DNA of 64,000 nt from contig NC_003284.9 in the NCBI RefSeq assembly GCF_000002985.6, positions 9,548,001 to 9,612,000 of the forward strand, in the 5' to 3' direction. Below the pieces are notes generated by a model. That model had not been told where the DNA came from, searched no databases, and saw nothing but the letters and a program-made list of their open reading frames with translations. Both the position numbers and the translations under genes were made by a program. Below, in pieces: positions 1 to 64,000 of this stretch. Origin of the DNA: Caenorhabditis elegans (Eukaryota > Nematoda > Chromadorea > Rhabditida > Rhabditidae). How positions within the stretch are numbered: the first letter of the stretch is position 1; the number at the start of each line of letters is the position of its first letter.

Positions 1-3000
1 TTTCCATTTTTTGTAAACTCCTGTCTTATTCGAACCTTCAAACCATTTCAATTTTTCGTCATTAGAAAGACAATCCCATTGAATCAATCGAATTAGGCAG
101 ATATTTATGAGATTGCACTTTTTGCCCACTCGTTTTTCCATTTCTCTACCTGACCTCAATCTATCCCAATGAGAAGAAGGCCACTTTTGAAAAGGAAAAC
201 AATTGACGGAACACAAGACGTTCGTTTGATGACACGAGGTGATCAAGTTACCCGTTGGTTTGATCCGATTTCGAAATTTATTTTTTCGAAAGAAACAAAG
301 AAAAGACGAACTTATTTCTCTTTTTCTTGTTTTTCTATTTTATTCTATTTTTCTGTTTTCTCAGTCTCAATATTTAGAAAAATAGAGCAATAAAATGAAG
401 ATGAGTCTTTTCGGCTTGGCAGGCAGTTTTTCCTGCAATGTGGTCTTTTTTTGCCAGCAGGGACAGACCGAGGGTGAATGACAGCGGCAAATCGAAAAAA
501 AAAACGTTTGAAGTAAGAAAAAAACTTCAACGTTCGTGCCATTTCGAAACATTCACACTTTGTTTACCTGTCACCAACATTTTACCCGGTTTACTCGATA
601 TGACAAAGAGAGAAGAACAGTTTATTAGTTTATTTCGAAACTTTGTGGCATTTTAGGTTTCAAAAGTTTTGAAATATGTTTGATTTGTCAGAATTTGAAC
701 AATTTGAAATGTATTATACTATATTGTATTATACACACCTTTCTACTATGTGCATTTTATAACTTTTTTTAAATTTTAGATCTCAAAAGTAGTGTTTGTA
801 AGTATTATTGATTTGCCAGAGTAAACTAAGCTTAAAAGTAATTTAGTATTTGCAATTTTTCTGATTTTCAACAAGAGGCGCGCCGGATCATTTAACTGAA
901 AATTTAAAACACTTTCACACCAGTCATTTCAAATTATCTCTTAAATGCAATCAAATGCAAATATTATGTTTTCCTTTTGTCACTTTCAATTTCTCCCCGT
1001 TCCCGCATTTCTCTGATATGCTTATCATCTATTTAAATCATCCGGTCAGATGATTGCCCCCACGATTCTCTCTTATAGACCTCCCTGTATCGTTCATCTT
1101 CTTCATCACAAATACATTCAACAAACAACGGCACCTTTCGAATAAATTGACCTTCAAGCCTTCTAGGCGACAACTAATTTCAAGGACACAGAATCGGTCC
1201 CGGGGGGTCTCTCAATTTTTTGGTTGTCTTTACTTCACTCCCTCATTGCCTACACAAAATAAATCACGCGGAAGATTCGTGAAAAATTAGCTGGGCCTCT
1301 ATGTTTGTTGGGTAAAGATTTATCTAGTTACTTGATTTACTTTTGTTGGAAATTTCAGAACATTATACTTTCAAAAAACTAAAAGGATCCATGGAATTCG
1401 AGCAAATCAGACAAAAAGTGGGGGCGTCGGAGAGAAAAAGAAAATAAAAGATAGAGCGAATTGAGCATTTAGAAATTTCTACCCCCGTGCAATGTGCTAT
1501 CTCTCACACTGCTCTATACTTTTCACATTTTTTTGCTCTCCACCTCATACTTCAAGAAACCAAAAAATCATTTAAAAAAATTTATTAAACAAAATTCATA
1601 AATCGAGACATGAAACCCCCCAAAAAATATAATACTTAATATTTAAAGTAATTTTCTTATTTTCAAAACCTCAAAATCTTCTTTTCAGATGGAAAAATAA
1701 ATCGGGATTACCAGAATAATGTTTTTCAACTTTAATTTTTAAACAAATTTCGGATTTTTGTTGATTTTTTGAATTAAAAGGATTCAAAAACCGACAATAA
1801 AATTGAGTTTCCTCATTCTCTTCATGAAGTGCGGCAATTGACGTAAGCCATGTAGCCAGGTGGTTGACCTCGTAAACAAGAAATGAAAGAAAATGAAATA
1901 GAAATGAAAGTGAATAGAGATTAGAAAATGTTTCTTTCGTAAATATTCAAATGCCCATGTTCTCCAAAACCTTTTCTATTCTTTCTATTTTTTCATATTT
2001 TTCCTCTTAGAAGCTCAATAATTCAGTGAACAATTGAGCTGAAGCTGAGCCGTGAGCTCCAATTGAGAGACAATGAGCAGCAGTGGCTGAAGATAGCCTT
2101 TTTGGCAATGCACGGCCTTTTTATGGTTTCCTTCTTCTTTTGTTGCTCATTTCTTTTCTCTCTGGCATTTTTTTGTCATGTTGTTGCGTAAGTATTTCGA
2201 AATGTCAAAAAACAGCACCTCAATACGAGTTTCTGCTTCTCGTCTTCCCCCTCCTACATTTTCTCGCTGTTAGTTGGTGTGTTTATGTATGTGCAAATGT
2301 ATTCCGGACGACGAATCGATAGAATATAATGCATTCACTCATTTTTGTATGTCTTCAACATTCCCCATTCTCCTCTCAATTTTTGTCCTAGATGTTCCGG
2401 TCCCTTTTCTTCTACACATTGGTCTTTTCATACTAAAGCTTCAGGTCCTAAAACCTGAAGCGGAGGAAAATTGATGAGCTTCGAAACGTTCTTGACATGA
2501 CATGAGTACTCCATAGCCAACTTTTCATTTGTCTATCTGTCTTTCTTCGTTTTTTTCTTTTACAAACTTCGAAAGAAAAAATGAATTAGGGAAATGGGAA
2601 AATTAAGCAAGCCAATAAAATATTTAAAAACAAGCCAATTATCTTTGAAATTATAATGATTAAGTCAATGGAAAAAATTGTTTTGCTTTCTTATCAGTTA
2701 GTGTGTGTTGGTTTTGTGTTCAACGGAACTTGGATGACGTCTTGGCGCTGTCTGACTGTCATCCATTAAAATTTTGGCACAGAAATGTTTGCTTCATTTC
2801 ACTGGTCTATGAAAAACTGTTTTCAATGTGATAATTTCGTCAAAGGCCATGTTATTCTAATGCAGAAACGCTAATTTTGAAACATTGAGCCTGTGTACAT
2901 CGATTTATTTGAAATAGAGAAATCTTATTGTTTTTTTTCTGAAAATACATAATTGTAATAATAAGAACATCATTACTTTAAAAAATTTAATTTCAATGTT

Positions 3001-4840
3001 TAATTCATCAAATCGAACAAACACTGGCAGCAAATATTTACAGTAATCGGATTATACTTTTCTACTTCAAAACCGTTGACTGTTTTGTCACCATCTGTAA
3101 AAGTGCACTCCGACACTGTCATTGTTGTTTTCAATTCATTCTCACGTTTTTTGCTTTCTTCTCTGATTCGCCGCTGTAGATGGCCGTTCGGTTTCTAGCG
3201 CGCGCGTGTGTGCCCGGCGCTCACTCTGCATCTTATCCTCTCTTCATATAACCTAGTCACTCATTCTTCTAACGCCTTCTTCGTGGCCTTGTTTACGAGT
3301 TCTTCTTGACAGCAGTGCCTAGGCGACACAAATAGCAGACCAATGCGCATGAGGCAAAACGAGAGCGCTAGGGGGCACACAGAAAAATACAAAAAATGGG
3401 CGCTCGCCGTCGACCCTTACATGTCAACAATAAAAATGTTCGGCAGTGGGCGCAGAAGTGCACGTCATTGTAAAGAGCTATTGGCACCTTTTTGAATAGT
3501 TGTTTGACATGCCGATGACTACGATTTGAAAATTTTTAGGTCAATGAAAGAAATTAAAACTTAAAAATAAAACAAAGATTCGGAATGAATTTAATAAAGG
3601 TTAGGTCTGTTTTAAAGTCGCGAATTAATAAAATATCGTTAAAGCCCCTGGTTAGAAGAATTATTTGAAAGAATTATTCAATTACATTACACTGGCCATG
3701 CCAGCTGCACTTAGTTTTTTTTTGCTCTTTTCAAACTGAAAAAAAAACTAAACTCGGGTTATGGCACCTGTCAATAGTACCGGGCAGATGTCCGTGTTAT
3801 TATGTTTTCAATAACAGACATCTGTCATAAATACCGTTTCGCGCCATATCTAGCCACAGCTGCGCCTTTAATTTCCAAGTCTTTAAACCATTTTTATTGT
3901 ACAAATATGCAGCTGGCATTATCCCATATAAAGGTTCGCATCGCCTTGTCTAGAATACTCTCAATTATAAGTTTGAGTTTTCCGTTGTGTCTGCCTTGTT
4001 TTTCTGTTTTTCTTTTTACTCGCCCATCCAATTTCCTGGCCCGACGTCAGCGCTCAAAAACTCATCAATCTATTGCGTTGTGCCTTTCTTTTCGCCACAA
4101 CCACCACCATATGCTCATCGCGGCCATATGAACTCGTTGTCATTGAGCATGAGATAGAAAAAAGAAGTGAGCCGCCAACACCCTCATAGGCGAAAAAAAA
4201 CTAGTAAATATTTGCGCACATTTCAGTATTTTGTTGCTGTGTTGCTAGCATAGCAACTATTGCCCAAAACTGAGGCTTGTTTCATCCTTTATATCCATTT
4301 CTCAATAGAAACTTTGGCACTAACTGCGGGAAAGCCGCCTGATCAATCGTCCGGCTAAGTGCATGCACTTTCTCACATCTTCACTTCCTACCTTTGCGAT
4401 GCGCTATCAAATTATCTCAACGTTTCTGTTTCTGTTTCTGCAGAGCGTCTACCGGCTGTGCGAAACATCGAAAAAAAATTTGGAAAAAAATCTGCGGCGT
4501 CCCCTCTTCCACAACCCTCGGTCTTCCTCCCTGGGCACACGTTTTGAATTTTTGCGACCCTTCTACCTCTCCCGCCACTTTTTCCCTTATCTCTGCGTCT
4601 CTTTCATTACCATACCTCTCGTGGCATAGAGAAGGCGCCCGGCGCTCCTCACCGGTGTGACGAGACCTCGATCCCGCCTCCACTCTCCCCCTCAGGCTGC
4701 CCTCGCTGTTTGTAGTGTTGCGGTCAGATTTTAGGCCCAAAATATTTTTTCACTTTTTTCCAACAAAACTTTCTTTGATGACTTTGAAAAACTCAAAAAA
4801 TATGATTTCAAATTTGTTTCCTAAATATTATTATTTTCAG
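1..4840. other. Upstream non-coding region of the lysine-rich repeat gene
   Basis: I see no ORF with convincing codon use and splice context here; the short open frames are low-complexity. Two stretches are richer in G+C and CpG than the surrounding AT-rich DNA, at about 3170-3480 and 4640-4740. They are the best places for a promoter or a 5' untranslated exon of the gene that starts at 4891. Two small hairpins are described separately. The assignment as promoter is inference from position and composition. Confidence 0.5.
3711..3824. repeat. Two adjacent small inverted repeats in upstream DNA
   Basis: The first pairs TTAGTTTTTTTTT (3711-3723) with its complement at 3739-3751, and a TGCCA/TGGCA pair lies outside it. 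The second pairs CAGATGTC..TGTTATT from 3785 with AATAACAGACATCTG ending at 3824, with a two-base bulge. They could be cruciform-type regulatory sequence or remnants of a foldback element. They could also be chance; no function is visible. Confidence 0.4.
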
Positions 4841-4841
4841 C
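4831..4841 (+). promoter_or_regulatory. Splice or trans-splice acceptor before the first coding exon
   Basis: The sequence TTATTTTCAG ends at 4840, fifty bases before the ATG at 4891, and no coding sequence precedes it. In a nematode such an acceptor in the 5' UTR is either an SL1 trans-splice site or the 3' end of an intron in the leader. It supports 4891 as the first start codon. The choice between the two needs transcript ends. Confidence 0.6.
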
Positions 4842-4890
4842 TAATCACTGTTTGTGAACAAGTGAATCTCGAAATCCACGAAGAATAAAA

Positions 4891-7800
4891 ATGAGGTCTC
4901 CAAAATCAGTGAGACGTCCACACATCAGACAGCAACTGACGAACCGCAGAAAGAATCTGGGACGAGTGGCCAAGTCACAACGCAACCAATTCCGTCAATG
5001 GTCCGTTTGCAGAAAACTATCGTACTTTACAAAAGTGCATATTTTCAGGCTTCTTACTGCTGTACTTCCAAACTCTATCAACGATCAGCGTAAAGAAGCT
5101 TTTGCCTCTCTCGAGCTCACCGAGCAGCCACAGCAAGTGAGTCACGTCTGAACAAATTGGAAAAAATGTTGATAATTTTTTCTGCAAAAGTGCTCTCAAT
5201 GGCATCATGCCGGCGCACGATTGTTCCAAAACGCGCCCCGTTATCATTGCGAAAGTGAAAGTTTTTGTTGCCCTTGGGTTCTTCCCCCGTTTTGTGTGAA
5301 TGTGTTTCACTGTATGTGTGTGTGTGTGTGACTCAATTTGAACACAATTCTCCCAATTCAAACATGTGGTTAGTACACGAAAAAAACTTTGAAGGTCGAA
5401 TCGGCAAGAATTGTACATGTTTTTCTGGTTACTCATCATGTTTATTTCAGGTTGAGAAGGTCAAGAAGTCCGAGAAAAAGAAGGCCCAAAAGCAGATTGC
5501 TAAGGATCATGAAGCTGAACAAAAGGTGAACGCCAAGAAGGCCGCCGAGAAGGAAGCCCGACGTGCCGAAGCGGAAGCCAAAAAACGTGCTGCTCAAGAA
5601 GAGGAACACAAGCAATGGAAAGCCGAGCAAGAAAGAATTCAGAAGGAACAGGAAAAGAAAGAAGCTGATTTGAAGAAACTCCAAGCCGAAAAGAAAAAGG
5701 AAAAGGCTGTTAAAGCGGAGAAGGCCGAGAAAGCCGAGAAAACTAAAAAGGCCAGCACTCCAGCTCCAGTGGAAGAAGAAATTGTAGTCAAAAAGGTTGC
5801 CAACGACCGATCCGCAGCACCAGCCCCAGAACCAAAAACCCCAACAAACACTCCAGCAGAGCCAGCCGAACAGGTTCAAGAGGTAGTTGAAGAAATAAAG
5901 TTTACAACATTTCATGATTTCGTTGTTTTGTTTCAGATCACCGGAAAAAAGAACAAGAAGAACAAGAAGAAGAGTGAGAGCGAAGCAACCGCGGCCCCAG
6001 CTTCTGTCGAGCAAGTTGTTGAGCAGCCAAAGGTTGTAACGGAAGAGCCACATCAGCAGGCTGCACCACAGGAAAAGAAGAACAAAAAGAACAAGAGAAA
6101 GAGTGAAAGTGAGAATGTTCCAGCTGCCTCGGAAACTCCTGTTGAGCCAGTTGTTGAGGTGAGTTATAATCAAACCAACTGGGGCAGTGATGAAATCACA
6201 TATAAATGTTTAAATTTTGAGTAGAAGCTTTTCATAGCACTTTAAAACTGAAAATTGCACGTTATGCACGCAACATCCACCTGCAAGGCTTATTACAGAC
6301 CACCCCACCAGCTTCTGAAAACCAAAAGAAAAATAAGAAAGATAAGAAGAAGAGTGAGAGTGAGAAAGTTGTTGAAGAACCTGTCCAGGCTGAGGCTCCA
6401 AAGTCGAAAAAGCCAACTGCCGATGACAACATGGACTTCTTGGACTTCGTGACTGCGAAGGAAGAACCCAAAGATGAACCTGCGGAGACTCCAGCTGCTC
6501 CAGTGGAGGAAGTTGTTGAGAACGTAGTTGAGAACGTAGTTGAGAAGGTATAATTTAAGACAAAATATTTATCTTAAAATTTTTGAAAAAATCAAAACTA
6601 TTTGCTTTTGAAACACGCCATTAAAAATTGCACGTGCACTGTATGAAATCCGAGTCCAAATGCACGAATCACCTTGCAAAGCTTATTACAGAGCACTACC
6701 CCACCTGCTACTGAGAACAAGAAAAAGAATAAGAAGGACAAGAAGAAGAGTGAGAGCGAAAAGGTCACTGAGCAACCGGTGGAATCTGCTCCAGCTCCAC
6801 CACAAGTTGAACAAGTTGTTGAGGTAAGTTTTTGCATCATGACCTCCACCCGTTTTGTACACTTAATACATAATCCGATAATTGCACGAATGGCTAATTC
6901 AGACTACCCCACCGGCATCTGAAAACAAAAAGAAAAATAAGAAAGACAAGAAGAAGAGTGAAAGCGAGAAGGCTGTTGAAGAGCCAGTTCAAGCTGCGCC
7001 CTCATCCAAAAAGCCTACTGCTGATGACAGCATGGACTTCTTGGACTTTGTTACTGCTAAACCTGACCGCTCCGAAGTGGCAGCTCCAGTTGAGGTTGCC
7101 AAGGTAGATGAATCTACCGCAGTCACCTCAGAAAACAGGAAAAAGAACAAGAAGGACAAGAAAAAGAGTGAGAGTGAAAAAGCAGTTGAGGAGCCAGTTC
7201 AGGCTGCTCCAACATCCAAAAAACCAACTGCTGATGATAGCATGGACTTTTTGGATTTCGTAACTGCTAAGGAAGAACGTGTTGAAGAAGTGGCTCCAGT
7301 TCAAGAGCAAGTAAAAGAGCAAAAGGTGATTTCAGATGAATGTTTTCTTGTTATGCTATTTGCACGAGACTCTTGTCCAATCCATTATTTACCCTGTCCA
7401 ATCTGTCCCATTTAGAAATCAAAGAAGTCAAAGAAAACCAGCGAAAGTGAGTCCAAACGTCCAACGGCCGATGACAGCATGGACTTCTTAGACTTTGTGA
7501 CCGCCAAACCAGAGAAACCAGAACAGGTGGTCGAGGAACAGCCTGTAGTTCAGGAAGTCCCAAAACCCGAGGAGAAGGTAGACATTAATAACTAACCTTT
7601 TGCACGAAATACCTCTCCTTTTCAGGCTTCCAAAAAGAATAAAAAGAACAAGAGAAAGAGTGAGAGTGAAAAGGTATGTAGATGCATGCATGTTAAGCTT
7701 TGAGCATGAGCACTTATTTTCAAAAAGGGATATAGGCATTATATTGGGTTTTTAGGAAAAAATATTTTAATTGAACGGTATAAACCATACTTTTTGAGAA

Positions 7801-10800
7801 TGAGTCACCGGAAAGTGAGCCAGTGGCCAAGCTGATTACTGTTTCAAACACAGAGGCATCAGCCGTTAATGTCATGGGATTCTCTGACATTGTTACTCCA
7901 AAAGCAGATGAAGTGATTACCCAAGATCCAGTATCCGCCAAACAAGAGGTTTTGCCCGAGCATGTTCCGTCGGAGATACCTGAAGAGCCAGTAGCTGTTT
8001 CCAAAAAGCCAACTGCTGATAGTATGGATTTCCTCGACTTTGTGACTCCAAAGACGGAAGCAGAGAGCACTTCAGAAGCTCCAGCTCCAGTTGTTTCAAA
8101 GCCAACAGAATCTATCGAAGATCTTGAAATTGTCACTTACGAACACGTAGCTGATGTAACAGGAAACACTCTCTCTCCATCTCAGCATTCTACTCCGAGC
8201 CCCAACTCTGTTCTGCTCAATGGTCCACAATCTAAGAGCTCGAAAAGAAAGCATCATCACAAGAAAAACAAAAAGCGTACAGACAGTGAGATGTCCCAGG
8301 AGCCGAGCAAGGAAGACTTGGAGTTCCTTGAGTTCCTTCACTCTGAGCCAAAGGTTAGACATAAGTCTGAAATGCAGCTTTCTATACCTGGGCTAACAGT
8401 TTTGTGTGGAAACTTTTCTGACTAAACGTCTAAACAAACTATCCAATTACACCAACCGCTTCTCAGTTCCCTCACCATTCAATGTGTCATTTAAAAGTGG
8501 TTTTGTTAAATTTAGAACTTTTTATTAGTTGTAGATAGTAGTTTGAAAATACTTGGTTAATTGATTTTTTTTATATATTTTAGTTGTAGAATTGGAAAAA
8601 AAAACATTGCTAATTCAATAATTTTAGAAGGTCGAGAAACCAGTTGCTCCAGTATCCAAAAAGCCAACTGCTGATGATAATATGGACTTTTTGGATTTCG
8701 TCACTGCCAAACCAGAGGTGCTCAAATTTTTATACAGCAGATTTTTCATTCAAATAAATTTTCAGAAAACCGAGTCCGTTGAAGAGCACATTGAAGCTCC
8801 AATGATTGTTGAACCAGTTCATGCTGAAAATGAGGTGAGGCAGCTAATTACATCTAAAAATGCTTGCAAAAGTAGATAGTTTGCACCCACCGCTGATAAT
8901 ACTCTCGATGAAATGGTGTCTTCAGTCAACTGTTTGATCCAATTAATTTTCATTTAGGTTGACTCAGACGTGGCACTAGATTCCTTTGAAATAATAGATG
9001 CTCAAGAGGTGGCAGAGCTGGTATCTGCACCGGAGATGACTGTTGAGGAGGTAGAGGGTTTAAGAGCTACAAAATAACATGGTGTGAAGACAATATTCAC
9101 AGACACTCAGTTTGAATACTAATAGCTTTTGAACGAGACTCACCCAAACGATATGCTTCTCTCCTATCAGTTTCCATGATCTGATTTAATCCCATCCAAA
9201 ACGTCCTAACATTTCAGACCGCTGCCGCTGCAGGTGGAAAGAAGAAGAACAAGAAAAATAAGAATAAGAAGAATAGCGAAAGTGAATCCACCCCAGCTGC
9301 CGAGCCAGTCAAGGAAGTCACTCCAGAAATTGTTGAGGAAGTGTTTGAAAAGAAAACCATCACTCCAAGTACTGCAGCTGCCGCTGCTCCAGCACCAGGT
9401 TCAAAGGTATATTGCACTTATTTCCCAAATATTCTTATGAATGCCGACTCCTGCAAGAAAATAAAATTAATGATAAATGTTTCCCCAATCGCACAGAAAT
9501 CTTCTAATTTAGTATGCGAAACGCTTGAACAAGACGTTTAATGTTTACATTCAAAATTATTATCAGATGTGTTTTAAACCTTGAGACATGACTAGAATGA
9601 TGGGTATGAAAACTTTTCATCATAGTAATGTAGTAATAGAAATCCCAAACATTTGTTGGGACGGATACTTCCAATTATCAAAACATTTGATTTTTGTGCT
9701 AGTATTATTCTTTTTGGGTATTGCATTTGTAGGTTTCTGGTCATCTCTTGAGATTTAAAGTGTTCTTATCTTGTTTTATTTGAAAAATTTTCAGAAGAAC
9801 AAGAAGAACAAGAAGAACAGCGAGAGTGAATCCGCCCCAGCTGCCGAGCCAGTCAAGGAAGTCACCCCAGAGATTGTTGAGGAAGTGTTTGAAAAAAAAA
9901 CCGTTACACCAAGCACTGAAGCTGCAGCTGCTCCAGCATCAGCTTCAAAGGTAGATTGCACTCATTCCCCAAGTGTTCATATGAATCGTTCATATGAATC
10001 GATTTGGTATGTGGAATATTTGAACAAGGCAAAAAATGTTTAATAATCATCTGATTTGTGTTAAATCTTGACTAGAATGATGGGTGAAAATGCAGTAATA
10101 TAAATCCCAAAAAATTATTGGCACTGACACTTCCCATAATCAAACAACTTGATTTTGGGCTGGTATTTTCATTTTTGGGAAATGAAATTGTAGGTTTCTA
10201 GTCATCTCTTGAAGTCTAAAATATTTTTAACCTTCTTTACTACTTTAAAGAATTTCAGAAGAACAAGAAGAACAAGAAAGGATCCGGAATCTCCGAGTCT
10301 CACGACACTGCCCCAGCTCCAACTGTTGAAATTCCACAGACAACCGAAGGAGGAAAGGGATCCCCAGGAAGTGATAAGGAAAATTCTGGAAGTGCCGTCA
10401 ATGGATCCGCCAAAAAGCAAATGTCTGTTGAGGAGCTCGACTACGGAGTTCCAGGCCAAACAACCGATACAACCACTGACAAGAAGAACAAGAAGAAGAA
10501 TAAGAAGGGAAAGAACTCTAACTCAATATCGGAAAATGCTCAGGTGATTGCTCACCTCGAGCAAGATCACCTGGATCAAATGGCTGACGATGAGGTACAG
10601 GCCATCACAGGAGCTGCTGGATCTCATTCCCCACCAATTCAAGTTCATGAAGTAACTAGCTCAGAACAACACTCCAACGGAGGTAGGCATTCTTTGTACA
10701 AATATACCACAGATGAATAGTTTTTACCAAGTTACACTGACTGGCGATTCTAAAGAAAATATTGTTAATCATATACTTGTGCATTTGTGTCAATAAAATA

Positions 10801-11878
10801 TGCACTATGAAGATATGAACTACTTGAGTTGTTGACCTTATTAGTGAAGAGAGCATAGCTTTCTTGGGTACATGAATGAACAATTTAACTGATCTTATTT
10901 GTTATAATATTTTAAACGTGTGGCTAGTAGACAATTCAAAAATTTTAATTTTCAGTTGAGAAAAACACTACAATCGAAATCACTCAAGCTGTTGACGGAA
11001 CCGATATGTCCCAGACTCAATTCCAGAAGAATGTTGAGAAACTCGTTCAGGCTACGCTTGCCAAGCATGACATTGTAGAAATTGACCCAACCGTGGTGAG
11101 TTGTCCCAGAATTTACATACAGTTTTTTTCATAACATTTTCTTTCATTTTTGTTGTGGAATGCAGTATATTTCTGCCTCACTACACATAGTTTAGAATAT
11201 AGAAACCCTTGTTTTGATTGCTTCAGAAACTGCGCATCGATGCCCAACTCATCAAGCTGTCGGAGAAAAAGGCGCCTGCTGTTGTGATGGAACACGTCAA
11301 CTACATCAAGCCATTGCCAATGGAACTTCACGTCTCTCGACCATCGGTAGTGTAATTAAAGTTGTACAGATTTTTAAAAACTAATCAGGCTTTCATTGCT
11401 ATTTCCAAAATTCAAAAAACTTTATTTTGAATTTCGTTTCCCTGAAATGTAATACTAGAACATTAGCAAATTTTCAGACTCCAAGCCGCGACCGTGTCTA
11501 CAAACTTCTGCCAAAGGATATTATTTTCTGTGCAGGACTCATGGACTCTCACGGTGAAAACTACGCTGTAAGAAACTTTCCACTCGAGTTTGTCTAATTA
11601 ATGTTAACATTTCTAGGCTATGGCTGCCGATGAACGTAACATCTTCAAGGACACCTCACGCGCACTTCAAAGAAAGATCCGCATTTTCAAGGTGAATTTA
11701 AAAATATTGAAGTGAATTTGTGGGAGCAGGAATTTTGCTATTATAATTTCTAAAACTGTCATAAAATATAAATTAAATCTTCTTATATTTCCAGGAATCC
11801 CCACACTACCACACCTATCTCCGTGCAAAGGAGGAAAACCGTCCGATCGAGGAGGTCATTGCTGAGGCACAACACTAA
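4891..11878 (+). CDS. Lysine/serine/glutamate-rich repeat protein with a Nop16-like C-terminal domain
   Basis: Probably F49E2.5 (from memory). Exons: 4891-5136 (may hold a 48-bp intron 5001-5048), 5451-5882 (may read through to 5937), 5937-6158, 6299-6547, 6692-6823, 6903-7325, 7416-7577, 7626-7673, 7799-8353, 8628-8717, 8766-8834, 8958-9050, 9218-9406, 9795-9950, 10259-10682, 10956-11095, 11227-11346, 11478-11567, 11617-11691, 11795-11878; about 1,310-1,330 residues if all are used. After a basic N-terminus comes a charged Lys/Ala/Glu coiled-coil-like segment (5451-5800). Basic KKNKKDKKKSESE modules then alternate with the peptide PTADDSMDFLDFVTAK. The last four exons give DIIFCAGLMDSHGENYAAMA and a conserved Asp/Arg/Lys tail, which resembles the C-terminus of nucleolar Nop16. 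A nucleolar role is inferred. Nearly all introns are phase 0, so middle exons can be skipped in frame. Confidence 0.9.
6159..7798 (+). promoter_or_regulatory. Cluster of intronic GCACG and GCATG motifs
   Basis: GCACG occurs at 6257, 6266, 6630, 6662, 6884, 7362 and 7602, at least one in each of five consecutive introns. The sixth intron carries GCATG at 7684, 7688 and 7704. These are the two pentamers recognised by nematode FOX-1/ASD-1 (RBFOX family) splicing factors. All flank phase-0 repeat-module exons, so they are candidate splicing control elements. Some copies may simply descend from duplication of exon plus intron. Confidence 0.5.
9238..10258 (+). repeat. Tandem duplication of an exon with its downstream intron
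   Basis: The exon at 9218-9406 and the exon at 9795-9950 share almost the same coding sequence (KKNKKNSESES then AAEPVKEVTPEIVEEVFEKK). The introns after them also match, including ACTAGAATGATGGGT at about 9590 and 10073 and GTAGGTTTCT at 9730 and 10190. This shows the repeat gene grew by duplicating genomic exon-intron units and that this event is fairly recent. Confidence 0.85.
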
Positions 11879-13087
11879 AAAGCTGCATCTCAGCTGTTAA
11901 CTGCCTTCAAGCTTTCCATGAAACCATTCCTCAGATCTTCATGTCGGTTCGCCCCGTCCCATCGCCGCTCGCTCTCATCCACAAGAATTTTGTTCAAGTT
12001 TTCATCTGTGTGTTTCCTTTCTTTTTTCATTGTTTTCATTTTTCAATCCTATTTTTGTTTGCCACACACTTTTTATGACCCTCTCTGCAATGGATAAATG
12101 ACACTACAGCCGGAGCAATGAATGAGCTTTCAGCCCCCAATTTAATTTTTATTTGCTTTTTTTTTCATAAATTTTAATGTGCAACTATCTTTTCATGTTT
12201 AAAAATCTTAACCTCAAAAGTCTTCCTCACCCAACAAAATATTTTTCTGTGCATCGACTGTTCTGTCTTTTGTCCTACGCAGATGCCCTCTGTCTTCTCC
12301 ACTTTCAACAAACCTGATGCTTATAAAAATTTGACACGCATTTTTACTAATACTCCCGACAGAATCTCTTTCCGTAGACACCCTCATCGTCTTAGATCCT
12401 CTGACCCCCCCCCCTCACTCCATTAAACTCGCCGCGATACCTGCTATTATGAGTGTAGCTTCTTCCCTTTCTCTTTTTGATACTTTGTACCATTGCATTA
12501 GTTACATTTGTGTGTTTCATATTTTAAGTTCAGTGACCGGTTTGTTATATCCTCTTCTTTTCTGCATCTTGCTCCCATCTCTGTCACCCCTCTCTCTATC
12601 CCGCTCTACATTTTGTGGCGACTGACTTTTTTTTTTGGCTGGTAGTTGTCTAGAATTGAGTTCGTTGAGCCTATCCAAGTTAATCTGACTCATTTTCATT
12701 GCTAACCTGTTGAGTCGCGTGCATTCGTGTATTCGTTTTTTGAATTGCACCGCCCATTTCCACGCACTACAGTTTTTGTAATAAAGTTTGTTAAAGTTTT
12801 CGTTTTTTATCTTATTGAACTCCAGATGTATTTTTATATGTCTGAGCATTTTAAGTGTTATCAAATCTAATTATGTTTCTCAGGGAATGTTATTACTTAT
12901 ATCCACCGAGAAATTTCAATACTCACCTATTTTGGAAGATTCAATGAAACAAAATTACATTAAGTACGAGTTTTTTAAAACCTTCTCGTGATAAAAGAAT
13001 ACAGTTTCACTTTCACAGAACTTTTCAGGGCGGTTCAAAAATACAAAAACGTTGTCAGATAAAATAGTCCTGGCAATAAAAAATAGC
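11879..13087 (+). other. 3' UTR and downstream region of the repeat gene, with poly(A) signal
   Basis: After the stop at 11876-11878 there is a pyrimidine-rich non-coding stretch. The first good AATAAA is at 12780-12785, which would give a 3' UTR of about 900 bases. A nearer, weaker signal could also be used. I see no other gene before the tRNA. Confidence 0.5.
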
Positions 13088-13160
13088 TGATCTCGGGCGG
13101 GCTCGAACCACCGACCTTCTGTGTGTTAGACAGATGTGATAACCACTACACCACGAGACC
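13088..13160 (-). tRNA. tRNA-Val (anticodon AAC)
   Basis: Read on the minus strand, GGTCTCG (13160-13154) pairs with CGAGATC (13095-13089) as the acceptor stem with one G-U pair, and the discriminator base is A at 13088. The D arm contains GTGGTTATC, and the T arm contains GGTTCGAGCC. The anticodon loop CTAACAC sits between TCTGT and ACAGA, so the anticodon is AAC, which reads valine codons. The gene is 73 bases without an intron. A run of T (plus-strand A at 13078-13083) follows as the expected RNA polymerase III terminator. Confidence 0.95.
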
Positions 13161-13264
13161 ACGATGTACGGAAAACATTAAGAAAATACACAAACGGAGC
13201 TACCATTGCACAGACTAATAGTGAATAACTGAAATACGATCAAATTATTGAAAGAAAGTAGCTT

Positions 13265-13672
13265 TTAATTCACTCTAACCACTATGCCTGAAAATTCTTT
13301 TCTTTTTTTTTTGACGTGGACGCTTCTAGAACCTACTGAAATGTTGTTGATAAACTCAGAAAAAACTAAAAGATTGGAACAATTAACCGAGGAAAGTTTC
13401 CGAAAAAAGTCCACTTTAAGTCAGTTATCAATTTTTAAAGTAATAAAATCAGTATATTATTCAACAAGTAGCAGGATTAAATACGTTTTAATTGTCCTCT
13501 TACCATTATGTTTGAAAGTTCAGTTTTTTGACCTGGAACTTTCTGGAGCCTACAGAAATTGTGCTCTTAAATTCAGAAAGAACTAAAAATTTGCAACAAT
13601 TCACCGAAGAAACATTACGAAAAATATCCACTTCAGGTCAGATATTAACTTTAAAGTTTAAAAATCTCAGTT
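13265..13672. repeat. Diverged tandem duplication in intergenic DNA
   Basis: Two copies lie head to tail, at about 13265-13440 and 13495-13672. Shared landmarks in the same order are an ACCA(C/T)TATG start, GAACTTTCTGGAGCCTAC versus GCTTCTAGAACCTACTGAAA, TCAGAAA(A/G)AACTAAAA, CAATT(A/C)ACCGA(G/A)GAAA and CCACTT. They have no sustained reading frame. This looks like an old duplicated fragment of unknown origin. Confidence 0.6.
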
Positions 13673-13913
13673 AATTTTTCATTCTGTAAATGTACTCTAC
13701 TTCATTCTGTAAATGTGCTCCATTATGCCGAAAATAGAACTTTGATTGTTTTCCTCCACATGTCGTAGTCCACTTTTACGTATATCTATTTGAGCTCAAA
13801 TTTCTCGGAAATGATACTCCAAGTTGAATGTAACTTCACAGAAATTAAAATAAATCAACTTTATTAAATCAATGCAATATGTATATAAGAGAAAAGTGAA
13901 AGTGACTAGTGGT

Positions 13914-16900
13914 TCAAATCTGATTTTCATTGTCAATTGTATACGTTGTTTTGCCTCCCGACTTGTGCACAAGGTAAATATTGGTGAGCATCATTTTTTG
14001 ACTTATTGCTTTACACATATCATAAACAGTTAGTAAGGCAATCTGCAATTTATTCAATAAAATATTATAATAATAGTGACTAATAACTTACAGTACAAGC
14101 AGTCAATGCTTCCATCTCAACTCCAGTATTTCCACTGCACCTGGCAGTTGAAATGCAATGAAGTTTTGAGTTTTCAATATCATGATTAAATACGGTGTCC
14201 ACAAAATCAAGACGTATTGGATGACATAATGGAATCAGATTTGCAACTTGTTTTGCACCCAAAATGCTTGCAATCTAAAAATAAAAACGATCATAACAAC
14301 ATTAAAAATCCACTCTAAAAGTTTTACCTTGGCAACGGTTAAGACATCTCCTTTCTTGATGGTATTTTCAGATATTTGGCGGGATATCTCAGCGGTCAGC
14401 TTGAAAATGACAATTTTTTTAAAAAATTAATGCACATGAAATAAATGTTTTGTTCGGTCAGGAGCCACAAATTAGTATATGTTTCAAATTTGACTAAAGT
14501 GTGTGAACAAGAAAATAATTTTGTGATAATAAAATTGAATGGGTTTTAACACTACATATACAATATTTTTTGAATTAGCTGGAAAAAATACACATTTTTT
14601 TTTTCTTAAAAAAGAGTTGTGGATGTGGGGGAAATTCTTTTTAAATGTAGTATTCGTTTTCAAACTAAGAGGAATAACAAAATAAAAAACTGTAAAACGC
14701 AATTAAAATTCAGCATGCTAAAAGTCACGAATAACTTTTAAAATTTAAATAGAGAAAATAATAGAAAAAAACAAAAACAAAATGTGTGTCGATACTACAA
14801 AGATTTATGTTTTCATTGAATAAAATACTGATGTTACGATTTTCCCATTTTAAGTAAATCATGAGTTAAAAATAAAAGAATTTGTTCCATATGAGCATAA
14901 TCTCATAATTCGTACTAAAACTTACAATGATTGTTCCTCTTGCCACAGCTGTTCTTGTGCTGGTATCTTTTTGAGAGACGTCAACTTGTTTTGCGTTGCC
15001 ATTGTTGTCCACATGAGTGAGCAAATGAGTAATTGAAGACACTGAACCGAAACTATTTCACCGGCTTCAAAATTTTGCAAAAACTTACCTGAGTAGGTTG
15101 TCGAGAAACATCGAATTTGAGAAATAAAAAAGTGACGAGAAGAATGCAAGTGACTATGATAAAGCGAACTAGATGGTAAGTGAACAAGTATAGAAGATGC
15201 GGATGTTACTGTAATAAAAATGAGATTCGAAAAACAGGTACCAAATTAATACCAGGAGTTAGCCCCCGATAAGAATCATTGGACGATTTGGCAGGTTCTT
15301 CAGAGCGTCCATTCCTGAAAACTGTATTTTTTTCCTACTCAAACAGTTTGATGGGCTACTTACCGGCATGTCTAGCTTTTTTGTTGTTAACGGCTTTTTG
15401 AATGACCTCGGAAAGCTGTTCGTCAGAGTCGCCACAACGAATTCTATCACGTAGACTTACTTCGGAATTTCCATGGAGGCATACCTTAAATTAATTGAAA
15501 TTAACCAAAATTCAAATTCAAACACAAATGTGAAGGAAGGACACAATCGGGTATGTTGTTGAATGAACATTTTCTATTTGCGGGCTGAGATTATGCATAA
15601 TAGCGGGAAATGTCAGTGAAAATTTTAGTTTATGCACTCTGAAATATTCAAGGTTTTTCCATATTCTTATTCAATGTTTTTTGATGTTCCAATTTTTCGA
15701 AGCATTAAGGTTTTGTGATAAATTTAGAACATTTATGCATGTTTTAAAGCCTACTGTTTTAATTAATATATTTTTTTAATCAATTTTATTAACGCATTAT
15801 TTCAGGAGGTCTTTCATAAAAATGATTATGATGGTACAAGTGAGAAATACTCGCAAAGTTTTGCACTTTTATCTGAAATTCTCCAAAATGAAAAATACAA
15901 CTTTTTATTAATAGACATTATTAATTGAAAATAAATACCTCAACGACACCTCGTAACTTCCTATAGACTAAAGATTGAATGCAAGCTTTATATAACTTGA
16001 AAACAAGTATTAAAGGTGTTAACAACGAGTTGAAAAGAAAAAAGGAACCTGAATGTTAGGGAACGAGACGAAATACAAAGGAGAAGAGCAGAGAGCACAA
16101 CTTGTGCAGAGCGGCGGCTGGGCGCAAATGAGGCCAGGTGGAGGAGGCAAGGCGATGACGAACGGAAAGGATCGCTTCGCACAAAATCTTATGTTATACA
16201 TTACATTTCGTCTCTCTTTCTCTCTCGGACACCCAACATTCACTTAGATTTTCGAAAGATGAGTTTATTACTGGCAAAGAATAAGAATGCAATATGATGA
16301 GAAAGGAATAAATACAAAAAAAGAGCGAAATCAATTGCGTCCTTGGAAGTGCCACGAAGGACGACGAATGAGCTATTATAAGGATGCATGATGTCATGTG
16401 AGAGGTTTCCGTAGATATTTCCTCCCAGAAAGATAAAATCAAAATAAGATTTATGAAATGAAAAGAGGAAGTCACTAGAAATCAACATGTTTATAAAACT
16501 TAATAATACATTAATGTTCTTCCGGTAATTTTCAAACTTTACATTTTTCAACTACTTACTTTCAAATTTCCATCAGCTGTTATTCTCAGCCTATTGCAAG
16601 TGTTACAAAAGTGATCTGACATCGAGGTGATAAACCCAAATTGTCCTTGGAATCCATCAATCTTATACGCTTTGGTTGTGTCATTCGGTGAGTCGGATAA
16701 CCGTATTACACCATCTCCGTATTTATCAACAATTAAATTAAGCATCTCTCGATAGCCAATGAAATTGTCATTTTTGAACTCATTACCCCCAAAAGGCATG
16801 AACTCTATGAAACGGACGTCTAGGTTACGATCTTTAGTAAGATTAACAAAATCAACAACTTCGTTCTCGTTTTGGTGTTTAAGAACAACTACGTTTAACT

Positions 16901-17979
16901 GAAAAAAATTATGGATATTTAATTGACAATGCTCAGAAATTGAGACTCGACTCACTTTAACTTTTGGGTAGTAACCTCTCGCTAATTCAATTGCTTTCCA
17001 AACTTTATCAAATCCGTCACGTCTTGTCATTTTGGCAAATTTTTCACGATCAAGGGAATCAATACTGATGTTTATCTAAATTTATTTAACTTTTAGAAAT
17101 TAAGTTTTTGTTGAAATTTCAAAAGTGTTTTGAAAAGCAAAAAGAGGATTGGATATGATTATTTGATTTGCTTCCACAAGTAATATTGTGGAAATGAATC
17201 GATAAACTTTTTAGGCAAACATGAAAACAAAAAGCACAAATGTCTCAATAATTTCCCAATTCTGATTGAAAAACATGTTTACTTTTGTCAATCCGGCATC
17301 TCTCAACTGTGGTAAAAATCTCTGCAAAACAAGACCATTTGTAGTTATACCAACTTCTTTGATTCCTGGAGTAGATGAGATCCCTTCTGTAATTGAATAT
17401 GCCATGTTTCTCCACTGAAGTCATATTTCTACAATAAACTCACCAACAATATGCACAATATCCTTTCTAATAGTCGGTTCACCTCCTGTCAGTCTAACTT
17501 TGTCAACGCCATGTGCAGCGAATAACTTTACAAGTCTTAATACTTCACTGTTTGAGAGCATTTTGTCTTTGGGCTTGAGAGGAACACCTTCGGCTGGCAT
17601 GCAGTAAAGACAACGGAAGTTGCATTTTTCCGTTAGCGATATCCTCAAATAAGTGTGCTCTCTCATAAACATGTCAAAAAATGGTGGCTGGCCTTTTGTG
17701 TGTTCAATCTGAAATTGAACGATGAACGACAAGTGAACTTTCAGAATTTTCTTATATTTTCTTATCTCTTTCTCTGATTTCTGAAGCTCATTTGCACAAT
17801 ATGTTTAAGAATACCTCTTGAATTTTTAGTCTGACTGCTTCTCTTTTTTGTTCGGGCGTCAACGTGAGTATTGGTTCGGCATGTTCTCGTAATGGAACAG
17901 TTAGTTGTTTTACAATTTCTTCTGTTGACGACTTGACCCGTGACCATTGAAATAACTTTTTTCCTGCTCGACAACTCAT
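13914..17979 (-). CDS. moc-5: Molybdenum cofactor biosynthesis protein MOCS1A/MOCS1B (MoaA plus MoaC)
   Basis: Makes cyclic pyranopterin monophosphate from GTP. Exons (5' to 3', minus strand): 17979-17815, 17708-17444, 17386-17283, 17075-16956, 16898-16560, 15484-15364, 15314-15259 (stop), 15208-15089, 15041-14926, 14399-14328, 14274-14092, 14042-13914. The MoaA half has the radical-SAM cluster CNFRCLYC, the TGGEPTIRKD motif, and the second cluster FCNTCNR with its third Cys in the next exon (VCLHGN). The exon at 15314-15259 ends in Gly-Gly-stop, as in human MOCS1A, giving 389 residues. Skipping it joins 15364 to 15208 in frame and adds a MoaC domain (LTHVDNNGNAKQVDVS, NLIPLCHP, YDMCKA, HKSGGK), about 577 residues in all. 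Convergent with the repeat gene and divergent from the SH3 gene. Confidence 0.97.
15485..16559 (-). other. Long intron of moc-5 with a GC- and purine-rich block
   Basis: Several other introns of this gene are near 50-100 bp, but this one is about 1.07 kb. Inside, about 16060-16190, is a plus-strand purine-rich, G+C-rich block unlike its AT-rich flanks. It has no supported exon; the open frames across it are low-complexity. A regulatory element or a nested RNA gene is possible, but nothing decides between them. Confidence 0.35.
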
Positions 17980-19028
17980 CTGTAATATTTATATCAAAAC
18001 ACTTTTAAAAATGCGGTGCGATTAATTTATTGATTAGGAATTGAGAAAAAAAACAAAACCTAGAGAAAAGGTGTAAAGTAAACTCCAAGCAGCACATTGT
18101 GGCTCTCACGCTCAAACATAAATCGTGGGCGTTGAAACCATAGAAAATGCAAAACGGAACAACGGGAATGTTTTGTCATCATACAGGTTGATGGGCACTC
18201 TACTCTGCATTGGTGATTTGCAATTCAATTCCGAAAAGTGATTTTTGTGTCGACGAAGGAGAAAACGAACGTGTTGCAGAGAACAAAAAGAAAAAGAGGG
18301 ATAGAGGCTCAGGAATTTTGGACTTTATATATCAGGAAATGTATTTTTAATGAAAATGAAATATCATGATTCGGTCTAACGATTTGAAAAACTCAGTAAC
18401 TTTTGAATGTCAATAAAAAATTTTTATTCCAGCTGTTGAAAAGTGTTACTATTCTATTTGATCATTTTGGCATTTTATGGATAATTTTTAACAATTTTCT
18501 TACTGTCGCTACTCCACCTTAATTAATTTCTGATGCAAGTTATTAATTTCTGATGCAAGTTATCAATGTCTGATTTTCAAATGGTTCGTGAAAATAAATC
18601 GAGGTTTTATCATTATCTTTTAATCAATATGATTCTGACGCTAGAAACACAATATTTCTGGAAGAGACAACAACATTGTTTGTCAAAAGATAAACAAGCG
18701 AATATATTTCAGAACATTTGTGTGCTCTTGACTATCATTTCCTCATAGTTTCTAAATCAGAAGGAGTGTTGCCATTATGAGTAAGTTAAATACCGTGTCC
18801 CAAAAATATAGTGTACTCATAAACCCCTTTTTTTAAAGTTGTCACGTCCTCCAAGTGTCCCATCTTCCAAACATCTCTATTTCTCTCTGTCTTTCTTTCT
18901 GACGTGTCTTTTTAACTCTTTTGGTGACCCCTGTAATTTGTACATTGTATAATAAAGCATAGACTATTTGAGACAGAGAGAGCGATGTGAAAAGGGCACT
19001 TGATACAACGTAAAAAAAATTGTTACAG
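17980..19028. other. Intergenic region between divergent moc-5 and the SH3 gene
   Basis: About 1.05 kb separates the moc-5 start from the first exon of the SH3 gene, so both promoters must lie here. I can see a 20-bp unit, TTAATTTCTGATGCAAGTTA, in tandem from 18522 to about 18562, and a CT-rich tract near 18875-18900. I see no clear TATA box. Confidence 0.4.
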
Positions 19029-19094
19029 CTGGCATCTTCAATCTGGGCGCTCGACGATCTTCGCTGATTGGGATGAAACTATGGAGATGGAGAG
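19029..19094 (+). CDS. Alternative first coding exon of the I-BAR-like SH3 gene
   Basis: The acceptor TTGTTACAG ends at 19028 and a GTGAGG donor begins at 19095. An ATG at 19073 gives MKLWRWR and leaves phase 1, exactly what the exon at 21379 requires. It is therefore a phase-compatible alternative to the first exon at 19296-19428. The acceptor implies trans-splicing or a further upstream leader exon. Transcript evidence is needed. Confidence 0.45.
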
Positions 19095-19295
19095 GTGAGG
19101 ATTTTTGGGGTAAAAATATTCAATCAATTTAAGTGACTCATACAAACACAAAAAAATCATGTTATCAAAATCCATTCAATAATAAAATTGCAAAAAATAA
19201 ATACGGAATGTTCCAATCTGCCTCCCTCATTCCCATCCCATTCCATTCTTTTGTTCTGTTTGTCCTGGTTTTCATCGAAATATTGATAAACTCCA

Positions 19296-22200
19296 ATGGA
19301 ATCTGCAACTGACGAGTTTTACTACCAATCTCGCATTCCACCACAGCCATCCCCTTTACCAGCTCAAACTCTTGAAATTAACGGTCACAAATATGTTCTC
19401 AATCATCGTTTCAAGAGTATCAAGATTGGTAAGTATGGTTATACGTCCGAGTGATTGGCAAACGACCTCGGGATACATACGTTTTGTTAGCCGGATAGTT
19501 ACGACGTGTTTTTTTGGAGGGAGAAGACGAACGGAATAGAAAACTTAGACATTAGTCATGCTTGTCAGTTGTGTCGCGCGTCTCTTTGTGCCAAAAAACT
19601 TCGCCACATGTTAAAAGGTTGGTCAACTTTTGTTTGTATCGAGGGAAATACTGAACTTAAATGCAACATTAATATTTTCATAGAATAAAATGTAAGTATT
19701 AGTTTCAAAAAGTTACATTTTAAAGCTTTATAATTTGCAGCTCAATTTATATTTTCAAATATCTCTGAGAAGCATGTGAAAATATAACTTTCATTTTGAG
19801 GTGTTCGTAACATTATATAAGTTCTCGTCTTCTGAACACTACCTAGAAATTTAATATATTGTTGGAATTGGAGTTGGAAATGTTGGAAATCATGTGGGGA
19901 TGCCCGAATGTAGGTGTCCCTGTAAGACAAAACTAGGCAAATCAATAAACACGATTTTTTAAGTGATAATGTGTATGTATTGTAGCTTTTACTTGTGAAT
20001 TAATTTCATAAGCAACTTAACTTAACTGTGCTAGTGGTATTTTTTGTTTAGTTACATTTTCCTAACAATGATACACTTATTTTGATTGAGCAAGATGCTC
20101 AACATATTTCTACTGTCTTTGATGTTTCACATGTATAACGCAAATTTTGAACATACATGTTCAAAAAATCATTATTTACTCACTTATTAACAACATTGGT
20201 ATGACAATGTAATTTAAATTGCGGTATATTAAATCAATAATTTTTTATGGTTTAAAATAAGTTTTGAGTTTTGACTACTTCTCTAAATTTTGAATAAATT
20301 ACAAAACGAGTTACTTGTAAAGATGCCGATCAACTTTTGTAGCACAATAATTAAAGTTGTCCTGTACTTTATTCATAGCTTTATTTAATTCTAAACAAAT
20401 TTTATTTTACTTCACGGGTCAGTGTTCAGAATTGAAACAATTAAAACAAACTAGAGTTCAATGTTTTACTAATAACACTCACTATCAGGTTTCTTTACAA
20501 GCTTAAACGATGCGTTTTTTATATTTTTATATTATTTAATTTCAAATTATTCAAATGTTGTTCAAAAAGTTGCATACGGCTTGTCATTTTTTTTTGTCAG
20601 ATGTCACCATTCTCTGTTGTCACGCTCTTAAAATTGATAGTGTCAAAATGTCAACAGTATTTCTTCACACAATCAGAATAGTCGCTTCAGAATGGCACAA
20701 AAACTTAAAGTAGGCGGCGATTTTTGGTTTTGTTTCACACTCTCCCAATCTGCCAGGTTTCTCGCCGCTTGGCGCCGATGCCCGGGTAATGTACATAATC
20801 AAACGCACGCAGCATACCAAAGTCGGGGCTCTTATCACTTGCACAACGCTTTTTCAATAGGTGCCTGCCGCACTGCGTCGTTTCATGAACTTGGTTGTAC
20901 GCTCGCCTCATTTTCTTATAGAGTGTACACTGTTTTAGGCGTTTTGCCGGCATAATGGCCATTATTTTACTCCAAAAATGAAATATTTTTTGTTTCATTC
21001 CTTTCTTATGACACATGTTGCGGTGATAACCATAATCGTTATGATGGAAAGTGGAATTCAGGAATGTTGGCAAACAAAATGACTTTATAACACTATTTCT
21101 TCAAAAAATATAGATATTTGTGTTTTATTGATTTAGGTTCACCGTCTTAGGGTTTTTTTAAGTTCTATAACTTGTTTAGTTGTATATTTTTTATAATATT
21201 TAGTGTCGCATGCCTTTAGCAATTAACAATATCAATAAAGAAAGTTTCTCGGATGGCAAAAGCGTTATCTACAACAGACCAACCCTGCCCATAAAATATT
21301 ATAAAACTTTTCCCGCAAAAGTAGTGCATTACTTATGAAAATTGAATGTCAAACAGTTTGCAAAAAGTTGGTTTTCAGTCTCTCATCGGTATCCACCAAT
21401 CATCCCGATGTCGGTCGACGAACAAGCGGTACCACCGGAGGTTTCGCCTTCAATGGCTGCCAACATTCCACAGATGGTCCACGATCAGCTAGCCGCACAG
21501 TTTTTGCCAGGTACCTCTTGTTTAGGTTAACATACACAACAAAATTTCAGCGGCAAAAAATCTTGGGCAAGCCGGAATGCATCTACTGAAAACATATTAC
21601 AGTAAGTATTTTTGATCAGAAAACAATAAGTTCTCTTACACAGTATTCTTTCTATGCTTTTGTTGTATTTTAAAAAACCTGAGAATGCCTAAATTGTGGC
21701 TCGAAAATAGCGGCAACAGGGAAAACAATCGGCGAAGAAAGATATAGGTTCCTTCGCTACGAGATATTCCCGCGCCAAAACGGTAGGCACTCTCATGATC
21801 TCATGGTTTCTTAATATTGTAAGAGATGAGAAGTAAAAAAAATTAGAAAACGTTACTGCAAAAAGTTGGCAAATATACGTTGAAAGTATTATAGTTATCA
21901 TGGTCGGGACGGTTTGTAACAATGGCTCAATAATGTGAATAAAATATACTCAGCTCATCCCATTTCTGTGTTAATAATTTGTTTATAACTCAATTCAGTT
22001 TGTATCGCAACACATGAAAACATGTGTAGTTGAAAGACGCATTCATAGAACTCGAGTTTTATATTTTCATAGTTTGTGCCTAAAAATTCAATGACAAAAA
22101 CTATATTTTTTGTGAGAGTGGAAATTGAAACATTTTCGTTTGCAATCCATATCAATGTAGGTCAAGAAAAATAGCTTTTCAATAATCACATCAAGTTTTC

Positions 22201-25200
22201 AAGATGACAAGAGTATATAAAAATTTGCAATTTTCAGTGTTCCAAGAAGCATTGTCAAACTATTGTGATGCCACTCACAAACTTATCAAATCAGCTGATA
22301 CTGCTGGACACAAATCGAAAAATGAAGCTCGAGAGCTTTCAAAAGTTTTTAAAGAGTTTGTACAGGGAGTAAATGCTCATCAAAAAGTCGTAAGCATCAA
22401 TCTAAAGAAAAGTTTCGCATTCAATATATAATTAAACATAGATTACGGAATTTGACGCGCTGGCACACAAAGTTCATGACTATAGCAACAAGGAAAAAGA
22501 CAAGCTGAAGACAGAATTTGCTGAGTACAAAGCAAAAGAAAAAAAACTTCTGAAACGCAAAAATGGAGAAACTGAACAAGATATTACCGCGTTCCATAAA
22601 AAAGAAGCAGCCAGCTGGGCAAAACAACAGGAAATGAGATACAAATTTTTCAATGACAAGCTGCAATCCTGGATTCACGGGTGAGTTAAATGTAATTAGA
22701 ATTGTGAAAATAGCAACATTAATTCAATTTCTGGAAAAAAAAACTCTCATAAAATATTATCAGATACGTCGAAATTGGGAAATTATTCCAAGCCCAAGAA
22801 GTGATTGTTCAGCCAGCAGTTGGGAGTGTGATCGCTGCACCGGTTGAAATTGAGACCATACCAGAAGACCACAAAGATTGGCATCAAGATTTACATGAGC
22901 ATGCCGCCGTTGTTGCAGCTGAGGAAATTAAAGAGAATGTTGAAAAGGTAAAACACAATTTAATGCGTGTATATCATATTAAATTTCAGAAAGTAGATGA
23001 AGCTGTACAGGACAGCCGCAGCAATTCGACTTCATCGGTTGCAACAACGCTAGAGGATCTTCCATCTTCTCGTCGTCTCACAAATGACGTTTCCGGAGTC
23101 ACACTGGTTAGTAATTATCGCCGTCAATCAATTGAGGTTAGTTGAGGACTAATATGTCATGTGAAGAAATGTTTCAAAGTTGTTATAAGTCAATATTGTG
23201 TATAAACAATAGGTCATAGTTACATTAAATCACGTACATAAAACTTATAATACATACGTTTCATTTTGTATTAAAAAAAAAGAACACTCACATTTTCAAA
23301 GTTTATTACTATGTGTAAGCCATCGGACTAGTTGTAGGATACTTAAAATTTGAACTGTTGAAGCAAGGAGGTATTCAAAATTTCTCCTATTTTGAAAAAT
23401 TCGCATCTGCAATAACACTATTTTTTAATGTTTGTATAATGTCCGCATGTGCTATTAAATTATCTAGGATAAAAATCAATAAAAAACGCAACATTTTGAA
23501 TTTTAATTTAGATTAAAATCAGTTTATTTATTCATAGTTAAGCCTGCATGAACTTTCAATCAGCAACACAGTGTTTTCAAAATTTAACAATAGAATTCAA
23601 AAATGTTTGTAAACATCGAAGCAAAAGTCTTTAATCGAAAAAAGAAATATTAGCATCGTTTTGTCAATTAGATTTTATTGAGTTTTCACTTTGGTTTTGA
23701 AATCTTGGCAATCTTTCTATCACGTTTTAGAAATGTTACGCGAATTTTAAAAGGCTGACTGAAGAACAACTATTTTCACGTGTTACATAATTATCAAAAT
23801 TTTTTCGTAACAACTTCACGTGTTTGTTTAATGGTAGAATAGCGACGTATGAATAGTTGCTCTATTTGACTCAAAATTACCTCACATAACATTACTATAT
23901 TTTATTTAATCTTTCACATAAAGTTTTTATCAAAGATTTGAACTGCAGTAAAAACATTTCATATTCTTATTATGTATTCACAACGTGCCCCGAATTAAAA
24001 TACCATGCATTGGTTTTTACAAACAGTAAATGCAACTGGTTTATTTCGAAGAAAAATTTAATTGCCGTATTAATTTCAGATTCAACAACTTCCACCCAAC
24101 AACAGCTACTCCCACATTGCTCCACCAGTCTTGCCGCCAAAACCAGTTGTCGAAAACCCCCAATATGCTCCGATTCGCGCTCAACCAGTTCCAGTCACAC
24201 GCCAGGAGGAGAGCACATACGCCCCTCGTCATAATGTTGTCGCCGAGGTAAGCATCTGGTGTAATCATCTTTTCACTCGCTATTATTTGTCCATTTTGAT
24301 AAAACTATGCGTTTCCAGCAAGTGCCTCAACAGCCGGTTAATAGCGCTCCAGGTGGTGTCCGCCGTGCTGGAAACACAATTCCAGGTGCTGTTAATGTTT
24401 TCGGATTTGCAAATCAATCAAATCCTCAGCCAAATGTCCGCTACACGCCTGTTCAGGTAAAAACTATTCGTGTAATTTTCAATTTTCAAGTGTGATAATC
24501 CTTCAGAATAGCACGCCTTATCAAGTTGTTACCAGCGATTATATTCGCGTTGGGAGAGTCGTCGATAATCCAGTGACAGAGGAGCAAATGAATGCTAAAA
24601 AGTGAGTACTCACAAGAAATTTGAAAAAAAGAACGACATATTCAGATTCCACGTGGATTCTAGTTACCTTCCAATGGCTGCTCCATCTCACCAAGCACAA
24701 CAACACAGTCGCAATCATAGTACAGATATTTCGGTTCCATCATTCTTCAACCCATCACAATATGGAAGTATTCTGATTGTTAACGATGATTTCAATGCTT
24801 CTTCCGGAGAACAGATGACTGTGAATCGTGGAGACAAGGTACCAAAAACTTTCTAAATAATTTTGAAAAATTAAACTAAAACTTGTTACTTTTTGTGACG
24901 TCAAGAAGAAAACAAAAAGAATATAAAACTTTCAAGCAAAACGGCAAACCGATAAAATTTCTAACAACAGACCGGTGCCCTAAAAAAGTGGTAACATTTG
25001 CCTGTATCAATATTTTAATTTGACACTATTATAGGATTTGAAAGCCTACATGAGTAGAGTTTCATGAATGTTTTTTTTAATCAAAATCAATTTAAGGTTA
25101 TTAATTTTTTATCAAAAAAATCTTAGCATTGGTTCGAGATATTTAATTTATGGAATTCGTTTTTACATTCAAACAAGTCCTTACTGAACATTTGTCTAAC

Positions 25201-25445
25201 AGGCTCTTTGTAATATTTAGTATTGAATTAGAGAATACTTGCAAAACATAGTGTAGTTGAAAACTATGTTGATGTTGTTCTTTGTTAGATATTTTGAAAC
25301 ATGCATTAGTCACCTCCACAATTTTATCACATCTGATTAATTTCAGGTAATCCTCTTAAAATGCGGATCTCGTGGATGGGTGTTTGTCAGAGATTCGATT
25401 TCTAACCGAACAGGATGGGTTCCTGAGCCATATGTCAACCCATAA
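19296..25445 (+). CDS. I-BAR-like, proline-rich, SH3 domain protein
   Basis: Exons: 19296-19428, 21379-21510, 21551-21601, 22238-22389, 22442-22680, 22764-22947, 22990-23136, 24080-24247, 24319-24456, 24507-24601, 24646-24838, 25347-25445; 576 residues. After a Pro-rich N-terminus, about residues 85-250 form a charged helical region (FQEALSNYCDATHKLIKSAD onwards, with many Lys/Glu heptad-like stretches). It resembles I-BAR/IMD membrane-binding domains by pattern. A Ser-rich linker and Pro-rich segments (PPVLPPKP, an SH3-ligand type) follow. A C-terminal SH3 domain is split over the last two exons (ILIVNDDFNASSGEQMTVNRG, then GWVFVRD and TGWVPEPYV). The order suggests an IRSp53/BAIAP2-like scaffold linking membrane curvature to actin. 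The SH3 is firm; the I-BAR call is inference. The first intron (1.95 kb) and the one before exon 8 are long. Confidence 0.88.
20690..20960. repeat. GC-rich block resembling a dispersed worm repeat, in intron 1
   Basis: Inside an AT-rich intron, 20690-20960 is abruptly CpG- and GC-rich, with phrases such as GTAGGCGGCGATTTTTGG and TTTCTCGCCGCTTGGCGCC that recall dispersed C. elegans repeats. It holds an 87-codon open frame without splice or start support. I treat it as a decayed transposon fragment rather than a gene. Family identity was not checked. Confidence 0.45.
23137..24079 (+). other. Long intron of the SH3 gene
   Basis: This 943-base AT-rich intron separates the Ser-rich linker exon from the first proline-rich exon. 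I see no exon with a strong acceptor and donor in it. Confidence 0.5.
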
Positions 25446-26043
25446 ACTTTCAATTACAAAAAAACAACATTCTTGTCATTTCTCGTTTTGTCTGTGACTT
25501 ATCTTCCCATATTTTCACCAGAACGCCTATTTTTGCAAATAACTATTTTGTGATTTCCTGTAATTCCTTGATTTATTTCCCCAGTTTTTAAATAATTCAT
25601 TCTTATCCCAGTGGTCCAGTTTTTATCAATATTTTATTCACAGTAAATAAGTAATTAAAACACATGGTAAAGCAAAAAATATTATTGTATGGTAACATTT
25701 AATGAATTTAATGATTAAAGTCATGAATGTTGGTGTAATTCTTAATTAGAGAGTGTTTGGGAAGAATTGGGCAACCTGATAAAAAAGCAACTTCAGCAAA
25801 AAAAGATTCTCTGCCATAATCAGAACGAAATCAAGGTGGCATGATTACAGTTTTAGAGAAAAAGCAGCAAAACTTATTGGAATCAAAAATAATCTTGAAT
25901 AAATTCGTAATGATTTAATATTGTTTGGAAACTTTTTAGATTTTTGTTGATCTATCATCAATACTAGAGGTGTAGAAATTATATATTAAAAAACGCAGCA
26001 CACGTGTTTAGAATTACGGTTGGAATAAAAAAGGAAAAGAAAT

Positions 26044-27866
26044 TCAAGCACTTAGAAGGCCATTATTATCCTCTTCTTTGCAGTTACGCATTGCTTCTTC
26101 CAAGAATCCTGAAAAATGCTGTTACTTGTATAATAAGAGTTAGTGTCGAAATCTATACCTCTCTTCATTTCACGGACAATGACAGTCATTAACTTGTTCC
26201 ATCCCAGACGAGCCAAGCAATTTTCTCCGCTGTATACATTATTAATATCAGCAATCTTAAGAATATAAGTTTAGAATTGTGCAGTAATGTTGGAATCCTT
26301 AACTCCTACCGGGATAAGACTTGCATCAGTATCCACTTTTCCATTTGCAGTTCCATTGCTATTAGTATCCTCCTTTTCTTTGGAGCTATCCGTTGTTCCG
26401 GTTGTTACTTGATCAACTGTTACTTTTTTGAAGACAAGCCAGTTATCTGCTCCAAAATTGACTCCTCTGTAGAAATGAATTTGTCCAATACGATGTGCCA
26501 TGTCAAAAACACTGGAAATTGGACAAAAACCGAGAGATCCGACTGCCGTGTCAAGGAAGTTCTGGATACGGTGCGCCTGGAAATCTCCTATTTTTTAAGA
26601 GATACTTGTATTATCAAAGCAACTTTAAATGTTTATTTTCTTGTATTTGTTGATTATTAATTTTTTGGTACAAAACTATGATAATGTCTTCAATCTGATA
26701 ATTTCAAACTCTTTAAATGTTTGGAGTAACACGGAATTTTTTTTGAGTTGACAGGTAACTTCTATTCAAAATCTAAATTTAAACATCCTCACCTGTAAAT
26801 GAAATTCCTTGCTTTGATTCAAAGCACGAATATCAAGACTTTCACTCTGAATACCGAAATACTCAGCAAACTTTGGACGTTTTTCAATGAGCGTCTGCAG
26901 AATCTTCTTTCCAACGTTGTCGGTTTTCGCGCTGCAAAACTTTGAATTCAAAAAGCAATTATTCATGGGTTAATGGACATCGATCAAAATCTAATACATG
27001 TGGAAGCAAGCCGAAGACGTAACGCGTGATGCTCGCATAATCGAATTCATTTTGCTTGTATCATTTTTAGATGATTTCTGGCATTAAATTAGGTCTGGTC
27101 TATGAGGAGTAAACAAAAATACATATTAGTTCAATTTTTTTCACATGTAATTGGCAGTTGTTTTGAGCTAAAAAAAAGATATTAATTTTACTTGCCAAAA
27201 CGAATTTTCAAACTTATTATAATAGCTGCTAATGAAATTTTTTTAAAATAAATGTTAATTTGTGTTCACAGATTTTTTGAAACAGAAGAAAACACATGTA
27301 AGCCTGTTCACCTTTTGTTCAACTGGAGTAAACTTATGTAACGAAGTGAGCTAACAAATAAAAACTGTTATTTTTTAAAACTTTGAAAAAAAGTTTTCAA
27401 AGGTTTCATTTTCAAACTGAAAAATATGTTATACGGTTTTATATTTGCGCACAAAGGAAGAACGAAATCAGCAAAAATAACGACAAGGCAGATTTAATAC
27501 CGTGTATGGCAATTAAATACCGTACGACTTACACACCAACAACCGTATTTTTTACAAGTTTGCTTTCACTATCTTGTTACCTTAAAAAACATTTATTTCA
27601 AAAAGTAATATCGAATGCGATACAAAACTGGAAATTAGGTTCTTTGAAATGAATAACAGAGAAATTACTGTTTAGCAATGTATCGAGAAATAATTATTTT
27701 TAATCAGAAAATAATACAAAATCTAATATGTGGTTGCAGAGTTCTACGCTTAATGGTCTTGCCAATGATTATCATCAACTTACCGCCTCCAAACGTCTCG
27801 AATTGCTGTCACTTCTTCATCGGTGATTTCTGTTGTCATTCGTTTCTTGCTGCTGCACAATCCCAT
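26044..27866 (-). CDS. glb-17: Globin with N-terminal acylation signal
   Basis: Exons (minus strand): 27866-27784, 26931-26793, 26576-26310, 26255-26159, 26108-26044; 216 residues. Helix A is EVTAIRDVWRR, and the C-D region is PKFAEYFG. The E helix is LQAHRIQNFLD, with Gln at the distal E7 position. The F helix has IGQIHFYRGVNF, where His is the proximal heme ligand; the H helix is WNKLMTVIVREM. The start MGLCSSKK has Gly2 and Cys4, a signal for N-myristoylation and palmitoylation, so a membrane-bound globin is likely. A Thr/Ser/Asp-rich insertion (about residues 137-165) precedes the last helix, longer than in typical globins. Convergent with the SH3 gene. The symbol is from memory; the family is certain. 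Confidence 0.94.
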
Positions 27867-28282
27867 TTTGAATTTCTTGCACCTGAAGTAAATAATCAAT
27901 CGTGACAATTCTCAAAGCTTTTGTAGGTAGAATATATTAATGAAAAAGAACGGAAATGTCATGATTATCGGCAAGATGAGCAGTGGAGAATATCAAGGCG
28001 TCTCATCCAACCTCCTGATGAATAATTCATATTGAGATGAGGGAGTGAAGTTAGAAGAGGTCGGGGGTAAAGGTAGAGAGGAGCCCAACTATTCCAGGTA
28101 CATCCAACACCACGTTCATTTGTCATTTCCCGTTTTTCAAATTTTCCTATAGATCGATGTCATAATAAATTCGCTTTTTAATTGCCGGAGGTGGAATAAG
28201 TGATGAAGTAAAAAATGTTTAAGTCTGAAATGTCTCAATGTCCAAAAAATTTGATTTTTTTTATTTCACTTTTTTTTTGCAG
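27867..28282. other. Upstream region of the globin gene
   Basis: This would contain the promoter of the minus-strand globin. The stretch 27960-28110 is purine-rich and less AT-rich than its flanks. No ORF is supported. Confidence 0.4.
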
Positions 28283-28394
28283 GTTCAGCACCAGAAACTG
28301 CTCCAGACAATCACAAAAAAGTAACCTGTTGCAACACACACAAACAAAGATTGAAGTTTAAGCAAAGATAAAGAAATCAAAAATCTTGAATAAA
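28283..28394 (+). CDS. Orphan 3'-terminal exon candidate
   Basis: A strong acceptor (CACTTTTTTTTTGCAG, ending 28282) is followed by an in-frame 13-codon tail (VQHQKLLQTITKK, stop 28322-28324), with AATAAA at 28389. This is the look of a last exon. No upstream plus-strand exon is evident nearby. It would splice in phase 0 from the SH3 gene exon ending at 24838, which would replace the second half of the SH3 domain. Two other frames are also open for a short way, so the frame is uncertain. Confidence 0.3.
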
Positions 28395-28947
28395 AGTTTC
28401 ATGTACATCTAAGTTTTCTTTAAACATTAAAAAACCCATTCCTCGTTTTTTAAGAGTCCATAAAATATTAATAGTTGTCACGGAGTGATTCAAATGAAGA
28501 TATTGAAAATATTTTTAAGGTGGATGTTTGAATTTGGATATGATTTGAATAAGAGCACTGAGAGTTCATAATAGCCAACAAATTTCAGATTTTTCGTTAA
28601 GAAAACGTTCAGCAATTAATTTTAAAGTTTTCAAAGAGCACAAATTAAACATATTCAAAATTTAGAGCAATAATGTATCTTCAAAACTGTTTTAATAATT
28701 AATTTTTAGAATTGGGCTCGTCTGCTAGTAAAAAGTGAACAATGAACCTAACCTTTCGACTTTCAAACATTTAAAATAATGGAATGCATCAAAAACCTTG
28801 AAAAGATTGAAAAAGTAACTCAATTTCATTGAGTGAAATCCAGAATAGAGTGTCACCCATAAAGAAACAATGGAAAAAAAGAATCTACCCTCCTATAAGG
28901 GCGATTGAAAACTCACACTTAATTGAAATTTTGTGACAACTGACTAG

Positions 28948-29205
28948 CGCGAAGAACGAAACGGGAAGAAGAATAGAGAAGTAAAAGAAGAATACGAGGA
29001 AGATGATGATAATGAAGAAGCTGTGGTGTCTGATGAAAATGACTTAAAAATGAAGAAAGGTGGGATTGCATTTGTGAATAGGCGGGGTTCGTGGACTGCG
29101 TGGATTACAGCATTTAATTCCAAAAATAATGAGAAACACAATGTCAAGCACAACCAATTAAAGTGGGATCATCAACGTCACGTGCATCTAGATGTTTCTG
29201 AAAGT
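28948..29205 (+). CDS. Orphan internal exon candidate, charged low-complexity
   Basis: An 86-codon open stretch runs from a TAG acceptor (weak, not T-rich) to a good donor, AGT|GTAAGG. It begins with an Arg/Lys/Glu/Asp-rich run and continues with GGIAFVNRRGSWTAW and a His/Asn-rich tail. It may be a fortuitous open frame. No partner exons were found. Confidence 0.2.
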
Positions 29206-32200
29206 GTAAGGCTTCTGTGATTGTTACGTATACGATCAGAAACATCAATTTGTTTCAATTTCAAAAAAGGACTAACCATTGGAAACATCGAAACAAGAAT
29301 GAAAACGAAAATAAATGAAACAAAACTCAAACAAGGAAATTAGTTTGTGCTGGGCCGTTAACTTGTGAAAAAACAGACGAAGAAAGTAGAGACAAGCAAT
29401 TGTCGAAAAACGTTTCATTTCTTGCTTGTCTGGATACATTACGATTATAAATTTAAAGTCAAATTTCAAGTTTAAAGTTGAGAGGAAGTTAATATCAAAC
29501 TGCAAACGGAACCAGTAATTATGTAATATTGAAAACGTTTTCCTCGTTAAGCCCACCCATTCAAAATAGAATTGACTACTCCAAGTGTTTGTGACTTGTC
29601 GATTGGTAGTACATTAGCTTATTTTTTCAATTTTTTGATTTTTTGACTGAAAATTTCAACAGTCTTCACTTGTGAAATTTGGAGTTTGAAAAACGAGCAA
29701 AGAAAAATTTGGTTGAAAATTATTTGGGATGATACACTTTCATTTTTGTTCGTTCCGTTGTAGTTTCGATTAGATAGGTAACAAAAATGTCCGTCCATTA
29801 AAGAAATCAGTTTCAAATGATAATAATAATTTTTGCGAAGATATTCAAAATTCGACAAAGGGCAAAAAAAAGTCTGAAAATGTATTCCATTTTTAAGTAA
29901 TTCAAGAAATTTATCTGATTGACTTGATCACGATTTCCAGGAAAAAACAAGTTATTATTGGAAGTTGTTTTCTGTTAATTTATGCGATACTTGATAGTGT
30001 AAACTAAAATTCATTAGACAAATTTTTCGCCGAATGAATTGTACTTCTTGAAGTTTAAATTACTGTTCTTTGAATTAAAACCAAATAATTTTAATTTTTT
30101 AGGCAACCAATTTGAATAGTTTAAATTTCAATAAACACAACTATTAAAATGTGTATGCATATAATTAGGATATTTGAGATTGTTGTGCCGTGAAGACAGG
30201 AAAAACTATAAGAATAGTTTATTAGTAAATTAGGAGAAGCCTGGAATAATCAAAATAAAATAAGTTCTCTTTGATTTTTTGCTCACGTATCTAGTAAAAG
30301 TTCACGTTCCTATCCAATAAAAATTCACCATTTATATTTTTCGAAATTTAAGTATAAATATCCAGCCAGTATCATCTTAACGTTGATTTTATCAAAAACA
30401 TTATAGGAGAAATAAAAATTGATGCAATTTCAATTTCAATTTTACTCACGTCAAGCATGTTTAGATCTCAAAATTTTCTTTGTTTTAAAAATTATTTAAC
30501 TATTATTTCCAACTCTCAATTGCCCTTTGCATGGACTGTTAGGCCACTGTTATGTAGGTTCAAAACTTCTGATAATTTTAAGATTAATGGTTTCCTCTGT
30601 ATTTTGAAAAATGTGTGTTGATCATTTTATACGATACATAATAAAACCCACTACATTTAAAAGCTTAAATATAAAAATATCCTTGGTTATAATTTTTATT
30701 TTTAAATGTTTAAGTAGACAAGACTTCTATAAGATAATGTATCTATATGAAACAATAATCCCTTTGATTATTTTGGCAAGTTCCACTGAATTCCAAACCC
30801 ACACTGTGTAAATATGGCATCATTGTTTAAAAGTCAATAGATAAAATACAAGTGCAAAAGAAAGGAGCAAAAGTTCGGGAACATTTTTGCTCATTTATCA
30901 CAGATCAAAATTTTATCTCATTTTTCATGATGCAGTCATTTTTTCAAATTGAAAGTAAATGTGCTAGAATAAAAAAGAGGGCAAAAAATACTTCATCTAT
31001 ATGTCAACTTTGGAATGCATTTGAATATACTTGCAGAATGTGGAGCAAAAATGAAGGGACGAATGAGGTTGTATGAATGATCAATTGTTTCAGTTAAAAG
31101 TAAAATTTATGTTGTTTGAATTGGTAAGAAATAAGAAGGGAAAATGCATTAATCATCATATGTTCTTAAATTTTTCTCAAATTCGCGTTTTTCGTTATGC
31201 CATCTTTTTGGTAAGGCCCCATCATAATTTTTGTTCTTTCCCAATTTTCTCAAATTAATTTTCAGGTTATTCGAAGAAAAAAACAAGAATAAATGAAAAC
31301 ATCCTCTAGACATCCCTCTCAAACAACATTTCAGGGAGATCTCTTGTGTGTTTGGTTATCTGAAAAATGTATTTCATAAACATTTACCGTATTTCCTCTA
31401 TCAGTCTTGCATGCAAGACTAATTTTCAATTGGTCCGTAGGTGTGCAAGACTAATAGGGGTGCAAGACTAATAGAGGCTGCAAGACAAATAGAGGAAACA
31501 CGTTAATAGGAATTTATGTATTAGAAATACTTGAAAATGTTTACGAATTCTAAAATGTTTTTGTGTTTTTTAGCGTAGGAAAATTATTTCTAACAATAGT
31601 CTAAAAATGACAATACATAGTATCGAAATAATGGTTCACGTGTTGCCCAGTACTTTGTTTTGGAAATAACTTGTAAAAAGTTAACAGAAATTCAAATTAG
31701 ATTTAAAAACAGCTATTCAAAATTTAAACTTTATCATATGTCTCTCAAGAGAAATATATACATTTTGTCTCATCAGAAATATTCTGAGAAATTTTATGCG
31801 GAAGTGTCAATCGCAAAAATTTGGACTCACTAACAGAGTTATTTATTATTTCATTTGAAAATCAATGTATAAAATGTTGAAATTAGTTAAACGTGAATTA
31901 CAGATGAAATAGGAAAAATGCTTTTTACGCTACTGTGCGCTCGATATGCAGGTAATCATAATTGATGGAATGTGATGCATCTAACGTTTCAAATTTCAAA
32001 AATTGTTAAATTTATATTTGGGGGTTAAGAAGTTCAACGGTATTTTCGACACTCCATCTTCAGGCTTCTGTTAAATTTAAATTTAATTGCTTCTGTGGTA
32101 ATTTCTTTTTTTTTAGTGTTGATAGGATTGGGTTTTGCTTACTGTCAGTGCATAATTGTCAGTGCATAGTTTTTTTTTGACAAAGAAATAATAAAATAAT

Positions 32201-35200
32201 CATTTTACAAGCATTTTTAGAAACATGTTTGCCAATCATCAAAAAATCATCAAACAACTTTTGTTGAGTATGCTGCTCTTTTTAAAAAAACAATTAAAAC
32301 AAATTTAAGCAATTTTTTCCCAGCTTGTATTATTCTACCTTATCAAAATTTTTAAAATTAACTCGAAAAAAATGTTTTTCTATTTCGATCTGAGTGAAAC
32401 GTGTTCAATTCGAATGTTTTGTATAGCTTAAAATTCCCAAGACTTGTCTACTTAAGTTTGTTTGCATTATTTTTTTTATAGAACATCAATAATTAGTGAC
32501 AAACAATCTTTTTGAACAGTTCTGACGACCGAAATGTGTTCGAACCCATTTTTTTCCAAGTTTTTGTTTCATAGCTTAACTGAAATACATGTGTTTCTCA
32601 AATATTGTTGTAATTATTTCTAGCAGACTTTTGTAAACACTGAATATTATCCCGAGCTTAAAAAATTAGTTAAATGTTTCAATTAATCTTCACTCACAAT
32701 TAATCCCTCAAGACTTTAAAAAATTTAATATATCCTTCTGTACTTTGTTACATTCTCAAAGGTAGTCAATAAAAAATACTGTTGATTTTTGAGAAGCTAA
32801 CTTTGCAATTCAACAGCCTTTACTAACAAAAATGCAGTTTTCTTCACTTCATGCAAACAATTGTATCCCGTTTGTAAATACAAAATGTGAAGCATAGAGA
32901 CGAGTAAAACTTGTTAACTCCAAACAATATCTACCCTTCATTTTTTGCATGGAGGAGCAAAGGGCATTCACCATGAACGCAAATAAACCGATTTCCTCCT
33001 TCCGATCCTTTTTGTCACATATTCCGATCAAATTGTTTGTTAGTGCAAATCTTAATATAACAATTTTGTTTGTTCAGTAATTTATTTCTGGAATCAAGTA
33101 GCACTTCATACAAAATTTATAGTCAACACTTTTAGTCAACAGTCAATTTGTTGAAATTCACACGTGTGAAATGTATTGAATCTTTGAACTTTCCTAACTG
33201 TTCGTATGACTAAAAAAACTTCAATCCATCTATATTATTTGCTCAAATGAAATTGACATTTGGCAAACAGTCATTTTAAAGAAAGACACTGTTTTTCTGC
33301 CAAAATATGGGAAATTCCTCGGAAGCTCAGGTCAAGACCGAAATCTTCTTGTAACAACACTACTGTTTAACGTTGCTCTTTGAGCACGAGAAAAAACAAA
33401 GTGTGTCTTGGTTGGCAGTGTCGCCATCTCGATGGGATTATACTTTTGCAAAAGGTCAGGAAAATACCAATGAGCAGTCTTGACTAAGGTTGAGCTCAAA
33501 TGTTCAAGGTTGTGACAAATTTTAATGTGCGATCTCTCAATCTTTGATGTTATTGAATACCATGAGTTAAATCAAAAAATTAAGAAAAACATCTCGTAAC
33601 CAGTTTTGTTTGCTTTAATTGTTGAAAGTAGTTACTGTTTTTTTCACTAAGAAAACACTTGATGTATGACTGGCAAAAGTATAAATTTCAAAGGTTAGGA
33701 AATTATTTCGCAATGATTTTATTTTTATGAGTTCTACCACCGAAGAAGGCAACAATATTTGTTTTATATGTAGCAACAAAAAAAATTAGTGACCAGATAT
33801 AAATTATAAATGGCTTTGAAATTCCTTATATTTGAATACGCTTCACATGTATAATTATTTGGAAAAAAGGTTCATGCTTGGCAAAGTGTCGCCCGAACAT
33901 AGAGCCTAAATTTCTTGTTAGAGACATTATGTAATGTGAAAGTAAATGAGTTTACATATGTTTGCTGAAATCACAATCAAGAAAAAAAGTGATGAAAAGA
34001 CATTCTGCAGCAGAGATTTTTGTAACCCTTTTTAGATAACCGTTATCTGAAACGGTACACATAGTAGAGGTACTACAACTAGATGGATTTAAAAACATAT
34101 AATTCAATCAGTTTGGCTTAAAATGTCACTGTGTTTGACAAGATTGGTGAGTGTATAAGTATAATAGTGTATAATAGAATGCGTGTCATCTTGGCTACAT
34201 CTACATGGAGCACAATTCATTTTGACTAGAATTGGCTACAAAAATTAAAATTTATATGACACTCCTTTGTCCACGCCTGATTAAGAGAACGTTTTTTAAT
34301 GCACACCACGTCAATTATGAACTAATTTGTATAACGTTCAATAAGAAAACTGAACAAAATATTTGAGAGTTGAGAAAAAACGACACTTAAACGATTGGAA
34401 AGCGAACTACTTCTATATCCGCCAACGCACGATTTCTTTGTTTCGATATTTTATTCATACCCTCTTTGGCTGCTTAGAATCACCCACACATGAGCTTCGG
34501 AGTAGCAAACATATGGTTGTGTTGTGCTCTGCTCTCCATGTACATCTAGTTTCCGCTACAAGTTGTGTTGAACAGTTACACAAAATTGACCCGTCGTGAA
34601 AATACACATTCTCTCCCTCTCTCTCTCTTGTCTATGACAAAGCATGCTTCCAGTTTCATTTTTTCAAATAAAGAAGTTTTTTGTATGTAAGATGTTTCAC
34701 TTGAAAAAAGACACAAAATTGGTTGTTAAGAGAGGTCAGAGACAAAGGAAATTATGCGTTACTACTTTCGGCCCCTATTGTCAAATTGGTGGCAAGAACC
34801 GAAACAGTTCTTAATGACTCTCAGTTTTTTTCCTCCCCATCATAGTTTGTTCTTGAATATTCGAGAACGAAAAATGATCCAAAGTAGAAAATTATAAAAG
34901 CTTTGGTCAAGATCCGAACATAATTATTTGCCATTGTTATTGTTCTATTCTTCATCTCAAAAAACAGGTGACTACACCAAGGATAGTAACCACAACAATC
35001 ACGTAGTACTAACAGAGGAATCCAGTTTTTTTATGACGAGAGTATGAAAGGGGAGGTGGGGGTTGACGAGTTGTTAACCCCTTTGCATTGACACTCCAAG
35101 GTTTATTTGAATTTGAGGAATAGAAACATTAGAGAATAATGGAACAAAACATTTGAGAAATTCAATGTGGAAATGAGAAAAACAACTTATGACGAATTTC

Positions 35201-35311
35201 AGGATATCAAAAATTTAATTGTGAAGTGTTCAAGGATTTTAAATACCATCTGGATGGAGAATGGAAACACAGTGATAGATCATTCAATTTTATGAAAAAA
35301 ACACAGATGAC
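29206..35311. other. Large gene-poor AT-rich region
   Basis: Apart from the small foldback element at 31386-31503, I see only AT-rich DNA and short low-complexity open frames over these 6 kb. A pyrimidine tract (CTCTCCCTCTCTCTCTC) is at 34611-34629. It could contain introns of a gene whose exons I did not recognise, or distal control DNA. Confidence 0.4.
31386..31503. mobile_element. Small foldback element (MITE-like)
   Basis: ACCGTATTTCCTCTATCAGTCTTGCA at the left matches the complement of TGCAAGACAAATAGAGGAAACACG at the right end. The unit TGCAAGACTAATAG is repeated two or three times internally next to the right arm. At 118 bases with no coding capacity, this fits a miniature inverted-repeat element. 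The family was not identified. Confidence 0.6.
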
Positions 35312-35410
35312 TCAAAAACTTTGAACTACAGTTGCCATGTGTGCCAAATGTTGAATGTATGATACATCATTGAAAGCGGCCAAACTAGACTGGTGGAGCT
35401 GGCGTGCGAT
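35312..35410 (-). CDS. Orphan C-terminal exon candidate
   Basis: On the minus strand a good acceptor (AAATATTTCAG) opens a 32-codon frame to a TGA at 35312, beginning IARQLHQSSLAAFNDVSYIQ. Its base composition and amphipathic character look more like real coding sequence than the AT-rich surroundings. No upstream minus-strand exon is obvious between here and the gpx genes. I do not recognise the protein. Confidence 0.3.
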   Translation of the reverse strand: MARQLHQSSLAAFNDVSYIQHLAHMATVVQSF

Positions 35411-36625
35411 CTGAAATATTTTCAAAATCATATCTCTAATTAACTCGAATTGTTGTACAGAAGTTGGCTCAAAAAACCCAGAAGTGCACAAAATCATTTT
35501 TGTCTATTGCAGTGTATGAGCTCTGAATTTCCAGCGTAAATATATGTTTTTGTAATTTGCATTCGGTCAAGATTTGGTCACTTTATCTTTTTTATCTCAA
35601 GATCATTTATATCGTATTTCTCTTTGATTTGATTATACCTTTACAACTAGATAAATAAACAAATATATACATATAGTAAATAGTATTTTGAATTGAAGCT
35701 CTATCAATCTGTGATTCAAACTATCTCAACAAAACATAATTGAGAAATAACCAAATTGTTTAATCGAGTTCTTTTTTCTTGTTTCATTCATTAAAACACG
35801 TTCCAAGTTTTTAAACTCTTCACAAGCCACCACCAATCCAATAAAAGCAATACTTATTCATCTTTTATGTATCAGAAAAAAAAAGATTATTGATCAGGAA
35901 AAGAAAGTGAAATCGGACATTTGGTCATCACAATAAAAAGAGAAAAAGCGATAAGTTCTTTACAATTACTATCCATCATTCCCGATTATTCTCGCTTTTT
36001 TCCGGAATTTTTTGTCATTCCGAGTGAATGCTAATGTTGACATTGATTTGGGATAAATATCCATAAGTCATCCATCAATTGTTGCTTCATCTTTCTTTTC
36101 TTTCAAACTTTGAAAAATGCATTAAAAAACAGTTGGTAAACAAAACTATAGATATTTATTTTCCAAATCGTTTCTGTGAAATTTTACTGAAATAGATCCA
36201 TTTGCTTTTCCTTAGGTTTGAAATTTTCACAGTAAACAGCTAATAAAAATTGAGAAGAAGATAAAGCAAATAACAGATTTTGAGAAGTATTGAGTTCTGT
36301 TTGTTTGTTATATATTTTCACTACTTTGGAATTTCTGAAAGCAAAACAGTTCCGAAGTATTGGTGGAAATAACAATAACAGGAACGATTTCTCTGGGTAT
36401 TTATCTGTACTAGTATCCATTTCAGGAAGCTCAAATACTAACTCTAGACATCTCAGATGTTTGTTCAATCACTCTCCCGTCATATTTTCCTTTTCTCTCT
36501 CTTCATCTCCACCACGCCCTTCTTCTCAACATCTCTGCGCATCCACAAACTTCCATATTCCGCCTACTCTTTTTCTCTAGCAACTCTCCACTTAATGGAT
36601 ACTGTACAGAAGGTGTATAGATGGG

Positions 36626-36632
36626 TATAAAA
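36626..36632 (+). promoter_or_regulatory. TATA box of the first glutathione peroxidase gene
   Basis: TATAAAA lies 69 bases before the ATG at 36695, in the context GGGTATAAAAGTGGATGGGTG. The second gpx gene has nearly the same context at 39913, so the core promoter was duplicated with the gene. Confidence 0.7.
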
Positions 36633-36694
36633 GTGGATGGGTGATAGGTGGCAGTCATCAGTCTCGAAGTTGTAGAATCGAGAGAGATACGAAA

Positions 36695-38137
36695 ATGGCA
36701 CTTTGGCAGCTCACATTTGCGGCTCTTTTTGCGTTCGTCGCTGCTCAGCCAGGTTTGCTTCTAGTTTCTCATCATAATTTTTTATCTCAGCAGTTTGAAA
36801 ATAGAACTACTGGATACAATTTTCCAATACCGAATATCAACATTTCCAGGACCGAAAATGGTTGACGAAACGACTCGCTGGAGTCAATGTAAAGACACAA
36901 ACCAATCTATTTACGATTTCCAGGTAAATTTGAAATTTGAAAGGAGCTTTTGTTATCCATAAATTGGTTTAGGTAGAAACACTACAAGGAGAATACACAG
37001 ACCTTAGTCAATACCGTGGACAGGTGCTTCTCATGGTCAACGTTGCTACTTTTTGCGGTGAGTTGTCTTATAATATCTCTCTCTCTCTTTTTTTTGTTTA
37101 GAAGATTTAGAAGATTATAAGATTCATGAGATCTCATCCCATTTCCGGCTTTTGCAAAAGATGCAACCCAAACCATATCACTTTTCTCCAAAACTTGGCC
37201 GAAACAGATAGACTATATCATAACGAACATGTTTTCAGAGAAAAAATTTATTAAAAAATTGTCTCACACCCATTTTTATACTCAGGATTTTTTAGTATAT
37301 AGATTATCACGATTCTTTTCGATTTTCGAATGTTAAAAAGAGATAGAAACATTTCCCAAAACAATTCTACCGATGGAACATATGGCTGATTGCTTAACAC
37401 GTTCGACGCCATTCGGTCGTTTATCAATGTCTATTTGAACCTTATAAACAACGATGAAAATTGAAACAATTCTAGCGTACACCCAGCAATACACGGATTT
37501 CAACCCCCTTATCGAGAAGTACCAATCCCAAGGATTTACTCTCATTGCCTTCCCATGCAATCAATTCTATTTGCAAGAGCCAGCTGAGAACCATGAACTG
37601 ATGAATGGAATAATGTATGTTCGTCCTGGAAACGGATGGAAGCCACACCAGAACTTGCACATTTATGGAAAGCTTGACACCAACGGAGACAACCAACACC
37701 CAATCTACGAGTTTGTCAAGGTCAGTTTTAGACCATTACCGCCAACTAGTCAGGGGGTCATTTCCTTTATTCGTTTCTTTACACCAAGGTCAAACAACAA
37801 AATAATATGTTTCGGGGGTAGGAATTGAACACAACAAAAGAATGGCATTGTGTTCAGTTTACACTGCCAATGGTCTCTTCTACATTCTCGACCATTCGGC
37901 AATCATTCATCTTATTTTACATTGCAGGAGTCTTGCCCACAAACTGTTGACAAAATTGGAAAGACTGATGAATTGATGTACAACCCAATTCGTGCTTCTG
38001 ATATCACATGGAACTTCGAGAAGTTCCTTATTGACAGAAATGGACAACCAAGATTCCGCTTCCACCCAACTGCTTGGAGCCACGGAGATGTTGTCACTCC
38101 ATTCATTGAGCAACTCCTTGCTGAGCCAGCTAATTAA
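36695..38137 (+). CDS. gpx-5: Secreted glutathione peroxidase, cysteine type
   Basis: Exons: 36695-36752, 36850-36923, 36973-37057, 37476-37720, 37928-38137; 223 residues. Residues 1-18 (MALWQLTFAALFAFVAAQ) are a signal peptide, so the enzyme is extracellular. The active site NVATFC has cysteine where vertebrate enzymes often have selenocysteine. The other tetrad residues are the second Gln of [11 protein letters not shown] and the Trp-Asn of [11 protein letters not shown]. The usual Gly after NQF is Tyr here. The long PGNGWKPHQNLHIYGK loop is like that of tetrameric plasma-type enzymes rather than the monomeric phospholipid type. It reduces peroxides with a thiol donor. Tandem paralog of the gene at 39958. 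The symbol is from memory. Confidence 0.96.
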
Positions 38138-38917
38138 TTGGTTATTAACTAATTGACAATCATTGATTTCATTCCAATGTGTGTGTATACTTTCGTAGTA
38201 CCGACCCACATGTCAATCAGGGGTTGCTTTGTTCTTGTATAGCGAATATCATAAGATATTGTGCTTCTCCACGTTTTAATTGCCTCCGGGTTTTTCTCCG
38301 TTCCTGTATTTACGTTCCGTCGAAATAAAGTAGAATATCACATTAATCATACTTTTCATGGAAAAATTAAAAAAAAAATTGCTCGCACAAATACATTAAT
38401 CGAAAAGAGTTTACTACTAAATTTGAATTATTCTGCTATTTTTTTCAGTACACAGTGCATATATTGGATAAACTGACACTGGAAGCAAAATTGGATAATC
38501 TAGCTTTGTTATACAAACAGAATACTGTTTTAAATTGCATGATTAAAAACGAATGTGTTCAGCAAAAACATTCGAGATAAAAAAGATATCTCTATACCTA
38601 TTCCTGTTCCTGATATACCTGTCTATCATAACCTTATATTTTTAAAAGCAAATTTTTTAGCCAGAATACGTTAATAGTTTTTAAATCCGCCTGAAGAAAT
38701 AAACAAATATCACGTCCAGTTTGAATGAATATATAAATGAAAGTTACACTTATTTTTTATGTGTGGTATTATACAAATACAAAAAGGAATTTTTCACCCT
38801 TTTGTTCCATAATTTGTTATGTTCACCCTAAGTGATTAGTTCACAGGTATGAGTGGTGAAACTGTTTCGGTTGCAATATTTTGGATACCGCTCATACTCT
38901 TTTTCTCGGTATATCGG

Positions 38918-39100
38918 CGCCACTTTTCAGCCAACTTTAGCTATTTTCTAACTGCCATTTACAGAAGTGGCGAAAGTTGGTTAAAGTTGGCTAAATTTAG
39001 TTAGATGGGCCAGCGTTTTTACGTTTTAAACAACTGAAAAAGGTGTGTGAGAGTTGGCCAAAGTTGGCAAAAGTTGGTTGAGAAGTGGCCACGAGTTGCC
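38918..39100. repeat. Imperfect inverted and tandem repeat of a GTTGGC motif
   Basis: GCCACTTTTCAGCCAACTTT at 38918 is complementary in part to AGTGGCGAAAGTTGG further right. AAAGTTGG(C/T) recurs at least four times to about 39100, ending AGAAGTGGCC. It lies between the two gpx genes and has no reading frame. It resembles a small decayed foldback repeat. Confidence 0.5.
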
Positions 39101-39912
39101 GAATGAATAAGATAATTTTTCGAAACTAATATTGAATAGAACATTAATTGAAAATGCTCTTTTAAGATAATTTAATTTTAAGTTATTATTCGGGAAGTGA
39201 CCGAAAGCATTCCAAAAATTGTCATCTTCTTCATCTTTCAAAAGTTTTGACAAATACTAATTAATTTAATCTACAAATAATTATTTAAAACTGTTTGGAT
39301 TTTAGTTAGTTGGAAATTCCTCCGCAATTTTGTAAACAAATGCTCAATATTTGTTTTTGTTTGTAAATAACAATTTTGGTAAGATGATTTTACCGTTTTC
39401 TTTCTCCCAGTTAAAAAATAACACGGCATCTTGTAGAATTGACAATGTTTTGGTAACTGTAAAGATTTGAAAGGTCTAATGCAATTTAAAAAAAAAGGAG
39501 AGGCTAAGGATTGTACTTTTTTGTCCAACAAATTTGTTTTCCCTATGGTAAAAAACAGTAAACTGAATAGCTATGTAAAAAGACACAATTGGAATTTGGG
39601 AAATTTGATATTTTACAGAAAAGTTCCGCAGATAAAAACAGTTTAATGAATCTAGGATGTTTAAAATGAATTGGATAAAAGGTTACAATCAATACTAGGA
39701 TAGCCTGATGTTTGTACAATGAAGATGATTTCTGCAAACCGATAGAAATATTGTGTTCAATTGTTTAATTCGGAGAGGTGTTTGATTCTCATATGAACTC
39801 TTGTACTAACTTTTGGTTAACAAGAAACTATTTCAAAAATCGAATGCCTACACCCGATAGGTACTTGCTCAAACATTCACATTGACACGCCTACCTCCCA
39901 CGAGGGTGTCGG

Positions 39913-39920
39913 TATAAAAA
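39913..39920 (+). promoter_or_regulatory. TATA box of the second glutathione peroxidase gene
   Basis: TATAAAAA is 45 bases upstream of the ATG at 39958, in the context CGGTATAAAAAGAGATGGGTG, which parallels the first gpx gene. Confidence 0.7.
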
Positions 39921-39957
39921 GAGATGGGTGACTGCAAACAAGATACAATCTGGTAAC

Positions 39958-40773
39958 ATGGCACCTGGTTCAGTACTTTCTTTGGCTGTTGCCCTGGCAA
40001 CTATTATTGGTATCTCTTGCAGTAAGTTCAATATTTTCTTTTTTTGCAACAAAAAGTTATTTTAGCTGCAACGGTTGATGAAACAATGCGTTGGAAAGAA
40101 TGTTTGAATACAAATCAAAGCATATTCGACTTTCAAATTGAAACTTTGCAAGGAGAATACACAGATCTTAGTCAGTACCGAGGAAAAGTAATTCTTCTCG
40201 TCAATGTTGCAACATTCTGTGGTAAAAATTGATGCTCAGTATGATCCCAAGAAAATTACAATTTCAGCATACACTCAACAGTACACTGACTTCAACCCCA
40301 TGCTTGAAAAATATCAAGCTCAGGGGCTTACGCTTGTTGCCTTCCCATGCAATCAGTTCTACCTGCAAGAGCCAGCAGAGAACCACGAGCTTATGAACGG
40401 GCTTACCTATGTGCGCCCTGGAAATGGATGGACTCCACATCAAGAGCTTCATATCTATGGTAAAATTGATGTGAACGGAGACAATCATCACCCACTTTAC
40501 GAGTTTGTTAAGGTACGTGCTATTTGATGAGTTTGAATACAGAAACATTGAATTCAATTTCAGGAGTCTTGCCCACAAACTGTTGACAAAATTGGAAAAA
40601 CTGACGAGTTGATGTACAACCCTGTTCGGCCATCCGATATCACATGGAACTTTGAGAAGTTCCTTATTGACAGAAATGGACAACCAAGATTCCGCTTCCA
40701 CCCAACCGCTTGGAGCCACGGAGATGTTGTCACTCCATTCATTGAGCAACTCCTTGCTGAGCCAGCTAATTAA
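39958..40773 (+). CDS. gpx-3: Secreted glutathione peroxidase, cysteine type (tandem paralog)
   Basis: Exons: 39958-40021, 40066-40221, 40268-40512, 40564-40773; 224 residues. It has an N-terminal signal peptide ([16 protein letters not shown]). It shares [17 protein letters not shown] and [11 protein letters not shown] with the upstream paralog, so the active site is again cysteine-based. One intron present in the first gene (36924-36972) is absent here, while the other junctions are at the same codons and phases. The last exon is nearly identical in DNA to that of the first gene, although the preceding exon has diverged at silent sites. A poly(A) signal AATAAA is at 40858. The symbol is from memory. 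Confidence 0.96.
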
Positions 40774-41460
40774 AACTAACGTTGACTCTTGAACATTCAG
40801 TCTGTACCTATGTCAAGGTTGAGGTTTAATCAACCACTGTAAAATATTTCAATGCTAAATAAAACCATTCCTATCGACCAATTATTTTTGTTGTATTTAT
40901 ACACAATACCTTTCAGAAATCTAGCGATATTTTTGAAAAATATGATAAAAATTATTCTTCATTCTTGTAATTGTTTTCAATGGAAATATTATAACGTTTT
41001 TCCTGGATGTAATTAAAATGTACTACGAAAACATCTCAATAAAAATATCAGACACACAAACCAATACGAGTTTATGTCCTCGTACGTATGTTTAACGGGG
41101 TATGTGGGAAGTTAGTCAGATAAAACCAAATCCAGATGTTCCATAGAATTTGAAAGCAGATATCAGAGTTTTAAAAGGTGCATTTTGATTGAATATGTAG
41201 AAATTTTATTCACAGATTGTTGGACATTTTTTTTCAAAATTTATTGAACGTCTGCAAAGAATGTATGTATAACTACAGAGAACACAAAACCTCCAGTTAA
41301 GGACAAAATGATATCCGATTACAAGTCTACCTGCAGTTTGCATAATTCATCAGCAATCGCCGCAGCTGACCAGTACTAATTCATTTCTACCTCGCTTTTT
41401 ATGGTTTTTTGTTCACGTTATTAGTATTTTTTATTATTTCGCCTTGTTTGGAAAATAGTT

Positions 41461-44400
41461 ATGCCGGATAAAATCACAATTGCTGGATGGAAACATGTAA
41501 GTGGTTGTCATAGATTTTTATAATTGCTTGATGGGGATTCCTGAAAATACACTAGTGCACAACGATATAAGTGATAAACTAACATGTTTTTCTTGCAAAC
41601 GTTTTTGAGGCTAGGAATAAGTTATAATTTTGATATCATTATTTTTCACCATTATCTAAATATTTTTCCAAATGAGGCATGATTGTTCTCACAATATTCA
41701 TATTTTTGTATACGTTTACAGGTTCGTATGTTTCTTCCAAAACCTCAAAAACAATGTGATTGTCATGTCAACGACCCTCCTCCTTGGACAGGTGAAGTTC
41801 ATGGTCTGAGCCAAGCCCTGATGAGCAAAACATTAAGAATGCGAATATTCTGGTGGATCGTCATTATTATTTGCATCAGTCTGGGAGCATTTACAACGGT
41901 GCTCATAATCATTGAGTATATTCAAGGACCGACTGCCACTTCAACAACAATTAGACTGGTTGGACTCTTGAAAATCAAAAAATTGATCAAAATTTATACA
42001 ATTTTTAGGTCGACTCCCTTGAATTTCCAGCAATCACAATTTGCCCAAAAGTGCCGGATTCTTTCAACATCACCGGATTACGTGGGGATATTAAAGAAAG
42101 TTTACCAGATATTTCTGATAAAACTGCAGACGATTTGTTAGAGTAAGATCGATTTTCATTAAAAAAATATACATTTAATTTAAGGTTTTTTGTTGCTGGT
42201 AGCGGGTTAGAAAACATGAATGATGTTACTTATTTCAATAGGACATATCTCAGCCATTTGAACAATTACTACAAAATATGGTCTGAAGGATATTCAGTTG
42301 ACGGGTTTTTCGAAATTATTCAGGTAACTCGAATTTCGTGAAACAAGACACAAGTAATAAATACGTTTTAGCAAAAATACGGTTACAAATGTGAAGATTT
42401 ATTTTACGAATGCCAGTTAGCTGGTAAAATTCTTGATTGTTGCAACGATTTGATGGTTCGAAGAGTTGTTATGCGTCGAGGAATTTGTTATCAAACACGA
42501 AAAAATGTTAATCAAGTGAGTTGAATAAATTTAAATTCAAATGTTTCACAAACACACACGAAAAACGAGTTTAAAGACTCTTCCAGTTTTTTTTTCAGTT
42601 TTAAGTTAAGTAACCTTTTAATAAAATTCAAATAGCGACTTATCTGAAACTTGATAAAATGAAAAAGGTTAATATACAAAAACCTAAAAATCATTAAGAC
42701 TGAGACAAACTATGTTTAATCATTGGTTGTTTTGGATTTTATAGTCGCATACTATCACCTAGAATCGCCTAGAATCTAAAAAAACCAAATATTTGTTATA
42801 CGCTTTTGTAAAATCGTTTTTTTAACATAATTATGGTTGAAATGATAAAATTGTTTAGTGACTTTGAGTCACAAAAAGCTATTTTTAGGCAGTTTTAAAG
42901 AAATAAAGTAATAAAATAAAATAAAATAAAAACAATTATAATTTTAGTCGGAAGCCGATGATATTGGAAGAATTGTGTTCAGCTTGAAAGCTCCAACCAG
43001 TTATACAAGTGTCAAAACCAACTACACACAAACACAATTGATAGTTTATATTACTGATAATCATGATGTTGTCACCGAATTTCCAAGGTTCTACTTGTAT
43101 CCAAATGAATGGAATCGAATGCGGTTCACAGCGAGACTGATTGAGTTGATTCAAAACAAGGGAGTATGCACAAATCACGTAAGTTTTTCTTTTGATTCTA
43201 ATGTTGAACTGAATTGAGCATCTGTTGAGTTTCATAGGAAGAATCATAACAAATAAGCAGAAAAAAACATTATTCAAAGAGGCACATCAAATATTGAAGG
43301 CGTTGATAAAGAAACGTTCAATCACGGTCATTTTCAATCATGGATTCCAGTTTAATTCTTTTTTGAGTGTTAATGTTGTTCTACTTCTAGATATTTGGAA
43401 GAGACGCCGAATGTTTGGTCCGCAAGTGGTATCTATCGAACATAATAATTCCTTTTAATTGCACACTACCATATCTCAAGAGCATCACTAAACTACCACC
43501 AACGACTGGTGTTTGCAAGCCAGATGTTATTGCCGATAACTATTTGGACAAAATACAATATGTGTGGAATAGCGCAGAAGTCAACGAGGAGGTATGTTTT
43601 CGATTTTATGTGTATGTGTGTGTGTGTGTGTGTGCTGTGCTTCATTTTCTTCCCCACTCATTTTCTTTTTTTTCTTTTAACAGAAATTTTCTCGAATTTC
43701 TCTAATTTCCTTTCTTTATTTCAATTTATTGGATATAAAGTGAATTGCTATTACGAGAATAATGGTGAAGCTCATCGTAATTGAGCAGTTTCTTTTGAGA
43801 GTTAATAAAATTATGTTCAACTTTTCTGTGTTTTCTTCAATCCAAAAACAAAACGCATGTGTTCATAAAAATTTTGTTATATCTGTTCGTTATTTTTTGA
43901 ATTTTGAAGTGTAAGCTCTTTAAAAACATTTTGAGCCTACTGAAATATCGCGAACTTGGTAAGCAAATATTTCTATGAAAAAGCCATTATTCAAATTTCA
44001 ACAATGATGTGTTTTTTATTGTAAATATACTTAAGCATGGTCTAATATAAGCGAAAGACACATAAAAGTGGCGATCATATATTACAATGATTAGACATTA
44101 AAAAAACTATCCAAGTTGTTCAGAAATATTTTTTAATAAAAAATGAAATTAATGTATGTTCAAACTGTACTGAAATATTATAAAACTCGAGATTGTTCAT
44201 AAACACTAGTTACAAAACTTTTTCCACTTTCAATAAAGTTAAAACATTTAAAACTTTGTGTGGTGACCTGTAAGCAAAACATACTGTAAAATCGACAAGT
44301 ATTTCTTAAACACTTGAAAATGAAAAATCTATTGAGATTTCAATTATTTCAATTCAATTCATTTGTCCTTCAAATAAAACTTGTTACGAATCAACATATA

Positions 44401-47374
44401 TAAATATATGTATTGTTTTGTTTTCGACGAATTGGAATATATTGAAACCAAAATTAATTGGGCGGAACTTGAAATCTAATATACTCTGCGAAATTTCATT
44501 TTCTAACAAAAATCTATTCAATAATTATTTATGGTAGTGCATGCTGAATTTTGTTTTGAGGTTTTCTGATAATACTATGAAGTTACCCCCAATGTAAACT
44601 GAAATCAGGTGTTATGTGTCTATTAAATCTGGAATTTTTCAGGCAAAGTTTGTACTGATTGAACAAATGAAATTTTTTCTATTTAAAAGCTTTCAAAGCA
44701 TTTGGTTTATCTTAATTGTGCAAAACAAAGCTTTCTGAGATAATTTATGTGTTGATTCAAATATATTCAGTCGTAAATAATATTATTCCTAGATTCATGC
44801 ATCAATGTTGTGCCAGAAATTTTTTTTGCTATTATACTTCATTGCCAAAAGGTCATTCTTTAATTTGCAAAGACCATTTTGATTGTATTGTTTTTTTTGT
44901 TGCATAGGAGCCGATGCTGGATTACATGTTTGAAAAGGGCAGATTTTGAATAATAATTGAATACTTTATTATAATCTTTATACATAATCCGTGAGCTCTT
45001 GCGGGCTCTAAACTGAACTTCTCATATTTTTTCTGTTTTTCAGAGTCATCAATTTAGTTCTGGGTTTCAAACAAGTTTTACACAATTTGTTGAGAATCAG
45101 AAAACTTTTATTTAAAACTTGCATTTGAAAGATTTTTCAAAACTGTTTTTCAATTTCCAACTGTGAGACTATTCTCATTCATTCTTTGTTTTTGTATTTA
45201 TATATTTTTATAGGAAAACAATAAATACATAACACTAATTTTGTTGAAAACAAAAAAACGGATGAATTTTTAAAAAAAAGTCAAATGTAAGCGTGTTCCA
45301 TACTACAAAACTTTGGCAAAGTTTAGGAACTTGAATAGGAATTGATAAAAATTTGTAACTTCCAATTAAAAAATCTTCAAATTTTGAACATTTTTCTGAA
45401 AACTTTTAAAATGTAGTTGGTCGTTAGGTGACCGTCGGTGTACAATTTCTCGACTTGTGCTACTCCACTTCTGAACCATCAAACGTGAAAAACCACGTTC
45501 AAAATTATATGATTAGTCATACATATACTGTAGGACCACGAAAAAAAAAACGTTGTGTACAGGCTGAACCTAAAATGATATTTTCTATTTCTGTTGGCCA
45601 GTTAATTTTACGATATTTCGCCAAACGCACAGGAAGTTTGTTTTTGGACCATTGTGGTTGAGAAAAACATCTTCATTCATTCCTATCGTCCTCATTCACA
45701 TTTTTCTTTCTATTCCACCGAAAAAAAATGCACTGGAGAGCATGACTTCTCCACATCATTCATCACTGGTCAGAAAGACCTTGTGCATATTTTTAGTTTA
45801 TCCGGTTGCGAGCTGTCATTTCTTCTTCTTGTCAAAATTATGAATGACCCATTTTTCCTGCTTTCCTGCTTTCACCCTCCCCATATCTTCATATTCACCG
45901 TCACTTCATCACTTTTTTTTTCAGTGCACTCCTGGTTGTAACCGTTGGGATTATCAAACGAGTGTTCAACAGAGTCAGACACTTTCCCCATTTGAGGACT
46001 ACACATTCAATTTAGAAGCTTCTTTTAACGACTTGCAGGTTTGGTTTTTTTTTCAATTTTTTGCTTTTTGATGCTCATATTTTAATTTGTTTTTATTGGT
46101 ATATGATTCATAATTTGTTTTAGTACGAGTACGTGAAGGAGATCTACACAACATCGATTCCTGGCTTTATGTCCCAGATTGGAGGTAAGAGCTAATCAAA
46201 TTCTAAGCTATAATCAATTCTAAGCTAGACATTCAGGTCAATTCGGCTTTTTCCTCGGTTTATCAATTATCACACTTATCCAAATGGTTCTGTACGGATT
46301 CCACAGCGCATTCATGTTTGCCAAAAAGCACATTCAACGAAAATTTCCGTTTTGCAAGATTCATCCATCGGACGATTGTGAGTTAATTTTTAAAAACCTA
46401 AAAATTAAAAAAAAATTGAATTGAAAATTTTTAACTTTTTAATTTTACAGTTATTTATAGTATCACTAAGAAGTAAGAAACCAATCTGAAATTTGAATTC
46501 TCACTGTAAACTAGACGTTCAGAAAAGATAAAGATCAAAGCAACTCCTCAGTCAAGAGCGAGTCACGGCAACTCGGTCCAAAACCATTTCTAATTAGTAA
46601 ACTCTCAAAAACCACAACTAATTAGCTTAAAATCATTGCTAATTAGCAAAAATAAGCTAATTTACAATGGTTTTAAGCTATTTAGTTGTGGTTTTTGAGA
46701 GTCTACTAATTAGAAATGGTTTTGGACCGAGTTGCCGTGACTCGCTCTTGACTGAGTCATCAGGCCCGAATATTTTGTAGTACGGTTATTTAAAAAACAT
46801 TCCTTGAAACGTTGTGTGTTTTTTTACCGTTTTATCTATAATCACCAAAAAATTAAAAATTTGAAGTTGAACAAGAGTAATTTTTAAAATGCAATTACTG
46901 TTTTATCGGAGCCTTCAAAAAATTTTGATTAATTTTCCTGAGGTTTCGTTTTAAAATGCGGTATTTTGCTATGAGATTTAGGCTGTTTGAGAAAGAACGA
47001 ACCATTTGCTATTTAATTTTTAATGCTAATATAAAACATGAAATTCATATTTTCTCTGATGTTGTGAGTGATGATTTTTCAAACGACTTCTTTTTTCCAC
47101 CCGAACTGTTCAGTTCATTTAACCATTATACTTAAATAATGTTTTTTGAACATTTTTTAAATTTAGAATAGCTTTTGGAAATTGGTTCATTTCCATTAAG
47201 GCAACCTGGAGAAATACAATTTTATTAAATTTTAGATCCCCGTTCTACAATGACATTCGACAATTCTACCAACATCTATCCACCAGAGAAAAACATTTCC
47301 AAGGAGCACATAGCGACTCTGAGCCGTCGAGTGATAGCAACCAATCCTCCAAGTCCAGTTTCCACAGTAATTGA
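41461..47374 (+). CDS. del-8: DEG/ENaC (degenerin/amiloride-sensitive) cation channel subunit
   Basis: Exons: 41461-41496, 41722-41958, 42009-42142, 42185-42323, 42372-42515, 42948-43178, 43391-43591, 45925-46038, 46124-46184, 46237-46377, 46451-46472, 47236-47374; 532 residues. TM1 is WWIVIIICISLGAFTTVLII (about residues 57-76), followed by the family signature EFPAITICPK. A large Cys-rich extracellular loop follows, with NCTLPYLK and CTPGCNRWDY. The pre-TM2 segment is GFMSQIGGQFGFFLGLS, where LGLS is the GxS-type selectivity filter; Ser sits at the degenerin position, a small residue as in wild-type channels. TM2 continues IITLIQMVLYGF. The tail is Ser-rich. It should form trimeric Na+-permeable channels. 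The symbol del-8 is from memory and less sure than the family. Intron 7 is 2.3 kb; intron 11 holds a palindromic element. Confidence 0.93.
43592..45924 (+). other. Long intron of the DEG/ENaC gene
   Basis: This 2.3-kb intron lies within the Cys-rich extracellular loop and splits the gene into two exon clusters. A (GT)n tract is at about 43612-43634 beside the donor. I see no internal exon joining in frame. The split could lead gene predictors to call two genes. Confidence 0.6.
46547..46756. mobile_element. Near-perfect 210-bp palindromic foldback element
   Basis: The left arm from CTCAGTCAAGAGCGAG (46547) is matched by the complement of the right arm ending CTCGCTCTTGACTGAG (46756) over about 100 bases, with only a few mismatches and a short centre. 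It has no coding capacity and sits inside intron 11 of the DEG/ENaC gene. It fits a palindromic MITE. The two arms are so alike that insertion is recent or the arms are kept matched. Confidence 0.8.
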
Positions 47375-47976
47375 CTCCGTTGATCTTCCTCCACACTGGG
47401 GGCTCCGAAACATTGACCAGTCTCGTGAGAATCCACTATTCGGCAACAGTAACATGTGATAGATGTTTTTTTTTCTAATACAAACTCAACAATGTTTCAT
47501 CCCCTCATTACCGAGTAGTCTAGTAATCCGGTGAAAACCTGTCTAGCAACAAAGCTGCTTTATTTTGTTGTTTTTTGTGAAACAATTTTTAGTTTACTCG
47601 TTCAAACAGATTCCCTAAATTCATGTTTATCCTGCTTTTTCCACTTCATGAACTTTTATAATGAACCACTCTTTCATTTCCCGCTTGAAATAAATAATAA
47701 ACAAAAATATGCAGAACGGAAATTGAATATACCACTCATCTTACGATGCTCCTTCATGATATGGTACCAGCCCTCTCCTTTCCCTCTCATTATAAACGAA
47801 CAGATTTGAGTGATGTGGGTCAACATTCACGTTCTTGTACACGCATTTATCCGTGCCCATATGGTTTCTTGAGAGGAACGAGCGTGGACGCCTTTTGACC
47901 GTGTGCACCCATTATTAGCGCAACCACTCGAACTACACACTAGTTCTCAAGTAGACGTACTCGGTTCCGGATTGCG

Positions 47977-48003
47977 ATTATTATTATTATTATTATTATT
48001 ATT
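47977..48003. repeat. (ATT)n microsatellite
   Basis: Nine uninterrupted ATT units lie about 600 bases downstream of the DEG/ENaC stop codon. Confidence 0.9.
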
Positions 48004-48133
48004 ACTTATGTTAACTTGTTGTCATTTTTGTCACTTTTGAAACATTTTAGCTTCAAATGCATTACATATTGATTAGAGCATATTTTCTTACAAACACACA
48101 TTTCAGAAACAAAACATTATTCTAGTGACTCGC

Positions 48134-48321
48134 TTACTGGAAATAATTAGATTTTTTCGGAGGTCTTCGGAGGTCACACTGTTTTAAGCCATATTTTTCA
48201 TCTTCAAAAAATTCGAATGTTCTTAGGTTATCTGCTGTTTTCAATTTATCAACTGGTGATGGTATTTTAATTTTCTTCAATACTGGTTTTTTAAGAGGAC
48301 CAATAAAAATGTTTTCGAAAA
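48134..48321 (-). CDS. Orphan C-terminal exon candidate, lysine-rich
   Basis: On the minus strand a strong acceptor (AACTTTTTTGCAG) opens a frame of 62 residues (FENIFIGPLKKPVLKKIKIP onward) to a TAA at 48134, in phase 1 with respect to a preceding exon. A possible upstream piece ends KLKWR at a GTATTTGT donor only about 55 bases away, but the phases do not match as read. This may be a decayed gene or a misjudged donor. I do not recognise the family. Confidence 0.3.
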
Positions 48322-51300
48322 CTGCAAAAAAGTTGAAAATGTTGAACGTTGAAATTATATTTATATGTACAAATACCCTCCACTTGAGTTTTTTTTTAGC
48401 TATGTCCTGCTTCCGAAAACCCACGTAATATTTGCACAACCTTACTCTTGAAAAATGACTATTATTTTTTCTGAACAAAAGTTCACAAGATGAAAATTAT
48501 TTTCTGGGAAGCGTGGAATGTTAGCGCATTTTTGTGAATTTTAATTTCCTGTGTGGAAATTGAAGATTCGGTAAAAAGTTGAACGTCGAAAAGGTAATTG
48601 TTCTGCTACTGAAATTGAACACGTTTTGCCCATTGATCCTAGTGAAGTTCCAATAAATAAATTTTAAATATATAAACTCATTTTTGCTTTATATCGAAAA
48701 CATCGAATCACAAACAGTGTAAAATAATTATTTGACAGGCTAAGTTTAATTATGATTAATAAAGTTTGAAAAACATCTAAAGCCGTTTAATCTGATTAAT
48801 TGGTAAAAAATAAAGCAGTGAGGTATCGTAAAAAGTAATATTATACTGATATACCTAATCTTCAGTTATAATATATTTGATTTTATTTTTGTATGTGTCA
48901 TCATTTGCACTTTCTTTAAACTTATTGAAAACTCTAACTCATAACCGCCCAATGAAAAGAATCTAGGAACATAAGAGCAAAAACCCGCGAAATCCGAAAA
49001 CTGCGCCGGCAATCCAATAAAAAGTGGCTCAAAAAATTGCCTAATGTGTTGGCTCTCGAACAAACAGTTGCTCCCATTCTTTCTCACTGTGATCCCATCC
49101 CATCCCGCGCTTTTCTACCCTGCGACGCAAGAGCCGCTTCTCTTGTTTTCCCATCCCGAGAATGAGTTCATTTTTCAATAAATCAATCAGTTGACATTTT
49201 TATTTTCCTTTATATATATATGTATTTCATTAGTTAATTATTATATGTAGTCAAGTTGTAATACTATTTTAACTATGATAGCTGCCGTAACAAGTCAGAA
49301 TCGGTTTCACAAACCGATCCTTTCTTCCAATTTCCAAATTCTACAATGATTTCTTCCGCAAAGATAATTATAACTGATTTGATAGCGATAACCCAAAATG
49401 ACGCTATTTGAATACGTGATATATTAATTGATTAAATGCGCTTTTCCAAACAACATTTGTTTCATTCCATCATTTCCATCTGTTTTAAATTATATAATTT
49501 GTTTCTAACAAAAAAAAACGCGTGTGGTTGTCTGTTTTTTTTTTCATGATCAACCGCTAAACCTGTCTTCAATAAGCGGGAAAAACAAGAGAGGTCGCTT
49601 CTTTTTTCCGCATTTCATTTTTTGTTGACTTTCTGCATGAAAAAGCTGCGGATCGTTTTTTTTTGCATTGAGGGAAAAATCAAAAAGCACGATACTTTTC
49701 AAAAATGCACCCTCTTCACAGTTTTTCCTTCAGTTTCGTTATATTACTGTTCCACGAAATAGTTTGTAGGTTGTACCAGTTGTTAATCTCTTCCGACACT
49801 AATTGCCTACAAATGTTTGTTTTCACTCCTTACCGAGAAAATACAAAAATACAAATACTGTGCAAGTTTTATACAGTATTTCAAAAATATATCCCAGAAA
49901 TAAGTACTGTTGAATTTTTTGCCCTTTTTATTTATTTTTGTTTTTTTTACATTGACTTAAAATTATGTGAAAATTGTTTTGCCTATTTTTATATATGTTT
50001 TTTTGGCACTAAAATTAATAAAATTAATAAAAACACATTAATGAAATTCTATACTGATTTTTTGGTTCAAAATCAAATCTATCTCACAAAAAAGTAACGT
50101 ATAATTATGCACATTTGAAAACTATAAAACTCTTTTAAATATAGTTCAGAAAACAAATAATAAAAATGACTGATTAAAATAAGCACGCGAAAATAAGTGT
50201 TTGTACGCAATTTAAGTATTCTTTTTCCTTTTTTCTTAAACTAATCCGATTTTCTAAATCAAATAAAAACATAGAGATTGTTGATTCTCCTGAGTAGTTT
50301 GCGTTGTCATTTGCTGTTTCGGTATCTTTATCTTAGCTTAACGTTTTAATTGTGTATTTTAATATACAAGAATTAATAAACCTAAGGCAATGAGATCTTA
50401 AAATTGTAAAACAAGAATTTAGGAATAAAAATTGCTAACAAGAATATGTGTATCTTGCAATAAAAGTTGTGCGAAACACTAGAAGTGAAAAAAGAAGGAA
50501 AATAAAACGAAAGGTATATGAATTCTGGCTTCTTATCACATTTTTATGAGTCGGGTCTCGCTTGTCGAATGTGTTGTCATTTCGAATATCGGTATCTCCT
50601 GAAATCGCATCCAACTGCTGCTGGTTGGTGATGACGATGAAACCAGTGAGACATGCTGATGAAAATGTGGAGAATCAGAGATATGGAAGAAGTATAAGAA
50701 GGCCAAGATACCGTTGTCATAAAATATAGTCGCCTTGTCAACATTTTACGACATCCAATTGGCGTGCCCAATTTTGGTATTTTATGATTCCGGCACGCAT
50801 GCGAACTTTTATTTTCCGCCGCCTTTTTCATTGTCTTTTCTCATTTATCCGTTGTGCTTATTTTTAAGCATTTAATATTATCTGTTCAAAGTTTTGGATA
50901 CATAGGCCTTTCAAAAATGTTCTGATACGTAATAATAAATTAAATTTAAAAAAAAATGACACCACCATAAAAATGTTTTGCAGAGTCACTTTTATAGTTT
51001 GAATTTTTTCATAATACCTCCATCCCCTTCTCATTTTTCAATATGCATTAAATTTTTCAGCAAACTCAGCAAGCTCCAGTAAAAACACATTTTTAAACAA
51101 TACATTTTTGTTGACATTCTCAACCCCCTCACGTTATCTAAACTTTGTCTGATCCACCTTCATCACTTTCATTAATCAATGTTTCTATTCAACTCTCCAC
51201 TAGTTTGCGTCTTATTTTCATGTGCAACAATCAAACATACGGGAGCTCGCCACTTTCTCCTCCTCCCTCCGCGTTCGTTGGACATTCCGCGAGACCGAAA

Positions 51301-54300
51301 GACCTCACATTACGCAAGCCGTTTGTCATCAACCGCATTACACCGTCTCCCTTATTATTATATGAACACTGAGCTGCTGAGGCGCGTCCGTTGTCTTTTG
51401 CGTGTGCAACACCACTTCTTATCCTTTTGTCAAATATGTTCCTGATAGGCGTATCATTTCCTTTAGACCACTGTACATTTATTCTGATAGATGATTTACA
51501 AAATGACATTGCTACTCATATTTCCAACTCAATGTTTCTCTATCATTCTCTATCTCTGCAATTTATGCAATCAAAGACGTTTAAAACCTTGTAAAACCAG
51601 ACTTTAACTCCGAATTAATGCCATGAATTAATTTCGAACTCTATGTTCCCCTCAGTTACTGCACGAAAGGATCTTACCCACAACAGTTGTACTAGACTTC
51701 CACCTTCTAAGAAACAAAGTTTTATGATGAAATTTGTTCAGTACAATTGACACAAAAAGCGATGTTGTACGTTCATACGACACTTCACTTCGTTTCTTGC
51801 CTAGCCTTTCTTATGATTCATCACAACAGTTATTCCGTATATTGACCGTTTCTCTTTTCACTTTTTTGGTCAGAATCTTGGAGAGTAGGTATCAATGCGT
51901 ATTTTAAATTAACACTTTTTAAATTAACACACGATTTTCGTTATTGAATTCAAACTTAATAATTAATTTCTAGAATATTACAGTGTATAGATTTTCAAAA
52001 ATGAAATATAATTTAGTTTTTTTTAAAAACATTTTGATTGAAACTTAAAACAAAACATTGGAGTTGATGTTCGGAAACAATTTTCTAACAGCACCACCTA
52101 AAAAACTGTAGCTCCACTTTATATAATTTGTGAACAACTTCTAACAGAAAATTTATTATTATTTCGATGAAAGTTTATGGTCTACTACATATTTGCTCTA
52201 AACAATATTTAACCTTGTATTATTCATGCCCCGTGTGCTTTTCCTTTCTGCATCTTTGTATTCCATCATTCTGTCAGGATTACCGCACATCTTTTTGCTT
52301 CTTCACTACTTCTTTCATGCTCCTTTCCAAGACGTCTTTGGTCCTTTTTCTTAAAAGCCCATTTTTTATGACTTTTCGTTGTCGCAACGTCTCTTTTCCA
52401 CACATGTCCATAACTGTCGTGCCCCGTGGGACGTTCAAGTCAAGTTTTGTGTAGAACAGGAAAGATGGAGCACAAAAACTAAGAAAGTAAAAACAACAAA
52501 TGGGTATTACTACTTTCAACTTACTTTTTTCCAATCGGAAGGAACATTGTTTGATAATTACGTCCAGACGTGTCACTTATCCGGCAACAATTGTCAGTTC
52601 TTACTAATGCAAAGAAAAAGAAAACAGCTGTCTTCTCTGCTTTTCTTCTATCTCTTTTTTGCCATCTTCTGATCAACCCTCTTCTTAAAAATTCATGAAG
52701 TTCTCTTATTTGCTTTTCTTATTCTGATACATACTTCATTTGTTTCATTCAAAGTTTTTCTAGTAGATTGGTTCATCATGGTTTTTTTAATAAATATTCA
52801 ACGAGTCCTAATTTTGCTATTCAATTTGTTTTTCAAATACTAAATGGTAACTCGTTTGAAAATGTTCTAGTGCTAGTCATAATTTGGTTGAAAAGTTGGA
52901 CATTACAACAAATATTACAAAAAAATTCAATTTTTGTTTTAATCCTTTTAAAATGATATCAAATTTTTTTTTTAACTTTACAGCCTACAATAGATTTTAG
53001 TTTTGAAACTGAGTACAATCACTTATTGAAATAAAATTTTAACAACTTAAGTGTCACAAATAAGGCATAAAAACGTATGTATTATCAAACCTTTATGCTT
53101 AATTTCTTGAAACCATATATAGTTTCATAATATACATTTTCATGTTCCGTTTGAAATTCCAAAAAACACTGGATGACCCTATATGAAGACCAAGTTGATT
53201 TATTGTTCACAATTCTCGTCCATTCATCACTCCTTGAATACATAGCTCCCAGAGCTCCCAATCCTTACACATGTATATACACATGTGGTTTTACTTTCCG
53301 ACTCTTTGAAACCAGTCAGTTTACGGTCTGATCCATCAAATTTCAATTTGTTTTTTTGTGACGTACATGTTGGCACTAAACAGTTGCCCGTAGGCAAAAA
53401 AGTGAGAAACGAACAAAGCCAATTATTTGACAAGTTTTGTTTGGTTTGAAGGTTTTTCTTTTTTGAAATTCTCGGGAAAATCTACTAATTCCGTATTTTC
53501 TTCTTTTTATTTTGATTCACACTATTTGTGAATTTAAAACCATGCTAAATCTACTGACAGGCATATTACAAAAACCGAGACAGTAAGTTGTTTGGTTCCG
53601 TCACGAGCAGATGTTCACTGTCATCCTCCTATAATCCATCATTGCTAGTGAATAAATTGCACCCTTTTCGCTTCCTAATTGCACTTTCTACACTTTTTCT
53701 CTTGTTTTCATATTCTTTCATGTTTTCTAATAATGCCTATTATTATTTCTTGGGATTGTTACAGCCAAAAACAGATTTTTTTTGGCGAAAAAAAAAGAAA
53801 ATGTTACTTATTCCTAACATTTCTAAAAGCCAGTCGAAAAAAAAGGGAAATTCAATGTTATGGCTTTGAAACAGTTTTTAAGCATATTATTTGCATAGGA
53901 AGCAATTAAAAATAATCTTACCGAGTTTATTATTGCGCATACGGTATTTTAGTACGCGACCTAAGAGTAAGGTCTTGACCAAAGTGGTTAGTTACAAAAT
54001 CGAAACGGCTCGGCAGTAGCAACAAGGAAAGGATATCAAATTTCAAGGCAGTTTTCAACCCAAAAATGTGTTTCCGTGTCTTTCTGTCGGCGCCGCGCAT
54101 CTCAATCGCTTCCATCCTTTGTCGGGAGTGCCGGAGGAAAGATGCACACAAGTGCGTGTGTTTGTGTGTATGCACAGGCCTTGGGAATGGTAGAGTTTTG
54201 GAATGTCAACATTTGCATGTTTTTCGTGAGCGCTGGACGATTTTCACATACTCTCATGTTTCTCATACTTAAATGCTCATTACAAATTGGTTCATAATTT

Positions 54301-55027
54301 GGACAAAGCCTTTGAACTTTAGAAATCATAACAGTTTATTTTTTTCAACAGGAAAATGATACTTGCTTTCAGTTTTTGAAATCTCCAGACTTCTGTGAAT
54401 ATAATAACAATTTTCTTTTTGGGTTAGAATTATGAAAAAAGAATCACAAAACAAGCTTCGAACAAACTTTCTAAATATCAAAGCATAGCAAATAAAATAA
54501 TGAACTTCTCATAGTAAATGTCAGTTTTAGGTTTCACACTTATTCACATTATTAAACTATCTTCTTCAATAAAGTAGCTTTGTAAAACCGCTTCATTTCG
54601 CTTTAACCTTTTTTCATCATTGTGTACAGTAATATTTTGTTTCCACAAAAAAGGCAAAAATTTATTCATGTCTCCCAATAAAATACTAGATTGCTACTGA
54701 CCGCCTATAAATATTTTACACCACAATTCTTGTCGTTATAACTCAAAATATCGCATTGGTCAACAGACCAAATGGAGACACGTTCCTAACACCCACAAAC
54801 TTTCTCGCTTTCTTATCATCCAAGTCTTTGGCAAAATAGATAGCAACATGTAATTGACTAGGCAAATAAAACAAAATTGCTTTGTTGAAGCACGAGTTTC
54901 ATTTTTGTTCCATCTTCTTCCTTGTACAATTCTCCGAAAACATGATTTTCTGTCCATTTTATCAGTTTTCTATCCTTTTCCATCTCGATATCTCGATAGA
55001 TTTGAAAATCCAAATTCAAAACAAAAA

Positions 55028-55103
55028 ATGAATAAGAAAACGATAGCGGCAACCAACATCATCGTCGGCGTTCTTCAAGTTTGTCGTCAAAAGGAGACAC
55101 GCT
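55028..55103 (+). CDS. Candidate short first coding exon
   Basis: CAAAAAATG at 55022-55030 is a typical worm start context. The 25 following codons (MNKKTIAATNIIVGVLQVCR then QKETR) end at a strong GTGAGTCA donor in phase 1. No phase-1 partner was found before the gene at 55776, which is itself intact. The call rests on context and base composition only. Confidence 0.22.
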
Positions 55104-55609
55104 GTGAGTCAGTTTTGTCTGATTTCATGCTCTCTTCGCATCCCAACGACGGGTTGTTTGAAATTCGAATGCACTTTTAGATGGGTGATATTCGAATTTT
55201 TAAGCAATGAAAATCTATTGCATTAAATCTTTTCGAGACTCCAAAAAATCTTTAATGGTCTGGTAATCTTAAAGCCCCGTTTAAATCACGAAATATCCGC
55301 TATTTGGGAGTATGCAGAGTGAACGTGCTAGGTTGTTCCGACTCAATAGACTCATGTTTATATAAAACTAGCTTCCTTAGCTTGGTTTACTTGTTCGACA
55401 ATATCAGTCTGAGTACCTGCCATATGAATAAAATCAGATCTTAAAACAATCTGTGTCTTCAAAACTATTCCATAAGCAGAAGCTGGCAACCCAATTTTTC
55501 TCTAGATCTTTCACTCCTCTACCAACGACCACGATTCCTTGGTTCCCAGGCTTCTTACGCAACATATCGTATGCTTTTTTTTAAACCGAAATCAAAACAT
55601 ATCAGCAAC

Positions 55610-55735
55610 GACCACCTGTTTTGTGGTTGGGTCTCCCCAACCTTCACCTTTTTGAGGTGGTTCAACTCCTCCTTTTTTGAATGGCGCCACCTTTAAAAGT
55701 TGGGGAGGTGTTCCAGAGCTCCGCCCATTGAAACA
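55610..55735. promoter_or_regulatory. CACCT/AGGTG-rich hairpin block upstream of the small acidic gene
   Basis: The block contains CACCTTTTTGAGGTG as a perfect small hairpin, further CCACCT and GGGGAGGTG copies, and CCAACCTTC versus GTTGGGGAGG as a wider inverted pair. It lies 40-165 bases before the ATG at 55776. The dense repetition of one motif suggests regulatory sites, possibly E-box-like (CACCTG at 55614). This is inference. Confidence 0.4.
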
Positions 55736-55775
55736 CTTTAAGATTTGAGCTATCTCAAATCATTCTCAAGTAGAT

Positions 55776-56183
55776 ATGTCAAACCATACAAATCTCCCAA
55801 CTATATTTGAAGAAGGGTTCGAAACTTACTTAGAGCTCGCACACGTCGACGACGAAGCAAGTGGTTCAGACCTTAGCCTGAACACAGAAGATTCAACTAT
55901 TGATCTTGAATTTCTTGGAACCTTTTCACATTATGATGAAAACCCCAACAGCAGTACCTTTACTGTTGATTTTTTGAATTCGTCCTGTGACTTCAGTAAT
56001 CCTGATGCAGCGATTTTTGAAGATATCAAGAGCATTCGACTTGGTTCAAACGATTTGAGTACTTTTCCAAATGAAAATGAAGCAGTCTATAAAACACCTA
56101 ACAATCAGATAGAAGAAAGTGCAGATTCACGAAATGCCAAAAAAGACGAATCAGTAAAGAGGTGGTGGCAATTTTGGGGGTAA
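55776..56183 (+). CDS. Small acidic protein of unknown function, single exon
   Basis: This is a 135-residue open frame, Asp/Glu/Ser/Asn-rich, with a basic, Trp-rich end (ESVKRWWQFWG). It has no Cys-rich pattern, signal peptide or membrane segment. Composition is clearly coding-like in an AT-rich, low-complexity neighbourhood. The stop codon lies inside a sequence that also looks like a donor (GG|GTAAGTTTT), so a longer spliced form is possible. Just upstream (55610-55740) is a block of CACCT/AGGTG motifs. A poly(A)-type AATAAATAATG follows at 56273. I do not recognise the protein. Confidence 0.6.
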   Translation: MSNHTNLPTIFEEGFETYLELAHVDDEASGSDLSLNTEDSTIDLEFLGTFSHYDENPNSSTFTVDFLNSSCDFSNPDAAIFEDIKSIRLGSNDLSTFPNENEAVYKTPNNQIEESADSRNAKKDESVKRWWQFWG

Positions 56184-56289
56184 GTTTTCTCTTGAGTTTT
56201 TGAGAGAAGAATAGTGGGATTCTGTGAGTGAGTGAGAAAGAGTAGAATTCATTATAGATATAATTTTTATTAAAATAAATAATGTTTTG

Positions 56290-56613
56290 TCAATTTCTGT
56301 AATACAAATTTACCATGATAAAGTCGTTAATTTTAAGTGTATGAAAATTGAATTGTTTCACTGTAAGCTTATAAGACCTGGTTATGTTGAGAAACTCCGT
56401 AACTTCATTTTTAAACGGTGGTTTGAATATAATTTTGTATAATGGAATTTCATTTGAAACATCCACAGGAGCATATTTTGCAATGCACTCTCTAATTAAA
56501 AAAAAAAACTGCGTTTTCTTCACGTTTTGAGTTAGAAAGCAATGCTTAAACAACCGTCTTTCGTGGCGAAGTTTTGTCGAAAATGAGTTTTTTAAAGATG
56601 ATTTATTTGAAGC
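56290..56613 (-). pseudogene. Candidate gene remnant beside the Helitron
   Basis: A minus-strand frame stays open from 56613 to a stop at 56290. Its second part follows a T-rich acceptor (TTTTTTTTTTTAATTAG) and reads like protein (RECIAKYAPVDVSNEIPLYK and on). An AATAAAA follows on the same strand at about 56266. Its upstream side ends 55 bases from the Helitron boundary and no other exon is visible, so it may be the 3' end of a gene broken by the insertion. It could be a chance frame. Confidence 0.3.
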
Positions 56614-57297
56614 TCATATTATGTTTAAATGGAGGTATTGTTTGTGAATTAATACAATATAGATAAACCAGCCGATGACCGCGCCTCCGGCGCGGCCAAC
56701 GACTGGCGGAGTTTAAAATGTATAACACATAGATGTCCTTTCAATCATTCAAAAATGTATCATTAAAAAAGTTGAAACTTCATCGATTAAATCGCATTTT
56801 CTTCTTCCATGGTATTCGATTCAGAAAATTCAAAGAGACAGTTAGAATGTTCTGATTTTTCTACACTCAAAATTATAAAACTGCGTTGCGTGTACCCCAA
56901 AATAGTCCCCGCCTTTTTCTCGTTCACTCACGGGGAAAAGGCAAAAAGCAGTACCCCAGGTAATATCAGCCGCCGACATCATTCGAGGTCCGCGCACCAC
57001 ACTATTTTTCTCACTGTTGGCGTGGCGAGCTGTCCCCCTCCCCCGAAATAATTCCACAGAGTTACAGTTTTTTCAATAAGTTAATAACTTTCCTTAACTG
57101 GAGAAGTCTGAATAATTAACTACTAATAGTAAGTTCTTTGAATATAGATGTGACGAAACAAATAAAAACTCCTACAGTTATAGGAGGTTGTAGAGCATTT
57201 CAGAACTTTTTGAATTTTCCAGATGATTCTAGAACATTCTAGAATTTTCTTGAAACTTCCAGAAGGTGCTGAAACAAAAAATTGATTCCAGAACCAA

Positions 57298-57491
57298 AAT
57301 TTGAATTTCCCGCCAAATGTTTTCCTCAGAAAATTTGAATTTCCCGTCAAAATCTTTTTCACTGAAAATTTGAATTTCCCGCCAAATTGTTTTTTCACTG
57401 AAAATTTGAATTTCCCGCCAAAATTTTTTCACTGAAAATTTGAATTTCCCGCCAAATTTTTTTTCACTGAAAATTTGAATTTCCCGCCAAA
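57298..57491. repeat. Minisatellite array, short block
   Basis: About five to six units carry the core GAAAATTTGAATTTCCCGCC(A)n in a head-to-tail row, inside the Helitron on its 3' side. Units here have TTTCCCGCC, while the large array mostly has TTCCCGCC, so the two blocks evolved separately. Confidence 0.9.
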
Positions 57492-57492
57492 A

Positions 57493-57618
57493 ATGTGGGT
57501 CTCACCGCGAAGGGTCTCACCACGATGGGTCTCACCACGAAGGGTCTCACCACGATGGGTCTCACCACGATGGGTCTCACCACGAAGGGTCTCACCACGA
57601 TGGGTCTCACGACGAAGG
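57493..57618. repeat. 15-bp tandem repeat GGGTCTCACCACGAW
   Basis: About eight head-to-tail copies of GGGTCTCACCACGAT or ...GAAG stand between the short minisatellite block and the internal Helitron 5'-end copy. Confidence 0.92.
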
Positions 57619-57744
57619 TGACAGGCCCCGCCCACAACTCTCACTGACTTTGGGTGTGACGTCACAGACTACAAAGACTACATAGACTACAAACTATGGA
57701 CAGACGAACTGTATTTTTTTATATATAAGTAATGATATTTTTTT

Positions 57745-59652
57745 CATAGAAAATTTGAATTTCCCGCCAAAATTTTTTCACTGAAAATTTGAATTTCCCG
57801 CCAAAATTTTTTCAGAAAATTTGAATTCACGCCAAAAATTTTCAAAGAAAATTTGAATTCCCGCCAAAAAATTTTTCAGAAAATTTGAATTCCCGCCAAA
57901 AATTTTCAAAGAAAATTTGAATTCCCGCCAAAAAATTTTGAAGGAAATTTAAATTCCCGCCAAAATGTTTCAGAGAAAATTTGAACTCCCGCCAAAAATT
58001 TTTCAGAAAATTTGAATTCCCGCCAAAATTTTTCACAGAAAATTTGAATTCCCGCCAAAAAATTTTAAAGAAAATTTGAATTCCCGCCAAAAATTTTCAA
58101 AGAAAATTTGAATTCCCGCCAAAAAATTTTGAAGGAAATTTAAATTCCCGCCAAAATTTTTCAGAGAAAATTTGAACTCCCGCCAAAAATTTTTCAGAAA
58201 ATTTGAATTCCCGCCAAAATTTTTCACGGAAAATTTGAATTCCCGCCAAAAAATTTTAAAGAAAATTTAAATTCCCGCCAAAAATTTTCAGAGAAAATTT
58301 GAATTCCCGCCAAAAATTTTCAAAGAAAATTTGAATTCCCGCCAAAAAATTTTGAAGGAAATTTAAATTCCCGCCAAAATGTTTCAGAGAAAATTTGAAC
58401 TCCCGCCAAAAATTTTTCAGAAAATTTGAATTCCCGCCAAAATTTTTCACAGAAAATTTGAATTCCCGCCAAAAAATTTTAAAGAAAATTTGAATTCCCG
58501 CCAAAAATTTTTCAGAAAATTTGAATTCCCGCCAAAATTTTTCACAGAAAATTTGAATTCCCGCCAAAAAATTTTAAAGAAAATTTGAATTCCCGCCAAA
58601 AATTTTCAAAGAAAATTTGAATTCCCGCCAAAAAATTTTGAAGGAAATTTAAATTCCCGCCAAAATTTTTCAGAGAAAATTTGAACTCCCGCCAAAAATT
58701 TTTCAGAAAATTTGAATTCCCGCCAAAATTTTTCACGGAAAATTTGAATTCCCGCCAAAAAATTTTAAAGAAAATTTAAATTCCCGCCAAAAATTTTCAG
58801 AGAAAATTTGAATTCCCGCCAAAAATTTTCAAAGAAAATTTGAATTCCCGCCAAAAAATTTTGAAGGAAATTTAAATTCCCGCCAAAATGTTTCAGAGAA
58901 AATTTGAACTCCCGCCAAAAATTTTTCAGAAAATTTGAATTCCCGCCAAAATTTTTCACAGAAAATTTGAATTCCCGCCAAAAAATTTTAAAGAAAATTT
59001 GAATTCCCGCCAAAAATTTTCAAAGAAAATTTGAATTCCCGCCAAAAAATTTTGAAGGAAATTTAAATTCCCGCCAAAATTTTTCAGAGAAAATTTGAAC
59101 TCCCGCCAAAAATTTTTCAGAAAATTTGAATTCCCGCCAAAATTTTTCACGGAAAATTTGAATTCCCGCCAAAAAATTTTAAAGAAAATTTAAATTCCCG
59201 CCAAAAATTTTCAGAGAAAATTTGAATTCCCGCCAAAAATGTTTCAGAAAATTTGAATTCACGCCAAAAATTTTCAGAGAAATTTTGAATTCCCGCCAAA
59301 AAATTTTAAAGAAAATTTAAATTCCCGCCAAAAATTTTCAGAGAAAATTTGAATTCCCGCCAAAAATGTTTCAGAAAATTTGAATTCACGCCAAAAATTT
59401 TCAGAGAAATTTTGAATTCCCGCCAAAAAATTTTAAAGAAAATTTAAATTCCCGCCAAAAATTTTCAGAGAAAATTTGAATTCCCGCCAAAAATGTTTCA
59501 GAAAATTTGAATTCACGCCAAAAATTTTCAAAGAAAATTTGAATTCCCGCCAAAAAATTTTGAAGAAAATTTGAACTACCGCCAAAAATTTTCACAGAAA
59601 ATTTGAATTCCCGCCGAAAAATTTCAAAGAAAATTTAAATTCCCGCCAAAAT
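57745..59652. repeat. Large minisatellite array with higher-order structure
   Basis: About 1.9 kb of units of roughly 30-35 bp share GAAAATTTGAATTCCCGCC followed by an A/T-rich spacer. Specific unit orders recur: segments starting at 58033, 58542 and 58956 are the same over about 190 bases, spaced 509 and 414 bases. Near the end a block of about 127 bp recurs at 59274 and 59401. This is higher-order tandem amplification. Open minus-strand frames through it are a by-product. Confidence 0.93.
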
Positions 59653-59654
59653 GT

Positions 59655-59748
59655 ATGGGTCTCGCCACGATGGGTCTCGCCACGATGGGTCTCGCCACGA
59701 TGGGTCTCGCCACGAAGGGTCTCGCAACGATGGGTCTCGCCACGAAGG
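59655..59748. repeat. 15-bp tandem repeat GGGTCTCGCCACGAW
   Basis: About six copies, one with GCAACGA, sit between the large minisatellite and the outer Helitron 5' end. It is the same unit as at 57493 but with G in place of A at one position in nearly all copies. Confidence 0.92.
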
Positions 59749-59866
59749 GTGACTGGCCCCGCCCACAACTCTCAGTGACTTTAGGGGTGACGTCACAGAC
59801 TACAAAGACTACATAGACTACAAACTATAGACAGACCCACACTATTTTTTTATATATAAGTAATGA

Positions 59867-62575
59867 TCTCAAATTCACAATTTCCTTTGTCAAGTTACTC
59901 AAAAGTTGGCTTTTGTTTTGAATTTCACTATAAAGTAACCATAGAGACATCTTATTGTTCTTCCATTATACTTCACCTCTCTATATCGACACGGTTCTCA
60001 TACACCTACCAATTACCAGTTAGCGGAAAAATATGCACTGAACTGAAAAAGTCGTCATAGTCATTATGAATACTATTATTCGTGTCACATTTGTGTGATG
60101 GGTCATCACACCATCATCATTTCATTCTCTATCTTTATACATATCACATCTAGTTTCTACTTGTTTATGCATTGAAAATCTGATGCTTCATGCTGTAACA
60201 AAAGTTTAGGATTTATTTGCACGACCTGCCCTACCTCATTCCTCGTCTTCCACATTTTCTAATCAAATGAATTGAGGACAAGAAGAGATATCAAAACAGA
60301 AGATAGGTTGATTTAGCACGGAGGTGATAATTGGCGAAAAAATGGGGGAGAAGTGAAAGCGCTAGGTGATAAGGGGAAGAAAAAAGATGGATGGATGTGC
60401 GTTTTTCTTGACATATCTCTTCCAATCATGCCATGTTTCCGCGGTCCCGTTCAAAATCACACGTCAACTTTTTATTTTGATAGATTAGATATATTATTTC
60501 AATGTATTCTTCTCGCATCTCAAATATTTAGGAATAACTGGATTGAGCTAAAAGAACTTTGAAATGCTATATTTATACCTTTGTTTTGAACACCCAACTT
60601 TTCAACTGGTTAATACACTCTTTTTTAAAAATGCAAATGATATAACCAAAACTTTTCGTGGGAGTTAATTAAGTTAAAAATATTTTTAAATAAATATATT
60701 ATTTAATATATGGTGTACGGTTGAAATTGTAAGCCAAAGATTTTTTAATGTGCGGTGTGAACAACGAAACAGTTCCAAAAGTTTTTTGAAAAATCTCAGT
60801 TTTTAAAACTTCGAACTTGGGGATTTAATATAAAATATTTGGAAAACTACGAAATCGCATATCTGAACCGCCTCACTATAGTTTTTTTGATAACATTTTT
60901 CATACATTTGTGGTTTTCAATTTTTACTTGTCTAATTTTTATTTTGATTAACATAAGGACAATTTTTCTGTAGAAAGTGAGCAGAAATAATCAATTTTTT
61001 TTTTAAATCACATTGGAAACTAAATCCTCAACGCAATTTTAGATGTTTGAAGTGATATGTGTTTATTATTCACCTACATATGCAACACGTTGGAAACACT
61101 TATTACAACTTAACAGCACGGGTTTATCATTCTTCCTTCCTTCCACCTTCTCCTCTCAATTTCCACCCTTTATCTTCCCTTTACTGCACTTCATAAGTGC
61201 TTTTATCTCTTTTTCTTTTCCTCTCGATTTGCAGCATGTCATTATCTTTTTTGTCGTATATGTTTAAGTCAACGATTATTAACTTCAATTTAAGCATCGA
61301 CCGTGTATCCTGTGCTATTATGTTTTTGTTGTTTGAGGCTATTTTGAAAAGTGCACAGCCTCCTCCGCATGTGCTCACTAGTTCTAATTGAATTTATCTG
61401 ATTATTCGAGGAGAACCTTCTCAGATGCATAGAGTTGGTTTTTGTTCAAAAAATTTTTTCTTAGTCAGAAGTTAAATGTAATGTGCACCCATCACTGATC
61501 ATAGTACATATGAATATAAAGTTTATTCAGCGAAGTTAAGGATTCTAACATGTAAAACAGCTGAATTATTTAAATTAGGAAAAATCGGTTAAAATCACCT
61601 TGAAAAATGTTGCCATATTGACTATAGCTATTAAGTAATAATTTTCTAAATGGAATTCATATTAATTCAGCTGGCAAATTTGGAAAAGTGTTTTGTCACC
61701 ATCATGTTTTATTTTTATTTTTTGTAATTCAGTTAAATTGTTGGACGCTATGTTTTTTTGTTGAAGAATTGACACGAAATTCGTTAAAACTATAATTATC
61801 ATTTTTTAAGAACATATCCGACAACTTTTCGTGAGAGCCATTGCAGTTTATAAAAGGTATCTTGTTCTAGTGGTACATTTTAGATGTAAACTCGCAAAGA
61901 GCTGATAATATGAGGAAAATCTTCACTATAATTTTTCACCTAAGAATATCCTTGATGACTACAACTCGAACTCAATTTTCCATAAGCTACTATTAAACTT
62001 TTTTTTCCTACATTGACCATTAGTAGTATTAGCTGTAGTTATATTCTTTGTTGTTGTTGTTGCATCCAATGCACTCCTAGACCGACAAAAATTGCAAAGA
62101 AGAAGAGGAGAAAAGAATGTGTAGTTTTGTGGAGTTGTGAGTGACCGGCCATCCACATTGCGCCCTTCCTATTCCCATCACCCTGCTTTCACCACTCTTG
62201 TCGAGATTTTGGTGAAAAGCGAGTAAAATGCAATACATTACGAGGCATTCTTCGCGCGGGAGGAAACCCGGGGACCCCCTTGCTTTTCATCTACAACACT
62301 CCCTTTTTCTACATATTTCGCATTTCCTATCTTTTTATGCATTACTACTTCTTGTGGACCCCTTGAGTAGCAAAATACAACTACATCTCAAAAAGAGAAA
62401 GTAAACAAGATTAAGACAAAAAACTATATGTGTTCACAAAATCTGTTCTTTCTCCTATATTCTATCCGTCTTTTTTGTTTCCTACTTTTCTTTTTGTTTT
62501 TTGACATGAACATCTGCTTTCTCTTTTGTCCTAAATTAAATTCTGAATCGATCATTTTACAGGAGCTCAGATGAA
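59867..62575. other. Intergenic or leader region before the ankyrin gene
   Basis: I see no supported coding exon. A GC-rich patch with inverted bases (GCGCGGGAGGAAACCCGGGGACC, 62254-62276) and pyrimidine-rich DNA at 62280-62530 lie just upstream of the acceptor at 62562. They are candidates for promoter sequence. A (GTT)n tract is at about 62049. Confidence 0.4.
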
Positions 62576-63508
62576 ATGAGCCTCAAAGACTTTGTCATAT
62601 CAAAAACCGAAGTAATCGATGCTTGTAAAAAAGGAGAATATGATAAAGTTGCGTTGTTTCTCAGCTCGAAAAAGGGCAAAAAGATTCGAAGCGGGCTGAA
62701 GTAATACTTATTTTCTAATTTTCAAATAAACTATTGATATTTTTCAGATTTTTCACAACGCGATCAGACAGTCATTGGCTCGCCGACTACAAAGATGAAA
62801 AATCTGACTTCACCTTACTCCATCATGCGGTTCTCGAGAATCAAAATCAAATCAGTAAACTCCTTATGGACTACGAACCACTTCTTTTACTGTGTAAAAG
62901 TACAAAAAATATTTTACCAATTCACTTGGCCGCCTGGAATGGGAACTTGGAGATTGTGAAAATGCTTCTTTTACAAACAATGGAAAAGCCCGCAGATATT
63001 CTGAATGCAGTGAACATTTTCAATGAAACTCCACTTCATCTTGCAGTTCAGAGATGTCATCTTGAAGTTGTGTTCTATTTGATAAAGGTAAGCAAAGATA
63101 ACTTTGAGAATTAAAACTATTCGACTGTGAACAGGAACAACATTCATATCTATAATAAGTTATTCAATTTTGCAATGCGTTTGACGTTTGATTCTTGTAT
63201 AGAGATTAAATTGTTGACAGATTTAACAATTGTTAGCTTGAAAAATCACGTATCGTTTCAATTTCCTTAAATTTCAGAAAAATGCCGACCCCTTCATTCG
63301 TAATGAAAACAAGGAAAATGTGATTGACGTTGCATCACGCATTGGATCTGCTGAAGCCATCAGAATGTTGTGCCAAAAATGGCCAAAGTTTCCTGTGCAG
63401 TCAGCATATGAGTCTCTTCGAGTTGGAACACCGGACATAAAACGGCCCTTTCCGGCCATATACCCATTTCACCTTGCAGCAAAGTATAATCACGTTGAGT
63501 GCATGCAA
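62576..63508 (+). CDS. Ankyrin-repeat protein, ANKS1/Odin-like, N-terminal part
   Basis: Partial, running past the window. Exons: 62563-62700 (ATG at 62576), 62748-63087, 63278-63508. The first 40 residues (VIDACKKGEYDKVALFL) match the opening helix-turn of ANKS1-type proteins. Ankyrin repeats follow: TLLHHAVLENQNQISKLLMD, NILPIHLAAWNGNLEIVKML, ETPLHLAVQRCHLEVVFYLI, ENVIDVASRIGSAEAIRMLC and YPFHLAAKYNHVECMQ. The pattern and the LAAWNGN repeat recall human ANKS1A/B, scaffolds with later SAM and PTB domains that act downstream of Eph receptors; those domains would lie beyond the window. The acceptor at 62562 means a leader exon or trans-splicing upstream. Likely C11E4.6, from memory. Confidence 0.9.
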
Positions 63509-64000
63509 GTGAGTTGCTTTTTCCACTTTGCTATTCATTATTCAAGAATTGAGTATAAGAGTAAGGGTGATGCAGAATAGTTTACTCCTTGCGTGAATGT
63601 TGGTAGCAATTTGAGAATAGCAAAAAAACGGGGTTAATTTTCTGATAGGCGTGTTTCATATGAATCTGCAAGTTTGTACAATGTTTACAAATTTGAAATT
63701 CGAAATAGATTCGATAGTAACATGCTTATGATTTCATTTTCATAACTCATCCCAAAAAACGTTTAGTTTGAAATATAAACACTCAACAGATATTTTTTTG
63801 ACTGTGCACTTATGCGTCACGGTGTTTGCGGTTTTCCAACAAAAAAAACTATATTTTCTGTAGTAAATATTTTGAAACACTACTATTTATTATTTGTATT
63901 TTTGTAGTTTAATCATAGGTTTATAAGACTCATATGTTCTGTAGATTTTTTTAGTTAAACAAACCCAATCAAATAATTTACTGTTTCACTTAAATGAAAA
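63509..64000 (+). other. Start of a long intron of the ankyrin gene
   Basis: After the GTGAGTTG donor at 63509 the sequence is AT-rich, with no acceptor followed by an in-frame ankyrin exon before the window ends. Confidence 0.6.

Follow-up and report, generated by a model that had tools for sequence, protein, structure and literature searches.

Candidate RBFOX-responsive splicing array in introns 4-9 of the X-linked Caenorhabditis elegans gene F49E2.5

Several consecutive introns of a C. elegans gene built from repeated modules carry the same GC-rich word, naturally raising the question of whether the word arose by chance, was copied along with the modules, or is read by a splicing factor that decides how many modules enter the protein. 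The window analysed here, a stretch of 64,000 nucleotides, is C. elegans X:9,548,001-9,612,000, and by position the gene inside it is F49E2.5, in agreement with the first-pass annotation, which had suspected a gene on X. A mutation table in PMC4686824 places F49E2.5 at X:9,552,913, a coordinate that falls within exon 1 of our model. The base at that coordinate is G in our sequence and C in the printed table, probably reflecting a different genome release, and because of this mismatch the gene name rests on approximate position. A Pfam search of the protein gave a strong match to DUF612 (1225 bits), while Nop16 reached 20.9 bits, below the cut-off of 25; the database name attached to all 12 C. 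elegans representatives is 'Nucleolar protein 16'. In the accessible texts, the printed record of F49E2.5 consists of the mutation table in PMC4686824 and of expression lists. A literature search found no publication on nol-16 in C. elegans, and the sole match for DUF612 in C. elegans apparently concerns tenascins. The gene and its variable part are as follows.

4891..11877, forward strand: F49E2.5 coding region from first ATG to stop, 21-exon model, DUF612, with a weakly Nop16-like C-terminus
6299..8353, forward strand: cassette block, exons 5-10 with introns 5-9, present in nine combinations of the six exons among 12 isoforms

Protein searches yielded 12 C. elegans isoform representatives, database models standing for 17 member sequences, and every one of them agrees exactly with the 21-exon model at each exon it contains. 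None of these isoforms contains all 21 exons. Exons 1-4, 11, 12 and 15-21 are present in 12/12, exon 13 is found in two, and exon 14 is absent from one, while exons 5-10 are alternatively spliced in combinations ranging from all six to none, so that the cassette-exon gene described in the first-pass annotation is borne out. Exons 8 and 9 behave as a pair, present in three isoforms and absent in nine, and by exon counts an isoform holds one to six modules with a DFLDFV core. The modules had also been described as phase 0, and indeed exons 3-15 all start in phase 0 and have lengths that are multiples of three; the lengths of exons 5-10 (249, 132, 423, 162, 48 and 555) are every one divisible by three. 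The acceptors of exons 5-10 fit TTTTCAG slightly worse than 13 others (intron 12 excluded; one-sided p=0.049). The exon 10 acceptor (7790-7804) is unusual: it reads TTTTTGAG, another in-frame AG follows six bases later, and the first AG is the one used by isoforms carrying exon 10. Among 20 proteins from outside C. elegans, the DFLDFV core was found in three (two copies in C. briggsae, eight over the 1833 residues of the C. angaria relative, and five in Diploscapter) and in none of the other 17; the eight copies in C. angaria against two in C. briggsae indicate that module number varies widely across species. Separately, intron 3 (5883-5936, 54 nt) is in frame and stop-free, and its retention would add 18 residues; such retention is absent from all 12 isoform representatives.

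The first-pass annotation had counted seven GCACG across five introns between 6159 and 7625, three GCATG in the next intron, and about 630 bases of intron in total. All of these figures were verified. Introns 4-8 (501 nt) contain seven sense-strand GCACG, with no intron of the five lacking it, and introns 4-9 total 626 nt, with lengths of 140, 144, 79, 90, 48 and 125 nt.

6159..6298, forward strand: intron 4, GCACG at 6257 and 6266 (-42 and -33 from the exon 5 acceptor)
6548..6691, forward strand: intron 5, GCACG at 6630 and 6662 (-62 and -30 from the exon 6 acceptor)
6824..6902, forward strand: intron 6, GCACG at 6884 (-19 from the exon 7 acceptor)
7326..7415, forward strand: intron 7, GCACG at 7362 (+37 from the exon 7 donor, -54 from the exon 8 acceptor)
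7578..7625, forward strand: intron 8, GCACG at 7602 (+25 from the donor, -24 from the acceptor)
7674..7798, forward strand: intron 9, GCATG at 7684, 7688 and 7704 (+11, +15 and +31 relative to the donor of exon 9, which is 48 nt long), acceptor TTTTTGAG
7030..7964, forward strand: GCATG copies within exons, two in exon 7 (7030 and 7240), one in exon 8 (7477) and one in exon 10 (7960)

The earlier observation is thus confirmed, and the array is somewhat stronger than first stated: all seven copies are TGCACG, with the U of the RBFOX hexamer present, and five of them, one per intron, are TTGCACG. The five sites in introns 4-6 are acceptor-proximal (-19 to -62), the one in intron 7 is donor-proximal, and the one in intron 8 lies midway. 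Counting GCACG and GCATG together, introns 4-9 hold 10 sense words against two antisense ones, both inside palindromes, as expected of an RNA signal. With exons included, the block 6159-8353 holds 14 sense and two antisense words, four of the 14 being exonic GCATG; those at 7030, 7240 and 7477 coincide with AGC ATG codons of the repeated module, and coding may therefore suffice to explain them. The variable exons and the motif-bearing introns form nearly overlapping blocks. Six of the seven introns 4-10 carry GCACG or GCATG, compared with intron 2 alone among the 13 others (post hoc Fisher p=0.0012); intron 10 has neither word. Neither word occurs in the introns flanking cassette exons 13 and 14, which are nonetheless skipped in some isoforms, so the motif is not required for skipping as such.

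Chance is a poor explanation for the GCACG array. The expectation that such a pentamer should be rare in these introns was upheld by 3000 dinucleotide shuffles, in which GCACG reached at most three copies and at most two of the five introns. When all words were treated alike and splice signals were trimmed, TTGCACG was the sole 7-mer common to introns 4-8. Some word common to all five introns appeared in 80 of the 3000 shuffles at length five, in three at length six and in none at length seven, and no shuffle yielded a shared 5-, 6- or 7-mer of at least 60% GC. Genome-wide, TGCACG occurs 17,487 times (8763+8724, both strands, 100,286,401 bp), which predicts 0.044 copies in 501 nt. At this rate the probability of at least one TGCACG in each of the five introns is 3.4e-11, or about 0.014 after a crude correction for 4096 hexamers and an assumed 1e5 intron runs, both figures being post hoc, assuming independence and ignoring shared descent. 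A general genome-wide excess of the words was considered and rejected, as that of TTGCACG is negligible (6723 against 6431 for the reversed word) and TGCACG shows none (17,487 against 18,816).

The same picture emerged from a comparison with 264 kb of X, where any 1,467-nt stretch elsewhere holds at most two TGCACG per strand; GCACG and GCATG together number 13 per 1,467 nt here and six at the next best place. TGCATG alone shows no excess in this comparison, with two copies per 1,467 nt here against three at several other places. Across the 264 kb, 18 of 1408 GC-rich hexamers reach at least seven copies per strand in some 1,467-nt stretch. Ten of these fall in a part of the window with tandem repeats, at about 57-60.5 kb, and two are homopolymers; the clustered hexamers also include GCTCCA (in F49E2.5's own stretch), TTGCCG, AGTGCG, GTGCGT, CTCCAG and TGCACG itself. 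Seven copies of one word are therefore not unique, and what is found only here is their spread intron by intron, a comparison that covers the ten hexamers of the tandem-repeat region, the two homopolymers, GCTCCA and TGCACG. In the distal part of the window, a tandem array at 57741-59651 repeats a 32-base unit about 60 times, with higher-order periods of 127 and 191; arrays of a 15-base unit border it on both sides, at 57497-57618 and 59655-59750.

Exons 5-8 are paralogous modules with introns at equivalent module positions, and the introns may therefore be copies as well. TGCACG would then be a passive, functionless leftover of tandem exon-plus-intron duplication, an alternative that we regard as unlikely. 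The first-pass annotation had allowed that duplication explains part of the pattern, and some relatedness does exist: over about 30 nt the 3' ends of introns 4 and 5 are related, a short stretch beside the motif is common to introns 5 and 6, and without masking five of the ten possible pairings within introns 4-8 align at p<0.05. Duplication alone fared poorly, however, as none of the ten pairs beat 1000 shuffles once the motif was masked (p 0.175 to 0.999). The 15-nt motif flanks are 31-36% identical against 27% expected, with a core that is 100% identical by choice. The motif is kept amid introns that have otherwise diverged. Masked pairs reaching beyond introns 4-8, with 14/15 set aside, gave p<0.05 in three of 17 cases (4/15, 5/9 and 5/14), which may be about what a few long AT-rich introns yield. 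A genome search with intron 5, the query chosen from among introns 4, 5, 6, 7 and 8, matched only itself, and the idea that the intron block is a dispersed repeat was dropped.

Exons 14 and 15 with introns 14 and 15 (9218-10258) form an apparent, more recent duplication within F49E2.5. These two exons are identical at 47/52 residues and differ at 3/22 four-fold sites, and their introns still align over 292 columns. The modules, by comparison, differ at 74/131 four-fold sites (pooled pairs). In a rough star-tree model, the probability that an inherited hexamer persists is 7e-7 for five lineages and 2e-4 for three. A passive leftover also leaves the GCATG copies of intron 9 unexplained. Simple shared descent is thus a poor explanation of TGCACG, and selective retention or repeated gain is the better reading of these comparisons.

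If the words are maintained, another RNA-binding protein might read them in place of RBFOX, above all MEC-8 of the RBPMS family, whose word GCAC occurs in every one of introns 4-9, with 10 copies in total. The title of a 2017 paper by Soufari and Mackereth reportedly gives GCAC as the MEC-8 motif. According to the accessible text of PMC5697891, MEC-8 represses exon inclusion; the MEC-8 word used there is GCACA, and neither introns 4-9 nor exons 5-10 contain a single copy of this mark of a MEC-8 target. Moreover, seven of the 10 GCAC are followed by G, the same text reports MEC-8 sites as enriched in cassette exons and FOX/ASD sites in introns, and MEC-8 would give no account of the GCATG in intron 9, all of which makes a MEC-8 array quite improbable. 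That the words act through inter-intron base pairing (Dscam-like docking) or as DNA elements is very hard to believe. Self-complementary words in intron 5 (TGCACGTGCA) and intron 9 (TGCATGCATG) speak for it, whereas the complement of GCACG occurs just once in the block, inside the intron 5 palindrome, and provides no set of docking partners, none of the six introns folded singly is unusual (z from -0.96 to 0.98), the isoforms are multi-inclusion combinations and not mutually exclusive exons, and the words of introns 4-9 run 10 sense to two antisense.

Among the readings considered, the best is that introns 4-9 of F49E2.5 constitute an RBFOX-responsive splicing array controlling module number, and judging from the sequence we think this rather likely. 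An RBFOX target should carry GCAUG or GCACG beyond chance in introns flanking alternative exons; here the words exceed chance in just such introns, and the exons they flank, 5-10, are alternatively spliced among the 12 isoform representatives. FOX-1 and/or ASD-1 would bind the pre-mRNA at UGCACG in introns 4-8 and at UGCAUG in intron 9, and this binding would bias the retention of individual exons in the cassette block 5-10, and hence the count of repeat modules. RBFOX proteins repress from upstream and activate from downstream of an exon. Judged by motif position, the acceptor-proximal sites in introns 4-6 would repress exons 5-7, whereas inclusion of exons 8 and 9 as a pair would be promoted by the donor-proximal sites in intron 9. 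As most introns of the array sit between two cassettes, the sign of regulation is ambiguous. The array, its excess over chance, the cassette exons and the persistence of the motif in diverged introns are observations, and the binding protein, the direction and the tissue of F49E2.5 regulation are inferred. The RBFOX interpretation put forward in the first-pass annotation is partly supported.

The closest published system is xol-1, where, as the first-pass annotation had noted, FOX-1 works by way of two words, GCAUG and GCACG, at five sites in the 466-bp intron VI (PMC7787662, accessible text). The two cases are alike in having both words, several sites and an X-linked gene, and the 466 bp within which the xol-1 sites decide the splicing outcome are similar in size to the 626 nt of the six F49E2.5 introns. 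They differ in that xol-1 uses one intron and non-productive splicing, whereas F49E2.5 has six consecutive introns and frame-preserving cassettes, and in that FOX-1 binding and site mutants have been demonstrated for xol-1 (PMC7787662, same text), whereas F49E2.5 is known from sequence and isoform models. The accessible text of PMC3585155 gives UGCAUG as the RBFOX preference and describes egl-15 exon 5B, repressed by ASD-1/FOX-1 from UGCAUG in the upstream intron, and unc-32, where ASD-1 and FOX-1 are redundant. Like F49E2.5, egl-15 exon 5B and unc-32 exons 7a/7b have RBFOX words in introns beside alternative exons, each with one GCAUG, mutually exclusive exons and SUP-12 or UNC-75 as partner (PMC3585155). 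F49E2.5, in contrast, has mainly GCACG, many sites and separate cassettes. GTGTG, the SUP-12 word, is absent from introns 4-9.

A literature search for FOX-1 CLIP together with GCACG in C. elegans splicing found no publication. In the accessible text of PMC5697891, a mutant study, the FOX-1/ASD-1 word counted was GCAUG only, with GCACG left out, and single mutants were used; F49E2.5 could therefore have been missed. The same text reports that, of 189 exons carrying conserved GCAUG, only 10 responded to the asd-1 mutation, and that neither asd-1 nor fox-1 showed significant motif enrichment, which means that the motif alone predicts regulation poorly.

As a bolder extension, to which we give little credence, F49E2.5 might join xol-1 as a second gene that reads FOX-1 in a dose-sensitive way: the amount of FOX-1, which tracks the number of X chromosomes, together with the level of ASD-1 would be converted into a graded, sex- or tissue-specific number of modules in a nucleolar-type protein, making RBFOX a counter of tandem modules by way of the less-studied GCACG. 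If the proposed splicing array is real, a single splicing factor would determine how many copies of a repeat a protein has, acting through words distributed across consecutive introns, and GCACG would carry regulation beyond xol-1.
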